Positions 1 through 64,000 of a stretch of 64,000 bases of DNA are shown here, piece after piece. The position numbers and the translations under genes are program-made. The notes beneath the pieces are model-generated. The model saw only the letters and a list, made by a program, of their open reading frames with translations. It had not been told where the DNA came from and did not search any database. Location of the stretch: the NCBI GenBank assembly GCA_023701135.1, contig JAMPXP010000016.1, positions 1 through 64,000 of the forward strand, given 5' to 3'. Every line of letters starts with the position of its first letter. Within the stretch, counting starts at the first letter, position 1. The DNA is from Desulfobacula sp. (GTDB lineage: Bacteria; Desulfobacterota; Desulfobacteria; Desulfobacterales; Desulfobacteraceae).

Positions 1-15
1 ACTGAACAGGCTCGC

Positions 16-111
16 ATGTCGTACCATAATTTCGGAATTCTCCTTTGTTTTGGGTTCGGTTCTTTGTTTGGTCGCAAAACCATAACCCGGCAGGGAGAAT
101 TCCTACAACAT
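16..111. repeat. Long imperfect inverted repeat (nested hairpin)
   Basis: Perfect 10-base arms GGAATTCTCC (34-43) and GGAGAATTCC (94-103) enclose a second stem (GGGTT near 52-56 with AACCC near 84-88, and TGGT with ACCA inside). The outer flanks ATGTCGTA (16-23) and TACAACAT (104-111) also pair after a bulge of about 10 bases. The whole can fold as one bulged hairpin. It lies just downstream of the AT-rich hypothetical gene. It could be a terminator, a mobile-element end or a folded recombination site; there is no T-run. The repeat is directly seen; the role is unknown. Confidence 0.5.
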
Positions 112-115
112 TTTT

Positions 116-523
116 TTATCTAAAATCCGTTTTTGGACAATAGTGATCTATTATTTTAAATATTGCCAAAAAAAGGTCACGTGGACACACAATCTTTCCT
201 GAAAAATATTTGTAAATTTGACTATCTTTACCTTGTTTTTTAACGAGTTCCTCAATTTTTTCAATAAAAAAAAGATAATACTTTATATCCTTTTCTCCAA
301 AATATTGGATGAGTAGGAAGAATAAATAATCAAAGTTATCGTCTACTACTTGTTCGGCATCAAACCTCCATTCTGTCTTGCCAATAACGTCCGATATAGC
401 AAGTTCTTTTTTGCAACTATTTAATACAATAGAAAAATATTCGAGATACGTTATGATGAGGGGGATCATAACAGCTATAATGAATATGATCTTCTTTTTT
501 TTTTGACGCAACAGGTTTATCAT
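116..523 (-). CDS. Hypothetical protein with one N-terminal membrane segment
   Basis: I do not recognise this protein. The chosen ATG (523) gives 135 residues and is preceded by AAAGGAGA; a longer frame reaching 580 would put the ribosome site inside the coding region. After a basic start rich in Lys (residues 4-11) there is a hydrophobic segment at about 11-28, then a soluble helical domain rich in Phe, Tyr, Lys and Asp. The topology suggests an inner-membrane anchor with a soluble C-terminal part. The gene is much more AT-rich than the core genes to its right, is separated from them by 395 bases, and is followed by a large hairpin, all of which suggest acquired DNA. No function is proposed. 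Confidence 0.55.
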   Translation of the reverse strand: MINLLRQKKKKIIFIIAVMIPLIITYLEYFSIVLNSCKKELAISDVIGKTEWRFDAEQVVDDNFDYLFFLLIQYFGEKDIKYYLFFIEKIEELVKKQGKDSQIYKYFSGKIVCPRDLFLAIFKIIDHYCPKTDFR

Positions 524-580
524 GGTTTGAAGTTCATCTCCTTTAGCATAAAAGCTTAATTGAATAATAAACATCCCCAA

Positions 581-918
581 CAGCCAAAATTAAAAATCAA
601 ATTCTTAAAAATTAACCATCCCAGCTGTTGAGCTGCCGTTTTGGGCGGGCCAACAGCAATTTATTGCAGGTTGGTATGTTAAAAACCAAGCGGAGCGAAG
701 CCGCCAACGGCGGGGTCGGCTCGAACACCCTTGATAGGCGGAGCAGTTTTGCGCAACGGCCGGAAAGGCCAACCGAGCTTTGCACATCCGGCGGTAATAT
801 GCCAACAAATCCGGAAAATCTTCCGTTGAATTTTCCGTGGTCCGATGTTTGTATCCGATAACATGGAAAATATGAAGAGACAACAAAAATTTGAACTTGA
901 ACCGGTCAAGGCCAAAAG
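581..918. other. Non-coding stretch with several inverted repeats
   Basis: No convincing gene; the short frames on both strands have no ribosome sites and overlap one another. The stretch is full of short inverted repeats: CAGCT/AGCTG around 622-636, CCAAC-A-GCAA with TTGC-AG-GTTGG at 650-674, GTTGGTATGTT (670-680) pairing with AATATGCCAAC (796-806) across about 115 bases, and GGAAAAT/ATTTTCC at 813-836. The GC-rich centre (about 690-790) differs from the AT-rich gene beside it. A structured RNA, a decayed element or a folded recombination site are all possible. Confidence 0.35.
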
Positions 919-1653
919 TTATGGCGAGAGGCTGACGAGTTCCAGATCTCCCCACAGGCCGATGTTTTCCCCGATGATGATCACAATGCCCCGGACCCCG
1001 GGGATGGTCTTGCCCGCGTCAATGGCATGTTTGATATCGCCGCCGGTGGTCACCATATTGCCGAGTTTTGTGGCCGCAGCGTCGGCAAGGGGGCAGGAAT
1101 CCGACAGAACCGTTGCCGCATCGGCCCGGCCAAAGCTTTTTGAATGGCCGAAGGTCCCCGAGGAGGTGCACAGTCCGTAGGGCTTCTCCCCTTTTGTAAT
1201 CCGGATACCCGTGGTCAGGCTGAAGGGGGAATTTTCGGCATAGATGCCGAATATGGTGTCGGAATCGGATTTGACAAAGATATCCCCGCCGTTTTCCACA
1301 ATTACTTCCCGGCTTTGGTGCAGGAGGGCCTTGCCCGTATATTCGGCCACGACCCCGGCCACGGCGGCCATGGGGCCCACCCGGGCCAGTTGTCCGGCTT
1401 CCAGCATGTCCGTTATGATGGGCGGGACGGGAAAAAGCCGGTCCACGGGGACAAGGGAGGTGGCAAACTCCGGATGGAATCCGATATAGGTTTCAATGGC
1501 ATTTCTGCAATCCAGGACGGATTTCAGGGCCAGGTCCGTCAGGTCGGTTTCTGCCTGGATATTCAGATTGGTTTCTTTGACCGTCACATTAAAAGACACC
1601 AGCCCTTTTTTCCGGTGCAGGCGCCGATAGGTCCGGTTCTCAAACATGGTCAA
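919..1653 (-). CDS. UPF0280 family protein (ApbE-like fold)
   Basis: The 244-residue product matches my memory of the UPF0280 family, which is related to the flavin-transferase ApbE, though its reaction is not established. The typical start FENRTYR (residues 4-10), a Gly-rich stretch near the middle (VAGVVAEYTG, then VENGGDIFVK) and an internal SSGTFGHSKSFGRADAA motif are all seen; the Thr-Ser-Ser-Gly and Ala-Asp-Ala elements resemble ApbE metal/flavin-site motifs. No signal peptide or membrane segment. The start overlaps the end of the dNTPase gene upstream by 14 bases, so the two are probably translationally coupled at the end of a minus-strand cluster. Confidence 0.8.
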   Translation of the reverse strand: MTMFENRTYRRLHRKKGLVSFNVTVKETNLNIQAETDLTDLALKSVLDCRNAIETYIGFHPEFATSLVPVDRLFPVPPIITDMLEAGQLARVGPMAAVAGVVAEYTGKALLHQSREVIVENGGDIFVKSDSDTIFGIYAENSPFSLTTGIRITKGEKPYGLCTSSGTFGHSKSFGRADAATVLSDSCPLADAAATKLGNMVTTGGDIKHAIDAGKTIPGVRGIVIIIGENIGLWGDLELVSLSP

Positions 1654-2809
1654 TGCTTTTGGGTCTCAAATGCGCCGGGGCCTGGCGGATGAGATAGGAG
1701 TCCGTCATGCCGGAGATATAGTCCCGGACGATTTCAGGAGGGGAATGCCGGTCCAGGTATTTGGAATCCATACCCGACAGGAAATCCGTAAAAATCATGG
1801 ATTCCGGGTTTCCCTTTTCAAGATCGGTCATGTATTTTTCAAAGAGAAAGGAAAAGATATCTCCGATGGAAGACAGATGTTTTTTGATGACCGGGTTTTT
1901 ATAAATATACTTATAATTAAAGGTCTTGAGGGCTTTCAAGGCGGTTGACACCGGGTCTGAAAAACCGATAAAGGGCTGGTTCAGGCTGGTTTTGATCAGG
2001 TCCGTCACCAGGGTGAAGACAATGGTGCCGTTGGTTTGGCCCAGAACCCGGCTGCATTCCTCCGGGATGTCTTCCCGCCGCACCAGTTTGAGCCGGATGG
2101 CGTCCTCCAGGTCCCGGCCGATATAGCTGATGGTGTCGGCCATGCGGACCACGCAGCCTTCCAGGGTCATGGGGATTTCATCACAGACGGCCTTGTATCT
2201 TAAGCTTTCCAGCCAGGCGTCAAATTCCGTGAAGGACCGGTTCTGCTGAGGCGCCAGCCGCATGGAATGCACTTCCCCATTGTGGCAGACAATGGCATCC
2301 ATGGTCTGGAGGCTGAGGTTCCAGCCCTTGCCGTTTTTTTCAATCCGGTCCAGAAACTGGATGCTCTGGACGCTGTGGTGGAAATAACCGGCCCCATGCC
2401 CGTGGGTCAGTTCGGACAGGAAGCGCTCGCCGTCGTGCCCGAAGGGGGTATGTCCGATATCATGGCCCAGGCTGGCCGCTTCGATGAGGTCTTCGTTGAG
2501 GCCCAGATACCGGCCGATGGTCCTGGCCACCCGTGAGACCAGTTGGACATGGATGACCCTGTGGGTCAGATGATCGTTGTCGATGAGGGAAAAGACCTGG
2601 GTTTTGTCGATATACCGGGTAAAGGCAAGGGAGTTGAGAATCCGGTCGGCGTCCGTTGAAAATGCTTGCCGGTATTCATTGGCTGCAAATTCTTCGTTTT
2701 TGCGCCGCAGGGCGGTATGACTGAAACAAGCCAGGGGACAAAGGTTCTCCTTCTCCCTTAGGTTCAGAAGGGCTTTAAGTTCCCCGGCTTTTTCAAAATG
2801 ATCATTCAA
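1640..2809 (-). CDS. dGTPase-like HD-domain dNTP triphosphohydrolase
   Basis: A 389-residue cytosolic hydrolase of the deoxyguanosinetriphosphate triphosphohydrolase-like family, which cleaves dNTPs to the nucleoside and triphosphate and helps set dNTP pools. The HD metal site is clear: DNDHLTHRVIHV near residue 78, then SLGHDIGHTPFGHDGE near 113-128, and further down VVRMADTISYIGRDLEDAI, where the last HD-site Asp sits. The length fits the shorter Dgt-like class rather than E. coli Dgt (about 505 residues), so the substrate preference is unknown. It lies 8 bases after the Mrp gene and overlaps the UPF0280 gene, in a single co-directional cluster. Confidence 0.88.
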   Translation of the reverse strand: MNDHFEKAGELKALLNLREKENLCPLACFSHTALRRKNEEFAANEYRQAFSTDADRILNSLAFTRYIDKTQVFSLIDNDHLTHRVIHVQLVSRVARTIGRYLGLNEDLIEAASLGHDIGHTPFGHDGERFLSELTHGHGAGYFHHSVQSIQFLDRIEKNGKGWNLSLQTMDAIVCHNGEVHSMRLAPQQNRSFTEFDAWLESLRYKAVCDEIPMTLEGCVVRMADTISYIGRDLEDAIRLKLVRREDIPEECSRVLGQTNGTIVFTLVTDLIKTSLNQPFIGFSDPVSTALKALKTFNYKYIYKNPVIKKHLSSIGDIFSFLFEKYMTDLEKGNPESMIFTDFLSGMDSKYLDRHSPPEIVRDYISGMTDSYLIRQAPAHLRPKSIDHV

Positions 2810-2817
2810 TAGCGTGC

Positions 2818-3690
2818 TTACAATTGTTTGAGAATATTATCCACAACCTGATCAAAGGCCATGGTAAATTCAGTCTTTTTGTCCTGGAACATAATGGGAG
2901 TCCCATTGTCTCCGGAGGCAACCACGGCTGTGTCAAAGGGAATGGAGCCTAAAAAGGTAAGGCCCTGGGATTTTGCGGTTTTCTCTCCGCCGCCGGAGCT
3001 GAAGAGATTGATGGGCTCATGGCAGTGCGGACATTTGAACCCGGCCATATTTTCAACAATCCCCAGGGTTTTTAAACGGACGGTCTTGCAAAAGGAAATG
3101 GATTTCCGGATATCGGCCAGGGCCACTTCCTGGGGGGTGGTGACAATGACACCCAGGGCTTCGGGAATGGTCTGGACAACGGTCAGGGGTTCGTCACCCG
3201 TGCCCGGAGGGGCGTCAATAATCAGGAAATCCAGGTCTCCCCATTCCACGGAACTGACAAACTGCCGGATCATGCCTGTCTTTGCAGGCCCACGCCAAAT
3301 AATAGCCTGGTCCTTGTCCTGCATCAGGGACTGTACGGAAACCACCTTCAGGTTCTCGCTGATTTTTTTGGGGATGAGCAGATGGTTTTCGGAGATATCC
3401 AGGATGTCTTTTATACCCAGCATCTGGGCAATGGAAGGGCCGTGGACGTCCACATCCATGAGCCCGGTTTTATAGCCTTTTTTGGAAAGGCTGGCAGCCA
3501 GGTTGGCGGATACGCTGCTCTTGCCGACCCCGCCCTTTCCGCTGAGAACAAAGATTTTATGTTTTATGCGGCCAAGTGAGGCGGCAATGGCCTCATCTTC
3601 TTTTTTCTGCCGGGCGGCATAATCATTGCCGGCGCCCTGGGAGGGGCAGCCCCCGCCTTTTTTAGCCTTATCAACACTGTCGTGAATCAT
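2818..3690 (-). CDS. mrp: Mrp/NBP35-family Fe-S cluster carrier ATPase
   Basis: A 290-residue P-loop NTPase of the Mrp/ApbC/NBP35 family, which carries and delivers Fe-S clusters in the cytosol. The deviant Walker A SGKGGVGKSS lies near residues 50-59, followed by the switch motif DVDVHGPS and the Asp-Ala-Pro-Pro-Gly-Thr-Gly-Asp segment. A C-terminal CPHC pair (about residues 220-223) is the bridging cluster site. The short N-terminal tail carries GGGCPSQ with one Cys. A strong AAGGAGA precedes the ATG. It fits an organism rich in Fe-S enzymes such as the nitrogenase machinery at the other end of the window, but this location shows no specific partner. Confidence 0.92.
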   Translation of the reverse strand: MIHDSVDKAKKGGGCPSQGAGNDYAARQKKEDEAIAASLGRIKHKIFVLSGKGGVGKSSVSANLAASLSKKGYKTGLMDVDVHGPSIAQMLGIKDILDISENHLLIPKKISENLKVVSVQSLMQDKDQAIIWRGPAKTGMIRQFVSSVEWGDLDFLIIDAPPGTGDEPLTVVQTIPEALGVIVTTPQEVALADIRKSISFCKTVRLKTLGIVENMAGFKCPHCHEPINLFSSGGGEKTAKSQGLTFLGSIPFDTAVVASGDNGTPIMFQDKKTEFTMAFDQVVDNILKQL

Positions 3691-3740
3691 TTTATAGAAT
3701 CTCCTTTGAGAATGAGGTTAGCACATGGCATTTATAATTG

Positions 3741-4505
3741 TCATTTTACTTCGTCTGTCAACTGAAACACCGAGTCTTTTATGGGGGGATTGGGTTCAAA
3801 ATCCGTAATGTCCAGGGTCAACATCCTGTTCTCATTGTCTTTTATCCGGAGTATAGCCGGGATATCATGGGACTCATGGGCTTTGTAATCCAGAAGAAGG
3901 ATTTCGTAAAAGGGCGCTCCATAAATATCCAGGTATTGAATCCGGTTTATGTTTCCATGCCCGTCAAGGGTCAGATGCTGCAACCCGTCTTTGTCCTTTT
4001 GCCGGGTGACAAGGGTGGCCAGGGATGAATCCGAAGGCGAAAAATAGGCATCATCAAAGACCTTTAAAGGAAAACGCCCCAGCAGGATGGAGATGATCTC
4101 GGACATTTTGACCGGGACCTCAAGGTAATCTCCCATATCCGGGTCTTCCGAATTGCTGGTATAAAGACCGTGTTTCCCGGTATGGGAAACAAAATGGACG
4201 TCTTTGCCCGTGGAGACAATTGTTTCCAAAGGGTTTCCGGATAAAAGAAAGGTGATTCTGGCTTTATTGGGAGAGACGGCGGCCCAGGCAATTCTGTAGC
4301 GTTCGGTTTTGGTTGGCGTTTCAAGCTTGGCCCAGCCTTTTCCCCGGCTTGCCACAATATCCCGGTTATAAGACCGGGCTCCGTTGGCCAGGGCCAGGGC
4401 TTTCTGATCCATGAGGGGGTCGGTTTCGGGACGCAGGGGCATACAGGAAGAAAGAGAAAGGCCCAGGGCCAGGAACACAAAAAGGAAAAGTATCCGACTA
4501 TTCAT
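3741..4505 (-). CDS. LolB-like / DUF4292-like outer-membrane lipoprotein
   Basis: 254 residues beginning with a lipoprotein signal: short basic start, hydrophobic core and lipobox LSSC (Cys 21). The mature part reads as a single beta-rich domain with SRGKGWAKLETPTK near residues 54-67 and repeated short strands, similar in pattern to LolB and DUF4292 lipoproteins that bind acyl chains while inserting lipoproteins into the outer membrane. Assignment is by fold pattern only. Its start overlaps the end of the TPR lipoprotein gene by 8 bases, so the two are co-translated. A separate lipid-binding role in envelope assembly is also possible. Confidence 0.6.
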   Translation of the reverse strand: MNSRILFLFVFLALGLSLSSCMPLRPETDPLMDQKALALANGARSYNRDIVASRGKGWAKLETPTKTERYRIAWAAVSPNKARITFLLSGNPLETIVSTGKDVHFVSHTGKHGLYTSNSEDPDMGDYLEVPVKMSEIISILLGRFPLKVFDDAYFSPSDSSLATLVTRQKDKDGLQHLTLDGHGNINRIQYLDIYGAPFYEILLLDYKAHESHDIPAILRIKDNENRMLTLDITDFEPNPPIKDSVFQLTDEVK

Positions 4506-6258
4506 TGATCAGTTTCCGAAGCGCCTCGATCTTTTTTTGAATTTGTTCCACAAGCTCCTTATCCTCTTCTCCCGCATTGGATAAGGCTTTTTTATAAACT
4601 TCAAGAGCATCTTTCGGCCGGTTGAGCTTTTGGTAGGCATCACCGAGGTGATCGGATATGATGGATTCAAATGAGGTCAGTTCGGCCGCTTTCTCAAGAT
4701 ATTCAACCGCTTTCTCATAGTCGCCCCGTTTATAATGGACCCACCCCAGGCTGTCCACGATATACCCGTCATCGGGTTTGAGATCATAGGCCTTTTGGAT
4801 CAGAGACAGGGCTTCATCCAGAAAGATGCCTTTGTCTGCATAGGAATACCCGAGATAATTCAAGGCCCCGGCATCTTCAGGATCAAGCTGAATGATTTTT
4901 TTCATGGTCAGGATGCTCTCCTCCTTGAGACCGGCCTTGTCCTGCACCGCGCCCAGTTTGAATAAAAGGGAGGTATGGTCCGGGGATTCCTGAAGGCCTT
5001 TGTTTAATACGTCAAAGGCTTTTTCAAATTGGCCCTCCTTTTCAAAAAATGAGGCCAGGTAGGTGATGATATCGATATCTTTCGGATAGGTGCGGACCTT
5101 TTCTTCAAGGAATTCAACAGCCGTCTGATCCTCCCCCATCTGTTTGTAAAGATAGGCGATCCGGATGATGGTTTTTTTATACTGGGGATGTTCGGGTTTG
5201 ACTTTTTTAAAGCGGCCGATGGCGGCTTTGAAATCCTCATTGGCCTCATGGGCCATGCCGGTGAAAAAATTCAGGGTGGAGCTTTCGGTGTCGGCCTTCA
5301 GCATTTCGGAAAAAATAAGGACGGCATCCTTGTATTTTTTTTTGGAAATATATTCTTCTACGGCCACCATGGCAGGCTTTGAGTTCCTCTCAACCTCGCT
5401 GCCAAGCCTTATGAAAATCTCTCTTGCATCGGCCGTCATTTTATTCTTGTAATAATGCAGGGCCATGCCGATTTGGGCCTGCTCATTTTCCGGATCAATC
5501 TCCAGGATTTCCTTATAATAATCCAGTATGGCTTGTTTGTTTTTTACCGGGCTTTCGATATTTAAAATCTCTATGAGTTGAAACCTTGCCTCAACAAGGT
5601 CCGGCTCGAGTTCAAGGGTTTTTAGAAACTGTGTTTTAGCGCTCTCATACTCTTTTTGCTGTAGATAGATTTCACCCAGATAATAAAAGGCGACATAATA
5701 GTCGGGAAATTGTTCAGTCATTTTTTCAAACAGGTGACGGGCTTTTGGGTAATTTTCCTTTTCAAGGTAGATTTTGCCAAGGCGAAGGAAAGCTTCTTTG
5801 TTTGCGGGGTCCAGGGAAAGGACTTTGTTCAGCTTTTCAAGCAGTTCCGTTTCATTAAAGGCGTCTTTTTTCAGCTCAATGAGAAGCATCAAGGCGTCTG
5901 GATTTTCAGGGTTTATCCGGATAAGTTTCTCAACCGAGGCCAAGGCCTTTTCCGTATCCTGGTGCCGAAGATAGAGGCCGACAAGGTCCCAGGTGATGAC
6001 AAAGGATTCCGGATCTAAAGCCAGGGCTTTTTCAAGGGAAATGACGGCCTTGTCAAAATCATTGTTTTTAAGATGAAGCCTTGATTCAAGATAATAATAA
6101 TTCGCCGATAAATTTTCCTCTTTTTCAAGCCCGCCGCCGGTCTGGGGCCCGGGTGGTTTCCGGTTCGGGCTTGACGGCACACAGCCGGTCAGATACAGGA
6201 TAAAAAGGAAGAGATAAAAAATATGGACAAGGATTTTTTTCATGATTTTCAGTCTCAT
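4498..6258 (-). CDS. TPR-repeat lipoprotein
   Basis: 586 residues with a lipoprotein signal (hydrophobic core, lipobox LTGC) followed almost entirely by tetratricopeptide repeats, seen as regularly spaced W/A-x-x-L-G-x-x-Y-x-x and A-x-x-x-P patterns from about residue 50 to 570. TPRs form a protein-binding superhelix, so this is probably an envelope scaffold. The first ATG (6258) has no clear ribosome site; the ATG five codons later (6243) gives a normal signal peptide and may be the true start. It sits 20 bases after the sigma-factor gene and overlaps the LolB-like gene, suggesting a shared envelope function. The partner cannot be told. Confidence 0.75.
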   Translation of the reverse strand: MRLKIMKKILVHIFYLFLFILYLTGCVPSSPNRKPPGPQTGGGLEKEENLSANYYYLESRLHLKNNDFDKAVISLEKALALDPESFVITWDLVGLYLRHQDTEKALASVEKLIRINPENPDALMLLIELKKDAFNETELLEKLNKVLSLDPANKEAFLRLGKIYLEKENYPKARHLFEKMTEQFPDYYVAFYYLGEIYLQQKEYESAKTQFLKTLELEPDLVEARFQLIEILNIESPVKNKQAILDYYKEILEIDPENEQAQIGMALHYYKNKMTADAREIFIRLGSEVERNSKPAMVAVEEYISKKKYKDAVLIFSEMLKADTESSTLNFFTGMAHEANEDFKAAIGRFKKVKPEHPQYKKTIIRIAYLYKQMGEDQTAVEFLEEKVRTYPKDIDIITYLASFFEKEGQFEKAFDVLNKGLQESPDHTSLLFKLGAVQDKAGLKEESILTMKKIIQLDPEDAGALNYLGYSYADKGIFLDEALSLIQKAYDLKPDDGYIVDSLGWVHYKRGDYEKAVEYLEKAAELTSFESIISDHLGDAYQKLNRPKDALEVYKKALSNAGEEDKELVEQIQKKIEALRKLINE

Positions 6259-6278
6259 TTTACGAATAGCAATGATGA

Positions 6279-7235
6279 TTACCGGCTGTGGTCATACATA
6301 TCAAAATCAGGCATGTCTTTTTTGAAAAAGGCCTTCATTTTTTTTAAAATATTGTTTTCAATCTGGCGAACCCTTTCCCTGGATATGGTGTATTCTTCTC
6401 CGATTTCCTGAAGTGTTTCAGGACTGTCTGAAAAAATACGCCGCTCGAAAATTTCCAGCTCTCTATCGTTCAGGCCTTTTTTAAATTCATCAACCTTGGT
6501 GCGAAGAATATCTTCGATTTCCTTTTTGGCCATCTGGTCCTCCGATGAATCCGATTCCAGATTGATAAATTCGATACGTTCCGTATTTGAATCGCTTTTC
6601 AAGGGCTCGTCAAGGCTCAAGTCCCAATTGTCAAGCCTCTGGTCCATATCAACCACTTCCTTGATGGATACCCCCAGCCGTTCCGATAATAATTTGGGTT
6701 TTGGATCAAAGCCCTGTTCTATCAATCTTCGTTTTTCTTTTTTCAGTCTGAAAAAGAGTTTCCGCTGTCCCTGGGTGGTTCCGATTTTCACCATGCGCCA
6801 GTTGTCCATGATGAATTTAAGGATATAGGCCTTTATCCAGAAGGAGGCATAATAGGAAAATTTGACGTTTTTATAGGGATTGAATTTTTTAACCGCCTGG
6901 ACAAGACCGATATTCCCCTCCTGGATCAGATCCAGAAGGTTCTGCATCCAGATTCTCTGGAATTCCAGGGCGATTTTTACGACAAGACGCAGATTGGAGG
7001 TCGTCATGATATAGGCGGCTTCCTGGTCCCCTTCCTCCTGGATCCGTTTCCCCAGCTCAAGTTCCTGCTCCCTTGTCAGGAGCTTATACCGGCTGATTTC
7101 ATTCAGATAGCTTTGAATGGGGTCTGATTTTACGAGGGCTTTTGAACTCGAAGTTTTTGCCTTATTTGCAGGGATGAGAAAATCTCCCTTGGTCAGTCGT
7201 GTATTATTCTGATTTTCCTGGTTGATATCATTCAC
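6279..7235 (-). CDS. rpoH: RNA polymerase sigma-32-like factor (RpoH type)
   Basis: A 318-residue group 3 sigma-70-family factor. Region 1.2/2 is visible as DPIQSYLNEI, LTREQELELGKRIQ and NLLDLIQEGNIGLVQAVKKF; region 2.4 as YASFWIKAYILKFIMDNWR. An RpoH-box-like QGQRKLFFRLKKEKRRL follows, the feature that separates heat-shock sigma-32 from housekeeping sigma factors. Region 4 ends with TLQEIGEEYTISRERVRQIE, the helix-turn-helix for the -35 element. RBS AAAGGTGA precedes the ATG. The role is most likely heat-shock or envelope stress; a different alternative sigma of the same class is possible. It heads the co-directional lipoprotein/Mrp cluster. Confidence 0.85.
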   Translation of the reverse strand: MNDINQENQNNTRLTKGDFLIPANKAKTSSSKALVKSDPIQSYLNEISRYKLLTREQELELGKRIQEEGDQEAAYIMTTSNLRLVVKIALEFQRIWMQNLLDLIQEGNIGLVQAVKKFNPYKNVKFSYYASFWIKAYILKFIMDNWRMVKIGTTQGQRKLFFRLKKEKRRLIEQGFDPKPKLLSERLGVSIKEVVDMDQRLDNWDLSLDEPLKSDSNTERIEFINLESDSSEDQMAKKEIEDILRTKVDEFKKGLNDRELEIFERRIFSDSPETLQEIGEEYTISRERVRQIENNILKKMKAFFKKDMPDFDMYDHSR

Positions 7236-7392
7236 CTTTATATAATACCTTTGAACTTTTTGATAAAAAAGAAGTATATCATTAACCTGATTGTGATTAA
7301 AGCAATATATTGAATCTCCTAAAAAATTTCCAATCTATTTTTCTATGGACAATTCATCCTAGATCTGGTAGAAAAGCTTCTTGTTTGTATCT

Positions 7393-7469
<77 letters not shown>

Positions 7470-7545
7470 CTGATATCAAGGGTTTTCAGCTTTTCGTTGA
7501 AAATCCTTTTTGTTTGTGCGCCGGAGGCCCCTGTTTTCGGGGGGA

Positions 7546-7944
7546 TTAAACAGGCCCCAAACGATAAAACCGGTTGGGGGTAACCGCCCCTGCCATCTCA
7601 TCCAGCCTGCCCTTAAGGGCTTTGATTTCATCAAACCCCTGGGTGCGCAGGTAAGCGTATCCCATGGCGGCTCGAAAACCGGTGAGACAAAAGGTGATGA
7701 TAAATTTGTCCCTCGGCACTTCTTTGATCCGGTCCGGCAGTTCACTTATGGGAATATGCAAGGCAAAGGGGAACAGCAGGTGATCATGTTCTTCCTTGGT
7801 CCTCAAATCAAGAAATACAAAATGATCATGGTTGACAAATTTAACAGCTTCCTCCACCGTAATCCCGTATTCACCCAATACCAGGAACTCAAGATCCATT
7901 TCGCGCAAAATTTCGGCAAAGGGTACCGGGTCTGAAATTTTCAT
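7546..7944 (-). CDS. Rhodanese-like domain protein
   Basis: A 132-residue single rhodanese domain, cytosolic, expected to carry sulfur as a persulfide on its catalytic Cys. The active-site loop FCLTGFRA puts the Cys at residue 86; the preceding [12 protein letters not shown] and the [12 protein letters not shown] element are typical of the family. The start is the ATG at 7944 because AAAGGAGA sits just before it; the upstream open frame to 8184 has no such signal. The loop differs from classic CRxGxR, so the substrate may not be thiosulfate. It is transcribed away from the transporter cassette; no operon partner. Confidence 0.85.
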
Positions 7945-8428
7945 TTTATAAATTCTCCTTTCAATTGAAATCAATATGCCCATGCTTCGGGCATTTCTTA
8001 TCATTACCAGAGCCTGATACGGTTTTAAAGCAAATTTCAAGCTTTGATTGGAAATAAGATACAGAAATGATCTTGGTTTTGCTCCAGCGGCATTCCTCAC
8101 ATCGTAACGTTTCCAAACATCAGGTGTCAGATTTCTTTCCAAACCGTAAATTATGAAACCGCTGACCGCTTTATACCCTCCCATTCAGAAAGACAAATAG
8201 GGACCCATCGTTACCGGACAAGGGAGCCCGTTTGGGTAAAGAGATAAGCAACGCGCAGGCCATGGGGAAGGAATTATCCTTATGGTTTTTTTTTGAGGTG
8301 ATCTATAGCTTATTGGCATATAAATTGATAGATTGTCGCAAGATGGGATAGCAAGACGGTTTTTTTATACATGTTTTTCAGAAATAAGGGTATACAACCC
8401 CAAAGGCCCATTCGGGCAGGAGGAGAAT
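7945..8428. promoter_or_regulatory. Intergenic region between rhodanese and transporter genes
   Basis: No gene seen. It must carry divergent promoters. On the plus strand TGGCAT-5-TTGAT (8314-8329) resembles a sigma-54 site at the -24 element but lacks the GC at -12; a sigma-70-like TTGAGG (8293-8298) and TATAAA (8319-8324) pair has a too-long 20-base spacer. Near the rhodanese start, ATGCCC/GGGCAT (about 7975-7992) can form a small hairpin. The transporter's ribosome site AGGAGG is at 8420-8425. None of the promoter calls is firm. Confidence 0.35.
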
Positions 8429-10189
8429 ATGAATTCAGACACGTTAGCATCACCCCATGAACCTGATTATGTTGTTCTTGAAAGCGGTAAGACCAGACTC
8501 AAAGATCTTTACACCAAGGAAGACTGGATGGCCATCTGGATGGGATTTTTACTTCTTATCGTGGGACTGTTGATTTTTCTGCCCAATCCGCCGGCCAATC
8601 TGAAAGAGGATTTGGCCAAATACAATGCCGTCTTAAAGGAAGAGGCTGCCAAAGCGCCCTTTAAAACCATTGAATGGCATAACGCCTCCTCGGCCAAAAA
8701 GGGAATCAGGGCCACCAACCAGGATTTCGCCAAAACCATTGCCCAGTTCCTGGCCGCTCCCAGTGACTGGAAGGACAACCCCCTGGATGCGCTCTACCGG
8801 AGTAAGGCCAGTGCCGACGCCATGAACGCTGCGGCCAAACCTGCCTTTGACAAAGCCAAGGAAGCTGAAGGCATAGCCCAGGAACTGGCCAAAGCCGCCC
8901 AGGCAGCAGCGGCTGCCGCAGGCTTCAAGGATACCGCCTTAAACGAAGCGGCCGATAAGGAAATAAAGGCCTGGCAGGAGGCAAAAGGCAAGACATCCAA
9001 AGCCAAGGCCAAGGCATCGGTAAAATCCTTCAACCGGGTTCCCTACCTTATCGGGCTGTGCATTCTCCTGGGTGCCTTCTTCGGTTTGGGCAAAGCCATC
9101 ATGGGCCAGTCCTTCTGGAAATTCTTTGTTGGCTTTTTTGTTGTGTTTTTCATCGCCGTACTGGCCTATATGGCCGAAACCCAGGCCCTCATGAAATATT
9201 GGGGGTTTGGTTTTCCGCTGTGGGCCATCATCTTCGGTCTTTTGATCAGCAATACCATCGGCACCCCCAAATGGGTCCAGCCGGCTGTTGCCACTGAATT
9301 CTTCATCAAGACCGGTCTTGTTCTGCTGGGCGCTGAAATCCTCTTCAATAAAATCCTTGCCATAGGCAAACCCGGTATTTTCGTGGCCTGGATCTGCACT
9401 CCCATCACGCTGATTCTGACCTACTGGGTCGGCCAGAAAATAATCAAAATGCCGTCCAAAACCCTCAATATCACCATTTCAGCCGATATGTCGGTGTGCG
9501 GTGTTTCCGCTGCCATTGCCACAGCCGCAGCCTGCAAAGCAAAGAAAGAAGAACTGACTCTGGCCATAGGCCTTTCCATGGTGTTTACCGCCATCTGCAT
9601 GGTTGGCCAGCCGGCCATTGCCAAACTGCTGGGGCTGCCTGAAATCCTGGCCGGGGCGTGGATGGGTAGCACCATCGATTCCACGGGCGCTGTTGCAGCA
9701 GCCGGGGCGTTTTATGGAGAGAAGGCGCTTTATGTGGCCGCCACCATCAAAATGATCCAGAATGTGCTCATCGGCGTCACCGCCTTTGGCGTGGCCGTTT
9801 ACTGGTGCGCCAGGGTGGAATGCATAGAAGGACAGACCGTGAGCTGGTGGGAAATCTGGTATCGTTTTCCGAAATTTGTTGTCGGGTTCATTATCGCTTC
9901 CATTGTGTTCTCCATTCTGGATCAGAATATTGGCAAGGATATGAGCGCGATCATGATCGACCACGGCGTTTTGCGCGGGTTCACCCGCATCGCCAGGGAA
10001 TGGTTCTTTGCCCTGGCCTTTACTTCCATCGGCCTTGAAACCAATTTCAAGGAATTCAAACCTTATTTTAAAGGGGGTAAACCCATTACCCTATATGTGT
10101 TCGGCCAGAGCTTCCAGTTGGTTCTGACCCTGATCGTTGCCTATATCATGTTCTATATCGTATTTCCTGAAATCACGGCTGCCATCTGA
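8429..10189 (+). CDS. YeiH-family putative sulfate exporter with N-terminal extension
   Basis: A 586-residue inner-membrane transporter. The C-terminal two thirds match the YeiH/PSE family (putative sulfate exporters, usually about 350 residues): FPLWAIIFGLLISNTIG, VLLGAEILF, ADMSVCGVSAAIATAAA and GSTIDSTGAVAAAGA are family-like membrane segments. The N-terminal part is unusual: a short soluble tail (1-33), one membrane helix (about 34-53), then about 150 residues (54-204) of soluble Ala/Lys-rich helix before the transporter core. The start at 8429 follows AGGAGG; a longer frame lacks a site. In a sulfate reducer an anion transporter fits, but substrate and direction are inferred. Two small genes follow closely. 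Confidence 0.8.
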   Translation: MNSDTLASPHEPDYVVLESGKTRLKDLYTKEDWMAIWMGFLLLIVGLLIFLPNPPANLKEDLAKYNAVLKEEAAKAPFKTIEWHNASSAKKGIRATNQDFAKTIAQFLAAPSDWKDNPLDALYRSKASADAMNAAAKPAFDKAKEAEGIAQELAKAAQAAAAAAGFKDTALNEAADKEIKAWQEAKGKTSKAKAKASVKSFNRVPYLIGLCILLGAFFGLGKAIMGQSFWKFFVGFFVVFFIAVLAYMAETQALMKYWGFGFPLWAIIFGLLISNTIGTPKWVQPAVATEFFIKTGLVLLGAEILFNKILAIGKPGIFVAWICTPITLILTYWVGQKIIKMPSKTLNITISADMSVCGVSAAIATAAACKAKKEELTLAIGLSMVFTAICMVGQPAIAKLLGLPEILAGAWMGSTIDSTGAVAAAGAFYGEKALYVAATIKMIQNVLIGVTAFGVAVYWCARVECIEGQTVSWWEIWYRFPKFVVGFIIASIVFSILDQNIGKDMSAIMIDHGVLRGFTRIAREWFFALAFTSIGLETNFKEFKPYFKGGKPITLYVFGQSFQLVLTLIVAYIMFYIVFPEITAAI

Positions 10190-10192
10190 CCC

Positions 10193-10483
10193 ATGGATAT
10201 CAGAGAGATGACCCGTCCATACCCGGCCTGCCCGGAGATCATCCCGCAGGCCGGGCTTAGCCCCGGCTTGAAACTGATGATCGGAATCCTGTTGATCCTG
10301 ATCTTCATATTCGGGGTGGGCTCCCTGGCTCAATTGATCCCCGGGGCAAGTCACATGGCCCGGGTCATTGATGAACGCAATTTAAGGGCTACGGCCATTT
10401 ATTATACGGATTTTGAGGAACCGGCCGAAGGCTCGGAAAGCATCCGTGACAGCCTTGATTACAGGCCGAGTTTCAAACCGTGA
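10193..10483 (+). CDS. Small single-pass membrane protein, unrecognised
   Basis: 96 residues with one strong hydrophobic helix (LMIGILLILIFIFGVGSLAQ, about 29-48) between a Pro-rich start and an acidic, soluble tail. I do not recognise it. It begins 3 bases after the transporter stop and its own stop overlaps the next gene's start region, so it is clearly in the same operon. A second ATG 15 bases in (10208) is an alternative start. The arrangement suggests a small subunit or assembly partner of the extended YeiH-type transporter; this is inference from position only. Confidence 0.65.
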   Translation: MDIREMTRPYPACPEIIPQAGLSPGLKLMIGILLILIFIFGVGSLAQLIPGASHMARVIDERNLRATAIYYTDFEEPAEGSESIRDSLDYRPSFKP

Positions 10484-11064
10484 CACCCATGGACCTGAAG
10501 GAAAAAAGGGATATCATTCTCACGCAGGAGCTGGCCTTTGCCAACGAGATCGGCACAGCCTTGTTTGAAAAACCCAAGGTCAGTGTCTGGATGATTTTTA
10601 TCCCCATTCTTTTTTTGTATTTCATTTTTAGAATGCAAAAATTCAGGAACGACCGGATGAAATTCAGCACAGAATTTATGGCTGCCCGGCGTGAGGCCAT
10701 GGCCCTTGCTTATGATGCTTCAGCAGCCAAGGGCCCGGCAGGGAACGAGGGCGTGAAGCGGTCTGCAAAGCTGCCTGAGCCACTCCAGGAACCCTATGGT
10801 TTATGGATTAAAGCCCTTTCCTCCCTCTACCTGGACCTGCTTTCCGCAGATGGCAACGATTTCGACGCCCTGGTCCGTAGAGCCTACCGTACCCGCGCCG
10901 AATACCTGGATACCCTGGACAGGGTGAACCAGTTGGAAAAAGCATTTTATGCTGCTCTCAAACCGTTGATGAGCGAAGTCGAAGGAAGCGAAGCAATCAT
11001 CGCCAGCCTTGAATCCGAATCCTGGAGGTTGCGCAGGGCCACGGCGGATCGTATTTTCCGGTGA
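10480..11064 (+). CDS. Membrane-anchored helical protein, transporter companion
   Basis: About 194 residues. A soluble N-terminus (1-34) is followed by one membrane helix with an aromatic core (VWMIFIPILFLYFIFRM, about 36-52) and then a long charged helical region (55-194) with a Leu-rich central part and a conserved-looking basic end. It starts at GTG 10480, overlapping the preceding stop, or at ATG 10489; neither has a strong ribosome site, suggesting translational coupling. I have only a vague memory of a conserved unnamed family beside such transporters in sulfate reducers. Function unknown; probably a subunit or regulator of the transporter. Confidence 0.65.
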   Translation: MTPMDLKEKRDIILTQELAFANEIGTALFEKPKVSVWMIFIPILFLYFIFRMQKFRNDRMKFSTEFMAARREAMALAYDASAAKGPAGNEGVKRSAKLPEPLQEPYGLWIKALSSLYLDLLSADGNDFDALVRRAYRTRAEYLDTLDRVNQLEKAFYAALKPLMSEVEGSEAIIASLESESWRLRRATADRIFR

Positions 11065-11113
11065 ACTATCGTATATTACGAGTTGGACAAAAAGCTTCAG
11101 GAGAAAAGAGAGA

Positions 11114-12166
11114 ATGCCCCGGTGGATGAACAAAATCCTGGACAGGATCGGCAGCCCTGAGCTTGACTGGATTCAGGTCGAGGTCACCAGCCGGTGCAAT
11201 GCGGCCTGCATCTATTGCCCCCAGCCCTTCATCGGTCCAAAACAGCACATGCCTTTCGGGCTTTTTAAAAATCTTCTGCCCTATCTTGGGTATACAGACC
11301 TGGTATATCTCCAGGGCTGGGGAGAACCCCTTCTGAACCCGGATATTTTTTCCATGATCCGGGCCTGCAAGGCAAAGGGCAAACGCGTGGGCTTCACGAC
11401 CAACGGCATGTTGCTGACCAAAGAAACGATTTTTAAGCTTGTGGACCTTGAAACCGATATCATCAGCGTCAGTCTTGCCGGCACGACTCCGGCCACCCAT
11501 GACCGGATACGAAAGGGGACGGACCTGGTGAAGATAATTGAAAATGTCGGATATATTCAACAGATTAAAGCCCAAAAGAAAGCCCGGCATCCGGAGGTCC
11601 ATTTTTCTTATATCATGCTGGCTTCAAACCTCGATGAACTCCAGGCAACCGTTGGACTGGCCAAAGGGCTGGGGGTGGAGCAGATTGTCGGCAGCCATCT
11701 GACCTGGATTTTGAACGAGGGCCTCGGGCCGGAGGCGCTTTTTAACCTTGAGAAAGAGCATCAGGGGTTTTCCGGTATATTAGAGGCAACCGTTGCAGCG
11801 GCAAAAAAAGAAAATTTGATCTTTGCATTCAACATCCCGGCATTGCAGAAGCAGGAGGCCCAATGCACTGAAAACGTCTGCCGTTCATGTGTCGTCAGTG
11901 TCAACGGCCATGTCGGCCCCTGTGTGTTTACCTCGTCCACGCTGTCCCAGGAAAATGGTCAGCCCCTGGCTCATCTGTTCCAAAGCAGGCTTGAACCTTG
12001 TTACCCCCTGTCCTTTGGGAATATAGCCCATGAGAGCTTGACACATATCTGGGAAAAAAAAGCATACCATCAGTTTAGAGATTTGCATGATCCCGGGATG
12101 ACCATGCCAGGCAACCTTTCCCTCTTACCGCAGAGCTGCAGAAGCTGCTACAAACAAGAGGGGTAA
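11114..12166 (+). CDS. Radical SAM/SPASM-like protein
   Basis: 350 residues. The N-terminal radical SAM motif CNAACIYC (about residues 28-35) binds the SAM-cleaving 4Fe-4S cluster; GWGEPLLNPD follows as the GGE-like SAM-binding motif. The C-terminal part carries CTENVCRSCVVSVNGHVGPC and CRSCYKQ, a SPASM-type arrangement for auxiliary Fe-S clusters. SPASM proteins modify peptides or other substrates by radical chemistry; no precursor peptide is visible nearby. Start chosen at 11114 after CAGGAGAAAAGAG. It follows the transporter cassette by 49 bases and is probably in the same transcript. Substrate unknown. Confidence 0.8.
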   Translation: MPRWMNKILDRIGSPELDWIQVEVTSRCNAACIYCPQPFIGPKQHMPFGLFKNLLPYLGYTDLVYLQGWGEPLLNPDIFSMIRACKAKGKRVGFTTNGMLLTKETIFKLVDLETDIISVSLAGTTPATHDRIRKGTDLVKIIENVGYIQQIKAQKKARHPEVHFSYIMLASNLDELQATVGLAKGLGVEQIVGSHLTWILNEGLGPEALFNLEKEHQGFSGILEATVAAAKKENLIFAFNIPALQKQEAQCTENVCRSCVVSVNGHVGPCVFTSSTLSQENGQPLAHLFQSRLEPCYPLSFGNIAHESLTHIWEKKAYHQFRDLHDPGMTMPGNLSLLPQSCRSCYKQEG

Positions 12167-12198
12167 CCCTCGAATCCCTTTAAGGATGCCATAAAACT

Positions 12199-12744
12199 TT
12201 ATCTTCTGCCGCTTCTAAGGAATCCATAACCCGCCCCTGCCAATCCTCCGGCAAGGTGGCTGAACTGTGAAATCCGGTCGGGTTTGAGAATGGCGGATAC
12301 TTCGCTGCCCGTAAAAAGCACTGCAATAATGACAAAGGTCAAGGGGATTTCCTTGGCACTGATATTTGAAAAGGAACTGAGCAGGATCAGCATAAAGGCG
12401 ATTCCGCTGCCACCCATAAGGGATGTCGAAAACAGAAATGCATTGAGCCATGCCGTGGATACGGCTGTCACCAGAATCATTTCAAATATTTTTTCCGAAC
12501 CGTATTTTTCTTCAAGCAAGGGCCCGACAAGGAGAATGAGCATCAGATTTCCAATGAGATGGGTCCAATTCCCATGACTGGCAATGTATGCAATTGATTT
12601 GAGATAGAAATACGGATTTGAGAATGATATGCGGGCAGGAGAGGAAAAATAGGTTACCGAGAGAACATGTCTGAAAAACACCAGGACCCCCAGTGAGATT
12701 AAGGCATAGGTCAGGATTACCGGGGCGTTGTATTTGATTTTCAT
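12199..12744 (-). CDS. Rhomboid family intramembrane serine protease
   Basis: A 181-residue polytopic inner-membrane protein. The catalytic Ser is in GGSGIAF (Ser 113) and the catalytic His in FSHLAGGLAG (His 163). NWTHLIGNLMLI near residues 59-70 is the conserved H-x-x-x-N region of rhomboid helix 2. The length fits the minimal six-helix core. Rhomboids cut membrane proteins within the bilayer; the substrate here is unknown. It overlaps the UPF0270 gene by 4 bases (ATGA), so it is the last gene of a three-gene minus-strand operon. Confidence 0.9.
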   Translation of the reverse strand: MKIKYNAPVILTYALISLGVLVFFRHVLSVTYFSSPARISFSNPYFYLKSIAYIASHGNWTHLIGNLMLILLVGPLLEEKYGSEKIFEMILVTAVSTAWLNAFLFSTSLMGGSGIAFMLILLSSFSNISAKEIPLTFVIIAVLFTGSEVSAILKPDRISQFSHLAGGLAGAGYGFLRSGRR

Positions 12745-12992
12745 GGGCAGTCCTTATCAAGGAGCTTCAAGAATGGATCACTGCTTTTCAGGATATTACA
12801 AGTATCAGATTCAGGGTCAAAAACGATAACGGCTTTACCGGATTTTAATTGATTCAATACCTGATTCATTTTTATTTCAAGGGGAGCTTCAACCTCACCA
12901 TAGTCAGTGCCGTCACGGGTTACAAATTCTTCGACAACGCCGTGGAGCGCTTCGATGGATAATTGGTCAAAGGGTATTTTCAATCCTGTCAT
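12741..12992 (-). CDS. UPF0270 (YheU-like) protein
   Basis: 83 residues resembling E. coli YheU of the UPF0270 family: IPFDQLSIEALHGVVEEFV, RDGTDYGEVEAPLEIK and GKAVIVFDPESDTCNI align in order with the family pattern as I remember it. Small, soluble, no catalytic motif known; function unassigned in the family. It begins one base after the stop of the GIY-YIG gene and overlaps the rhomboid gene start, so the three are one operon. Confidence 0.85.
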   Translation of the reverse strand: MTGLKIPFDQLSIEALHGVVEEFVTRDGTDYGEVEAPLEIKMNQVLNQLKSGKAVIVFDPESDTCNILKSSDPFLKLLDKDCP

Positions 12993-13250
12993 TTATGAAA
13001 GGGTCCTGTTTTCCAATGCAGTTTTTTTCTTATGGGCCGGCAATCTTTTTACCCGATATTCAAGCTTGAAAGCCTCATTTTTCAGAAGGTTGTTTTTGAC
13101 AGCCACCATCTCAACGGGTAGCCTGGCTCTTGTATATTTTGAAGCCTTTCCCTGGTTATGTTTTAAGAGGCGAAGTTCAATGTCCTTGGTGACGCCGCAA
13201 TACAAAGAATTATCAGCACATTTTAATAAATAGACCGACCAGGATGTCAT
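12993..13250 (-). CDS. GIY-YIG nuclease-domain protein (YhbQ-like)
   Basis: An 85-residue single GIY-YIG domain. The domain signature appears as VYLLKCADNSLYCGVTKD (the G-V-T replacing Y-I-G), followed by the conserved Arg and HNQGKASKYTR, and the catalytic Glu in NEAFKLEYRVKRL. Family members are small stand-alone nucleases of the YhbQ/UPF0213 type with poorly known roles in DNA repair. First gene of the GIY-YIG/UPF0270/rhomboid operon. Confidence 0.9.
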   Translation of the reverse strand: MTSWSVYLLKCADNSLYCGVTKDIELRLLKHNQGKASKYTRARLPVEMVAVKNNLLKNEAFKLEYRVKRLPAHKKKTALENRTLS

Positions 13251-13337
13251 GATTCCGGAAAGGGGTTCCTTTTTATATGTCTTTAAAATTGAGGGATATA
13301 TTTACGTTTGTTGATAAGGGTTGTCAAGGGAATGATC

Positions 13338-13374
13338 GGATACCGGTGCCGGTGATTTGACTTTGCCGGTATCC
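13338..13374. repeat. Inverted repeat GGATACCGG/CCGGTATCC
   Basis: Perfect 9-base arms (13338-13346 and 13366-13374) separated by 19 bases, in the 192-base gap between the GIY-YIG gene and the Cys-repeat gene. No T-run follows on either strand. It may be an operator or an mRNA hairpin upstream of the Cys-repeat gene. Confidence 0.5.
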
Positions 13375-13442
13375 CTGCATATTTTAAGTCCAGGTCACAG
13401 ACCGTTTGTGTTTACGATCAACCTTTTTATGATCAAGGAGGA

Positions 13443-13676
13443 ATGATGGCTTCTTATACATGCAAAACCTGTGGGAAAATATCATCGGAAAGCGGACATT
13501 TGTGCGACCCCACAGAGGCCGGTAAATTATATACCTGTGAAAGTTGCGGGCAGCAGGCCAAAAAGAAAAAACACCTTTGTAAGCCCCAGGCTGCAAAATT
13601 CGAGTTTTTTTGCAGTGGATGCGGCAGGGGGGCTGTAAAAAAAGAGGATCTGTGTGATCCGCAACCCATGCAATAG
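13443..13676 (+). CDS. Small protein of three Cys-motif repeats
   Basis: 77 residues made of three copies of an about 23-residue unit: aromatic-x-C-x-x-C-G, about nine mostly basic or polar residues, then L-C-x-P (SYTCKTCG...HLCDP, LYTCESCG...HLCKP, FFCSGCG...DLCDP). Each unit carries three Cys, the first copies adding a His before the last Cys, a plausible CCHC/CCC zinc or Fe-S site. A very strong AAGGAGG precedes the ATG (13443; a second ATG follows directly). Monocistronic. I do not recognise a named family; a metal-binding or redox-sensing role is inferred from the Cys pattern alone. Confidence 0.85.
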   Translation: MMASYTCKTCGKISSESGHLCDPTEAGKLYTCESCGQQAKKKKHLCKPQAAKFEFFCSGCGRGAVKKEDLCDPQPMQ

Positions 13677-13754
13677 GGTTTTGTCTTTGATTGGGCGAAG
13701 ATTGCCCCTGTTGAAGTCTGGCAGGGGCAATCCGGTTTGGATGGTTTTACGACA

Positions 13755-16700
13755 TCATGTTTTCTTAGCACTGAAAATGCGCCTTACCATTACAAAAAAC
13801 AAGGGCACAAAGAAAATGGCCAGAAAGGTTGCGGATATCATCCCGCCCATCACCCCTGTTCCAATGGCATTCTGACTGCCTGAGCCTGCTCCTTTGGCTG
13901 TGGCAAGGGGCAGAACCCCCAGGATGAAGGCCAGGGAGGTCATGAGAATGGGCCTCAGCCGCAACCGGGTGGCTTCAAGGGTGGCCTCCATGAGGCCCAT
14001 GCCTTTTTCCATCTGTTCCTTGGCAAATTCCACGATGAGGATGGCATTTTTAGCGGAAAGCCCTATGGTGGTCAGCAGTCCCACCTGAAAATACACATCA
14101 TTGGACATCCCGCGAAGACTGGCCGCAACAAGGGCGCCGATAATGCCCAGGGGGACTACCAACATGACGGAAAAGGGGATGGCCCAGCTTTCATACAGGG
14201 CGGCCAGACACAGGAAGACCACCAGGAGTGACAGGGCGTAAAGGGCCGGCGCCTGTGATCCGGACATTTTTTCCTGGTAGGAGACCCCGGTCCATTCATA
14301 GCCGATCCCGGCCGGCAGTTTTGCGGCCATGTCTTCCATGGCCGCCATGGCGTCGCCGGAACTCTTTCCCGGAGCGGCCTGGCCCAGAATCTGCCGAGAC
14401 GGCATGCTGTTAAACCGCTCAAGACGGGGGGACCCATAGATCCACCGGGTGGATGAAAAGCTTGAGAAGGGTACCATTTCTCCTTTGTTGTTCCGGACAT
14501 GCCAGGCGTCCAGGTCCCTGGGATTCATACGAAAGGGGGCATCGGCCATGACATATACTTTTTTGACCCGGTTCTTGTCGATAAACTCATTGATATAAGA
14601 ACCGCTCCAGGCCGTGGCCAGGGTGTCGTTGATATCGGACACCGATATCCCCAGTGCGCCGGCCTTGTGGAAATCTATGTCCAGTTTGAATTGGGGGGTG
14701 TCGTCCTGGCCGTTGGGCCGGACGCCTGCCACCATGGGGTTCTGGGCTGCCATTCCCAGGAGCATGTTCCGGGCTTCTATCAGCTTTTCATGGCCCAGGC
14801 CTGCCCGGTCTTGGAGCTGGAAATCAAACCCGGTGGCATTTCCCAGTTCCAGAACCGCCGGGGGAGGGAAGGCAAAAATCATGGCATCCTTTACCCTGGA
14901 CAGGGCGCCCATGGCTTTTCCGGCAACGGCCTTGGCCTTAAGATCCGGTCTCTGCCGAAGATCCCAGTCCTTGAGCTGAACAAAGCCGATGCCCATGTTC
15001 TGGCCGCTCCCGGCAAAACTGAAACCGGCAACGGTAAACAGGGATTTGACTGCATCTTTCTGTTCCTCGAGGAAATGGTGTTCCACCTGTTTTAATACCT
15101 GGCGGGTACGCTCCTGGGTAGCCCCCACCGGCAACTGGATCAGGGCAAATAGAATGCCCTGATCTTCCTCCGGCAGAAACGAGGTGGGCATGCGGAGAAA
15201 CATATATCCCATGCCCACAAGGATGGCCAGATAAATGACCAGATAGCGCTTGGATTTCTGGAGTATTTTTCCAACTGCGGATTGGTAAAGGCTGGAACCG
15301 GTATTAAACCATCGGTTAAAGCCCTTGAAGAAATAAGACAAGAATCCCTTTTCCGATGTTGTATGGCCTTTGGCAACGGGTTTAAGCATGGTGGCGCAGA
15401 GGGCCGGGGTGAGGATCAGGGCCACCAGGACCGAAAGCACCATGGCGGATACAATGGTAATGGAAAACTGCCGGTAAATGACACCGGTGGCGCCTCCGAA
15501 AAAGGCCATGGGCACAAAAACAGCCGATAGAACCAGGGCGATTCCGATGAGGGCCCCGGTGATCTGGGTCATGGATTTCCGGGTGGCCTCCCTGGGAGGC
15601 AATCCTTCTTCGCTCATGACCCTTTCCACATTTTCCACCACCACAATGGCATCATCCACCAGGAGACCGATGGCCAGAACCATGGCAAACATGGTGAGGG
15701 TATTGATGGAAAAGCCAAAGGCCGACAACACGGCAAAAGTTCCCAAAAGGACCACGGGGACGGCAATGGTGGGGATCAGCGTGGCCCTGAAATTCTGAAG
15801 AAAGAGATACATGACGAGGAACACCAGGACGATGGCCTCGGCCAGGGTCTTGATCACCTCCTCGATGGAAATCCGGATAAAGGGAGTGGTATCATAGGCC
15901 AATTTGAATGTCATGCCCTGGGGAAAGAATTCGGACATATCTTTGAGTTTGGCTTTGATGATATCCGCTGTTTTAAGGGCATTGGCATTGGCAGCCAGTT
16001 TGATGGCGACACCGGCGGAAGGATTTCCGTTGTAACTTGCTACGGAGTCATAGCTTTCACTTCCCAGCTCGATTTTCGATACATCCCCCAGATGAACCAA
16101 AGAGCCATCCGGACTGGTTTTCAGGAGAATGGCCCCAAAGTCTTCCGTGGTTCTTAAAAGGGTCTGGGCCGTGATGGTGGCGTTCAATTCCTGTCCCGGA
16201 ACAGCCGGTGTGCCGCCCAACTGACCGGCGGATACCTGGATATTCTGGGCTTTTATGGCCGCTTTTACATCACCTGGGGTGAGGTTATAAGATTTGAGTT
16301 TTACAGGATCAATCCAGATCCGCATGGCATACTGGGACCCGAAAAGCGTCACATCCCCCACACCGGGAAGGCGGCTGATCACTTCCTGGATATTGGCGGC
16401 CACATAATCACACAGATCATAACGGCTCATACTGCCGTCTTCAGACACAAAACCCACCACCATGAGGAAGTTCCGGGTGGATTTGGTCACCCTGAGCCCT
16501 TGCTGCTGAACCGCCTGGGGCAGGAGAGGGGTGGCGAGTTGGAGTTTGTTCTGGACCTGAACCTGGGCAATATTGGGGTCGGTTCCGGAGGTAAAGGTCA
16601 GTGTAATGGTGGTCATTCCGGCAGAATCGCTGGTGGCTGTGATATAATTCAGGTTATCGATCCCGTTCATTTTCTGTTCAATGATCTGGGTTACCGTGTT

Positions 16701-16874
16701 TTCAAGGGTTTTTGCCGATGCGCCGGGATAGATGGCCGTGATGCTGATTTCCGGAGGAGCAATGGCCGGGTACTGGGAAACGGGCAGGTTTTTGATGGCC
16801 AGACCGCCGGCCAGCATGATGATGATGGCGATAACCCAGGCAAAGATGGGTCTGTCAATGAAAAAATGGGCCAT
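13755..16874 (-). CDS. RND multidrug efflux permease (HAE1/AcrB type)
   Basis: A 1039-residue inner-membrane proton/drug antiporter, the full AcrB length. It starts [20 protein letters not shown] and shows twelve expected membrane segments, two large periplasmic loops ([18 protein letters not shown]), the proton-relay Asp pair in [19 protein letters not shown] and the relay Lys in [16 protein letters not shown]. It probably pumps hydrophobic toxic compounds out with the adaptor encoded 11 bases upstream. No TolC-like outer-membrane channel gene is in the operon, so a channel elsewhere must be used. Confidence 0.95.
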
Positions 16875-16885
16875 GGATATCTCCT

Positions 16886-18046
16886 TTATGGTTTTGCTTC
16901 AAAGGGCACGGTTTTCACCGTGCTGCCGGGCCGGATCTTCTGAAGCCCTTCGACGATCACCCGGTCACCGGATGCAAGACCCTCCATGATCAGCCAGCGG
17001 TTTCCAACGGCACGGTCAATGCTGAGGTCCCTGACCTCCACCACGCCTTCCGGGTTTACAACCATGGCTGTGGGGATTCCCTTGGCATTTCGGGTCACGC
17101 ATCGCTGTGGCACCAGGACGGCGCTTTCATTGATGCCTTCTTCAACCCGGGCCCGAACGAACATGCCCGGCAACAGGGTGAGGTTGGGGTTGGGAAAGAC
17201 AGACCGGAGAATCACGGACCCGGTTCCCTCGTCCACCGTGACATCGGAAAATTTAAGGACACCCTTCTCGGCGTAAGGGGTTCCGTCTTCGAGAGTCAGG
17301 CTGATCCCTGCCTCATGGGTTGTTCCTTTTTTAAGGGATCCGTTGTCCAAACTCTGTTTTAACCGGAGCAGGCTTGTGCTGGACTGGGTGACATCCACAT
17401 AAACCGGGTCCAGTTTCTGGATCACGGAAAGGGCCACGGGCTGAAAAGCTGTTACAAGGGCACCGGTAGTGACCGAGGATTTGCCAATCCGTCCCGATAT
17501 GGGGGCCTTTACACGGGTGTAGGCAAGGTTGATGCGTGCCCGGTCCACTTCGGCCTTGGCAGAGATGACGTCTGCCTCAGCTTTTTTACCGGCGGCATCG
17601 GCATCATCAAAATCCTGTTGGCTGATGGCGTTTGATCCGATCAACTGCCGGTATCGCTCAGCCTTGGCCCGGGCCGGCGAAAGCAGGGCTTCGGCCTTGG
17701 TCAGGGCCGCGGCCGCAACGTCATAGGCAGCCTGGTATAATGCCGGGTCTATCTGGTAAAGGATATCCCCTTCATGGACCTCAGACCCTTCTGTAAATGT
17801 CACCCTCTGGATAATGCCGCCTACCTGGGGCCGGACCTCGGCTACCAGGTAAGCGGATACCCGTCCTGACAATTCCGTGGTAACGGCCGTTTGTTCGGGC
17901 TCCAGGGTAATGACGGACACTTCCACCGTCTGAGGAGACTCTTGATGAGAGGAGGTTTCTTTTGGTTTGTCACAGGCCCAAAGGCCCCATACCATGAATA
18001 TGATTCCCAGAAGAATCATGATGCCGACATTTCGATTTTTTTTCAT
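16886..18046 (-). CDS. RND efflux periplasmic adaptor lipoprotein (AcrA type)
   Basis: 386 residues of the membrane fusion protein family, linking the inner-membrane pump to an outer-membrane channel. A lipoprotein signal ends in LWAC (Cys near 25). The barrel-sandwich/lipoyl halves are visible as [24 protein letters not shown] and [23 protein letters not shown], with an intervening helical hairpin ([19 protein letters not shown]). Beta-barrel and membrane-proximal parts follow. It stands between the TetR gene and the permease gene on the same strand; the three form one efflux operon. Confidence 0.93.
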
Positions 18047-18141
18047 GCAACACCTGTTATTTAAGGATTCAGTTATGTATTTGAATTTTTTATGTTCACA
18101 CCGTCAAAATGTGTTGTTTTGGGTATTCAGGAAAAATCATT

Positions 18142-18723
18142 TCAGGGGTAACGTTTTATGGAGTCCCAGCAGGCAGACACAATGGTATTGGAAATGGCCT
18201 TGTCTATGACCACAAATCCAAGGTGATGATCTCTGACCGCCCAGACTATCGGGGCAAAGGCCAGATCAAAAAAAATGACCATGGGCATGGTTTTTATAAT
18301 ATGATCTGCCAGGCCTTTCCGATATAGCTCTTGAAACAAATCCTGTTGTCCGGTGGCCTTTGTTAATTCATTCCGCCTTATTTCATTGCTGTAAGGAGAA
18401 TTGAAAAACTGCTCATTATATTGGAATTTTAAAGGGTTTTGGATAAAATAATCAATGATGCAGTGGCCGATATGAAAAAAACAGGCCTTGACGGATTGTT
18501 CTTTGGGGTAGTGAGCCAGCAGAATGGCGGTCAATTCATCACGAATCATCCGGTGAACCGCCAGAATGAGGACATCCCTGTTTTCAAAATACCGGTAAAT
18601 CGTTCCGGTGCCCACCTCTGCGTGCTCTGCAATCCGGGCCATGGGGGCGCCGTGGAATCCCTGTTCGGCAAGCAATCTCAAGGCGGATTGTAAAATGACA
18701 TCTCTTTTGTCTGGTTTTTTCAT
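18142..18723 (-). CDS. TetR-family repressor of the efflux operon
   Basis: 193 residues. The N-terminal helix-turn-helix is plain: ILQSALRLLAEQGFHG, MARIAEHAEVGTGTIYRYFENRDVL. The C-terminal ligand domain is variable, with many aromatic residues. Start chosen at ATG 18723 after AAAAAGGA; the frame open to 18747 runs into the operator. It is the first gene of the minus-strand efflux operon, and a perfect palindrome lies directly upstream, so it most likely represses itself, the adaptor and the permease until a pump substrate binds. Confidence 0.9.
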   Translation of the reverse strand: MKKPDKRDVILQSALRLLAEQGFHGAPMARIAEHAEVGTGTIYRYFENRDVLILAVHRMIRDELTAILLAHYPKEQSVKACFFHIGHCIIDYFIQNPLKFQYNEQFFNSPYSNEIRRNELTKATGQQDLFQELYRKGLADHIIKTMPMVIFFDLAFAPIVWAVRDHHLGFVVIDKAISNTIVSACWDSIKRYP

Positions 18724-18737
18724 AAAGTCCTTTTTAA

Positions 18738-18753
18738 GAATGAACATTCATTC
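18738..18753. promoter_or_regulatory. Candidate TetR operator palindrome
   Basis: GAATGAACATTCATTC: 7-base arms GAATGAA and TTCATTC around a 2-base centre, perfectly symmetrical, 15 bases before the TetR start codon and immediately upstream of its ribosome site. Size and place are typical of autoregulated TetR operators. Binding is inferred. Confidence 0.7.
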
Positions 18754-18861
18754 CGTTTTTTTACAGATCATTGCCGTAGGTGTCAAGACTTTTTCTCAAA
18801 ACCTTTATGAAATCAGTTTTGCGGCAAATTAGTATAAAGTATTTTTTTTTTAAAATTTAAG

Positions 18862-18888
18862 TTGACATTAAATTTTGTCCGGGATAAT
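18862..18888 (+). promoter_or_regulatory. Candidate sigma-70 promoter of the glutamate synthase-like gene
   Basis: TTGACA (18862-18867) and GATAAT (18883-18888) with a 15-base spacer, shorter than the ideal 17. It lies in an AT-rich stretch about 55 bases upstream of the leader hairpins. The rest of 18754-18861 shows nothing else. Confidence 0.5.
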
Positions 18889-18941
18889 TCTGGCTTGTTA
18901 TTTTAATTTATTTTTACAATGGCGTAAGAATAAATGATTAA

Positions 18942-18990
18942 ACAGACAAAGGCGTCTGTCCGGTTTTATCCGGGCAAGGCGCCTTTTTTT
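18942..18990 (+). promoter_or_regulatory. Leader with competing hairpins: candidate transcription attenuator
   Basis: A first hairpin ACAGAC-AAAGGC-GTCTGT (18942-18959) has a six-base loop with A at position 1 and G at position 4, the signature of RNA hairpins bound by ANTAR antiterminators. A second, terminator-like hairpin (AAGGCG 18949-18954 with CGCCTT 18980-18985, inner stem GTCCGG/CCGGGC around TTTTAT) is followed by seven T. The two use the same bases and exclude each other. Only one A1/G4 hexaloop is seen where ANTAR targets usually have two. Regulation by attenuation is a good inference; the protein is unknown. Confidence 0.55.
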
Positions 18991-19064
18991 ATTTTTTTAC
19001 CCATATCCTTTCAAAGGCGAAATGGAGCAAGGAAATTAAAGAATTTTAAAAAGGAGATCGGAAA

Positions 19065-20723
19065 ATGGAAATGAGATTTTCAAAAGGAAATGATGCCCTG
19101 GGAACCAAAAACCGCGGAGATATATGCGAATCGAGCCTTTGTTCATTATGCCGGGCAGACTGTAAAGGACAATGCGAAACCTGGCAGTCCAGCATGGTGG
19201 GAAGAAAGCTGCTGTACCCCCGGAGCTTTGGGCTGGTGACCGCAGGCGCCAACAATACCACCCATGTCGGGGTTTCTTATAATTCCTTGAGAATCCAGGG
19301 GTACGCCTATGGATCAACCGGACTGACCGGCGATATGACCCATAACCCGGATGACTGCATTTTCCCCAATGTCAGCCTTAAAACATCATTTGGTAAAAAA
19401 AATAAGACAAAGATCAAGATGCCGCTGATGACGGGGGCTCTTGGTTCCACTTTTATTGCGGAAAAATATTGGAATTCCTTTGCCATCGGCGGGGCCTTGG
19501 TGGGTATCCCGGTCGTGATCGGTGAAAATGTCGTGGGCGTGGACAGAAATTCCGAGATCAGCCCCCAGAAAGACAAAAAAGGCAAAATTATCAAGGCGCC
19601 TGAATTGGACCGCCGTATCGAGACCTATTTGCGGTATTTTGACGGTTATGGAGCCATCATTGTCCAGCTCAATGTGGAAGATACGCGCAATGGCGTGGCA
19701 GAGTATGTGGTGGATAAATATGGCGACAAATGCATTATTGAGCTGAAATGGGGCCAGGGCGCAAAGAATATCGGCGGGGAAATTCAGGTCAAGAGTATTG
19801 AATATGCAAAATTTCTTAAAGAGCGCGGATATGTTGTGGATCCTGATCCGACCCTTCCTGAAGTGCAGCAGGGGTTTGAGCTGGGAGCCATCAAATCCTT
19901 TGCCCGTCATAGCCGTTTGGGTGCAACCAATCTGGACACGGTCAGCAAGGTCAGGGATGATTTCATGAACACGGTGGAATACCTCCGGGGGATAGGCTTT
20001 AACAGGGTGACCCTGAAGACCGGGTCCTATGGTATGGAAGAACTGGCCATGGCCATTAAATTCGCCACCGATGCGGAATTGGATCTTTTGACCATTGACG
20101 GCTCCGGCGGCGGTACCGGCATGAGCCCCTGGAATATGATGCAAAGCTGGGGTGTGCCGTCCATCCATCTTCATTCAAAGGCCCATGAATATGCGAGCAT
20201 CCTGTCTGCAAAAGGGAAAAATGTGGTTGACATGTCTTTTGCCGGCGGATTCGCCCTTGAGGATCATATCTTTAAAGCCTTGGCCCTGGGAGCGCCCTAT
20301 ACAAAACTGGTCTGCATGGGCAGAGCCATCATGATTCCCGGATTTCTGGGCGCCAATATCGAGGGTGCCGTTTATCCTGAACGCCGGGCTGCCGTCAACG
20401 GCAACTGGAATGAACTGCCGAAGACGGTTCTGGAATTTGGAAAAAGCGTGGATGAAATTTTTGCAGGATACCATGATCTTGAGAAAAAATTGGGTAAGGA
20501 TGAAATGAAGAAGATTCCCTATGGCGCCATTGGCTTCTATACCCTTGCGGATAAGCTGGGTTGCGGACTCCAGCAGTTGATGGCCGGGGCAAGAAAATTT
20601 TCTTTGGATCAGATCACACGCCAGGAAATTTTCTCGGGCAACCGGGAAACAGCCCATGAAACCGGCATCCCCCATGTGACGGATGTCAATAATGAAAGTG
20701 CGAAAAAAATATTGAATTCATAA
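19065..20723 (+). CDS. Glutamate synthase-like FMN-binding protein
   Basis: 552 residues matching the central/FMN domain of glutamate synthase (GltB domain 2), without the glutaminase domain. The FMN/active-site stretch TIDGSGGGTGMSPWNMMQSWG (given in two overlapping parts: TIDGSGGGTG and GMSPWNMMQ) and RHSRLGATNLDTVSKVRDD are typical. The N-terminus carries a Cys cluster C21, C26, C29, C33, C37 that could hold an Fe-S centre. Such stand-alone proteins are called archaeal-type or glutamate synthase-related; whether this one makes glutamate is not certain. RBS AAAAAGGAG. A candidate attenuator precedes it and a shared terminator follows. Confidence 0.85.
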   Translation: MEMRFSKGNDALGTKNRGDICESSLCSLCRADCKGQCETWQSSMVGRKLLYPRSFGLVTAGANNTTHVGVSYNSLRIQGYAYGSTGLTGDMTHNPDDCIFPNVSLKTSFGKKNKTKIKMPLMTGALGSTFIAEKYWNSFAIGGALVGIPVVIGENVVGVDRNSEISPQKDKKGKIIKAPELDRRIETYLRYFDGYGAIIVQLNVEDTRNGVAEYVVDKYGDKCIIELKWGQGAKNIGGEIQVKSIEYAKFLKERGYVVDPDPTLPEVQQGFELGAIKSFARHSRLGATNLDTVSKVRDDFMNTVEYLRGIGFNRVTLKTGSYGMEELAMAIKFATDAELDLLTIDGSGGGTGMSPWNMMQSWGVPSIHLHSKAHEYASILSAKGKNVVDMSFAGGFALEDHIFKALALGAPYTKLVCMGRAIMIPGFLGANIEGAVYPERRAAVNGNWNELPKTVLEFGKSVDEIFAGYHDLEKKLGKDEMKKIPYGAIGFYTLADKLGCGLQQLMAGARKFSLDQITRQEIFSGNRETAHETGIPHVTDVNNESAKKILNS

Positions 20724-20743
20724 TTTAAAGCAATGATTGGCAA

Positions 20744-20775
20744 GGGGGGCTTTGGTGTTTAAAGCCCCCTGTTTA
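20744..20775. terminator. Bidirectional terminator between convergent genes
   Basis: GGGGGCTTT (20745-20753) pairs perfectly with AAAGCCCCC (20761-20769) around a 7-base loop and is followed by TGTTTATTTG on the plus strand. It separates the glutamate synthase-like gene from the convergent regulator gene, whose stop begins at its edge. Confidence 0.8.
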
Positions 20776-22071
20776 TTTGATTTTTATCCATAACAGGATG
20801 GCCGCATCTTCTCCGCGGTTATGCCACATGGATGGACTAAAGGTATTCAGATAAACCGTATCCCCCGGTTCAAGAGAATAGACCTGATCTTTGTAGACCA
20901 TATCGATCTTCCCGGACAGCAGATGTCCGGCTTCTTCTCCCTTGAAGGGGAAAAAATGGGAGGAGAGCTTTTTGCCTGGGAAAAGGGTGACCCTGAAGAG
21001 GTCTGCCTTACCATTCATATCAAAGGGCGTGAGCTGAAAAATCTCCAGATTTTTTTTGTCATTGGTCGCAAGGTTGATTTTAACCCCGTCAACGGCTCTA
21101 TAAACAATTTTTTCAAGGGTATTTTTTTCTTGAAAAAAGGATCCCACATCAACGGAAAGATGTTCGGCAAGTTTATACAAAGCCGGTATGGAAGGGAAAA
21201 TCAGATTGCTCTCAATCTGGGAGATATTGCTGGATGTGACTCCGATCAGCCCTGATAATTCTTTTTGGGACATGCCCTGGAGCTTTCGGTAATGCTTGAC
21301 GGCAGAGCCTATATCCGCCTGGATAGCCCTGGGTTTTTCCCCTTCAATCAGGACATCTCCACCGGCATCCGTGTAGTCAAAAATTTTGCCAAGGGTTGCA
21401 GGAGACCGGTTTTCCGCTTTCAGGACCTTGATCCTTTTTTTTCCCTGCTTCATGGAAAGATCCACCACCACCTGTGCGATCTGGTTGATATGGGCTTTCA
21501 ATTTGCCGGAATGGGCATCTTTTTCAATCATCCAGTAAGCAATGGTATCCAATTCGTAAAGCTGGGGACAGGTATGGGAATAGAATTTTGAAATATGATC
21601 TTCTCCTCCCCATAAATCCGCCATGCCGGTGAGGCTTTCAAATACAAAGCGCACATCATGGGCCAAAGTTTTGTGAAGACCCAGGATGGTTTCCGAGACA
21701 GCCTGGGAAGACTCTGGCCGGGTGACCTTGATGATTTTATAGGGCCATTGCGCCCCGTCTTTTTCATAGAATTTATTAAAAATCTCGGATTTGTCTCCCT
21801 TGCCGTTTGTAAAACAGTCCAGGATAATAAGATCCTGGTTTTCAGCCAGGGGTCCGAGTTTTTCAATCAGATTCCTGGGGGAGCGGTCAAAGGAAACATA
21901 AATAATGGACCGGTTCTGTTTTTGGGATTGTCTGATGAATTTCATTGAAAAGTCAGCGGCAAGGTTTCCGGCATCATCATACCACACCACATTATCGCCG
22001 ATGAAAAGGCCGTTGAGCATCCGGTCCAGTCCGGCTATTCCGGAAGAAACCCTTTTTTTCCTGTTTTTCAT
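20773..22071 (-). CDS. KaiC-like / XRE helix-turn-helix / cupin fusion regulator
   Basis: 432 residues in three parts. Residues 1-240 have the KaiC/RecA-like fold pattern (RVSSGIAGLDRMLNG, LIILDCF, VFESLTG), but the P-loop position (about 25-41) reads GDNVVWYDDAGNLAADF with no Gly-Lys-Thr/Ser, so ATP binding is probably lost. Residues 250-312 are an XRE helix-turn-helix (GMSQKELSGLIGVTSSNISQIES). Residues 350-432 are a cupin sensor domain (GEEAGHLLSGKIDMVY, LEPGDTVYLN). XRE-cupin pairs are usually transcription regulators; the KaiC-like head is an addition. Start taken at ATG 22071; a longer frame to 22152 lacks a site. Convergent to the glutamate synthase-like gene, divergent from a GntR gene. 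Confidence 0.75.
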   Translation of the reverse strand: MKNRKKRVSSGIAGLDRMLNGLFIGDNVVWYDDAGNLAADFSMKFIRQSQKQNRSIIYVSFDRSPRNLIEKLGPLAENQDLIILDCFTNGKGDKSEIFNKFYEKDGAQWPYKIIKVTRPESSQAVSETILGLHKTLAHDVRFVFESLTGMADLWGGEDHISKFYSHTCPQLYELDTIAYWMIEKDAHSGKLKAHINQIAQVVVDLSMKQGKKRIKVLKAENRSPATLGKIFDYTDAGGDVLIEGEKPRAIQADIGSAVKHYRKLQGMSQKELSGLIGVTSSNISQIESNLIFPSIPALYKLAEHLSVDVGSFFQEKNTLEKIVYRAVDGVKINLATNDKKNLEIFQLTPFDMNGKADLFRVTLFPGKKLSSHFFPFKGEEAGHLLSGKIDMVYKDQVYSLEPGDTVYLNTFSPSMWHNRGEDAAILLWIKIK

Positions 22072-22212
22072 ACCCCTGTCCTGATAAGTGTCCGGTCCTG
22101 TAGAAGGACAAAAAATAATCATGATAGTGAGCATTTGGCAGCGGATTGTCAATTTAAAAAAGGAAGTCTTTCGTCTTGATTTTATGCCCCCCTTGGTATA
22201 TTCATTCTGTTC

Positions 22213-22911
22213 ATGAGCCGGAATACCAGAGAAAAAAAGAAAAGTTCGGATGATTATACCCAGGAGGCCTATATGGGTATCCGCCGGATGTTTTTTTTAA
22301 ATGAAATCATCCCCGGACAGAAGATTTCATACGGGGATCTTGCCGAACGCCTTGGAATGAGTACGACACCGGTTATCCAGGCCTTGAAACGGCTTGAATT
22401 TCAAGGGCTTGTCCGGCATGAACCCAACCGTGGATACTATACTGAAAATATCAGCCTCAAGGAAATCGTTGAAATTTATGATTTCCGGGAATTGATTGAA
22501 ACCTCACTTTTGCAAAAAACCCTGTCTAATATCGGTCAAAAAGGTCTCAGGACATTAAAGAAAGCCTTGGACAACCATCTTGCCGCTGTCAGGGATATCT
22601 ATCTAAAAGAGCGCCTGCTAAAGGATATGGAATTTCATCTTGTACTTGCGGAACTTTCAGGATGCACCATTCAGATCAATACCTTAAAATCGCTCTTTGA
22701 CCTTTTATATCTCAAATACCGGGGGAATATTCTTTTTGTGACCCCCATGGAAACGGTTGATTCAGAGCATAAAGAATTATATGACTGTATTGCCGGTTCC
22801 GATCTTGACGGTGCGATAAAGATTTTGAAGCAGCATATTTCAAATGTAAAAGAACATGCCGTCATCAGCATCCAGAGGATTAACAAAGAAAAGAACATAA
22901 AAACCATTTGA
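22213..22911 (+). CDS. GntR-family transcription regulator (FCD type)
   Basis: 232 residues. N-terminal winged helix: ISYGDLAERLGMSTTPVIQALKRLEFQGLV and the wing RHEPNRGYYTENIS. The C-terminal FCD all-helical ligand domain begins about residue 85 (EIVEIYDFRELIETSLL) with FHLVLAELSG and a C-terminal His (EHKELYDCIAG). Ligand unknown; FCD regulators usually sense organic acids. Divergent from the KaiC-like fusion gene across 141 bases, so the two may share a control region. Confidence 0.88.
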   Translation: MSRNTREKKKSSDDYTQEAYMGIRRMFFLNEIIPGQKISYGDLAERLGMSTTPVIQALKRLEFQGLVRHEPNRGYYTENISLKEIVEIYDFRELIETSLLQKTLSNIGQKGLRTLKKALDNHLAAVRDIYLKERLLKDMEFHLVLAELSGCTIQINTLKSLFDLLYLKYRGNILFVTPMETVDSEHKELYDCIAGSDLDGAIKILKQHISNVKEHAVISIQRINKEKNIKTI

Positions 22912-22968
22912 TACTGCCGATTTTAAGGCGTTGCAGTATTGTCACCCCATTCAGGTAATCATAAAATA

Positions 22969-23154
22969 ATGGAAAATGAAATCACCCAAAACGAATGTAC
23001 CGATCCCACGGAAAGCATGACCATTGATCTTCCGTGTGCCATGATAGAAAGAGTTCAGAAACTTGCCGCCGAAAAAAACACAACCCTGTCCAATATTCTT
23101 ATCGAAGCCCTGGACAGTTTCTTGAGGAAACAGATCTTGAGGAAACAGATATAG
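22969..23154 (+). CDS. Small ribbon-helix-helix-like protein
   Basis: 61 residues from the ATG at 22969. The middle (MTIDLPCAMIERVQKLAAEKNTT, about residues 16-38) followed by LSNILIEALDSFL is a CopG/Arc-like ribbon-helix-helix pattern: a short strand, then two helices. The end contains an exact 15-base tandem duplication (CTTGAGGAAACAGAT twice, near 23123-23152) giving LRKQILRKQI. No toxin gene follows; it may be an orphan regulator. Function inferred from fold pattern only. Confidence 0.6.
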   Translation: MENEITQNECTDPTESMTIDLPCAMIERVQKLAAEKNTTLSNILIEALDSFLRKQILRKQI

Positions 23155-23194
23155 ATAGGGCATAGAACCCATTCCGAGCGGAATCTCCCAGGGA

Positions 23195-23602
23195 TTACCC
23201 CTGACCCGGATAAATAACCGATGTCTCTGTCCGGATGTCCGGGTGAAGCTGGTTTTTGACGGCGCAGCCTTCCATGGCCTTAATAATCGGTTTGATATAT
23301 TTTTCAGGAAAGCTTGAATCGACATAAAGGCGGATCCTGATTTCCTCCATATGGGCCTGTCCTTTTTTAAACGAAACATCCAGGGAAAGCTGCATATTCT
23401 CTGCTGAAATATGTCTTGTGTCACAAAAGGATTTTGCGTAAATCCCGGCGCAGGCGGCCAGAGATGACAAAAAAACCGCAAAGGGTTCGGGTGCGCTTTC
23501 ATCCCCGCCGTTTTTGACCGACTGATCGGTTTTAATCTCAAAATTATGAAATGCAACATCGACTTTTTTATTTCCGGGAAAGCTGACTTTAAAAATGCCC
23601 AT
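23195..23602 (-). CDS. OsmC family protein
   Basis: 135 residues of the OsmC/Ohr superfamily, cytosolic thiol peroxidases or related proteins. The two family Cys are visible: one in SLAACAGIYAKSF (about residue 51) and one in AMEGCAVKNQLHP (about 112). The pattern is closer to the general OsmC (YhfA-like) branch than to Ohr. It may reduce peroxides, which is useful for an anaerobe meeting oxygen, but the substrate is not known. It lies 16 bases downstream of the unrecognised 596-residue gene and is probably co-transcribed with it. Confidence 0.88.
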   Translation of the reverse strand: MGIFKVSFPGNKKVDVAFHNFEIKTDQSVKNGGDESAPEPFAVFLSSLAACAGIYAKSFCDTRHISAENMQLSLDVSFKKGQAHMEEIRIRLYVDSSFPEKYIKPIIKAMEGCAVKNQLHPDIRTETSVIYPGQG

Positions 23603-23618
23603 GCGTTTTCTCCATTGT

Positions 23619-25409
23619 TTATTTCAATTCAAGCCATTCAAACCAGATGGGATAATTTGCTTTATACCATAAAAGGATATCCTTCAGCATTTTTTGCTCT
23701 TCTTCGGAAATGGTGGCCTTGGGTATTTTATCAAATTCAAGGAAGACCTTATTCCCAAAATATTCCAGAGCGTCCGTGCAAAGAGTTTGAAGTTCATTCC
23801 GGATTCGGCCTGAGTCTGATATCTTTACGGCCCGGGTTTTGAAGTCTTCTCCTTTCAAAAACCGGTTCAGCAGAGGACTGAAAACAAGCTTGCTCTCATT
23901 GAGGTTTTCAAGAAGCCGTAAGGCAAAGGTGATTTTCTTGTCTGCCGTTTCAGAACTCATCCGGACCGTCACCGAAAACGTATTCTCTGAAATTTGGCTG
24001 ACACCGGGATGTCCGGAATAGGGATCTGGAAGAATATATCCGGATGTGGCAATGGCCCGCCATTTTTTTTCAGCGATCAGATCATCGGCCGACAGGGTTC
24101 TTTTTTTCAGCGGAATCCCTGCATTGCGCGCCAGAAAAATACTTTCCCGGTAGGATTCGATAAAGGCATCATCCACATTTTCTTCCAGGATATCATTCCT
24201 CAGGCAATGGGAAAAATCATCTGCATCCGGGTTCAGTTTCATGCTGGCTGCATCCTTGTCAAAGGTCATGGCAAATTTGGATGACAATACCGCCATGGAG
24301 ACCTCAATATCCAGAATAGAGGCAAGGCTGGCGGCCTGTATGGCTTCGGCAGAGGCTGCATATCCGTCAACCAGGAAAAGATGGGTTTCATTGTTTTCAT
24401 CCTTCCAGGTCTTTACGGCAAAGGTGGGGGCATAGGTTCCGGAATCGGTAAAAGGATGAAATCCCGTGGGCAGAATGAAATTTTCATCGACCAGATGGGC
24501 GCCGGTTTCCTGCCATTGCTGCCATAGCTTACCTATCCTTTTTTCCCGGCTTTTCCCCTGAAGGGTCCAGACATGGACGTGATCCGGCCTTATCCCGGGA
24601 TAGGCCATTTTGACGGCATCCATCACTTTTTCTCTGGGCGTGAAATAATTCACCAGCAGGGAGTCGTCTGCCGCGGTTTCAACCACAGCCTTGGGCAGGA
24701 TCAGGGTGCCGATATACCCCTCATACTGGTCGGTGATGGCAAGGGGCTGATCAAAGAGGTGAAGTACCGTCAGAGGGCCTGTCTTCTCACCTTTGGCAAA
24801 CCGGGAAGTATTTTCAAGGGTATCAATGGCAGCTCCCCAGACCGTGATATCCTTAAGGGCCACGGCATGCCTGAAATCTTCCCAGGTATAGGTTTTATCA
24901 TTGATCAGCTTCAGGACGCACCCTTCAAGGAATTTGGCCACCCCCGGCCTGGCATAAATCCGTCCAAATCCCAGAAGCGGATTGGCGCCCATTTCAGAGG
25001 TTTCACCGGCTTTGGGCATAAGGCCCTCCCCGAGACAGACCATGATGGCATGGTTTTCCGGAAGGGTTCTGGAAAGATACCAGAGGCTTTCACTCATGGC
25101 ATAGGCAGAGATGGCGTCGGCATCTTTTTTGACCTGGTTGAGCTCTTTTTTTTCAAGGCCGGCGCCTTCTCCGAAACGACCGAACAGTTTGGTTCCAAGG
25201 GCGGTCACAGCCGATGTCATGGCGAGCATCCGTTCCGTCCTGGGATCGGCAAAGGAGATGGAATCGTTTAATTCATCATCTCCTTTGCCTTTGATCCACT
25301 CAATGCCGACATCTTCAAGCCATAAATGCAGCCTTCCCAGAATGGGGCGGGTATCAAAAGCCCATTGCGCGATAAGATTTTTTTTCTTCAAGCTCGTGGT
25401 GTCCATCAT
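23619..25409 (-). CDS. Unrecognised 596-residue soluble protein
   Basis: I do not recognise this protein. It has no signal peptide or membrane helix and reads as a well-folded cytosolic protein of mixed alpha/beta composition: an N-terminal region with LIAQWAFDTRPILGRLHLW, a Gly-rich segment GLMPKAGETSEMGANPLLGFG near 135-155, a possible binding region LVDGYAASAEAIQAASLASI, and a C-terminal part ending in WYKANYPIWFEWLELK. It lies in one operon with an OsmC gene, so a stress or detoxification role is possible but unproven. Start at the first of two adjacent Met codons. Confidence 0.75.
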   Translation of the reverse strand: MMDTTSLKKKNLIAQWAFDTRPILGRLHLWLEDVGIEWIKGKGDDELNDSISFADPRTERMLAMTSAVTALGTKLFGRFGEGAGLEKKELNQVKKDADAISAYAMSESLWYLSRTLPENHAIMVCLGEGLMPKAGETSEMGANPLLGFGRIYARPGVAKFLEGCVLKLINDKTYTWEDFRHAVALKDITVWGAAIDTLENTSRFAKGEKTGPLTVLHLFDQPLAITDQYEGYIGTLILPKAVVETAADDSLLVNYFTPREKVMDAVKMAYPGIRPDHVHVWTLQGKSREKRIGKLWQQWQETGAHLVDENFILPTGFHPFTDSGTYAPTFAVKTWKDENNETHLFLVDGYAASAEAIQAASLASILDIEVSMAVLSSKFAMTFDKDAASMKLNPDADDFSHCLRNDILEENVDDAFIESYRESIFLARNAGIPLKKRTLSADDLIAEKKWRAIATSGYILPDPYSGHPGVSQISENTFSVTVRMSSETADKKITFALRLLENLNESKLVFSPLLNRFLKGEDFKTRAVKISDSGRIRNELQTLCTDALEYFGNKVFLEFDKIPKATISEEEQKMLKDILLWYKANYPIWFEWLELK

Positions 25410-25475
25410 CTATTATCCAATCTGTTTGAGTTTTTAAAATCTTTATCATTAATGGCAGCCAAAGGTAAAAGAAAA

Positions 25476-26090
25476 TTATAAGAAAAATTTAACTGCTCCA
25501 AATCCGCCGATCAGCAGAATTGTAAAAAGGATGGCAAGCCTGTCAAAATACCGGTCAATGAAATTGCGGATGGGTTCTCCGAATTTCCATAATAAAAAGG
25601 CCACAAGAAAAAACCTTGCTGCACGGCTGATGACGGAAGCAATGATAAACATGATGAAATTAATCTGAAAAGCGCCACCGCTTACGGTGAACAGTTTATA
25701 GGGGATGGGTGTAAACCCGGCGGTAAAGACAATCCAAAAATCATACCGATCATACAGGGCTTTTATGTCATAAAACAATTTTTCATTAAACCCGGGGATC
25801 ACGTTGAAGAAAAACTGTGCAACCGGGGAAAAGGTATCCCCTGTCCCCCACCAGACATAATAACCAATGGCATATCCCAATATGGCGCCGCATACGGATG
25901 CCAGGGTGCAATTGAGTGCGAATTTGAATGCTTTGGCCCGGGCGCCCAGAACAAGGGCAATGAGCAAGGCGTCAGGCGGAATCGGAAAGAAGGAGGATTC
26001 CGCAAAAGAGAGCATAAACAAAGCAACAGCTCCATATCGGGTATCAGCCCAGTGCAGCATCCAGTCATATAATTTTCTTAAAAATCTCAT
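25476..26090 (-). CDS. DedA/YqaA-like VTT-domain membrane protein
   Basis: A 204-residue polytopic inner-membrane protein. FMLSFAESSFFPIPPDALLIALVLG near residues 24-48 is the re-entrant motif of the DedA/VTT family; the second copy appears as FTAGFTPIPYKLFTVSGGA (about 124-142). The length and the IPPD form fit the YqaA branch. DedA proteins are thought to scramble or recycle membrane lipid carriers. It lies between the hybrid kinase gene (22 bases upstream, same strand) and the unrecognised 596-residue gene. Confidence 0.88.
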   Translation of the reverse strand: MRFLRKLYDWMLHWADTRYGAVALFMLSFAESSFFPIPPDALLIALVLGARAKAFKFALNCTLASVCGAILGYAIGYYVWWGTGDTFSPVAQFFFNVIPGFNEKLFYDIKALYDRYDFWIVFTAGFTPIPYKLFTVSGGAFQINFIMFIIASVISRAARFFLVAFLLWKFGEPIRNFIDRYFDRLAILFTILLIGGFGAVKFFL

Positions 26091-26111
26091 TTATTCTCTC
26101 TTGGCTTTAAT

Positions 26112-28484
26112 CTATGGGTTGTCAACGGTTCCGGGTTCTGCAAACAGAAGATTGACACTGTTTACATAGTCGATATTTTTGCAGGGTTTTGACAAATGGT
26201 CAATATAGGGATCATGGCGCTTCAACGCTTTAATAGATTCTAGAAATTCTATATTGCCGGAAATGAACAGCACGGGCAGGGTTTGATTTTCCCCCCGAAT
26301 ATGGTGATATACATCCATACCATTGAGTTTTCCGGGCAGGATATAGTCCAAACTGACCAGGTCATATTTGTTTTTGTCCACCAAGTCCATTGCATCCCGG
26401 CCATTGTCGGCAATGTCCACTTTATGGAAAAAGGGTTCATTGGACAGGAGCCGATATTGGACATTGGAAATATCCTGCTCGTCTTCGACAATCAGGATAT
26501 ATTTTTTACGATGGAGGTTTTCTTTTTTAACCTCTTTAATTTCTTCTTCGGTTAAAGTTTTTTGGGTAACCGGAAGACTTACGGCAACTGTTGTGCCCAA
26601 CCAAAGGTCAGAATGAATGGATATGGAGCCTCTATGCTGTTCAATATATTTTTTTACATTGGACATGCCGTAACCTGTCCCTTTAATTCCTGGCTTATAC
26701 AGGCCAATTTTATCTTTGCTGCCTTTTAAGGTAAAGGAGGGCTCAAAAATTTCCCCAAGAGATTCCGGGGGAATGCCGCAACCGTTATCTTCGATTTCTA
26801 TGAAAATCCTCCCTGGTTTGTGGTAGGTCCGTAAGATGATTTTCGGTCTTTTCACAAGGCTTACGGCGTGGATTGAATTTTGGATAAGATTGACAACAGC
26901 GTGTTCGATCATTCCCGGATCAGCTAACAGGTCAGGGATTCCGTGACCGTAAAGCCTTATCAAATGGATGCCTTCCAGGTCTTTTTTGAGGAGGTTTAGG
27001 ACAAGAGCCATTTTTTCATTAACGGAGAAAAATTCCTGTTTGGGTTCCTGATCCTTGGCAAAGGCCACAAGATTTTTAGTGAGATTTTTTCCCCGAAGGG
27101 TCTGTTCAAAAATCAATTCCAGTGTTTTTTGGGTCTTGATGTGTGGACAATCAAATAATGCAAGTTCGGCATTACCCATAATTACGCCTAAAATATTATT
27201 AAAGTCATGGGCCATTTTCCCTGCAATCTGTCCGACCAGTGCCAGTTTCCGAGTTTCTGCGGCCAGGGTAAGGGCCTCTATTTTTTCTGCCTGGGCCTTT
27301 TTCAATTCAGTGATGTCTTCTCCCACACAAACAATTTTTTCCAGTGAGCCGTCTTTTTTAAAAACAGGATCAAAGGCCCCTCGGTAATCATGAAGTCTTC
27401 CCGCCTTATCTTTTAGCCTGTAATTCAGAAGCCCTTTGGAGATTTTCTCAGTTTTTAGCTTTTCCAGATACAACAATAGCCTTCCGATATCCTGTTTCTC
27501 CACCATGGTAAATCCGGATTGGCCTATCAGCTCTTCCGGCTGATATCCAAGCTGCTCATGGGAAGGGCTTGCGAAAATATAGGTACCGGCCGCATCATGG
27601 ATGGAAACAAGGGCACTGGTATGATCGGTGATCGATTTAAAAAGTGCCTCACTATTTTTCAGGGCATCCTCCGCCTGCTTGCGCTCACTGATATCATGGG
27701 CCACCACGGTGGCTCCGGTAACCAATCCCCCTGTATGGGAAAACTGGTTGTTGAGCTGCACCCACCGACGGGTTCCATTCTTATTTTTTATGCAATATTC
27801 AGGATTTGCCGGAACGCTTTCGCCCCGGCCGAATTTTTCAAGGCGCTCAAAAAAAAGATGCCGGCTGTCTTCATCAAGAATATCCAAAGGTGTCATCGTG
27901 AGCAGTTCTTCTCTTGAATATCCTGTATAATCGCAGATAAGCGAGTTGACTTGAGTAAACCGGCCATTTGTAAAATCAACTTCATATATGCCGGACGGCG
28001 CATGGTCGAATAATTGACGAAATTTCTGTTCTGAATTCCTCAGCACATCTTCTTTTTGTTTGTGTTCGGTGTTGTCTCTTACCAGGATGTGCTGATATAT
28101 TTTCCCGTTGATGGATACGGCAGTGCCGGTGAGTTCAACGGGTACGCTGATTCCATCTTTACGGAGGATATCCGTTTTGGAGGTCAAGGAATCCCCCTTG
28201 AGGACCCTGTCAAAAGAGGGATCGAAGACATGGAGATCAGTGATAGGTCTTTTGAGCAGCTCTTCCTTGGAATAGCCTGTCAGTTTAAAGGCCGCTTGAT
28301 TGATATGGATCGCCTGAGCAGATGTATCGATAATGAAGACGGCATCCTTGGATCCTTCAAAAACGGCATGAAATCTGTCCTCACTCTCCTGCAAGGCTTG
28401 CCGGTCCTGCAGGCGGGCTGCTTCCGCCTGTTCTAACGCCAGAATTCGGTTTTCCAAGTCTTCATAGCTAAGCTTTTTGGACAT
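26112..28484 (-). CDS. PAS hybrid sensor histidine kinase with C-terminal receiver
   Basis: 790 residues. An N-terminal coiled coil (5-35) is followed by three PAS domains (about 35-145, 160-275, 285-400), a HisKA region with phospho-acceptor His in KMAHDFNNILG (about 425), and a HATPase domain (NLIQNSIHAV, DNGCGIP, GTGYGMSNVKKYI). A receiver domain at the C-terminus has VEDEQD, phospho-acceptor Asp in SLDYILPG and the conserved Lys in LSKPC. No membrane helix, so it senses cytosolic signals, possibly through PAS-bound ligands. No DNA-binding response regulator is adjacent; the output partner is unknown. Confidence 0.93.
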   Translation of the reverse strand: MSKKLSYEDLENRILALEQAEAARLQDRQALQESEDRFHAVFEGSKDAVFIIDTSAQAIHINQAAFKLTGYSKEELLKRPITDLHVFDPSFDRVLKGDSLTSKTDILRKDGISVPVELTGTAVSINGKIYQHILVRDNTEHKQKEDVLRNSEQKFRQLFDHAPSGIYEVDFTNGRFTQVNSLICDYTGYSREELLTMTPLDILDEDSRHLFFERLEKFGRGESVPANPEYCIKNKNGTRRWVQLNNQFSHTGGLVTGATVVAHDISERKQAEDALKNSEALFKSITDHTSALVSIHDAAGTYIFASPSHEQLGYQPEELIGQSGFTMVEKQDIGRLLLYLEKLKTEKISKGLLNYRLKDKAGRLHDYRGAFDPVFKKDGSLEKIVCVGEDITELKKAQAEKIEALTLAAETRKLALVGQIAGKMAHDFNNILGVIMGNAELALFDCPHIKTQKTLELIFEQTLRGKNLTKNLVAFAKDQEPKQEFFSVNEKMALVLNLLKKDLEGIHLIRLYGHGIPDLLADPGMIEHAVVNLIQNSIHAVSLVKRPKIILRTYHKPGRIFIEIEDNGCGIPPESLGEIFEPSFTLKGSKDKIGLYKPGIKGTGYGMSNVKKYIEQHRGSISIHSDLWLGTTVAVSLPVTQKTLTEEEIKEVKKENLHRKKYILIVEDEQDISNVQYRLLSNEPFFHKVDIADNGRDAMDLVDKNKYDLVSLDYILPGKLNGMDVYHHIRGENQTLPVLFISGNIEFLESIKALKRHDPYIDHLSKPCKNIDYVNSVNLLFAEPGTVDNP

Positions 28485-28735
28485 GATGTCTTATCTACTG
28501 ATTTCAGATCCTTTTGAAGTGTTCTGTTTTCATCGTGCTATCCGCTATGGCAAAGACCATAATATTCGAATACAATAAAAAAATCACAATACAGGAAAAA
28601 ATCGTTCAGCACAAAAAAAATATCAGGTTCAATATCCACAGCCCGTTCTTTTTCAAGAGGATACATTAGTCGAATTGAAAACGAATAGATATCTGAAAAC
28701 GGGACATGGCAGCCGGGAGGGAATGGATTTTGTTG

Positions 28736-28809
28736 TGGCTGGGTGACAAGGATTTGAACCTCGATTGACGGAGTCAGAGTCCGTAGTCCTACCGTTGGAC
28801 GATCACCCA
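28736..28809 (-). tRNA. tRNA-Gln (anticodon CTG)
   Basis: Read on the minus strand: acceptor TGGGTGA pairs with TCACCCA, D-arm TCGTCCAACGGTAGGA, anticodon stem ACGGA/TCCGT around loop CTCTGAC giving CTG, T-loop GTTCAAATC, discriminator G and encoded CCA (28736-28738). Decodes CAG. The flanking gaps (28485-28735 and 28810-29008) show no further gene or recognisable riboswitch. Confidence 0.97.
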
Positions 28810-29008
28810 GTAAGGCTGCCTGCTGAATAATGGTTGGCTTATATATCAAGACTCCTGTTTAGTCAAGGATTATCTCTGGATTATTTGACGCAGGGACTAG
28901 GAAGCCTGAGCCGGGAAAGGAAGATAAAACATGCGGTGGGATAGAAACGCTTCACCTCACAACGGAAATCTGCTAATAGCTCAATAATGGGTGTGGATGG
29001 ATATTGAA

Positions 29009-29824
29009 ATGGCAGTTACGGTGCATACAAAAAAAATACAGAAACTTGAAAGCCGCTTGCAGGAGTTGGGGCCCTTTGCTGTTGCCTTTTCAGGCGGGGT
29101 TGACAGTTCATTTCTTCTGGCAGTGGCCAAAAAAATAAAACCTGAGAAATTGATTGCCTTTACAGTATCCTCGGCGTTTGTGCCGATAAAGGAAATCGAA
29201 TGTGCAAAAAAGATGGCATTGTCGCTGAAGGTTGATCATATTTGCCTTGCTTTGGATATCCTGAGAAACGAACACGTGGTTCAAAATACAAAAGACAGAT
29301 GCTATCATTGTAAAAAGCAGGTTTTTTCTTTGATCCGAGACGCTGCTGAAAAGCATGGTATCACCTCCTTGCTTCACGCAGTCAACAGGGATGATTTAAA
29401 GGATTTCAGACCCGGATTAAAGGCTGCTGACGAGCTTGGTTTTCTATCACCTCTGGCCGAGGCCGGGTTTACAAAAAAAGAGATCCGGGAAAGTTCGCGG
29501 CAGCTTTTGCTCGAAACCTGGGATAAACCTTCACAGTCATGCCTGGCAACACGAATTCCTTACCATGCTAAAATTAATCAGGCAGATCTTACAAGGGTAG
29601 ATCAGGCAGAGACCTTTCTTCAGAGCTTGGGATTTGCCCAGGTCAGGGTGAGATGCCGCGGAAAAAATGCGACCATTGAGGTTGAACCGGATCTGGTCAA
29701 GGTTATTTTAGAGAATGATATGGGCCGGGATATTGTAAAGGTTTTGGAGGGGTTTGGGTTTGAAACCATCGTCATCGATAGAGAGGGCTATAAAACAGGG
29801 AAAATGAATCATGAAATATTCTGA
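29009..29824 (+). CDS. larE: LarE-family ATP-dependent sulfur transferase
   Basis: 271 residues from the ATG at 29009 (an in-frame GTG at 28991 is an alternative). The PP-loop SGGVDSS is at residues 28-34; CYHC at 98-101 and SQSCLATR with Cys 178 correspond to the Cys positions of LarE, whose catalytic Cys donates its sulfur to make the nickel-pincer nucleotide of lactate racemase. Three Cys could instead hold a 4Fe-4S cluster, as in some LarE proteins. larB and larC are not in this window, so the pathway must be completed elsewhere or the protein serves another thiolation. It overlaps the next gene by 14 bases. Confidence 0.85.
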   Translation: MAVTVHTKKIQKLESRLQELGPFAVAFSGGVDSSFLLAVAKKIKPEKLIAFTVSSAFVPIKEIECAKKMALSLKVDHICLALDILRNEHVVQNTKDRCYHCKKQVFSLIRDAAEKHGITSLLHAVNRDDLKDFRPGLKAADELGFLSPLAEAGFTKKEIRESSRQLLLETWDKPSQSCLATRIPYHAKINQADLTRVDQAETFLQSLGFAQVRVRCRGKNATIEVEPDLVKVILENDMGRDIVKVLEGFGFETIVIDREGYKTGKMNHEIF

Positions 29825-30254
29825 GGCAGGGCAGGGCCGGACATTTGTCATCCGCCTTGAAGACGGGGATATCCTGCATGAAGAGATTGAGGCATTTGCA
29901 AAGAGACATCAAATTCATGCGGCAGCCTTGATCGTTCTCGGGGCTGCAGATAAAGGCAGCATACTGGTTACGGGACCGGAGCAGGCAAGGGCAAAACAAA
30001 TCATTCCAATGCCCCGCGTGTTGGACAATGTCCATGAGGTGACCGGCACTGGCACCCTTTTCCCCGATGAGACCGGGGAACCGGTTCTCCATATGCATAT
30101 GGCCTGCGGGCGGGGATTCTCAACCCAGACCGGATGTGTCCGAAGGGGGGTAAAGGCCTGGCATGTGATGGAGGTGATCCTTCAGGAATTGACCGGATCA
30201 AGCGGTGTCAGGAAAAAAGATAGGGTGACCGGATTTGATCTACTGATACCCTAA
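29811..30254 (+). CDS. PPC domain (DUF296) protein
   Basis: 147 residues of the PPC/DUF296 fold. LILVLGAADKG-like core (LIVLGAADKGSILVTG, about 42-57), the HEVTGTGTLFPDETGEPVLHMH stretch (around 77-98, given here in part) with its metal-binding His pair HMH, and C-terminal VMEVILQEL are typical. Bacterial members are small trimeric proteins of unclear function; plant relatives fuse it to AT-hooks. It overlaps the end of larE by 14 bases and is clearly co-translated with it, which hints at a link to the sulfur transferase. Confidence 0.85.
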   Translation: MKYSEAGQGRTFVIRLEDGDILHEEIEAFAKRHQIHAAALIVLGAADKGSILVTGPEQARAKQIIPMPRVLDNVHEVTGTGTLFPDETGEPVLHMHMACGRGFSTQTGCVRRGVKAWHVMEVILQELTGSSGVRKKDRVTGFDLLIP

Positions 30255-30265
30255 CCGGATCTGAA

Positions 30266-30308
30266 ACGAAAACACCCGCAGTCTCCTATAAATAAAGACC
30301 GCAGGTGC
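30266..30308 (-). terminator. Terminator of ndk
   Basis: On the minus strand a 12-pair stem (arms 30297-30308 and 30274-30285) with two G-U pairs encloses an 11-base loop and is followed by TTTTCGTTT. On the plus strand the same bases give two mismatches, so it works best for ndk, whose stop is about 20 bases upstream. Confidence 0.65.
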
Positions 30309-30330
30309 CGGGCAATGACAAGATCAGGTG

Positions 30331-30750
30331 TTATCTTTTCTGGATCTCAAGGCCATTGAAAAAATATTTGATTTCAAAGGCAGCCGTTTCGGGTGCATCT
30401 GAACCATGAACCACGTTTTTTTCGATGTCCGTGGCATAATCTTTTCTAATGGTGCCTTCCTTGGCGTCTTTAAAATTGGTGGCGCCCATGAGTTCCCTAT
30501 TTTTTGCGATGACGTCCTCACCTTCCAGCACCATGACCACAATGGGCCCTGAAGTCATGAAATCCGTCAGGCTGTTGAAAAAGGGGCGCTCCTTATGGAC
30601 GGCATAAAATCCTTGAGCCTGTATTTTGGTCAATTGAAGCATTTTCATGGCCGCTATTTTGATGCCGTTGGTTTCAAATCGTCTGATGACCTCACCGATC
30701 ACGTTTTTTGCAACCCCGTCGGGTTTGATGATTGATAATGTTCTTTCCAC
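30331..30750 (-). CDS. ndk: Nucleoside diphosphate kinase
   Basis: 139 residues, the usual length. It transfers the gamma phosphate between NTPs and NDPs via a phospho-His, seen in [12 protein letters not shown]. The N-terminus [13 protein letters not shown] and the [11 protein letters not shown] strand are diagnostic. The start is the GTG at 30750, preceded by AAAGGA at 8 bases; a longer ATG frame to 30798 has no signal and adds 16 unconserved residues. It is monocistronic with its own terminator. Confidence 0.96.
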
Positions 30751-30874
30751 AATCCATATCCTTTCAGTTAATATTAAAACGGTCTTGAAAACTATCACAG
30801 AACCATATTATAGTCAATGTCCCGGATTCGGGTCACCTAAAATACAGCAGCCGTCAATTAATTCTGGTTCGAAT

Positions 30875-31504
30875 ATGAACGATACAGATATGAAAATTTT
30901 GAAAATTGCAGTGACAGGGTCGGCAGGGTCCGGCAAAAGTCTTGTCTGCAAAAGATTTAAGGAAATAGGCCTGGTGACCCTGGATTGTGATAGAATTGCA
31001 AGACAGGTGGTGGAGCCTGGAGAGCAGGGGTTTAAAGATATTGTTCAACTGCTCGGCCAGGATGTACTCTCGAACACAGGTGAGTTGGACAGGCCGAAAC
31101 TGCGAAATCTCATCATAAATGATCCGGGCATACGAAAAAAAGTTGAAGGCCTCCTGCATCCGCGGATACTTGAGCAAATGATGCTTCAGATAAGCAATGC
31201 AGAGTATTCGGATATTAAGGCTGTGGCTGTTGAAGTGCCCCTGCTCTTTGAATCCGGAATGGATCAATTTTTTGATCTTACCATAGCCATCATGGCCAAG
31301 GATCAGGACCTGGTGAAAAGAATCTCCCGGCGGGACCAGGTGAAAGAAACCGACGCACAAAAGATGCTTGACCTTCAGATGTCCCAGGAGGAAAAAACCG
31401 CAAGGGCCGACCATGTGATTTTGAATCTGGGGACCAGCGCTGAACTCTTTGAATCCGTTGATATTCTCTTTCATAAAATACAAAAAGAATTCTTGACAAG
31501 ATAA
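30875..31504 (+). CDS. coaE: Dephospho-CoA kinase
   Basis: 209 residues; phosphorylates dephospho-CoA, the last step of coenzyme A synthesis. Walker A GSAGSGKS at residues 15-22, the DCDRIARQVVEPG motif and EVPLLFESGMD with the family Leu-Phe-Glu are all present. Start at ATG 30875; an ATG five codons on (30890) is an alternative and neither has a strong ribosome site. A longer frame to 30647 overlaps ndk and is rejected. Divergent from ndk; rho follows after 150 bases. Confidence 0.94.
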   Translation: MNDTDMKILKIAVTGSAGSGKSLVCKRFKEIGLVTLDCDRIARQVVEPGEQGFKDIVQLLGQDVLSNTGELDRPKLRNLIINDPGIRKKVEGLLHPRILEQMMLQISNAEYSDIKAVAVEVPLLFESGMDQFFDLTIAIMAKDQDLVKRISRRDQVKETDAQKMLDLQMSQEEKTARADHVILNLGTSAELFESVDILFHKIQKEFLTR

Positions 31505-31654
31505 GTGTTTTGCCTTATTTATCAAAAATTATTAACCCTTTTACAACTATCCGTCTGTTTTTTCATGTCATTTTTGGCCCCAGACTTCAAAAAGGTGCAC
31601 TTCAAAATAAATTTCAGCCTGTAAAGACAATAAAACAAAAATTCGGGAGAATGA

Positions 31655-32902
31655 ATGAATCTTGTAGAATTGAATAAGATGAAGATCAGCGAGCTGACCA
31701 AGCTTGCTAAAGAGTACAAAATACAGGGGATTGGGGGACTAAAGAAACAGGAATTGATCTTCGCCCTGCTCCAGACCAACATCGAAGAAACCGGCCAGAT
31801 TTATGGCGAAGGTACGCTTGAAATTCTCCCGGACGGTTTCGGCTTTTTAAGGGCACCGGGATACAATTATCTTCCCGGACCCGATGATATTTATGTGTCT
31901 CCTTCCCAGATCCGGCGGTTTAATCTTCGAACAGGAGATACGATTTCCGGCCAGGTCCGGCAGCCTAAGGATTCGGAACGGTATTTTGCCTTGCTGAAGG
32001 TGGAAGCGGTGAATTTTAAGAATCCGGAACTGGCGGCCGAAACCATTCTGTTTGATAATCTGTTGCCCCTTTACCCGGACCGGAAGATGAACCTCGAATC
32101 TGAGCCGGACAATTATTCCATGCGCGTGATTGATCTCATGTGTCCCATCGGATTCGGCCAGCGCGGATTGATCGTCTCCCCGCCCAAGGCCGGGAAGACC
32201 ATGCTCTTGCAGAACATTGCCAACAGCATGATCAAAGCCCACAAAGACATCATCCCCATGATTGTCCTCATCGATGAGCGCCCGGAAGAAGTGACGGATA
32301 TGATGCGCTCCGTCAATGCCGAAGTGGTCAGTTCAACCTTTGATGAACCTTCCGAGCGCCATGTCCAGGTCGCTGAAATGGTGATTGAAAAGGCCAAAAG
32401 AATTGTCGAACAGGGTCATGATGTTGTCATCCTGCTTGACAGCATCACAAGGCTTGCCAGGGCCTATAATTCGGTTATGCCGCCATCCGGCAAGATTCTG
32501 TCCGGTGGTGTGGATTCCAATGCCCTTGACCGGCCCAAACGATTTTTCGGAGCTGCCAGAAATATTGAAGAGGGCGGCAGCCTGACCATCATCGCCACGG
32601 CCCTGGTGGATACCGGAAGCCGAATGGATGAAGTCATATTCGAAGAATTCAAGGGTACCGGCAATATGGAGCTGGTTCTGGACAGAAAGCTGGCGGATAA
32701 AAGAATTTTTCCGGCCATTGACATGAATAAATCCGGCACCCGAAAAGAGGAACTGCTTCTGGATCCAATGGTTTTGAACCGGGTATGGATCTTAAGAAAA
32801 CTCTTGTCCAGTTTAAATCCTGTTGACAGCATGCAGTTTTTACTTGAAAAAATGCAAGGAACAAAGGATAATGCAGAGTTTCTTAATTTGATGAATTCAT
32901 AA
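31655..32902 (+). CDS. rho: Transcription termination factor Rho
   Basis: A 415-residue hexameric RNA helicase that ends transcription. N-terminal Rho-N domain ([19 protein letters not shown]), RNA-binding OSB-fold ([16 protein letters not shown]), then the ATPase core with Walker [12 protein letters not shown]-loop region SRLARAYN-like [11 protein letters not shown] and Walker B VVILLDS. Length is standard. The start at 31655 follows GGGAGA. The 150-base upstream gap may hold its promoter; Rho genes are often self-regulated, but nothing specific is seen. rpmE follows 68 bases on. Confidence 0.97.
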
Positions 32903-32970
32903 GCAAAAAAGAAATATTGAAGAAATATTAAAGATTGCCGGCAAAGGCAAAGCAAGGAGTTTTAAGAAAA

Positions 32971-33189
32971 ATGAAAAAAGATATCCATCCGGATTACAAA
33001 AAATCAACCGCATCCTGTGCCTGTGGCGCAACGTTTGAGATCGGCTCCACAAGAGAGAATATTAAAGTGGAAATTTGTTCCCAATGCCATCCTTTCTTTA
33101 CAGGAAAGCAGAAACTGGTTGACTCTGCCGGAATGATCGACCGCTTTAAAAAGAAATATGCAGGATTTGATGCATCAAAAATGGTTTAA
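32971..33189 (+). CDS. rpmE: 50S ribosomal protein L31 (zinc type)
   Basis: 72 residues. MKKDIHPDY start is diagnostic. Four zinc ligands are present (SCACG and CSQCHPF), so this is the Zn-containing C+ form. The ATG at 32971 follows AAGGAG; the longer frame upstream is rejected. It is followed by a strong terminator. Confidence 0.97.
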
Positions 33190-33212
33190 CGGTTTTTACA
33201 ATCGGTTCGTTG

Positions 33213-33250
33213 AAAAAGGGGTCTTTTTACAAGAGCCCCTTTTGAGTTTT
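33213..33250 (+). terminator. Terminator after rpmE
   Basis: AAAAGGGG (33214-33221) pairs with CCCCTTTT (33236-33243), with extra CT/AG pairs inside, then GAGTTTT. It separates rho-rpmE from prfA, although prfA starts 13 bases after it and could be read through. Confidence 0.75.
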
Positions 33251-33255
33251 AGATT

Positions 33256-34320
33256 ATGATAGAGAAATTAAAAGGTATTGAAGAAAGATTTGTCAAAGTC
33301 GAGCATCTGTTAAGTGATCCTGCCGTTATTAAAGATCAGAAAAAATACCAGGAATATCTGATCGAACATGGAGAACTCAACAAGATTGTCCCCTTGTTCA
33401 GGGAATATGAGGGATTGCTGGATGAGCTGAAAGAGGCAAAGGAACTCTTAAGGGATAGTGATCCTGAGATCCGGTCCATGGCCAAGGAAGAGGTTCCGGC
33501 ACTTGAACAGAAAATTGCAGACCATAAATCAAGAATCAATATTCTTTTAATGCCCAAGGACCCGAGGGATGATAAAAACGTCATCCTTGAAATCCGGGCC
33601 GGGACCGGTGGTGAAGAGGCGGGCCTTTTTGCCGGAGACCTGTTCCGGATGTATTCCCGGTATGTTGAATCCAAGCATTGGACCATGGAACTGGTTGAAA
33701 AAACCGATTCCAGCTCCGGCGGGTTCAAGGAAATCGTATCCCTGGTAAAAGGAAAAGGGGCTTTCAGCAATTTTAAATATGAAAGCGGAACCCACCGGGT
33801 TCAGCGGGTGCCGGAAACCGAGGCCCAGGGCAGGATCCATACCTCGGCCGTTACCGTGGCCGTTCTTCCGGAAGCGGAAGATATTGATGTCGAGCTCAAT
33901 CCGGCCGATATCAGGGTTGATATATTCCGATCTTCGGGACCCGGCGGGCAATCAGTCAATACAACCGATTCGGCGGTCCGGGTGACCCACATTCCCACCG
34001 GACTTGTCGCCACCTGCCAGGATGAGAAATCCCAGCATAAAAACAAGGCAAAGGCCCTGAATGTCCTGAGAGCCCGTATCCTGGATGCCAAAATCCGGGA
34101 AGAAGACGAAAAAAGAGCGGCCGACAGAAAAGGCCAGGTCGGTTCCGGTGACCGCAGCGGCAGGATCAGGACCTATAATTACCCCCAGGGCAGAATGACG
34201 GATCATCGCATCGGGCTTACACTCTACAAGTTGGACAGCATCCTGGAAGGCAATGTCCAGGATATCATTGACGAGCTTAAAACATATTACCAGGCGCAGG
34301 CGTTAAAGGAAATTGATTGA
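33256..34320 (+). CDS. prfA: Peptide chain release factor 1
   Basis: 354 residues. RF1 recognises UAA and UAG and triggers peptide release. The catalytic GGQ lies in [18 protein letters not shown] near residue 236 and the anticodon-like region in [20 protein letters not shown]. Length and domain order are standard; the PVT-type tripeptide is not obvious by eye (I see VPET in its place), so RF1 is preferred over RF2 on the overall sequence and on linkage. It overlaps prmC, which methylates its GGQ. Confidence 0.95.
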
Positions 34321-35203
34321 TCCGACCCTTATGGGGATTCTTACCCGGACGGAAGCCTATTTTAAGGAGCATTCCATTGACAGTCCCCGCCTGACGGCGG
34401 AGCTTCTTCTCGCCCACAGCCTTGGCCTGCGGCGCCTTGATCTGTATCTCCAGTACGACCGCCCGCTTCAGCAAAATGAGCTGTCCGATTATAAAACCCT
34501 GATCCGGAGAAGGATTCAAAATGAGCCTGTGGCTTATATTACAGGTGAGAAAGGATTTTTCGAATCGGATTTTGAGGTGGCAAGGGAGGTGTTGATTCCC
34601 CGGCCGGAAACAGAGATCCTGGTCGAAGAGGCCCTTAAGATTTTAAATACCGGTTCCGCTTCTCCCGGTGCGAAAAGGGTGCTGGAACTCGGGACCGGTT
34701 CCGGGGCCATTGTTGTATCTCTTGCAAAGGCCGCCCCTTGTCATCTGTATATGGCCAATGATATTTCCCTGGCCGCCCTTGGTATTGCAGAGAAGAATGC
34801 CCTCCGGATAGCCGGAAACAAAGTCCGCTTTTTTGCCGGAGACTGGTTCGGCTCATTGAGGGGTAGGCCAGGGTTTGATCTGGTTGTTTCAAATCCGCCC
34901 TATATCCCTTTGGCGGATATAGGGGAGCTTGCCCCGGAAATCAGGACGTATGAACCCCAGCTCGCCCTTGATGGAGGTGAGGACGGGCTCGCCTGCTTCA
35001 GGATTATTTTCAGGGAGGCTCACCGGCACCTTGTTCCAGGCGGAATTCTCCTTCTTGAAATGGGTTGGGATCAGAAAGAAGATTTGGAAAATGTATTGAA
35101 AATTCACCCTGAGTATGAATCCATTGAATTTATAAAAGACCTTTCCGGGCACGACAGGGTGGTAAAGATTAAAAAATCAATTGATAATACTGAACGGATT
35201 TGA
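34313..35203 (+). CDS. prmC: Release factor glutamine methyltransferase
   Basis: A 296-residue SAM-dependent methyltransferase that methylates the Gln of the GGQ motif of release factors. The NPPY active site is in [13 protein letters not shown] (about 198-210), the SAM loop in [11 protein letters not shown] (about 121-131). N-terminal helical domain 1-90. The start is uncertain: TTG 34313 overlaps prfA by 8 bases, ATG 34331 is the next choice; neither has a well-placed ribosome site, so coupling to prfA is likely. Classic prfA-prmC pair. Confidence 0.94.
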
Positions 35204-35243
35204 TATATGAATTAGGATTTTTTTCAGGCAGTAAAAAACTCAC

Positions 35244-35302
35244 ATCCAGGGACTTGACATCAGGTGCTTTCCAAAAGTTGAATGTCAAGGAGGATCTGGA
35301 TG
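35244..35302 (+). promoter_or_regulatory. rpsB leader inverted repeat (candidate autoregulatory RNA)
   Basis: In the 130-base gap before rpsB, CTTGACAT (35253-35260) pairs perfectly with ATGTCAAG (35282-35289), and outer ATCCAG (35244-35249) pairs with CTGGAT (35296-35301). The loop holds about 21 bases. It ends about 30 bases before the rpsB start. rpsB-tsf leaders in other proteobacteria bind S2 and repress translation; whether this hairpin does is inferred. TTGACA within it could instead be a -35 element. Confidence 0.5.
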
Positions 35303-35333
35303 GTGGAACAACCATTAACACATTGGAGAACAA

Positions 35334-36203
35334 ATGGCACACATTACAATCAGAGAACTATTGGAGGCTGGTGTTCATTTCGGGCATCAGACCAAGCGCT
35401 GGAACCCAAAGATGAAAAAGTATATCTTTGGTGCACGAAACGGAATTTATATTATTGATCTGCAACAGACGGTAAAGCTGTTCAAAAAAGCCCATGATTT
35501 TGTCAGGGACGTGGCAGCCAATGGACAGGACCTTCTCTTTGTCGGAACAAAAAAACAGGCTGCCGAAGCCATCTACGAAGAGGCGAACCGGGCCGAACAG
35601 TTCTATGTTCAGAACAGATGGCTGGGCGGTATGCTGACCAATTTCCAGACCATCAAGAACAATATCACCCGGTATCATTTTTACAATTCCATTGAAAATG
35701 ACGGCACCCTTGAAAATTATCCAAAAAAAGAACAGGCAAAGATGCTCAAGGAAAAAGCAAAGCTCGAATTTGCCATCGGCGGCATCAGCAATATGAAAAA
35801 ATTGCCTGGGGCGATTTTTATTATTGACCCCAAAAATGAAGCCATTGCCGTTAAAGAGGGCAAGCGGCTGGGGATACCCATCATTGCCGTTGTGGACACA
35901 AACTGTGATCCCGATGATATTGATTATGTCATCCCGGGAAACGATGACGCCATCAGATCCATCCGTCTTTTTACGTCCCGAATTGCCGATGCCTACCTTG
36001 AGGGAAGGGCTGTCTATGATGAGAAAATCAGGGCCAATGCAGACAAGGCCGGTCCGGAAAACGATAAGGATTTTGATGGTGAAAAGCTATCCATTGAACT
36101 CGTTTCCGATGGTACGGATGGTCCTGTTATCGAAAAAATTAAAAGAAGAACAGCTTCCGTAGAAGATACATTCGAAGAAGATATGGACGAAGATAAGGAG
36201 TAA
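35334..36203 (+). CDS. rpsB: 30S ribosomal protein S2
   Basis: 289 residues. [20 protein letters not shown] and [19 protein letters not shown] are unmistakable. It is longer than E. coli S2 (241); the last 50 or so residues are an acidic tail ending [20 protein letters not shown] five bases before ATG. First gene of the rpsB-tsf-pyrH-frr-uppS-cdsA-dxr-rseP run. Confidence 0.98.
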
Positions 36204-36209
36204 TAAAAA

Positions 36210-36806
36210 ATGGCGCAAATTTCCGCAGAGATGGTTAAGGAGCTTCGCGAGGCTACGGGCTCCGGCATTATGGATTGCAAAAGGGTCCTTGCCGAGGCTG
36301 AAGGTGATTTTGACAAGGCGGTGGATCTTCTGAGAAAAAAAGGACTGGCCAAGGCAGCCAAAAGAGCCGGCCGTTCCACATCCGAAGGTATGATCTGTTC
36401 GTATATCCACACCGGCGCCAAACTGGGCGTCATGGTTGAAGTCAACTGTGAATCTGATTTTGTGGCAAAAACCGAAGATTTTCAGGCTTTTGCAAAAAAT
36501 ATTGCCATGCACATCGCCGCAGCCAATCCGGCGGGCCTGAACCCTGAAGACGTGGATCCGAAAATTATTGAAAAGGAAAGAGAAATCTACCGGGCCCAGA
36601 TGCTTGAAGAAGGCAAACCGGCAAATATCATCGATAAGATTGTAGAGGGGAAAGTCGAAAAATTCTACAAGGATGTCTGCCTCATGAGCCAGCAATACGT
36701 AAAAGATCCCCAGAAAACCATTACCGAGGTTTTGAAAGAAACCATCGGAAAAATCGGTGAAAACATCCAGATCAAGAGATTTGTACGTTTCAAGATAGGA
36801 GAATAA
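36210..36806 (+). CDS. tsf: Elongation factor Ts (short form)
   Basis: 198 residues. Recycles EF-Tu by nucleotide exchange. The TDF-type motif [21 protein letters not shown] (in part) at residues 8-28 and [15 protein letters not shown] near 80 are diagnostic. It lacks part of the core and coiled-coil region found in the 283-residue E. coli form, as is usual outside gammaproteobacteria. Six bases after rpsB. Confidence 0.97.
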
Positions 36807-36810
36807 AGTC

Positions 36811-37536
36811 TTGGACAAAGAGCCTGTTTTTAAAAGGATTTTGATCAAATTGAGTGGAGAAGCCCTGATGGGAAATCAGGGCTTTGGCATCAGCCCTGAA
36901 ATGATTCAATATGTTGCAGAGGAAATTGCAAAGGTCTACCGTCTGAAGATGGAGATTGCCATCGTGGTTGGCGGCGGCAATATATTCAGGGGGATTGCCG
37001 GAAGTTCAGCCGGGATGGACCGGTCGTCTGCCGACAATATGGGGATGCTGGCCACGGTGATCAACAGCCTGGCTCTTTGTGACGCCCTTGAAAAGCGGGA
37101 TGTCCCGACCCGGGTCCAGTCTGCCATCCGGATGGAACAGATTGCAGAACCGTTTATCCGAAGAAAAGCCATCCGGCACCTTGAAAAGGGCCGGGTGGTC
37201 ATATTTGCGGCAGGAACGGGAAATCCTTATTTTACAACAGACACGGCCGCGGTCTTGCGAGCCCATGAAATAAAGGCTGAAATCCTGTTTAAAGCCACAC
37301 AGGTGGACGGTGTGTATGATAAAGACCCGGTTGTCCATAATGATGCGGTTATGTTTGATGAAATTTCCTATATGCGTATCATTGAAAAGCAGCTCCATGT
37401 TATGGACATGACGGCTATTTCCTTGGCCATGGAGCATGATCTGCCATTGCAGGTGTTTGATCTTCATCAAACAGACAATGTCTATAAAGCCGTTATGGGG
37501 CAGGAAAAAATCGGTACTCGGATTTATAACAAATAG
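36811..37536 (+). CDS. pyrH: UMP kinase
   Basis: 241 residues of the amino-acid-kinase fold, phosphorylating UMP to [27 protein letters not shown] and [16 protein letters not shown] are the substrate motifs; [15 protein letters not shown]-like stretch matches the allosteric region. The start is TTG at 36811, four bases after tsf, with AGGAG 12 bases upstream. Standard length and place. Confidence 0.97.
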
Positions 37537-37564
37537 GTAACCGTTCATTTAAGGATATATTGTT

Positions 37565-38122
37565 ATGATTAATGAAGTACTTGAGGAAAATCAGGATCGG
37601 ATGATAAAGTCTGAAAAGGCTTTTGAAAAGGAATTGTCAAAGGTCCGAACCGGCAGGGCCTCCCAGACCATGCTGGACGGAGTGAGGGTGGATTATTATG
37701 GCACGTCCACACCTTTGCCCCAGATGGCCACCGTATCCATTCCGGAGAGCCGGATGATCACGGTGAAACCCTGGGATATCAGCGTCATCAATGAAGTGGA
37801 AAGGGCTATTCTAAAGGCCAATCTCGGGCTTACCCCTTCCAATGACGGAAAAATAATCCGGATATCCATACCTCCCCTGACCGAAGAACGAAGAAAAGAG
37901 ATTGCAAAAAGCGCGGGGAAAATCTGCGAAGAATATAAGGTCGCCATTCGGAATATCCGCCGGGATTCCAATGAAATGATCAAGGACCTTCAAAAGGAAG
38001 GTGATATTTCCGAGGATGAAAGCTTCAAGGCCCAGAAACAGATCCAGGAAACCACGGATCATTATATCAAACGATTAGACGAGATTTTTGCAAAAAAAGA
38101 AAAGGAAATCCTTGAGGTCTAA
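37565..38122 (+). CDS. frr: Ribosome recycling factor
   Basis: 185 residues, the standard length. Splits post-termination ribosomes with EF-G. KVRTGRASQTMLDGVRVDYYG near residues 27-47 (in part), LTPSNDGKIIRISIPPLTEERR, and the C-terminal QKQIQETTDHYIKRLDEI helix are diagnostic. AAGGAT ribosome site; overlaps the likely uppS start by 11 bases. Confidence 0.98.
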   Translation: MINEVLEENQDRMIKSEKAFEKELSKVRTGRASQTMLDGVRVDYYGTSTPLPQMATVSIPESRMITVKPWDISVINEVERAILKANLGLTPSNDGKIIRISIPPLTEERRKEIAKSAGKICEEYKVAIRNIRRDSNEMIKDLQKEGDISEDESFKAQKQIQETTDHYIKRLDEIFAKKEKEILEV

Positions 38123-38873
38123 TCTGATACAGGAAGCGTCTGATGATCAGAAGACCCTTCCTGCCCATGTGGCCATTATCATGGACGGCAACGGCCGGTG
38201 GGCCAAAAAAAAACTGATGAACCGTGTCCGGGGCCACGAGCAGGGCTCCGAGACGGTTCGCGCCATTGTCACAGCCTCCCGTGAAATCGGTATCAAAATC
38301 CTGACCCTATACGCCTTTTCCACGGAAAACTGGGCCCGGCCGGAATCCGAGGTCAAAGCCCTGATGGCGCTCCTGAAAAAATTCATTGTGGCGGAGCGGG
38401 ACGACCTTCAAAAAAACAAGATCCGTTTGAACATGATCGGCCAGAGGGATAAGCTTCCGCCCGATGTCCGTCAGGAACTGGATAAAACCCTTGAGCTGAC
38501 CGGAGGCAATGAAGAGATGATCCTGAACCTGGCCTTGAGTTACGGCTCACGGGAAGAACTGACACGGGCCGTCCGGAAAATTGCCGCCAAACTGGCATCA
38601 AAACAGCTCAGCCCCGGGGAGATCACTGAAGATCTGATTTCCGCCCATCTCTATACCTCGGGGATGCCTGACCCGGATCTTATCATCCGGACCAGCGGCG
38701 AGTACCGGCTGAGTAATTTTCTCCTGTGGCAGGCCGCCTATTCGGAACTCTATATTACCGATACCCTGTGGCCGGATTTTACCAAAGAAGAATTCGTTGA
38801 AATTCTGAAAAATTATCAAACCAGGGACCGACGGTTCGGGAAGGTGTCATGCAGCACATCAAACGGTGGATAA
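38112..38873 (+). CDS. uppS: Isoprenyl transferase (undecaprenyl diphosphate synthase)
   Basis: A cis-prenyltransferase of about 253 residues that makes the C55 lipid carrier for cell-wall polymers. HVAIIMDGNGRWAK with the catalytic Asp, the ALTLYAFSTENWARP-like segment (LTLYAFSTENWARP) and PDLIIRTSGEYRLSNFLLWQ are diagnostic. Start taken as TTG 38112, six bases after AAAAGG and inside the end of frr; a TTG at 38088 would overlap more. Overlaps cdsA by 25 bases. Confidence 0.94.
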   Translation: MRSNLIQEASDDQKTLPAHVAIIMDGNGRWAKKKLMNRVRGHEQGSETVRAIVTASREIGIKILTLYAFSTENWARPESEVKALMALLKKFIVAERDDLQKNKIRLNMIGQRDKLPPDVRQELDKTLELTGGNEEMILNLALSYGSREELTRAVRKIAAKLASKQLSPGEITEDLISAHLYTSGMPDPDLIIRTSGEYRLSNFLLWQAAYSELYITDTLWPDFTKEEFVEILKNYQTRDRRFGKVSCSTSNGG

Positions 38874-39667
38874 CCGCTCTTATACTGGCACCCCTCCTTT
38901 TATGGGTATTGATCAAGGGCAGCCTCATGGCCATTGCCGTTCTGGTTTCACTGGTAGCTGTCTTTGCCGTGCGGGAATATCTGAGAATCATCTTCGGCAA
39001 TACGGATGAGCCTGTTTCCAATACCATCAAAATCATCTCCTATACGGTTTCGGTTTTACTGGTTGTGGGCGCCTATATCGGATCATGGGAAATTTTGTTT
39101 CTGGTCCTGGCTCTGGACCTCATGGCCCTGGCCATTTTTGTCCTGTCCCGGTTTTCCGTAGACCAGACCATTTTCAACAGCATCTCAAAACAGGTGCTGG
39201 GCATTGTCTATATCCCGGTGCCCCTGTGTCTTCTGATTTTCATCCGGCAACTGGAGGACGGAATTTTCTGGATCATCTGGCTCCTGATTGTTGTTTTCGC
39301 CAGTGATACCGGCGCCTTTTACACCGGCACCTTTTTCGGGAAAAGACCCCTGGCCCCCAAGATCAGCCCCAAAAAAACCATCGAAGGCTCCCTGGGCGGA
39401 ATTGCAGCATCCATGCTGGCCGGATTTGTTTTCTGTCTGATTTTTTTCCATGATCTCTCCCTTGCATTCCTGACCATTCCCGGATCTCTAATGATAGCCG
39501 TTGCAGGACAGATCGGAGATTTATTTGAATCGGCCATGAAGCGGGCTTCCGGCATCAAGGATTCCGGACGGCTCCTTCCCGGCCACGGCGGGATGCTGGA
39601 CCGGATTGACGGGGTGCTGCCGGCCATCCCGGTTCTGTATGCCTACCTGGTATTCGTTCTATTATGA
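38849..39667 (+). CDS. cdsA: Phosphatidate cytidylyltransferase
   Basis: A 272-residue inner-membrane enzyme with about eight helices, making CDP-diacylglycerol for phospholipid synthesis. The family signature is SAMKRASGIKDSGRLLPGHGGMLDRIDG-like near the C-terminus (MKRASGIKDSGRLLPGHGGM, residues about 231-250) with the metal Asp in MLDRIDG. Overlaps uppS upstream and dxr (ATGA) downstream: a tightly coupled run. Confidence 0.95.
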   Translation: MQHIKRWITALILAPLLLWVLIKGSLMAIAVLVSLVAVFAVREYLRIIFGNTDEPVSNTIKIISYTVSVLLVVGAYIGSWEILFLVLALDLMALAIFVLSRFSVDQTIFNSISKQVLGIVYIPVPLCLLIFIRQLEDGIFWIIWLLIVVFASDTGAFYTGTFFGKRPLAPKISPKKTIEGSLGGIAASMLAGFVFCLIFFHDLSLAFLTIPGSLMIAVAGQIGDLFESAMKRASGIKDSGRLLPGHGGMLDRIDGVLPAIPVLYAYLVFVLL

Positions 39668-40812
39668 AACGCCTTTCCATCCTGGGAGCAACCGGTTCCA
39701 TCGGCCAAAATGCCCTGGACATTGTCCGGATGCACCCGGACCGGTTCCAGGTCACAGCCCTGACCGCCGCCTTCAACATTGAGGGTCTCGCGCGGCAGAT
39801 CCATGAATTCAAACCTGAAATCGTTGCCGTTATGGACAAGGAGGGAGCGCTTGCGCTGTCCCGCCTTTTAGAAGGAAACCATAGGCCTGAAATCCTCTTT
39901 GGGGAACAGGGCTATATTGAGGCCGCCTCATATCAAAATTCCGACCTTGCGCTTCTGGCCATGGTGGGGGCGGCCGGGCTGAAACCCGCCCTGGCGGCCA
40001 TCGAATCAAAAAAACAGGTTGCCCTGGCCAATAAGGAAACCCTGGTCATGGCCGGGGATATCGTCATGGCCAAGGCCTTGGAAAACGGGGTGATCCTCAT
40101 GCCCGTGGACAGTGAACACAGCGCCATATTTCAATGTCTTCAGGGCAACCGGCCAAAGGATGTCCAAAAACTCATCCTCACCGCCTCGGGCGGCCCTTTC
40201 CGGCAAAAACCCCTTCATGAATTCAAGGCCATTTCATTGGAGGAGGCCCTCCACCATCCCACCTGGACCATGGGCAAAAAAATTACCATAGATTCGGCAA
40301 CCTTGATGAACAAAGGGCTTGAGGTCATTGAGGCCTTTCATTTATTCCGGGTGGCCCCGGAAGAAATCGAAGTGGTGGTTCATCCCGAGAGCATTGTTCA
40401 TTCCATGGTGGGGTTTAAAGACGGGACCGTCATGGCCCAACTGGGGCAACCGGATATGAAGGGGGCCATTTCCTATGCCCTGTCTTTTCCGGAACGGCTG
40501 GATCTGCGAATGGCTTTCCCGGATTTTTCAAGGCTTGGCGCCCTTACCTTTGAAAAGCCGGACATGGAAAAATTTCCCTCCCTCTCGTTTGCCTTTGAGG
40601 CCTGCCGCCAAAAGGGAACCCTGCCTGCCGTCCTCAATGCAGCCAATGAAACGGCCGTCTATGCCTTTCTTGAAAAACGGATCGGTTTTCAGGATATCTT
40701 CAGGCTGATTTCAAGGACAATGGAAACTCATACACGGATTGACAATCCCGATCTTTCTAGTATTATTGAAGCGGATTCCTGGGCACGGGAAAAAGCTGAA
40801 TCCCTGATTTAA
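39664..40812 (+). CDS. dxr: 1-deoxy-D-xylulose 5-phosphate reductoisomerase
   Basis: 382 residues; second step of the MEP isoprenoid pathway, feeding the uppS two genes upstream. NADPH motif LGATGSIGQNALDIV at residues 6-20, metal ligands in PVDSEHSAIFQCL, and KKITIDSATLMNKGLEVIEA are all seen. Standard length. It overlaps cdsA by 4 bases. Confidence 0.97.
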   Translation: MKRLSILGATGSIGQNALDIVRMHPDRFQVTALTAAFNIEGLARQIHEFKPEIVAVMDKEGALALSRLLEGNHRPEILFGEQGYIEAASYQNSDLALLAMVGAAGLKPALAAIESKKQVALANKETLVMAGDIVMAKALENGVILMPVDSEHSAIFQCLQGNRPKDVQKLILTASGGPFRQKPLHEFKAISLEEALHHPTWTMGKKITIDSATLMNKGLEVIEAFHLFRVAPEEIEVVVHPESIVHSMVGFKDGTVMAQLGQPDMKGAISYALSFPERLDLRMAFPDFSRLGALTFEKPDMEKFPSLSFAFEACRQKGTLPAVLNAANETAVYAFLEKRIGFQDIFRLISRTMETHTRIDNPDLSSIIEADSWAREKAESLI

Positions 40813-40824
40813 AAGCGAGGTCTT

Positions 40825-41895
40825 ATGGGACATTCTCTCATTGCATTTATTATTGTGATCGGTATTCTTGTTTTTATCCATGAATTCGGGCATTTTATCG
40901 CGGCCCGGCTCCTGGGTGTGGGCGTGGACGTGTTTTCCCTGGGATTCGGGCCGAAAATTCTGAAAAAAAATATCGGCCGCACCCAGTACTGCCTGTCCGC
41001 CATCCCCCTGGGCGGTTATGTCAAAATGGTGGGCGAGGAACCGGGCGCAGAACTTGATCCCAAGGACCTGCCTTTATCCTTTACCCATAAATCCCTGCTT
41101 CGAAAAAGCATGATCGTTGCGGCGGGCCCTTTTTTTAATTTTTTTCTGGCCATCTTCTTTTTCTATATCCTGTACCAGTTTTCCGGGCTTTACCTTTCAA
41201 CACCCATAGTGGGGAAGATCATGGAAAATTCCCCGGCTGAGGCCGCCGGCATAAAGCCGGGGGACCTCATCAAAGAGGTGAATCATCATAAGATCGAATC
41301 CTTTGAAGATGTTTCCAGGATTATCGGGTCAGGCAAAGGCGAAAAACTGGATATCATGCTGGAGCGGGAAGGGGAGAGGCTTGAAATCAGTCTCACCCCT
41401 GCGCTTTCCCCGGGGAAGAACGCCTTTGGCGAATCCATTGAAAAATACGCCATCGGCATTGTCAACAATGGGGAAACCTACCATGTCGGCCTGAATCCCA
41501 TCCAGGCCATGGGCCATGCCCTCAGCGACACCTGGGGGCTGGTCAAGCTGACCCTTCTCTCCGTAGTGAAAATGATCAGCGGGTCCCTTTCCGCCGATAA
41601 CCTGGGCGGCCCCATCATGATCGCCCAGATGGCCGGGGAACAGGCCAAGGCCGGGATAGCGAATTTTGCCTGGTTTATTGCCCTGCTTTCCGTAAACCTC
41701 GGGATCATCAATCTCTTTCCCATCCCGGTCCTGGACGGCGGGCACCTCATGTTCTTTGCCATTGAAGGCGTCACGGGAAAGCCGGTGGGTGAGAAACTCA
41801 GGGAAAAACTGATTCAATTCGGGGCCGCCGTGCTGGTGGCGCTGATGGTTTTTGTTTTTTATAATGATATTGTCAGAATGTTCAATGGTGGATAA
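40825..41895 (+). CDS. rseP: RIP zinc metalloprotease RseP
   Basis: A 356-residue inner-membrane site-2 protease. HEFGH (residues 15-19) is the zinc site; one PDZ domain (about 120-200: GKIMENSPAEAAGIKPGD) lies in the periplasm; NLFPIPVLDGGHLMF near 300 holds the third zinc ligand. E. coli RseP has two PDZ domains; a single one, as here, is common elsewhere. It cuts anti-sigma factors and signal-peptide remnants; the local partner is unknown. Ends one base before the purL start. Confidence 0.95.
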   Translation: MGHSLIAFIIVIGILVFIHEFGHFIAARLLGVGVDVFSLGFGPKILKKNIGRTQYCLSAIPLGGYVKMVGEEPGAELDPKDLPLSFTHKSLLRKSMIVAAGPFFNFFLAIFFFYILYQFSGLYLSTPIVGKIMENSPAEAAGIKPGDLIKEVNHHKIESFEDVSRIIGSGKGEKLDIMLEREGERLEISLTPALSPGKNAFGESIEKYAIGIVNNGETYHVGLNPIQAMGHALSDTWGLVKLTLLSVVKMISGSLSADNLGGPIMIAQMAGEQAKAGIANFAWFIALLSVNLGIINLFPIPVLDGGHLMFFAIEGVTGKPVGEKLREKLIQFGAAVLVALMVFVFYNDIVRMFNGG

Positions 41896-41896
41896 G

Positions 41897-44800
41897 ATGA
41901 TTGCAAATATTGAAATTGCGCTGAAAAAGGAACTCAGGGACGCCGAAGGCCTGTCCCTGGTCAAAAAGGCCGGATCTTATTTCGGGATCACCCTCCAGGA
42001 TGCGCGGTGCATTCATATCCTGACCCTTGAGTCTGACCTGGATGCAAAGGCCCTGGAGCGGGCCAGGGATGAAATCTTCACCAATCCCGTCACCCAGGTG
42101 TCAAGCCTTGGACCCCTGGACCTTGAATTTGACTGGTGCATCTGGGTGGGATTCCGTCCCGGCGTCAAGGACAACCCCGGCGCCACAGCCATGGAAGCCA
42201 TCCGGGATCACCTGGGCAAAACTTTTGAGCCCCATGAAGGCGTCTATACCTCCAAACGCTATTGCCTCAAAGGGGAGACCCTTGTCCGGGCCGATGTGGA
42301 ACAACTGGCCTCGGAACTCCTGTCCAACAGCATCATCCAGCAGTTCCGGATTTTTTCAAAAGATGGGTGGGATAAAACCAAAGGCGCCGACGTCAAACCG
42401 GCCAAGGTCATCCTGGACCGGACCCCCTGCTTTCAAATCATCGGCATTTATTCCGACGAGGCCCTGGCAAAGATTTCCGATGAGCGGAACCTGGCCCTGA
42501 ATAAAAAAGACATCCCCGTGATCCGGGACTATTTTCTTTCCCGGGCGGTCCTGGATTCCAGAAAGGAAAAAGGCCTTTCCAAACCCACGGATGTGGAACT
42601 GGAATATATTTCCCAGGCCCGGAGCGACCATTGCAACCACAATACCTTCCGGGGCGTTTTCCGGTACAGGGATGGGGAAACCGGCGAAGAAACGGTTGAA
42701 AACAGCCTTTTCAAAACCTATATCCAGGAGCCCACCCTGAGGCTCAAGGATAAAAAACCCTGGGTGGTCTCCGTCCTCTGGGACAATGCCGGCATCGGCC
42801 GGTTTGACGACCACAACAATTATGTCATCACCGGCGAGACCCATAATTCCCCCTCCAATATGGAGGCCTACGGCGGCGCCATCACAGGCATTGTCGGCGT
42901 GTACCGGGACCCCATGGGAACCGGCCTCGGGTCAAAGCTCTTCATGGGCAGTTTCGGATTCTGCGTCGGGGATGTGAATTATGACGGCCCCTTAAAACCG
43001 CCCCTCCACCCCAGGCGCCTCCTGGACGGGGTCATCGAGGGTGTAAAGGACGGCGGCAACAAGAGCGGGGTCCCCACCACCTTTGGCCAGACCCTGTTCA
43101 ATGCCGGATACATGGGAAAAAGCCTGGTCTTTGTCACGGCCCTGGGCATCATGCCGGACCAGGTCAAGGGAAAACCCAGCCATGAAAAGAGAACAAACCC
43201 CGGCGACCTCATCATCATGAGCGGGGGCAGGGTGGGCAAGGACGGCATCCACGGCGTCACCGCCTCGTCGGAAAGCTATTCGGAAAACACACCGGCCGGG
43301 CATGTCCAGATCGGCGACCCCTATACCCAGAAAAAAATGCACGATTTTCTCCTGGTCTGCCGGGATGAGGGCCTGATCCACTATCTGACGGACAACGGCG
43401 GCGGCGGGCTGTCTTCCTCCATCGGCGAATCGGCAAGGTTCTCCAACGGGTGCGTGGTGGACCTGGACAAGGTCCCCCTGAAATATGAAGGGCTGGACAT
43501 GTGGGAAATATGGGTGTCGGAATCCCAGGAACGCATGACCATTGCCGTCAAACCCGAACACCTGGAAAGATTCATGGCCCTCTCAGCCCAACATGAGGTG
43601 GAAAGCACGGTCATCGGGGAATATACGGATTCAGGCAAGCTCCATATCCAGTACAGGGGCGAAACCTGCGCCTATGTGGACATGGACCTCCTGGACAAGG
43701 GCTTCCCGGCCTGGGAATTTGATGCCGTCTGGCTCTCCCCGGAAACCCGGGGAATGACGGAACCGGTCATCAGTTCGCCCGCTGATTTCAACCGGCTTTT
43801 GCTGCATATGCTCTCCCGGCCCAATATCTGTTCCAAGGAATGGATCATCCGCCAGTATGACCATGAAGTCCAGGGCGGCTCGGTTATCAAGCCTTTGACC
43901 GGAGTGAAATATAATATTCCCTCCGATGCCTGCGTCACCCGGCCGGTGCTGTCCTCACAAAAGGGCCTGGCCTTTTCCCAGACGCTTCTGCCCTGGTATT
44001 CCCGGATTGACGCCTATCATATGATGACCTGCACCATTGACGAGGCCGTCCGGCGGCTCCTGGCTGTGGGAGGAGATTTCGGCCATATCGGCGGGGTGGA
44101 CAATTTCTGCTGGCCCAATATCCAGTTTGATGAAAAGAAAAACCCGGACGCCAAATTCAAGGCGGCCCAACTGGTCCGGGCCTGCCGGGCTCTGAAAGAG
44201 GCCTGCGAGAAATATGAAATTCCGCTTCTGTCCGGAAAGGACAGCATGTATGTGGACGGCCATCTGGAAGGGGCCTTTGGCGAGCGCATCAAGGTATCCG
44301 CCCTGGAAACCGTCCAGTTCTCAGCCACCTCCGTCATCAGGGATGTGTCCTTCTGCCTGACCCTTGACCCCAAGGTCTCCGGAGATCTGGTCTATGTCCT
44401 GGGAGCAACCGCCAATGAACTGGGGGCTTCGGAATATTATGAGGTCTTTGACAAAACCGGGGTGAATGTTCCCCGGGTGGATTTTGAAAAATTCAAGGTG
44501 GTGTACAAAGCCTTGCAGACAGCCACTGAAAACAAGTTGCTCGCCTCCTGCCATGCTGTGGCCAGAGGCGGGCTGGGCATCCACCTGGCCCATATGGCCA
44601 TGGCCGGGGGCCTTGGTATGGAAGTGGATGTATCGGCTGTTCCTAAAGAGGTGGCCCGCAGCGGCCTCAGCCATGAAACCCTGTTGTTTTCCGAGTCGGC
44701 GGGCCGGTTCATCGTGACCCTTGCCCCGGAAAATAAAACGGTTTTTGAAAAGCTTTTCAAGGGCCTGCCCGCATCCTGCATCGGCCGGATCACGGACCAA

Positions 44801-44905
44801 CACGATCATCTTAAAATCGCGGGCCTTGAAAAAACCTCCATCATTGACCTTTCCATAACAGAACTTGAAACCGCATTTCAGAAAACCTTTGGAGATATGA
44901 TATGA
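41897..44905 (+). CDS. purL: Phosphoribosylformylglycinamidine synthase, PurS-PurL fusion type
   Basis: About 1002 residues of the ATP-dependent synthetase of purine step four. The first about 165 residues look like two PurS-like halves (IEIALKKELRDAEGLSLVK, then the ELLSNSIIQQFRIF end), followed by the PurL core: catalytic His region ARSDHCNHNTFRG, ITGETHNSPSNMEAYGGA, DNGGGGLSSSIGESARFSNG, and LSGKDSMYVDG in the second half. It lacks the C-terminal glutaminase, which is the separate purQ next door. Start taken at ATG 41897 with GGTGG before it; ATG 41885 is possible. Overlaps purQ by 4 bases. Confidence 0.92.
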   Translation: MIANIEIALKKELRDAEGLSLVKKAGSYFGITLQDARCIHILTLESDLDAKALERARDEIFTNPVTQVSSLGPLDLEFDWCIWVGFRPGVKDNPGATAMEAIRDHLGKTFEPHEGVYTSKRYCLKGETLVRADVEQLASELLSNSIIQQFRIFSKDGWDKTKGADVKPAKVILDRTPCFQIIGIYSDEALAKISDERNLALNKKDIPVIRDYFLSRAVLDSRKEKGLSKPTDVELEYISQARSDHCNHNTFRGVFRYRDGETGEETVENSLFKTYIQEPTLRLKDKKPWVVSVLWDNAGIGRFDDHNNYVITGETHNSPSNMEAYGGAITGIVGVYRDPMGTGLGSKLFMGSFGFCVGDVNYDGPLKPPLHPRRLLDGVIEGVKDGGNKSGVPTTFGQTLFNAGYMGKSLVFVTALGIMPDQVKGKPSHEKRTNPGDLIIMSGGRVGKDGIHGVTASSESYSENTPAGHVQIGDPYTQKKMHDFLLVCRDEGLIHYLTDNGGGGLSSSIGESARFSNGCVVDLDKVPLKYEGLDMWEIWVSESQERMTIAVKPEHLERFMALSAQHEVESTVIGEYTDSGKLHIQYRGETCAYVDMDLLDKGFPAWEFDAVWLSPETRGMTEPVISSPADFNRLLLHMLSRPNICSKEWIIRQYDHEVQGGSVIKPLTGVKYNIPSDACVTRPVLSSQKGLAFSQTLLPWYSRIDAYHMMTCTIDEAVRRLLAVGGDFGHIGGVDNFCWPNIQFDEKKNPDAKFKAAQLVRACRALKEACEKYEIPLLSGKDSMYVDGHLEGAFGERIKVSALETVQFSATSVIRDVSFCLTLDPKVSGDLVYVLGATANELGASEYYEVFDKTGVNVPRVDFEKFKVVYKALQTATENKLLASCHAVARGGLGIHLAHMAMAGGLGMEVDVSAVPKEVARSGLSHETLLFSESAGRFIVTLAPENKTVFEKLFKGLPASCIGRITDQHDHLKIAGLEKTSIIDLSITELETAFQKTFGDMI

Positions 44906-45726
44906 AAAAGGTGAACGCACTGATATTAACCGGATTCGGGCTGAACTGCGATGAAGAAACCGCCCATGCCTTTGAATTGGCCGGGGCCGCATCCCATAAG
45001 GTCCACATCAACGAACTGGTTTCCGGAAAAGTGAGCCTGTCCGATTTCCAGATCCTTGCCCTGGGCGGCGGCTTTTCCTGGGGAGATGACCACGGGGCAG
45101 GGGTGATCCAGGCCCTGAAGATGAAAAACCATATGGGACAAGACCTGCTCTCCTTTGTGGATGAGGGAAAGCTTATCATCGGCATCTGCAACGGATTCCA
45201 GGCCCTGATCAATATCGGCCTCCTGCCGGGATTTGACAGGGATTATACCCGGCGGAACGTCTCCATCACCTATAATGACTGCGGGAATTTCCGGAACCAG
45301 TGGGTCCGCCTGGCCGCCAATCCCAAGAGCCCCTGCGTGTTTACAAAGGGGATCCATCTTGCGGACTACCCGGTCCGCCACGGAGAGGGCAAGGTCATTG
45401 CGGACCAGACCGTCATCGACCGCCTTCTGGCCCAAAACCAGGTGGTATTCCAGTATGCCGACGCCAAAGGGATTCCGGCCAAGGGCGCTTTTCCCGACAA
45501 TCCCAACGGCTCCATGGCCGACATTGCCGGCATCTGTGATCCCACGGGCCGGATCTTCGGCCTCATGCCCCATCCCGAGGCCTATAACCATTTCACCAAT
45601 CACCCGGACTGGCCCCGGAAGGCGGAAGGTCTCAAACGCCGGGGAAAATCCCTTGAAGATGAGATGACCGTCGGGATCCGCCTGTTTAAAAATGCAGTGG
45701 ACTATATCGAGGCGGCCGGTCTTTAA
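44902..45726 (+). CDS. purQ: FGAM synthase glutaminase subunit
   Basis: A 274-residue class I glutamine amidotransferase that supplies ammonia to PurL. The nucleophile Cys is in IIGICNGFQALINIGLLPG and the His-Glu pair in MPHPEAYNHF. GGGFSWGDDHGAG is typical of PurQ. It is somewhat longer than Bacillus PurQ (227). It begins inside the purL stop (ATGA). Confidence 0.94.
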   Translation: MKKVNALILTGFGLNCDEETAHAFELAGAASHKVHINELVSGKVSLSDFQILALGGGFSWGDDHGAGVIQALKMKNHMGQDLLSFVDEGKLIIGICNGFQALINIGLLPGFDRDYTRRNVSITYNDCGNFRNQWVRLAANPKSPCVFTKGIHLADYPVRHGEGKVIADQTVIDRLLAQNQVVFQYADAKGIPAKGAFPDNPNGSMADIAGICDPTGRIFGLMPHPEAYNHFTNHPDWPRKAEGLKRRGKSLEDEMTVGIRLFKNAVDYIEAAGL

Positions 45727-45747
45727 AACCATCCTTCATCGCAAATG

Positions 45748-45792
45748 ATTCAGCTCATCCTGATTCAGTTCATCATTATTCAGCTCATTTTG
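45748..45792. repeat. Three 15-base direct repeats
   Basis: ATTCAG(C/T)TCAT occurs at 45748, 45763 and 45778, exactly 15 bases apart, each followed by four variable bases. They fill the 74-base gap between purQ and the DUF554 gene. Possibly a regulator-binding array or replication-slippage product. Confidence 0.6.
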
Positions 45793-45800
45793 GGGTAACC

Positions 45801-46487
45801 ATGCTCGGAACCATAGTCAACAGCCTCACCATCATCGCCGGCAGTCTTGCGGGACTTTTCTTTAAAAAGGGAATTCCTGAAAAATATAACCAGACCGTCA
45901 TGCAGGCCATGGGTCTTTGCGTCATGCTCATCGGCGTAAAGGGGGCCCTGGGCTCCGACGACCTCCTGGTCATCATCATCAGTTGCGCCCTGGGCGCTTT
46001 GATCGGGGAGCGGATCGGCATAGAAGCCCTCCTGGAGCGGACTGGCAATTTTCTCCAGAAAAAAATATCCGGTACGGGCACCGGTTTTTCCGCCGGGTTT
46101 GTGACGGCCTCCCTCATGTACTGCGTGGGCTCCATGGCCATCGTGGGCTCCCTTGAAAGCGGCCTTGCCGGAAATCACGCCACCCTTTTTGCCAAGGCCA
46201 CCATCGACGGCATTGTCTCCGTCATCCTGGGGTCCTCCCTGGGCATCGGGGTCCTGTTTTCCTCGATTTCCGTCTTCCTGTACCAGGGCAGCATCACCCT
46301 TCTGGCCGGGCTGTTAAAACCCTTGCTCATCCCGGCGGTGGTGAGCCAGATGTCGGCCACGGGCGGGGTTCTCATCGTGGGCCTGGGCCTCAACATGATC
46401 CGGGAAAAGAAAATCAAGGTCGGGAACATGCTCCCGGCGGTCTTTATCCCCCTGATCTATTATTTTATCCTGACCCTTTTCCAATAA
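45801..46487 (+). CDS. DUF554 family membrane protein
   Basis: A 228-residue polytopic inner-membrane protein. GTIVNSLTIIAGSLAGLFFKKGIP at the start (in part), GLCVMLIGVKGAL and the MYCVGSMAIVGSLESGL segment match DUF554 (YdfK-like). Transport is suspected in the family but no substrate is known. It is a possible last gene of the purL-purQ transcript, separated by the 15-base repeats. Confidence 0.88.
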   Translation: MLGTIVNSLTIIAGSLAGLFFKKGIPEKYNQTVMQAMGLCVMLIGVKGALGSDDLLVIIISCALGALIGERIGIEALLERTGNFLQKKISGTGTGFSAGFVTASLMYCVGSMAIVGSLESGLAGNHATLFAKATIDGIVSVILGSSLGIGVLFSSISVFLYQGSITLLAGLLKPLLIPAVVSQMSATGGVLIVGLGLNMIREKKIKVGNMLPAVFIPLIYYFILTLFQ

Positions 46488-46490
46488 ATT

Positions 46491-47174
46491 TTAAAGATGC
46501 TTCACAATCCATTTCTGAAGCGGATTCATCCGTTCAAAATGGGTGCCAGTGAATTCAACGATCTCCGGAGAAAACAAAAGGTCCGGGATGGGAAATTCCA
46601 TATGGGCGCTCAGCCCGTTGTAAAGCAGGTATTCCTTTTCAAAATCCGATGAAGGGGAGAATCCCGCCGGGATTTTTTTATAATATTTGGTTCCCAGGCC
46701 ATACCCGTCCGAAACAAGGGCTTCGATTATTTTTTGCAGCTCCTTGCCCTTTTTTTTATCCATGAGGGTTTCCCTGAATTTCTGCATGACGGGTTTGGGA
46801 AACACATAGAGGCCGCAGCCCACCATCATGAGGTCCCCTTCCAGGTGAAAATAAAATCCGGAACTTTCCATCCGTTTGCCGGGGCCTTCCCAGAATAAGA
46901 TTCCCAGGTTGGTTTTATAGGGGCTTTTGTCCTTGGAAAACCGGGTATCCCGGTTGATCCGGAACAGGCTTTTATTGACCTTGGGAATGGCGTTGATGCC
47001 GGGGCAGAAGGTCCGGAGGCGTTCTCCCACAGCAACCACAAATTCTTCGGACGGGTGTTTGACATAGGCTTCATAGTCTTTCTGACGGGCTGAAAACCAT
47101 TCAACGGTATTGTTCTTTTCAAGTTGGGATAAAAATCGGGGCAGTTCTTTTGGAAATCCGTTAAATCCGGTCAT
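46491..47174 (-). CDS. DUF2461 family protein
   Basis: 227 residues matching DUF2461: FPKELPRFLSQLEKNNTVEWF at the start (in part), FRINRDTRFSKDKSPYKTN in the middle and SSGFYFHLEGD further on are family hallmarks. Soluble; function unknown in the family. It is convergent to the DUF554 gene with 3 bases between stops, and lies 12 bases downstream of the MocR regulator gene, possibly in its transcript. Confidence 0.9.
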   Translation of the reverse strand: MTGFNGFPKELPRFLSQLEKNNTVEWFSARQKDYEAYVKHPSEEFVVAVGERLRTFCPGINAIPKVNKSLFRINRDTRFSKDKSPYKTNLGILFWEGPGKRMESSGFYFHLEGDLMMVGCGLYVFPKPVMQKFRETLMDKKKGKELQKIIEALVSDGYGLGTKYYKKIPAGFSPSSDFEKEYLLYNGLSAHMEFPIPDLLFSPEIVEFTGTHFERMNPLQKWIVKHL

Positions 47175-47186
47175 GGGGTTTTCCTT

Positions 47187-48617
47187 TCATGAAAGATGAT
47201 GGATGATCTGGCCCAGGGTCTGGATGGCGGCTTCGAGCCGGGGGCTCCATTGAAGGCCGCAATTGATCCTTAGGCAGTTTTTGTACCGGTCCGTGGAAGA
47301 GCACAGGGCTCCCGGAAGAATGGAAATCTTTTGCCGGTGGGCCTGCTGAAAGATTTCCAGGGAGTCGTAGGCCTTGTTCAATTCCACCCAGATAAACATG
47401 CCGCCCCTGGGAAAGGTGATCCGCGTGTCCTTGGGGAAATACCGGGCCACGGCCATGGCCATGGCCGATGCCTGGTTTTTCAGCTTGTTTCTGAGTTGCC
47501 GCAGATGCCGGTCATAGGCCCCGGTCCGGATGAATTCCGCAATCACGGCCTGGATGATGCTCGGACCGGAAATGGTGGTATTGAGCTTCATCCGCAGGAC
47601 CGCATCCCTGAATTTTCCCGGAACGGTCCAGCCGGTCCTGAGGCCCGGGGCAAGGGCCTTGGAAAAGGAGGAACAATACAGGACCAGCCCGGTTTTGTCC
47701 ATGCCCTTAAAGGTGGCGGGCCGCTTGTCCCCGTAAAACAGGTCCCCGTAAATATCGTCTTCAATGATAGGAACTCCGTGTTCTTCGGCAATGGCAAGGA
47801 TTCTGGCCTTGTTCTGCACGGACATGACCGACCCCAGGGGGTTCTGGAAATTGGAATTCAACAGGCAGGCCTTGATTTTATGGGAAGACAGGGCCTCCTG
47901 AAAGGTATCCGGGTCCATGCCGGTCTCCGGGCATCCCGGCACCTCCACCACATACATGTTCAGATCTTCAATGAGCTGCAAAAAGCAGTGAAAGGCGGGG
48001 GATTCCAGCAAAATGGCATCCCCCGGCCCGGCCACGGATCTGAGGCAGAGGCTCACGGCATCCAGGCAGCCCGCCGTGGTGATGATGTCCTCGGCGGAAA
48101 CGGAAGCGATGGCTCCCGGCATTCTTTTGGACAGGGCTTCCCTGAGGCTCGCATTCCCGGCGCACAGATCATAATTGGACATATGATGTTGCAGGGCATC
48201 GGCCGGCATGGACTTCATGATCCTGGACAATTGCTTCAGGGGCATCAGGTCCCTGGACGGAATGGCGGCCCCCAGCATCAGGATATCCTCGGACTGGAGA
48301 TCCCGGACAATGGTTTTGGCCAGGTCATTGACCATGACCCGGCAGGGTTCGGCCTTGATTCTGGCCAGGGGAGGCTGTTTCATGGGGTTGCCGTTCAGGG
48401 CCCGGACATAGAACCCGGATTTTTCCCTGGCCTCCACCCGGCCCCGCTTTTCAAGCTCGATATAGGCCTGGTGAACCGTGGAAATACTCAGGCCCATCTG
48501 GAGGTGGAGCTTTCGCAGGGACGGCAGCTTTTCACCCGGTTCAAACCGGCCCCTGGCAATGCCGGTCTCTATTTCATCGGCCAGGGCCACATATTGGAAA
48601 TTCGGTGACAGGGTCAT
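47187..48617 (-). CDS. MocR-type GntR/aminotransferase transcription regulator
   Basis: About 476 residues. N-terminal GntR winged helix (YVALADEIETGIARGRFEPGEKLPSLR) joined to a class I aminotransferase-like domain that binds PLP; the PLP Lys is in YCSSFSKALAPGLRTGW. MocR/PdxR proteins use the PLP domain as a sensor. Start taken as ATG 48617; a longer frame runs through the control region. It is divergent from a PLP-dependent decarboxylase and an exporter, and direct repeats lie between, so it probably controls them in response to an amino acid or PLP. Confidence 0.88.
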   Translation of the reverse strand: MTLSPNFQYVALADEIETGIARGRFEPGEKLPSLRKLHLQMGLSISTVHQAYIELEKRGRVEAREKSGFYVRALNGNPMKQPPLARIKAEPCRVMVNDLAKTIVRDLQSEDILMLGAAIPSRDLMPLKQLSRIMKSMPADALQHHMSNYDLCAGNASLREALSKRMPGAIASVSAEDIITTAGCLDAVSLCLRSVAGPGDAILLESPAFHCFLQLIEDLNMYVVEVPGCPETGMDPDTFQEALSSHKIKACLLNSNFQNPLGSVMSVQNKARILAIAEEHGVPIIEDDIYGDLFYGDKRPATFKGMDKTGLVLYCSSFSKALAPGLRTGWTVPGKFRDAVLRMKLNTTISGPSIIQAVIAEFIRTGAYDRHLRQLRNKLKNQASAMAMAVARYFPKDTRITFPRGGMFIWVELNKAYDSLEIFQQAHRQKISILPGALCSSTDRYKNCLRINCGLQWSPRLEAAIQTLGQIIHHLS

Positions 48618-48625
48618 GGGTCTTC

Positions 48626-48700
48626 TTCTGTTACGATTGTTTTTTATTGGTTCTGTATCTGTTATTATGGTTTTTTTATTATATACTTTCCGAAAAATCA
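48626..48700. promoter_or_regulatory. Divergent control region with direct repeats
   Basis: TTCTGTTAC (48626-48634), TTCTGTAT (48651-48658) and TCTGTTAT (48658-48665) are three similar half-sites in the 104-base gap between the MocR gene and the decarboxylase gene. MocR regulators typically bind direct repeats here. An AT-rich stretch 48670-48695 may hold the decarboxylase promoter. Confidence 0.45.
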
Positions 48701-48721
48701 ATATGAATAAAGGAAGGCGCC

Positions 48722-50146
48722 ATGACGGACAAACCGGATATCCACCGCATCATCAGATCTCATCTCACGGCCAAAGCCCTGTTTGACCAGGCCAGGTCCC
48801 ATGCCTTTGAGTATATGGACACCCTCCATGACCGGCCGGTATATCCTTCTCCCGAAACCCTTGAAAACCTCTCTGTGTTTGACGAGCCCCTGCCCGACGC
48901 CATGGGGGACCCGGAAAAATTCCTGGCCCTTTTGCATGAATACGGTTCCCCCGCCACCGTGGCCCAGACCGGAAACCGGTATTTCGGCTTTGTCAACGGC
49001 GGGGTCACCCCGGCGGCCGTGGCTGCCAAATGGCTGGCCGATGTCTGGGACCAGAATGCCGGGCTTTTTGTCATGTCCCCCATTGCCGCCCGCCTGGAGG
49101 CGGTCTGCGAAAGATGGCTGGTGGATCTGTTTGAATTGCCTGAAACCACCCGGGCCGGGTTTGTCTCCGGCACGTCCTCGGCCACCCTGTGCGGTCTGGC
49201 AGCGGCCCGGAATTTTCTCCTGGCCCGGGCAGGCTGGGATGTCCACCAGAAAGGGTTGAACAAGGCCCCGGAACTCAAGGTGGTCCTGGGGGAAGAAGCC
49301 CATTCCACCGTGTTCAAGGCCCTGTCCCTCCTGGGTTTCGGCCTGGACAACCTGATCCGGGTGAAAACCGACGGCCAGGGCAGGATGAAGGCCTCGGACC
49401 TGCCAAACCTGGACGCCGCCACCCTGGTCATTGCCCAGGCCGGAAACGTCAATACCGGTGCCTTTGATCCCTTTCATGAGATCTGCGGCAAGGCGCAAAA
49501 GGCCCGGGCCTGGGTCCATATTGACGGGGCCTTCGGCCTCTGGGCCCAAGGTTCTGAAAATACAAAACATCTTACAGGCGGCATTGAAAAGGCAGACTCC
49601 TGGTCCGTGGATGCCCATAAAACCCTGAATGCGCCCTATGACTGCGGCATTGTGCTGTGCCGGGACGAATCGGCCCTGGTGTCGGCCCTTCAGAACACCG
49701 GGGCCTATATCCAGTACGGCCAACACCGGGACAGCATGCTCTACACCCCTGAAATGTCCCGCCGGGCCAGGTCCGTGGAGCTCTGGGCCACCCTGAAATG
49801 CTTCGGCAGAAAGGGCATTGAAAACCTCGTCGACGGCCTCTGCAACAATGCCCGGCTCTTTGCCCAAGAACTTGAAAAGCAGGAATTCCATATATTAAAC
49901 GACATCCATTTCAACCAGGTCCTGGTCTCCTGCGGGGATGACGCCCTGACCCAAGCCGTCCTGGCGGAAATCCAATCCGGCGGGGTCTGCTGGTGCGGGG
50001 GCTCGGTCTGGAAGGGAAGGTCCGTCATCCGGATCAGTGTCTGCTCCTGGGCCACCTCGGCCCAAGATGTCCATATGTCCGTAAAAGCCTTTGTTGACGC
50101 CCGGACCCGGGCATTATCCAAGCAAACAAAAAAGGAAAGCAAATGA
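48722..50146 (+). CDS. PLP-dependent amino acid decarboxylase-like enzyme
   Basis: 474 residues of the group II pyridoxal-dependent decarboxylase family. The PLP Lys is in SWSVDAHKTLNAPYDCG (about residue 300), with upstream TSSATLCGLAAARN and IDGAFGLWA motifs. Known members decarboxylate aromatic amino acids, glutamate or diaminobutyrate; some are aldehyde synthases. The substrate here is not evident. A ribosome site AAAGGAAGG precedes ATG. It overlaps the exporter gene by 4 bases, so the product is probably exported. Confidence 0.88.
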   Translation: MTDKPDIHRIIRSHLTAKALFDQARSHAFEYMDTLHDRPVYPSPETLENLSVFDEPLPDAMGDPEKFLALLHEYGSPATVAQTGNRYFGFVNGGVTPAAVAAKWLADVWDQNAGLFVMSPIAARLEAVCERWLVDLFELPETTRAGFVSGTSSATLCGLAAARNFLLARAGWDVHQKGLNKAPELKVVLGEEAHSTVFKALSLLGFGLDNLIRVKTDGQGRMKASDLPNLDAATLVIAQAGNVNTGAFDPFHEICGKAQKARAWVHIDGAFGLWAQGSENTKHLTGGIEKADSWSVDAHKTLNAPYDCGIVLCRDESALVSALQNTGAYIQYGQHRDSMLYTPEMSRRARSVELWATLKCFGRKGIENLVDGLCNNARLFAQELEKQEFHILNDIHFNQVLVSCGDDALTQAVLAEIQSGGVCWCGGSVWKGRSVIRISVCSWATSAQDVHMSVKAFVDARTRALSKQTKKESK

Positions 50147-51027
50147 AAAATATCGTTCTCTATCTCATCACCATCCTGGTCTGGGGCTCCACCTGGCTGG
50201 CCATCAAATATCAACTGGGGGTGGTGGACCCCATGGTGTCCGTGATTTACCGGTTCGCCCTGGCTTCGGTCCTGCTGATGCTGTTCTGCCGCATCAAAGG
50301 CCTCTCCCTGAGGTTTTCCGCAAAGGACCACCTGTTCATGGTCCTTCTGGGGGCCCTTCTTTTTTCCGTGAACTACTGGCTGGTCTACATAGCCGAGATC
50401 TACGTGGCCAGCGGCCTGGTGGCCGTGGTCTTTTCCTCCATCGTGTTTTTAAACATTGCCAACGGCTTCTTTTTTCTCGGCACGGCCGTTGAAAAGAAAA
50501 TGGTGGCCGGCGCCGTCCTGGGCATCATCGGCATCGCCCTTATCTTCATGCCGGAAATAGAGGCCTTTGACCTGTCCGACAAAGGCCTTTTCGGGCTGTT
50601 CATGGTTTTTATCAGCGTGCTGCTGGCCTCCTTCGGCAATATCACCTCGGCCCGGAACACGAAAAACAAGATCCCCGTCATCCAGGCCAATGCCTTCGGC
50701 ATGGGATACGGGGCCATCCTGCTCACCCTCATAGCCCTGGTCATGGGAAAGGAATTCACTTTTACGGCGTCGCTTCCCTATATGGGTTCCCTTGTATACC
50801 TTTCGGTCTTCGGTTCCATCATCGCCTTCTACAGCTACCTCACCCTCATCGGCACCATCGGTGCGGACAAGGCCTCCTATGCCATCATGGTTGTGCCGGT
50901 GGTGGCCCTGGTCCTGTCCTCCTTTTTCGAAGGCTACGCCTGGAATGTTTCCGCCATTGCCGGGCTCTTCCTGGTAGTAGCCGGCAATTTTTTAGCCCTG
51001 TTCAAACCCCGGCGGGTTCCGGCGTGA
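50143..51027 (+). CDS. EamA (DMT superfamily) exporter
   Basis: A 294-residue inner-membrane protein with about ten helices in two EamA repeats. The first repeat starts VLYLITILVWGSTWLAIKYQ; the second begins about residue 150 and ends with VVPVVALVLSSFFEG. DMT exporters move amino acids, amines and other metabolites. It is translationally coupled (ATGA) to the decarboxylase gene, so the decarboxylation product or its amino acid is the likely cargo. Ends just before a strong terminator. Confidence 0.92.
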   Translation: MKNIVLYLITILVWGSTWLAIKYQLGVVDPMVSVIYRFALASVLLMLFCRIKGLSLRFSAKDHLFMVLLGALLFSVNYWLVYIAEIYVASGLVAVVFSSIVFLNIANGFFFLGTAVEKKMVAGAVLGIIGIALIFMPEIEAFDLSDKGLFGLFMVFISVLLASFGNITSARNTKNKIPVIQANAFGMGYGAILLTLIALVMGKEFTFTASLPYMGSLVYLSVFGSIIAFYSYLTLIGTIGADKASYAIMVVPVVALVLSSFFEGYAWNVSAIAGLFLVVAGNFLALFKPRRVPA

Positions 51028-51046
51028 TTCCGGAAATTTATTTTCA

Positions 51047-51080
51047 AAAGAGCAATCAGGGTTTTCCCTGATTGCTCTTT
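51047..51080. terminator. Strong bidirectional terminator
   Basis: AAAAGAGCAATCAGGG pairs almost perfectly with CCCTGATTGCTCTTT around a TTTT loop (51062-51065). It ends the decarboxylase-exporter operon and marks the left border of the AT-rich accessory segment. Confidence 0.9.
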
Positions 51081-51110
51081 CCCTTATCCTTTTATAAGTA
51101 GTAGGGCAAT

Positions 51111-51381
51111 TTATCGGTAAAACTGATTCATTCCAATTGCCTGTATCTGAGAAAATGGAACCGCCGGGGCGGAGCCCTGCCAGGGAACGTTAATTTTCGC
51201 TGAATCAAACATTTTCAGTTCTTCTGGAGCCTCATGATATGGAACCGGGGGGTCCGGCCGGCTTTCCAAGTTCTCTATTCCTGAATAATATAATTCCACA
51301 GCCATATTGATTCTGCGCAATATCACTGTTCATCAACAGCAGATTGTATTTTTTCTGAAGCGCCTCCGGCAGGTTTATCAT
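51111..51381 (-). pseudogene. Possible decayed recombinase N-terminus
   Basis: Read on the minus strand from 51381, the frame starts INLPEALQKKYNLLL, then breaks; a second frame (to 51111) continues INMAVELYYSGIENL with a Pro-rich stretch and YHEAPEEL. The first part resembles, from memory, the start of integron-type or phage-type tyrosine recombinases (LPExLQKKYxxLL) and the second the A-x-x-x-Y-Y region before the catalytic domain, with the middle and all catalytic residues missing. Frame change between them suggests decay. Weak evidence; it could be non-coding. A TTATCAT/ATGATAA repeat (51375-51399) lies at its start. Nothing else is seen in 51081-51438. Confidence 0.25.
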
Positions 51382-51438
51382 GATATCAAATTATGATAAT
51401 GCTCAAATTCATTTGTTATCCAGTTAGGATTTTTAGAC

Positions 51439-51468
51439 TTGACTTATTTTTCCTTGTCAAATCATAAT
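51439..51468 (+). promoter_or_regulatory. Candidate sigma-70 promoter of the ATPase gene
   Basis: TTGACT (51439-51444) and CATAAT (51463-51468) with an 18-base spacer. Because a promoter here leaves the first possible start codon (TTG 51439) untranscribed, the ATPase more likely starts at 51538. Confidence 0.55.
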
Positions 51469-51537
51469 AAAATTGTAAAATACACGGAACCACACAATAG
51501 CTTGGGTGTCTTTGCCAACTTGGAGTTAAAAAAGTTT

Positions 51538-52809
51538 ATGAAACATTATAAAGCTTCACAAGTGTTTGTACCTGGTGGTATGCCAAACCACACCTACGTG
51601 GATCGAGCCGAGCGTGATCTCGAAAGTCAACTGGATAGTGTAACTGAAAACTTATGCAAATTAGTCACGCTTACCGGATCCACCAAGTCAGGCAAAACGG
51701 TGCTTGTGAATAAAAAGTTTCCTCGCTTGACTGGAGAAAACATCTGGATTGATGGTGGCACGATTGCCTCCGAAAACGACCTATGGTCGGCGATTCTCAG
51801 TGAAATTGATGGCTACTCTGCCACTGAGGAATCTGAAAATGAGGGATCTGCCCAAGGCCTTGGGGGAGACATCGAAGCGGAAGCCGGTATACCCCTAATT
51901 GTAAAAGGTAAGGGAAAGGTTTCGGCTTCTATATCGAAAAGGCAGGGAAGAATATCAAAGAAATCTTTAACAATTTCACCGAGGGCAGCAGCAATAAATC
52001 AACTTCGGGAATCTGAAAAGCCACTGATAATCGACGACTTTCATTACCTTAATAGGAAGTTTCAGGGTGAGGTGATTCGAGCGCTTAAGCCATTAGTTTT
52101 TGAAGGTCATCCGGTTATCATTATCGCCATTCCCCATCGCCGATATGATGCTGTAAAAGTCGAACGCGAAATGACAGGGCGGCTGAAGCCCATCCCCGTT
52201 CCCGTTTGGAGTGATAAAGAACTAAAAGAGATTTCATCAGCGGGGTTCCCTCTTCTGAACGTTGAACTCGCCGACAATATTGCTGACCGTCTCGCAAGAG
52301 AAGCATACGGTAGCCCTCATCTGATGCAGGAGTTTTGCATGGGAATCTGCACCCAGGAAAAAATATTAGAAACCGCCATTTCAAAAATACGAATTACCCA
52401 AATCAAAAAATCACTCTTTAAAAAAATCGCCGATGGCACCGGCAAAGTAGTCTTTGACAAACTTGCAAAGGGTCCACGACAACGCTCAGACCGGAAACCA
52501 AGGACTCTAGTCTCAGGGGGCACAGCGGACATTTATCGTGTTGTTTTGCTTGCGCTGGCACGAATTGCTCCTGGTATGGAAAAGGTTGACTATGAATCAC
52601 TCCGAGCAGCAATTCGTGAAACGCTTTCAAGTGAAGTCCCTCAGTCTCACGAGGTATCGCGTGTGCTTGAAAAAATGGCAGAAATTGCATCAAGCGATGA
52701 GGCATCAACACCCGTTATTGCATGGGACAAGGAGGAGCAAGAACTACATGTTACTGATCCCTTTTTTGCATTTTTCTTGAAATGGGGAGTTGACAAAACT
52801 CCCGATTGA
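51538..52809 (+). CDS. AAA/STAND-like P-loop ATPase
   Basis: 423 residues from ATG 51538 (GGAG 12 bases upstream). Walker A GSTKSGKT (47-54), Walker B LIIDDFHYL (about 163-171) and a winged-helix-like C-terminus ending TDPFFAFFLKWG, as in archaeal-type AAA/STAND ATPases. A Gly-rich insert (105-140) with a lysine-rich stretch lies between the Walker motifs. No membrane segment. It sits alone on an AT-rich insert with the cyclase-like gene 119 bases downstream; ATPases of this kind often act as switch subunits in anti-phage modules. Function and partner are inferred; I see no nuclease or TIR domain. Confidence 0.7.
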   Translation: MKHYKASQVFVPGGMPNHTYVDRAERDLESQLDSVTENLCKLVTLTGSTKSGKTVLVNKKFPRLTGENIWIDGGTIASENDLWSAILSEIDGYSATEESENEGSAQGLGGDIEAEAGIPLIVKGKGKVSASISKRQGRISKKSLTISPRAAAINQLRESEKPLIIDDFHYLNRKFQGEVIRALKPLVFEGHPVIIIAIPHRRYDAVKVEREMTGRLKPIPVPVWSDKELKEISSAGFPLLNVELADNIADRLAREAYGSPHLMQEFCMGICTQEKILETAISKIRITQIKKSLFKKIADGTGKVVFDKLAKGPRQRSDRKPRTLVSGGTADIYRVVLLALARIAPGMEKVDYESLRAAIRETLSSEVPQSHEVSRVLEKMAEIASSDEASTPVIAWDKEEQELHVTDPFFAFFLKWGVDKTPD

Positions 52810-52928
52810 CACATTACTTTTTGTTGTAATTCTAAGCAGGGATTCGTTAACGTTCTTTAAATTACAAGGTTCTGTATTTATGCCAACAAGCCGGGGATAG
52901 GGGATGATTGCCTTATTGAGATAGATAA

Positions 52929-53792
52929 ATGAATGAATTCAAAGATAAATTTATAGGTTTTGTAGATATATTAGGGTGGGAAGATTTAGTTGAACGAGCA
53001 GAAACAGAAGATTCTGGCATATCATTAACTGATTTGAGGAACGTATTAAACGAACTGGTCTCACCAAGAGTTAAAGAGAATCTAAAAGTAGATGGCCACT
53101 ATGTCTGTCCTCAGAGCATATCGATAAAAAGGGATTTGGATTTTCAGATAACACAGGTGTCTGATTCTCTTATAGTATCATCAGAAATTTCTCCCGCAGG
53201 TGTAATGACTATAATACATGAATGTTACCGTGCAGTATTAAGACTTTTGCTAAAAAAGGGAATTATGTGTCGTGGGTATATTACGAGGGGTAATATTTTT
53301 CATGATGATACAACTAATGAAATAATTGGTTCAGGATACCAAGAGGCATTCAAAAAGGAATCTGGTGTTTTGGCGTTTAAAAATGAGGCCGATGAAAGAG
53401 GTACTCCATTTGTTGAAGTTGACCCTACAGTATGCAATTATATAAAAAGTTCAACTGATGATTGTGTGAGAAAAACTTTTGCAAGATTAGTTAAATCAGA
53501 TGGAACATACACAGTATTATTTCCTTTCAAAAAGCTAAGCCACGATTTTATAATTGGTGACTTTCTGGGACACAAATTCGACCCCAGACAAGAGCGAGAT
53601 TCAAATAATGTAGTTAAATCGTGGATAGAAAATATACTGAAATTGTTAGATAAAAACACCAATCATGAAAAACCAAATGCCGTTAAAAAGGCTCGCCATT
53701 ACCGTGAAGCTTTATTAAATCAATTAAGGGGATGTTCTGAAACGGATTTATTATTAAGCAGACTTGAAACTGAATACCCTCTAAATCCTTAA
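52929..53792 (+). CDS. Class III nucleotidyl-cyclase-like protein
   Basis: 287 residues. The pattern matches the class III cyclase fold: first metal Asp in FIGFVDILGWEDL (Asp 13), second Asp in QVSDSLIVSSE (Asp 79), then RGYITRGNIFHDD (115-127) and GSGYQEAFKKES (134-145), corresponding to the cyclase RxGIxxG and the following substrate-site helix. Such stand-alone proteins include the Pycsar uridylate and cytidylate cyclases of anti-phage systems, but base specificity cannot be told by eye. No cyclic-nucleotide-binding effector is adjacent; the ATPase upstream is the only partner. Strongly AT-rich. A weak CAAAATCCAC/GTGGTTTTG hairpin follows (53835-53865). Confidence 0.6.
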   Translation: MNEFKDKFIGFVDILGWEDLVERAETEDSGISLTDLRNVLNELVSPRVKENLKVDGHYVCPQSISIKRDLDFQITQVSDSLIVSSEISPAGVMTIIHECYRAVLRLLLKKGIMCRGYITRGNIFHDDTTNEIIGSGYQEAFKKESGVLAFKNEADERGTPFVEVDPTVCNYIKSSTDDCVRKTFARLVKSDGTYTVLFPFKKLSHDFIIGDFLGHKFDPRQERDSNNVVKSWIENILKLLDKNTNHEKPNAVKKARHYREALLNQLRGCSETDLLLSRLETEYPLNP

Positions 53793-53921
53793 ATAGGTAA
53801 CAGACCATGTTTTTTAATTGCAAAATCCAACAATCAAAATCCACACGGACAAGCCAGTGGTTTTGAATCGTTATATGGAAGAAGAATGAGTTATGGGTTG
53901 AAATAATCGGGAGAACAGCAA

Positions 53922-55178
53922 GTGAGGAAATATAACGGAACTCAGCTCTATGGGATTAAAAGACTTGTAACAGATCTTAAAATGGGAATGAACAAAGAAC
54001 TTTCATCCCTGAGCATAAAGCAGAAGCTTGCCATGAAATACGTTTCCAAGGAAAGCAAGCTGACTCGAATCGGGAATAAAATATACTCCAATACCTTTAC
54101 GCCGTACTTCCCATCCGCTGCCTATGATCGTTTTCTGAAAGGCGTTGTTGTTACTACATCGGGAAGACCTTACCCGGTTGTGACAAATTTCGCCGTTACC
54201 CCGCAATGTCCGTGCAACTGCTGGCACTGTTCTTTTTCAGACAGATCAAAAAAAGACATTCTCACCCTGGATCGGATCAAAAAAGCCATATCAGAGGTCC
54301 AGGACCTGGGTGTCAGCGTCATCGGGTTTACCGGGGGTGAGCCGCTTTTGCGCAGCGACCTTGAAGAAATCATTGCATCGGTTGATGAAAGGTCCATGCC
54401 GGTCATGTTTACGACAGGCTATAAACTGACAAAGGAGCGTGTGAAACGCTTAAAGCAGGCGGGGCTGGAAATCCCTGTGATCAGCCTGGATCATTACAGC
54501 GCAGACATCCATGACAAAGGAAGACGGAAACAAGGCATTTATGATTATGCGTTGAATGCAATCAGGCTCTTTCAGGATGAAGGGTTTTATGTGGCGGTTT
54601 CCTTTGTCCCGGACAAAGCGCTGGTCAGCGACCGGGCGGAAATTTTTAAGGTGATTGAATTTTTTAAGGATCTTGGGATCAATGATATGCGGCTCACTTC
54701 CCCCATCCTGAGCGGAAAGCTCACAACAAGGCCTGAAGAGAAACTGACGCCGGAAAATGTCAAAACCATTTTTGAGATTCAGAAGAAATGCACAAAGACA
54801 AAAGGCTATCCGGGTGTTTTTGCCTATGACTTTTTTGAAAGCGAGCAATATTATGGCTGCGGGGCCGGTTATAATTATATGTTTATTGATTCGCAGGGAA
54901 ATGTTTGTCCTTGTGATTTCACCATGCTTTCCTTTGGAAATATCCATGAACGGCCCATCGCGGAAATCTGGGCGGAAACAAGCAAAAACTTCCGTAAACC
55001 GGGCTGTTCCTGCTATGCCAACCTGAGCAATGATTATATTTTTGCAAAAAAGCCGGAAGAGTGGCCCCTGAAGAAACAGGCTACCATTAAAATTCTTGCG
55101 GAATGCCCTTCCTATGATGAAAGCAGATCCCCTGAATTTTACAGGCGTATGGGATGTCCGGCAGATAAAGCACTGTAA
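53922..55178 (+). CDS. Radical SAM/SPASM-type protein
   Basis: 418 residues. CPCNCWHC (about residues 98-105) binds the radical SAM cluster, with GFTGGEPLLRSDL as the SAM-site GGE motif. The C-terminal third has CGAGYNYMFIDSQGNVCPC and GCSCYAN, which suit SPASM-type extra clusters. An N-terminal helical part of about 75 residues precedes the barrel. Start is GTG 53922 after GGGAGA. Such proteins modify peptides, cofactors or lipids; no small precursor peptide is evident. It leads a run with SRPBCC, SnoaL-like and DUF2284 genes on the same strand. Confidence 0.82.
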   Translation: MRKYNGTQLYGIKRLVTDLKMGMNKELSSLSIKQKLAMKYVSKESKLTRIGNKIYSNTFTPYFPSAAYDRFLKGVVVTTSGRPYPVVTNFAVTPQCPCNCWHCSFSDRSKKDILTLDRIKKAISEVQDLGVSVIGFTGGEPLLRSDLEEIIASVDERSMPVMFTTGYKLTKERVKRLKQAGLEIPVISLDHYSADIHDKGRRKQGIYDYALNAIRLFQDEGFYVAVSFVPDKALVSDRAEIFKVIEFFKDLGINDMRLTSPILSGKLTTRPEEKLTPENVKTIFEIQKKCTKTKGYPGVFAYDFFESEQYYGCGAGYNYMFIDSQGNVCPCDFTMLSFGNIHERPIAEIWAETSKNFRKPGCSCYANLSNDYIFAKKPEEWPLKKQATIKILAECPSYDESRSPEFYRRMGCPADKAL

Positions 55179-55210
55179 TGATGAACATGAAATATTAAAG
55201 GAAAGGCCCC

Positions 55211-55651
55211 ATGAGCAGACAGCACATTGAAATACGGCAATCATTTAATGCGCCTGTTGAAACCATATTCAATATTTTAACGGACCATGAATCTTTTGGG
55301 AACGTGATAGCGACAAAAGTCCGGCGGGTGGTCGATTGTCCGGCAGAAAACAAGAACGGGGTGGGTTCCGTCAGGCGGGTCTTTCCTTTTCCGCTTCCTG
55401 CCTTTGAAGAAACCGTCGTCACCTTCGAACCCAATTTGCTGATGGAATATGTGGTCAGCAAGGGCAGTCCTATTAAAAATCATACCGGCCGAATGGAATT
55501 CTCAGAAGAGGGGGGAATAACCAGGCTCTGTTATTTTATCGACTTTGATCCAAGGCTGCCCTTCACGCTCCTCGGCCCTGTTTTGAAATCGGCGATTGAA
55601 AAGCCCATACGCAAAAGCCTGGAAAAACTTTCTAAACGCTATGCCTCATGA
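55211..55651 (+). CDS. SRPBCC (START-like) family protein
   Basis: 146 residues with the SRPBCC pattern: IEIRQSFNAPVETIFNILTDHE at the start (in part), a V-G-S-V-R-R-V-F strand, and a long C-terminal helix ending KPIRKSLEKLSKRYAS. The fold makes a deep hydrophobic ligand pocket. RBS AAAGGAAAGG before ATG. It is 32 bases after the radical SAM gene, so a shared pathway handling a hydrophobic ligand is likely. Ligand unknown. Confidence 0.82.
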   Translation: MSRQHIEIRQSFNAPVETIFNILTDHESFGNVIATKVRRVVDCPAENKNGVGSVRRVFPFPLPAFEETVVTFEPNLLMEYVVSKGSPIKNHTGRMEFSEEGGITRLCYFIDFDPRLPFTLLGPVLKSAIEKPIRKSLEKLSKRYAS

Positions 55652-55798
55652 AATCTATAGGTTCGATGGCGGATTTCCCCGGGCTTTTTTGTCCTGGATC
55701 GGCAACTTCACTATTTTGTTGGAAATGTTTTGGGCTCGATAGGAACAAAAAGGAATAAATCAGGCAAACTTGTAAATTTAACATTAAATAGGATAACC

Positions 55799-56179
55799 AT
55801 GGGTATTATACAGGAAAAAAACAAAAAAATTGTAACTCAGTTTTATGATCTTATTATTAATAAAAAAGATTTTGAAGCAGCAACACCATTCATCGGGAAG
55901 CGGTACAAGCAGCATAATCCATTGGTGAAAGATTACCCGGAAGGACTCAAGGAGTTCATTGGGTTTTTAAAAGAAAATTTTCCAGGGGCTCGCAGTGAAA
56001 TCAAACGGGTCATTGCTGAAGATGACTATGTGGTGCTCCATGTCCATTCCGTCCGCTCGAAGGATCTTGAACGGGCGATCATTGAAATTTTCAGGCTTGA
56101 AGACGGCAAGATAGAAGAACATTGGGATGTCATCCAGGAGATACCGGAGAAATCCGCCAATCCGAACGGCATGTTTTAA
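55799..56179 (+). CDS. SnoaL-like (NTF2 fold) protein
   Basis: 126 residues from ATG 55799. IVTQFYDLIINKKDFEAATPFIG, YKQHNPLVKDYPEGLKEFI and EIFRLEDGKIEEHWDVIQEIP (each in part) match the SnoaL-like polyketide-cyclase/NTF2 family. Small ligand-binding or isomerase proteins; substrate unknown. The preceding gap of 147 bases holds no other gene. Upstream frame from 55730 lacks a site. Confidence 0.85.
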   Translation: MGIIQEKNKKIVTQFYDLIINKKDFEAATPFIGKRYKQHNPLVKDYPEGLKEFIGFLKENFPGARSEIKRVIAEDDYVVLHVHSVRSKDLERAIIEIFRLEDGKIEEHWDVIQEIPEKSANPNGMF

Positions 56180-56235
56180 AAGATGGTGAAGCAGGCGGCG
56201 GACAGAGCTGAAATTGATCAGGTGCGACGTCAAAT

Positions 56236-56838
56236 ATGATGAAAGCAGATACAAAGAAACTGAATGAACTGGTTCAATATGCTTACGGCTTGGGGGCGAC
56301 GGATGCTGCAATCCTTTCACCGGGGGAAATTGTGGCGGATCAGTATTTTGCCGACCGGTGCAAGGAACCGCGATGTGAATATTACGGCCTGGCAAAGAGC
56401 TGTCCGCCTTATGTTTCCGGGCCTTCTGAATTCAAAAAACAGCTTGAGAAGTTTAGCCGGGCCATTTTTTTCAAGATTGATGTTCCGTCTGAAATCCTTT
56501 TTTCCGCCCAGCGCCGGGAAGTCTTTCAGTTGCTCCACCAGACAGCAGCCGGTATTGAAAGGGAAGCCATAAAAAAAGGATATAGGAATTCACAAGCCTA
56601 TGCCGGAGGCTCATGCAAAAACATATTTTGCCATGACCATCCTGAATGCCATGTGATTTCTAAAAACGGGGAATGCAGGCATCCCCAATATGCCCGGCCT
56701 TCAATGTCGGGGTTCGGCATCAATGTTTTAAAGCTTTTTGAAGCGGCCGGCTGGCGCATGGACCGCGCCGTCCCCCGGGACACCGATGCAGGGGAATCCC
56801 AAACGGCCAATGTCTGCGGATTGGTCTTGGTCGGTTGA
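56236..56838 (+). CDS. DUF2284 metal-binding protein
   Basis: 200 residues. Many Cys: CKEPRCEYYGLAKSCPPYVSG (residues 42-62, in part) and CKNIFCHDHPECHVI with ECRHPQYARPSMSGFGIN, the known layout of DUF2284 predicted metal-binding proteins. They probably hold an Fe-S cluster or other metal; function unknown. It begins 56 bases after the SnoaL-like gene, in the same direction as the radical SAM gene. Confidence 0.87.
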   Translation: MMKADTKKLNELVQYAYGLGATDAAILSPGEIVADQYFADRCKEPRCEYYGLAKSCPPYVSGPSEFKKQLEKFSRAIFFKIDVPSEILFSAQRREVFQLLHQTAAGIEREAIKKGYRNSQAYAGGSCKNIFCHDHPECHVISKNGECRHPQYARPSMSGFGINVLKLFEAAGWRMDRAVPRDTDAGESQTANVCGLVLVG

Positions 56839-56963
56839 TGGAGGTCTTTAAAACGCCTCCGGTCGGCAACCGGAAGTATCATATCATAAAGGCATTGCCT
56901 TGGGCAGGCTCAGCCGGATATGGGCTCAGCCCGTACAAATAAAAAGAAATGGAGAGGGGCAGG

Positions 56964-57659
56964 ATGAAAACAATCGGTCTTCTGGGCGGTATGAGTTGGG
57001 AAAGCACGGTGGGGTATTACCGGATGATTAATGAGGGGGTGAAAAAGGCCCTGGGCGGATTGCATTCCGCAAAAATCGTGCTTTACAGCGTGGATTTTGA
57101 CCCCATTGAGAATCTGTTGAACCGGGGGGATTGGCAAGGGGTGGCCGAAGATCTTTCAGCGGCCGCTTTAAAGATCCAGGCCGCCGGGGCTGATTTTCTC
57201 CTGATCTGCACCAATACCATGCATCAGGTGGCTCCCGAGATCCAGGATAAAATGGATATTCCCCTGCTGCATATTGCCGATGCAACGGCCGAGGCCCTGG
57301 TCCGGTCCGGGATCAAAAAGACGGGCCTGCTGGGCACGGCCTTTACCATGGAGCAGGATTTTTATAAGGACCGCCTGAACAGGGACCACGGGCTTGATGT
57401 CCTGGTGCCGGGAAAGGAGGACAGGGCCTTTATCCATCAAACCATTTTCCAGGAATTGTGCCTGGGAATCGCAAAACCCGGAACCAGGACGGAATATCTC
57501 CGGATCATCGCTTCCCTGGCGGACCAGGGGGCCGAAGCCGTCATCCTGGGCTGCACGGAAATCGGGATGCTGGTGGACCAGAGGGACACGCCCGTCAAGC
57601 TCTTTGACACCACGGCCATCCATGCAGAAAAGGCGGTTCAATATGCCTTGATGACATAG
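56964..57659 (+). CDS. Aspartate/glutamate racemase family protein
   Basis: 231 residues from ATG 56964 (GGAGAGGGGCAGG before it). The cofactor-independent racemase pattern: IGLLGGMSWESTVGYYRMIN at the start, first catalytic Cys in LLICTNTMHQVA, second in VILGCTEIGMLV. Probably racemises aspartate or a related amino acid for envelope or signalling use. Same strand as the DUF2284 gene, 125 bases away. Confidence 0.92.
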   Translation: MKTIGLLGGMSWESTVGYYRMINEGVKKALGGLHSAKIVLYSVDFDPIENLLNRGDWQGVAEDLSAAALKIQAAGADFLLICTNTMHQVAPEIQDKMDIPLLHIADATAEALVRSGIKKTGLLGTAFTMEQDFYKDRLNRDHGLDVLVPGKEDRAFIHQTIFQELCLGIAKPGTRTEYLRIIASLADQGAEAVILGCTEIGMLVDQRDTPVKLFDTTAIHAEKAVQYALMT

Positions 57660-57705
57660 TGAGCCTGATTTTCCGCATTCGTTGAAAACTGTAAAAAAAA
57701 GGATA

Positions 57706-57733
57706 TTGACTTGGTACCAAATATTGGTACCAT
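57706..57733 (+). promoter_or_regulatory. Promoter with overlapping palindromic operator of hicB
   Basis: TTGGTACCAA (57711-57720, fully palindromic) and TTGGTACCA (57724-57732) lie between a TTGACT -35 element (57706-57711) and a TACCAT -10-like element (57728-57733). The two palindromes are 13 bases apart, ideal for binding of the HicB DNA-binding domain, giving autorepression. Inferred from position and symmetry. Confidence 0.55.
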
Positions 57734-57812
57734 GACCGCATCCTTCGCCGGATACGGATAAAGGAGCGGTTTCAAGTATTCGAAAATGGCTGGATGAAAA
57801 CGGGGTAAAACC

Positions 57813-58148
57813 ATGATGAATATAATGGATATAAATGGTTATAAGGCTGTCATTCAATATGATCCTGTGATTGATCAATTTCGTGGCGAGTTTCTCGGCC
57901 TTAACGGGGGAGCTGATTTTTATGCTGAAAATATTGAAGATCTTCGACGGGAAGCGATGATTTCTCTTAATGTATTCCTTGATATTTGTCAAAAAGAAAA
58001 TCTTTGCCCTTATAAAGAGTATTCCGGAAAATTCAATTTAAGGGTTTCTCCCGAACTGCATGCAAAAATTGTGGAAAGGGCAGCAGCCGAAGGCAAAAGC
58101 CTTAATCAATGTGTATCAGATATGCTGGGCGAGGCTGTTCAGGGATGA
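57813..58148 (+). CDS. hicB: HicB-family antitoxin
   Basis: 111 residues. N-terminal HicB fold (GYKAVIQYDPVIDQFRGEFLG, in part) degenerates an RNase-H-like strand set; C-terminal ribbon-helix-helix (GKFNLRVSPELHAKIVERAAAEGKSLNQCVSDML, about 72-105) for DNA binding. HicB neutralises the HicA mRNA interferase. No complete hicA gene is seen on either side; just upstream is a short frame ending SSIRKWLDENGVKP whose stop overlaps the hicB ATG, possibly a hicA relic or a leader peptide. Orphan antitoxins can act as plain regulators. Confidence 0.85.
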   Translation: MMNIMDINGYKAVIQYDPVIDQFRGEFLGLNGGADFYAENIEDLRREAMISLNVFLDICQKENLCPYKEYSGKFNLRVSPELHAKIVERAAAEGKSLNQCVSDMLGEAVQG

Positions 58149-58169
58149 TGGCATGCTTCCCGCCCGGCA

Positions 58170-59309
58170 TCACCCTGTAACAAAAAAATAGAGTTCTTTT
58201 AATTCGGCCGGGGAGATGGGCGATTTCCTGTCCCTGGCCAGTTGCCGGATATGGGGGATGAGTTTTTCGGCGGTGGGCCTGCCGATGGAAATTCCCTGTT
58301 GTTCAAGGACATGGCGGATGCCGGCCGAGCCTGAATGATAGCCGATGACATAGTCGCATGCTTCTTCGCCCACCTGTTCCGGCTGGAAAAGCTGGTAGGC
58401 GGACGGGTGTTTCAAAAGCCCGGCGCAATGTATCCCGGATTCATGGCGGAAGACATTTTCCCCGGTAATGGGTTTGGACGGGGGGATGGCCCGGCCCGAG
58501 GCTTTGGCGACCAGGCGGCAGAGCCCGGTGATCCGGGTCATGTCCATGGTGCCTTTATATCCGCCCATTTCAAACAGGGCCATGGCCGCTTCTTCCAGGG
58601 GCACGTTCCCGGCCCTTTCCCCAAGGCCGTTGACGGTGACGCTCAGGGCATCGGCCCCGGCTTCCACGGCTGTGACCGCATTGGCCGTGGCCATGCCCAG
58701 GTCGTTATGCCCGTGGAATTCAAGGCAGAGTCCCGGGACCTGTTTTTTGAGGCCGGCAACCAGGTCCCCCACCCTGGAAGGGCTGCTCATGCCCACGGTA
58801 TCGGCGATCCGGAGGCGGTGGGCCCCGGATTCGGCGGCCAGGGCGGCAAACCGGTACAGAAAATCCCGGCCGGTCCGGGTGGCGTCCTGGGCCCCCACGG
58901 AAACCCGGTCAAAATAGGTTCTGGCCGATTTTACCAGGGAGGCGAGGGATTTCAGGACCCAGGCCTCGTCCCTGTCAAAGGTTTTCAGGAGGATGGAAGA
59001 CACGGGAAAGCTGATGTGAACCCCTGGCGTGCGGCACTGCGCCGCCTGTTCAATATCTTTTGAATGGGCCCGGCACCAGCAGGAGAGAACGCAGGGCAGG
59101 TTCAGGTCCGCCAGTTTTCGGATGTCCCGGCGGGCCTCCTCCCCCATGGCCGGAATCCCGGCCTCGATTTCATTCACTCCGATCCGGGCCAGGGCCGAGG
59201 CGATGCCCAGCCTTTCAGGGGTGGTGAACACCACCCCCGGCGCCTGTTCCCCGTCCCTCAGGGTGGTGTCCACCATCCATATGCTTCTCCGGTCTTCCGG
59301 TTCCACCAT
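58170..59309 (-). CDS. nifV: Homocitrate synthase NifV
   Basis: 379 residues. Condenses acetyl-CoA with 2-oxoglutarate to make homocitrate, the organic ligand of FeMo-cofactor. TTLRDGEQAPGVVF at residues 15-28 is the DRE-TIM barrel start; LEFHGHNDLGMATANAVTAVEAGA (in part) has the metal His pair; NGLGERAGNVPLEE is the family loop. Placement after nifK-E-N-B and a ferredoxin confirms NifV over other acyl-CoA synthases. Last gene of the minus-strand nif cluster seen here. Confidence 0.96.
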   Translation of the reverse strand: MVEPEDRRSIWMVDTTLRDGEQAPGVVFTTPERLGIASALARIGVNEIEAGIPAMGEEARRDIRKLADLNLPCVLSCWCRAHSKDIEQAAQCRTPGVHISFPVSSILLKTFDRDEAWVLKSLASLVKSARTYFDRVSVGAQDATRTGRDFLYRFAALAAESGAHRLRIADTVGMSSPSRVGDLVAGLKKQVPGLCLEFHGHNDLGMATANAVTAVEAGADALSVTVNGLGERAGNVPLEEAAMALFEMGGYKGTMDMTRITGLCRLVAKASGRAIPPSKPITGENVFRHESGIHCAGLLKHPSAYQLFQPEQVGEEACDYVIGYHSGSAGIRHVLEQQGISIGRPTAEKLIPHIRQLARDRKSPISPAELKELYFFVTG

Positions 59310-59332
59310 GATGCCTTTCTCCCCGGGGGTCC

Positions 59333-59638
59333 CTATAAAAGATAGTCCTTGGCCACCTTGCCGGCTTCCAGGGCGTCCAGGATTTCGTCAATGACGGCTT
59401 CGGATTCCACATGGCCGTACCAGGTATTCTGGGGATAGATGACCATGACCGGTCCTTCTTCACACATTTTTAAACAGCAGGTGGAAGAAATATGGACATT
59501 GTCAAGGCCCCGGTCCAGAATCTCGTTTTCAATATAGGGAAGAAATTCAAGGGAATTTTTCCGGTGGCATTTTCCCTTGGGGTCTCCGTTGGGTCTGAAG
59601 CTGGCGCAGACCAGAATATGGTGGTTTGGTTTTTCCAT
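59333..59638 (-). CDS. Thioredoxin-like 2Fe-2S ferredoxin
   Basis: 101 residues of the thioredoxin-like (Shethna/FeSII-type) 2Fe-2S ferredoxin family: HHILVCASFRPNGDPKGKCHRK (in part) and STCCLKMCEEGPVMVIYPQ supply the four or more Cys ligands. Cytosolic electron carrier. Its position between nifB and nifV points to electron supply during cofactor assembly or to protecting nitrogenase; the exact role is inferred. Confidence 0.92.
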   Translation of the reverse strand: MEKPNHHILVCASFRPNGDPKGKCHRKNSLEFLPYIENEILDRGLDNVHISSTCCLKMCEEGPVMVIYPQNTWYGHVESEAVIDEILDALEAGKVAKDYLL

Positions 59639-59654
59639 TTTGTCTCCTATTGGG

Positions 59655-60929
59655 TTACATGCATCCCATGCCGGTTCCCGAGCATTCGGCCGTGCAGCGG
59701 ATGGGGGTGCGTTTTAGAAAATGGTTCATGTCCCGGCCTTTGTTGACCGCATCCAGGATCTCATGGATGAGTCCGCTCAGGACCAGGATTTCGAATCCCT
59801 TTTCCGTTAAAATTTTTTTAGGGGCGTCCCCGATGCCGTTCACCAGGATGACCCGGCAATCCTTGAGCTGCTCGGCCATGGAATGCCATCTGAAATCCTT
59901 TCCGCCGGGCTCGGGCATGATTCTTTGCTCTACAAATTCCGGTTTGCCGGAACGCATATCATAGATGGTCAGTTGTTTTGCCTCTCCAAGATGTTGGTTC
60001 ACCAGAACTCCTTCCCGTGTGGCCACGGCAATATAAGGTCTTTGCCCTGTTGTGACAGGGGGTTTATTTTCCTGCGGGATATCGGCGCATTTCTTTAAAT
60101 TGATCAGGAGATTCACATCCGGTTCCTCATCCAGCATGCCGGCGGCATCGGCCCTGCACCGCCTGCAATGCATCATCTGGGGGATGTGCGTCCCGGCCTC
60201 GGCCTGGATTTTGGCCATGGCTTTTTTGGACGGTTCCAGGAGATATGAGAAATTGGAACCCGGATTGGGGTAATAGGGCATGCAGTTCAGCAGGTCGACC
60301 TTGAGGTCGGCCATTTTTTTTGCAATATCCGCGACATGGTGGTCATTGATGCCCGGCAGGACAATGGTATTGACCTTGACGATGATGCCTTTTTCTTTCA
60401 GGCCGGCCACTGCGGCCAACTGGCGCTCCAGAAGAAGCCCGGCCCCTTTTTCAGGGCCCAGGGATTTTTTGCCGGACCTGACCCAGGCATATATTTTTTC
60501 CCCGATCTTCGGGTCCACGGCATTGACGGTGATGCTGACATGGCTGACCTTGAGCCGGGCGATATCGTCAAGATAGTCCGCCAGGTTCAGCCCGTTGGTG
60601 GCCAGGCAGAGCAGCATGTCCGGATAGGCCCTGTGAACCAGTTCAAGGGTGGTCAGGGTTTCATCGGGGTTTGCAAAGGGATCCCCGGGGCCGGCAATGC
60701 CCACCACGGAGATATTTTTTTTGGCCTCCATGACCTGCTCCAGGTATTCCAAGGCCTGGAAAGGCTTCAGGATGGCGCTGCTGACGCCGGGCCGGGTTTC
60801 GTTGACACAGTCGAATTTCCGGTCGCAGAAATTGCACTGAATATTGCAGCGGGGTGCAACGGGAAGGTGGACGCGGCCATGGGTTTTACAGGCCTTGGGA
60901 TTAAAGCAGGGGTGATGTTCAATATTCAT
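59655..60929 (-). CDS. nifB: NifB, radical SAM FeMo-cofactor synthase with NifX-like tail
   Basis: 424 residues. Radical SAM enzyme that fuses two 4Fe-4S clusters and inserts carbide to make NifB-co, the FeMo-co precursor. CNIQCNFC (Cys 28, 32, 35) binds the SAM cluster, HPCFNPKACKTHGRVH is the NifB N-terminal signature. The C-terminal 120 or so residues (from about RPYIAVATREG) are a fused NifX/NafY-type cofactor-binding domain, as in many NifB proteins. Follows nifN by 15 bases. Confidence 0.97.
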   Translation of the reverse strand: MNIEHHPCFNPKACKTHGRVHLPVAPRCNIQCNFCDRKFDCVNETRPGVSSAILKPFQALEYLEQVMEAKKNISVVGIAGPGDPFANPDETLTTLELVHRAYPDMLLCLATNGLNLADYLDDIARLKVSHVSITVNAVDPKIGEKIYAWVRSGKKSLGPEKGAGLLLERQLAAVAGLKEKGIIVKVNTIVLPGINDHHVADIAKKMADLKVDLLNCMPYYPNPGSNFSYLLEPSKKAMAKIQAEAGTHIPQMMHCRRCRADAAGMLDEEPDVNLLINLKKCADIPQENKPPVTTGQRPYIAVATREGVLVNQHLGEAKQLTIYDMRSGKPEFVEQRIMPEPGGKDFRWHSMAEQLKDCRVILVNGIGDAPKKILTEKGFEILVLSGLIHEILDAVNKGRDMNHFLKRTPIRCTAECSGTGMGCM

Positions 60930-60944
60930 TTTTTTTCCTTATCT

Positions 60945-62327
60945 CTACATATAGGCATAACCGACGGCTGAGGTGTCCTGGCGGTTTTGCAGCAGGGTGT
61001 TGACGATGGTATCAAAGAGCTGCTGGGTTCCCTTGTACCCGATGTGCAGGATCCTGGCCCCGCCCACCCGGTCATGGATGGGAAAACCTGCCCGGACCAG
61101 GGGAATCTTAAGATTGCGGGACAGGGTATAGCCCTTGCTGTTGCCGATGGCAAAATCAGGGGACAGCTTTCCGGCGGCCTCTTCCATCTGTGTAAAATCC
61201 ATGCCGTGGTGCACATGGACCTGGCCCTGGATATTCTGGGGCAGGATCTGGTTCAGGGCCTGTTTTAAGAATCCGCTCCTGCCGCCGGAGGCGCACAGGA
61301 CGGGAATGATGCCGATCTCGGCCAGAAAACCGGCCATGGCTGCTACAAAATCTTCTTCCCCGTAGACCACGGCCCGTTTTTTGGATACATATTTATTTCC
61401 GTCCACATAGGCGTCAATGAGCCTTCCCCGCTGCCTTTTATATTTTTCAGGCACGGGTTTGGCCGTGATTTCCTCCAGGGCTGAAAAGAAACGGTCCGTG
61501 GCCTTGACCCCCATGGGAATTCCCATGGACACCAGGGGAATGTCAAACCTTTCCTTTAACACCGAACCGGCGGTTTTTTCCCCTTTTTCAACCATCCCGG
61601 CCAGGATGGTGCCCAGTTCGATGCTGGCCCCGGAAAGGCCCATTTCCCGGATGTCCTTAATGGGGGTTCCGCCTTTTTGAATGGCGTGGTATTCAACCCA
61701 GGAAGGCCCCTCCAGGCGTTCTGAATAATCGGGCAGAAGGATGAGCCGGACCCCCAGGTCTTCGAAGATTTCCTTTAAATGCCGGAGGTCCTCATTGGAC
61801 AGCATGCCGGGAAAAAGGTTGACGGTTTTCCGGGCCCTGTGCCGGGTCCTGGGGCCTTCGGGATTGCAATGCTCCACCACGGCCCGGACGGCATGGTGAA
61901 ACCCGTCCATATGGGTTCCCGAATAGCTGGGGGTGGACACATGGACCAGTTCGGCCCGGTCTTCCATCCGGCCCATGCCTTCCAGGATCATGGGCACGTC
62001 ATCCCCGATGGTTTCGGAAAGGCAGGTGGTGGCAATGCCGATCATTTCGGGCGAGTACTGGCGGGTCAGGTTTTCAATGGCCAGTTTCAGGTTGGCGCCG
62101 CCGCCGAATATGGCCGTTTCTTCTGAAAAATTGGAGGATGCGATATCCACGGGTTCCTTGAAATGACTGATGAGATATCGTCTCATATAGGTTGAGCAGC
62201 CCTGGGAACCGTGCAAAAGCGGTATGGCGCCTTCAATACCGTGAAATACCAGGGCCGCGCCCAGGGGCGTGCACATTTTACAGGCATTCCGGGTTGCGGT
62301 ATAAGATTTTGCAGTGTTCATATTCAT
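60945..62327 (-). CDS. nifN: Nitrogenase cofactor scaffold subunit NifN
   Basis: 460 residues (or 458 from the second ATG, better spaced from AAGGA). Beta-like scaffold partner of NifE on which NifB-co becomes FeMo-co. ACKMCTPLGAALVFHGIEGA (in part) and LHGSQGCSTYMRRYL hold the cluster Cys; TTCLSETIGDDV matches the NifK-like central motif. Standard length and place after nifE, separated by 84 bases with tandem repeats. Confidence 0.93.
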   Translation of the reverse strand: MNMNTAKSYTATRNACKMCTPLGAALVFHGIEGAIPLLHGSQGCSTYMRRYLISHFKEPVDIASSNFSEETAIFGGGANLKLAIENLTRQYSPEMIGIATTCLSETIGDDVPMILEGMGRMEDRAELVHVSTPSYSGTHMDGFHHAVRAVVEHCNPEGPRTRHRARKTVNLFPGMLSNEDLRHLKEIFEDLGVRLILLPDYSERLEGPSWVEYHAIQKGGTPIKDIREMGLSGASIELGTILAGMVEKGEKTAGSVLKERFDIPLVSMGIPMGVKATDRFFSALEEITAKPVPEKYKRQRGRLIDAYVDGNKYVSKKRAVVYGEEDFVAAMAGFLAEIGIIPVLCASGGRSGFLKQALNQILPQNIQGQVHVHHGMDFTQMEEAAGKLSPDFAIGNSKGYTLSRNLKIPLVRAGFPIHDRVGGARILHIGYKGTQQLFDTIVNTLLQNRQDTSAVGYAYM

Positions 62328-62358
62328 TTTCCTTATGTTAAATCAGCCTCCGAATCCC

Positions 62359-62397
62359 GGATTGTCCAAATTAAGGATTGTCCAAATTACGGATTGG
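62359..62397. repeat. Tandem 16-base repeat between nifE and nifN
   Basis: GGATTGTCCAAATTA(A/C) occurs at 62359-62374 and 62375-62390, with a partial third GGATTG at 62391. It lies within the nifE-nifN gap of the same operon. It may be slippage or an mRNA element. Confidence 0.7.
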
Positions 62398-62411
62398 CGT
62401 CGTCGATCAGA

Positions 62412-63773
62412 TCATCTATTCCACGCTTTTCTCGGGACAAGGTCCCAGACAGGGCTGGTAACGGTTTCATGGACCTCCCGGGCAAAATTGATCATTCCTT
62501 CAAATCCCGCCAGGGGTATTTTCCGTTCATGGTTGTGGTCGCAGAACCCCAGGCCCAGCTTATAGGCAATGGGTCTTTCCTTTACCCCGCCGATGAACAG
62601 GTGGGCGTCCTTTTCCAGGACATATTTGGCCAGTTCCAGGGGATTGGCGTCATCCAGGATAATGGTCCCGGGATCGCACATGTCCTTTAAAAGCGCATAA
62701 TCTTCCTTGCTCCCCGTCTGGGACCCCACCAGCACCACGGTCATGCCGAGATGTTTCAGGGCCTTGATCAGAGAAAAGGCCTTGAAGGCGCCGCCCACGT
62801 AAACGGCGGCCCGCTTTCCCGAAAGATCCGTTTTCATTTCCTGGAGTTCCGGCAGGATGGCCTTGACTTCCTCCTGGACCAGGGCAGCGGTTTTTTCCAT
62901 GATGTCGGGCCGGTCGCTGAAAAAGGAGGCCACATCATAGAGGGCCTGGGACGTGTCTTCGATGCCGAAATAGGACACCCGGATAAAGGGGATGCCGTAG
63001 GCGGCCTCCATTTTCTGGGCCAGATAGGTCAGGGACCCGGAACACTGGACCACGTTGAGACAGGCCCGGTGCGAGGAGCCGAAATTCTTTACCCGGCCGT
63101 CTCCCGTCATCACCGACAGGACTTCGATGCCCATCCGTTTATAATAGTCTTTAATGATCCAGGTTTCCCCGCCGATATTGAATTCCCCCAGGATATTAAT
63201 GCTCAGGGGAATTTTTTCAGGGCTCTCCTCCCGGGTCCGGTCCATGAGGTTGAACAGGGCGTCACAGGCAGCCTTATACCCGTCCTTTTTGGTGCCCTTA
63301 AATCCTTCGGAATGGACCGGAAGAACGGGGATGCCGGTCTTGGCCTCTACTTTTTTACAGACGGCGGCCACATCATCGCCGATGATTCCCACAATGCAGG
63401 TGGCATAGACAAAGGCGGCCTTGGGCCGGTAGATGTCAATGAGTTCAAAAAGGGCCTTTTCCAGTTTTTTTTCTCCGCCGTAAATGATATCCGTCTCGGA
63501 AAGATCCGTGGAAAAGCTCATCCGGTGCAGTTCCGGCCCAGAGGACAGGGCCCCTCTGATATCCCAGGTATAGGAGGCGCAGCCGATGGGGCCGTGAACC
63601 AGGTGCAGGGCGTCGGCAATGGGGTAGAGGACCACCCTTGAGCCGCAGAACACGCAGGCCCGCTGGCTCACCGACCCTGCCAGGCTCTTTTTGTCGCAGG
63701 AGATGTCGAACTCATCGCTCCCTTTTCTGAAGACCTGGGTTTTCCGTTCTTCCAGTATGGATATGGGTTTCAT
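62412..63773 (-). CDS. nifE: Nitrogenase cofactor scaffold subunit NifE
   Basis: 453 residues. Alpha-like half of the NifEN scaffold. HGPIGCASYTWDIRGALSSGPEL (in part), ACVFCGSRVVL and YATCIVGIIGDDV carry cluster-binding Cys; FNIGGETWIIKDYYKRMGIEV and the GSSHRACLNVVQCSGSLTYLA stretch are NifE features. Preceded by AAAGGA. It starts 11 bases after the nifK stop. Confidence 0.95.
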   Translation of the reverse strand: MKPISILEERKTQVFRKGSDEFDISCDKKSLAGSVSQRACVFCGSRVVLYPIADALHLVHGPIGCASYTWDIRGALSSGPELHRMSFSTDLSETDIIYGGEKKLEKALFELIDIYRPKAAFVYATCIVGIIGDDVAAVCKKVEAKTGIPVLPVHSEGFKGTKKDGYKAACDALFNLMDRTREESPEKIPLSINILGEFNIGGETWIIKDYYKRMGIEVLSVMTGDGRVKNFGSSHRACLNVVQCSGSLTYLAQKMEAAYGIPFIRVSYFGIEDTSQALYDVASFFSDRPDIMEKTAALVQEEVKAILPELQEMKTDLSGKRAAVYVGGAFKAFSLIKALKHLGMTVVLVGSQTGSKEDYALLKDMCDPGTIILDDANPLELAKYVLEKDAHLFIGGVKERPIAYKLGLGFCDHNHERKIPLAGFEGMINFAREVHETVTSPVWDLVPRKAWNR

Positions 63774-63784
63774 TGTATTGTCCT

Positions 63785-64000
63785 TTACATCACCAGTTCA
63801 AACCGTTCTTCCGGCGCATCCCGGTCCAGGCGGTCCAGCATCACGTCCAGTATTTTTTCCAGGAGCCTCATGCCCCCCCTGTAGCAGGTGGTGGGGAAAT
63901 AGGAATGGCCCACCCGGTCCAGGATGGGAAACCCGAACCGCACAAAGGGGATATCCTCATCCCTGGCCATGTATTTGCCGTAGGTATTGGCCATGATGAG
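63785..64000 (-). CDS. nifK: Nitrogenase MoFe protein beta chain NifK, C-terminal fragment
   Basis: The last 71 codons only; the gene runs past the right edge of the window. It reads (with the usual NifK ending) NTYGKYMARDEDIPFVRFGFPILDRVGH, each part under twenty residues here abbreviated: IPFVRFGFPILDRVGHS and CYRGGMRLLEKILDVMLDRLD, closing EERFELVM. These match the conserved C-terminus of NifK-type proteins. Directly upstream of nifE, as in most nif operons. nifH and nifD are expected further right. Confidence 0.9.
   Translation of the reverse strand, partial: LIMANTYGKYMARDEDIPFVRFGFPILDRVGHSYFPTTCYRGGMRLLEKILDVMLDRLDRDAPEERFELVM

Follow-up and report, generated by a model that had tools for sequence, protein, structure and literature searches.

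Transporters of the putative sulfate exporter (PSE) family are already known. In the published PSE_2 form (11 helices; PF03601, TC 2.A.98), the core domain is accompanied by two extra N-terminal helices, and the topology is described as N-in (PMC8396727). In Salmonella, yeiH is reported as the main factor in sulfite stress resistance and is controlled by the sulfite-binding regulator YeiE (PMC12880088). A further system is the DVU0539-DVU0545 region of D. vulgaris, in which a PSE gene (DVU0543) lies beside a one-helix gene, with a kinase and a sigma-54-type regulator encoded divergently, and in which the operon includes universal stress proteins (PMC10102598, PMC3333781). The one-helix protein, DVU0544, has 133 aa, and under molybdate DVU0540 and DVU0542 were found to be important and DVU0539 to have no phenotype, while the rest of the cluster (by the wording of that text DVU0543, DVU0544 and DVU0545) was detrimental, its disruption being beneficial (PMC10102598). 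In a reporter assay, the DVU0542 promoter was driven by each of the regulators DVU0539 and DVU0946 (PMC3333781; see also PMC4641369). Small partners of transporters are known elsewhere: SbtA combines a CPA/AT-like core with a separate small partner, SbtB, which differs from the small protein described below in being PII-like. KdpF is a further example, a small transporter subunit with one helix.

Here we analyze a PSE locus of Desulfobacula sp. in a window of 64,000 nucleotides, by which we mean the whole stretch of DNA under study (Table 1). The transporter, present in one copy in the genome, shares with PSE_2 the core domain, the predicted fold and the two extra N-terminal helices; it adds a domain of ~150 residues and is followed by the small gene sm1, neither of which appears in the published description of PSE_2 (PMC8396727). 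We refer to PSE transporters with this domain as A-type. The core belongs to the same Pfam family as that of enterobacterial YeiH (PMC12880088), from which the A-type differs in its weaker match to the YeiH model and in its control, apparently by two-component proteins and sigma-54. The window also differs from the D. vulgaris operon in the universal stress proteins of the latter. Literature searches on YeiH, PSE and the DVU genes found no description of the domain-plus-sm1 unit, and a search combining the putative sulfate exporter family with sulfate-reducing found no papers; going by these searches, the unit is apparently undescribed.

Table 1. Features of the A-type locus and its neighbours in the window
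Feature	Coordinates	Strand	Reading frame	Basis
A-type PSE (YeiH-like) transporter, core ~230-585	8429..10189	+	ATG start, stop ends at 10189, 586 aa	PF03601, CPA/AT-like fold (model), dN/dS
~150-residue helical domain, residues 50-208, between two extra N-terminal helices	8576..9052	+		Model, profile
sm1, one-helix protein, acidic C-terminal region with YYTDFEE stretch	10193..10483	+	96 aa	Locus conservation
HY, one-helix protein of NCBIfam NF038143, optional neighbour	10480..11064	+	GTG start, 194 aa	180.7 bits, cut-off 50
Radical SAM/SPASM protein, loosely linked neighbour	11114..12166	+		PF04055 and PF13186
Divergent rhodanese-domain protein, upstream of transporter	7546..7944	-		PF00581, E 4.5e-8

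The transporter and its helical domain

On profile evidence, the transporter is a member of the PSE family: PF03601 (Putative Sulfate Exporter) covers residues 235-545 at 152.7 bits (cut-off 24.5; E 1.4e-44). Membership of the YeiH subfamily was considered and rejected, as the NCBIfam YeiH model TIGR00698 (335 positions) matched residues 230-502 at 69.7 bits, below its curated cut-off of 232.6. Because the two matches begin at residues 235 and 230, the standard family does not cover the first ~200 residues. An AlphaFold model of the whole transporter, made with 13 sequences, had a mean pLDDT of 74.8, near 90 in the N-terminal domain and weaker in the core, and placed the extra helices at residues 31-50 and 204-224 with the helical domain between them (block means 85-94). 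These results bear out the earlier note, which had proposed a YeiH/PSE core with an Ala/Lys-rich helical N-terminal insertion absent from the standard family; over 77 homologous domains, Ala accounts for 22% and Lys for 13% of the residues.

Structural comparison of the modelled core points to a CPA/AT-like fold. By VIA-align the core aligned with NapA (Z 14.1, rmsd 4.0, 262 aligned), CitS (Z 13.5, rmsd 4.8, 291 aligned) and SbtA (Z 13.1, rmsd 4.1, 251 aligned), scores to be read with the caveat that the arrangement of helices is in itself enough to bring helical models to Z 13-14 and that the core model is of middling confidence. Nearly all of the proteins listed for the core were of the CPA/AT type. 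Foldseek alone gave no match to the transporter model at E <= 0.001. Conservation, expressed as median pairwise identity, was highest in the core (71%), followed by the domain (43%), and lowest in sm1 (25%).

PSE-like genes were found in 94 of the 247 genomes of a phylum sample. In a midpoint-rooted FastTree phylogeny of 69 cores the A-type sequences grouped together (local support 0.998), and their relatives carried either a different insert of ~105 residues or shorter stretches, of 21-24 residues in the nearest ones. A single old insert was rejected as an explanation: the ~150- and ~105-residue inserts sit on separate branches, each with relatives of 21-24 residues, which makes their independent gain likelier.

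The domain is uniform in length (155-161 residues across the 77 homologues) and, when modelled alone, gave five main helices at a mean pLDDT of 92.3. A domain profile (A2) matched 14 of the 247 genomes, once in each, and all 14 matches fell inside an A-type transporter; the same search found the domain in no other protein, and within this sample the insertion is not one shared with unrelated families. A fifteenth A-type genome (G218) has its A-type core cut by the end of the contig. As for known domains, the Pfam matches to ACDH_C and IcmS were weak, lay below the cut-offs and look like similarity between Ala-rich helices, so that the domain search suggested by the earlier note yielded no known domain. 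Nor did Foldseek match the domain to solved structures at E <= 0.001. The best VIA score was Z 6.6, and most rows fell on a helical hairpin (model residues 66-158) resembling those of AcrA/MexA and other proteins at Z about 6, an ordinary level for VIA; we do not claim a membrane-fusion role from this modelled likeness.

The two small genes

The two single-pass genes are tightly linked to the transporter gene, as the earlier note had stated: sm1 starts after a gap of 3 nt, HY overlaps the end of sm1 by 4 nt, and each product has a single strongly hydrophobic segment. By the NG86 method, dN/dS was 0.05 and 0.07 for the transporter, 0.31 and 0.16 for sm1 (window against L090 and L091) and 0.23, 0.28, 0.16 and 0.17 for HY (against L090, L091, L092 and L096), values that are rough because dS exceeded 1 in most pairs. 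The values of <=0.31 in the six comparisons of the small genes suggest that both encode proteins.

In the 80 named loci, which are the best 80 of 477 relatives, a profile search placed sm1 directly downstream of the transporter on the same strand in 80/80, its start (assigned by rule) falling between 19 nt ahead of and 210 nt beyond the transporter end. It was also present in all 13 A-type loci of the phylum sample, in two of them (L057 and L060) at E 0.03 alone, and in 19 of 20 fetched loci of family f48, presumably the Desulfovibrionaceae; as these three sets overlap, the counts are not additive. Beside other PSE types, sm1 was found in none of 40 loci (0/17 with the ~105-residue insert, 0/6 and 0/17 with a shorter or no insert), with chance matches at E above 4 only. 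Where two A-type genes stand in tandem (L202 and L203, both f48 loci), each has its own sm1. A search of the 247 genomes recovered sm1 in 14, beside A-type genes in 13 and in a genome without a PSE gene in one (G036), and missed the divergent sm1 of G195 and G240. From its presence in the A-type loci of the phylum sample and in all of the best 80 of 477, and its absence from other types, it follows that the domain and sm1 go together. Counted against this pairing are one f48 locus (L194) with the transporter and no sm1, and the sm1-like ORF of G036. On the strength of these loci, sm1 is a near-obligatory partner of the A-type transporter. The ORF of G036 (L170, 9680-9898), with no PSE gene nearby, is perhaps a relic.

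Profile searches placed sm1 in no known family. The window protein had no Pfam match at E <= 1, two homologues had none at E <= 0.01, and against NCBIfam the window protein gave just a tatA-like match (E 0.31) below the cut-off. Of the sm1 proteins from the best 80 of 477 relatives, 65 have a loose form of the YYTD motif. PSE genes of another branch are followed by a one-helix protein of a different kind, 57-58 aa long and with LFPTGH or FFPAGH at its end (L184, 2811-2984; L176, 3634-3810); in L176 its gene is flanked by the PSE gene and dsrA. Association with small proteins may recur within the PSE family.

By its score, HY is a member of NF038143. At the position where most aligned relatives have HYxxLL or HFxxLL, the window protein has LYLDLL, although its score as a whole is far above the cut-off; HYxxLL is a motif that we read from the short name of the family and is not a known membership rule. 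A literature search for NF038143/HYxxLL found no paper naming the family. Of the 247 genomes, 12 have HY, and each of these also has a PSE gene, which lay on the same contig within about 5 kb in 11; in the remaining one (G199) the two were on two short contigs. Of the best 80 of 477 relatives, 26 had HY in the locus (18 just downstream in the same orientation, 5 in the opposite orientation and 3 elsewhere), as did 1 of the 20 f48 loci. It also lies beside PSE genes without the insertion, where tandem HY genes or gene pieces were seen (L051, L052 and L056). Since HY accompanies such genes, it is tied to the PSE family and not to the A-type unit. These counts led us to reject three equal subunits. 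The co-occurrence of all three genes put forward by the earlier note thus holds for sm1, which is conserved beside the transporter, but not for HY, which is optional.

Of 77 domain homologues, 75 have a net positive charge, and the domain has means of 25.5 K/R and 17.6 D/E. Among the best 80 of 477 relatives, the part of sm1 ahead of its helix is positive in 67 and the part behind it negative in 72. The charges of the domain (median +7) and of the sm1 tail (median -4) were weakly and negatively correlated across loci (Spearman -0.34, n=76, nominal p 0.002, uncorrected for relatedness). Partial distance correlation with sm1 was equal for domain and core (0.42 each) and does not single out contact with the domain. 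The loop after the second extra helix is short and positive (mean 1.6 K/R vs 0.4 D/E), which together with the N-in topology published for PSE_2 (PMC8396727) would place the domain and the sm1 tail outside, so that the domain is probably extracytoplasmic. The K/R-rich domain and the non-positive N-terminal tail (means of 4.5 K/R and 4.8 D/E) are not what a plain positive-inside reading would lead one to expect of an outside domain, and the side of the membrane is therefore uncertain.

Hosts, neighbours and gene control

The gene for dissimilatory sulfite reductase, dsrA, scored over its family cut-off in 15/15 A-type genomes of the phylum sample vs 121/247 overall (uncorrected for relatedness) and in 23 of the 24 named hosts tested. 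The one host in which none was found (L169) is a MAG labelled Planctomycetota, in which the transporter frame (5929-7734) is split into three open stretches. Some of the best 80 of 477 relatives come from MAGs labelled Nitrospirae/Nitrospirota, Omnitrophota, Spirochaetes or Planctomycetota and, by label, the A-type is not limited to Desulfobacterota. The claim that the system is special to sulfate reducers is in keeping with the dsrA counts. A tblastn search with one dsrA, covering flanks of at most 6 kb around the A-type genes of the best 80 of 477 relatives, found none; in G195 and G240, which have the nearest one seen, the distance is about 30 kb. Genes of other PSE branches were seen by eye <7 kb from dsrA in 8 of the 94 PSE-bearing genomes (G177, G081, G125, G093, G222, G122, G030 and G229).

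The genes that flank these three in the window are less constant. A relative of the radical SAM/SPASM protein was present at E <= 1e-10 in 14/80 A-type loci (best 80 of 477), and the rhodanese had no phmmer match at that threshold among them. Of 15 loci viewed in which the PSE gene has the ~105-residue insert, 8 (L071, L072, L075, L076, L077, L080, L081 and L082) also had a radical SAM/SPASM relative nearby. The closest model for the window protein was that of a tungsten-cofactor oxidoreductase maturase, below its cut-off.

A cluster of two-component proteins was found in 42 of the best 80 of 477 loci, and a kinase with a CxxCH motif in 26; each of the three such kinases tested (L054, L143 and L050) has a Tll0287-like domain. 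Sites resembling the sigma-54 motif lay upstream in 21/79 loci, compared with a mean of 0.55 and a maximum of 3 in 200 shuffles, and were present in 13/26 loci with a CxxCH kinase vs 8/53 without. Judging from their surroundings, the genes of many relatives look to be under the control of sigma-54 together with an NtrC-type regulator and a c-haem-type sensor kinase. The window itself has no kinase-regulator pair beside the transporter gene and no exact sigma-54 site.

By analogy of arrangement, DVU0543 and DVU0544 of D. vulgaris are a candidate A-type/sm1 pair and provide a lead. One f48 locus (L205, 185-11738) resembles DVU0539-0545 in having an A-type gene with sm1 and two further PSE genes, divergent from a kinase-regulator pair, and two of its proteins look by eye like universal stress proteins, although a regular expression for such proteins flagged none in the 20 f48 loci.

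Possible functions of the transporter and sm1

We give about an even chance to the reading in which the transporter and sm1 form a two-subunit secondary transporter for a sulfur oxyanion in bacteria with dissimilatory sulfite reductase. Family and hosts make a sulfur-oxyanion carrier likely, and its substrate is most likely sulfite or sulfate. The PSE core would move the anion by an elevator motion, as its CPA/AT relatives do; the basic domain would lie outside the membrane, with sm1 oriented N-in and its acidic tail outside next to the domain; and the domain and tail would together collect the anion, gate its passage or sense it. HY would act at the inner face as an optional partner or regulator. 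We lean tentatively towards sulfite export or homeostasis over uptake. The fullest form of this proposal is that the A-type transporter and sm1 are an unrecognised obligate two-subunit elevator transporter, a sulfite/sulfate valve of many dissimilatory sulfite reducers, with a gate of a kind not known in the superfamily, made of the external lysine-rich domain and the acidic tail of sm1; this we consider unlikely as a whole.

The direction of transport is where the nearest rival departs. The same two-subunit transporter could import sulfate or a related oxyanion for respiration, with molybdate entering through it, a possibility that we consider rather unlikely. The advantage gained under molybdate when DVU0543-DVU0545 are disrupted (PMC10102598) agrees with uptake no less well than with export, with DVU0543 a candidate A-type only, and the dsrA association of A-type genomes is also in its favour. 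A survey of sulfate transporters in sulfate reducers contains none of the terms YeiH, DUF698 or PF03601 in its main text (PMC5840216), and because of this absence it does not count against the family as a sulfate importer. However, the best-studied relative protects Salmonella from sulfite (PMC12880088), and since the domain occurs in 14/247 genomes and dsrA in 121/247, the A-type is not a general uptake route.

Two further rivals were weighed. In the first, sm1 and HY have no role in transport and either serve stability or assembly or are membrane proteins of the operon unrelated to the transporter, and the insertion is a lineage-specific spacer; this seems quite unlikely to us. HY is indeed patchy and sometimes on the other strand, and sm1 is the least conserved part, with a loose form of its motif in 65 of the best 80 of 477. 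Against this, A-type genes that lack a downstream sm1 are rare, the loci of other PSE branches yielded no sm1, and each of two tandem A-type genes has an sm1 to itself. In the second, the protein is chiefly a sensor, either of external oxyanion or of redox state, that signals through sm1 and a neighbouring kinase, with transport secondary; this would account for the CxxCH kinases, with their Tll0287-like domains in the three tested, and for a domain placed between two membrane helices in the manner of sensor domains. Yet the transport core is the most conserved part, the kinases own a sensor domain themselves and the window has no kinase beside the gene, and we regard this reading as very improbable.

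The passage of sulfite and sulfate across the membranes of sulfate reducers is incompletely known. The A-type branch, confined in the phylum sample to dsrA-bearing genomes, and its near-obligatory small partner offer a concrete, testable candidate, and its relatives offer phenotypes on which to build, namely sulfite for Salmonella yeiH and molybdate for D. vulgaris. If true, a gate formed by an external lysine-rich domain and an acidic one-helix tail would be a feature not known for the superfamily. Together, the A-type transporter and sm1 suggest a previously unrecognised two-part transporter in sulfite/sulfate reducers.
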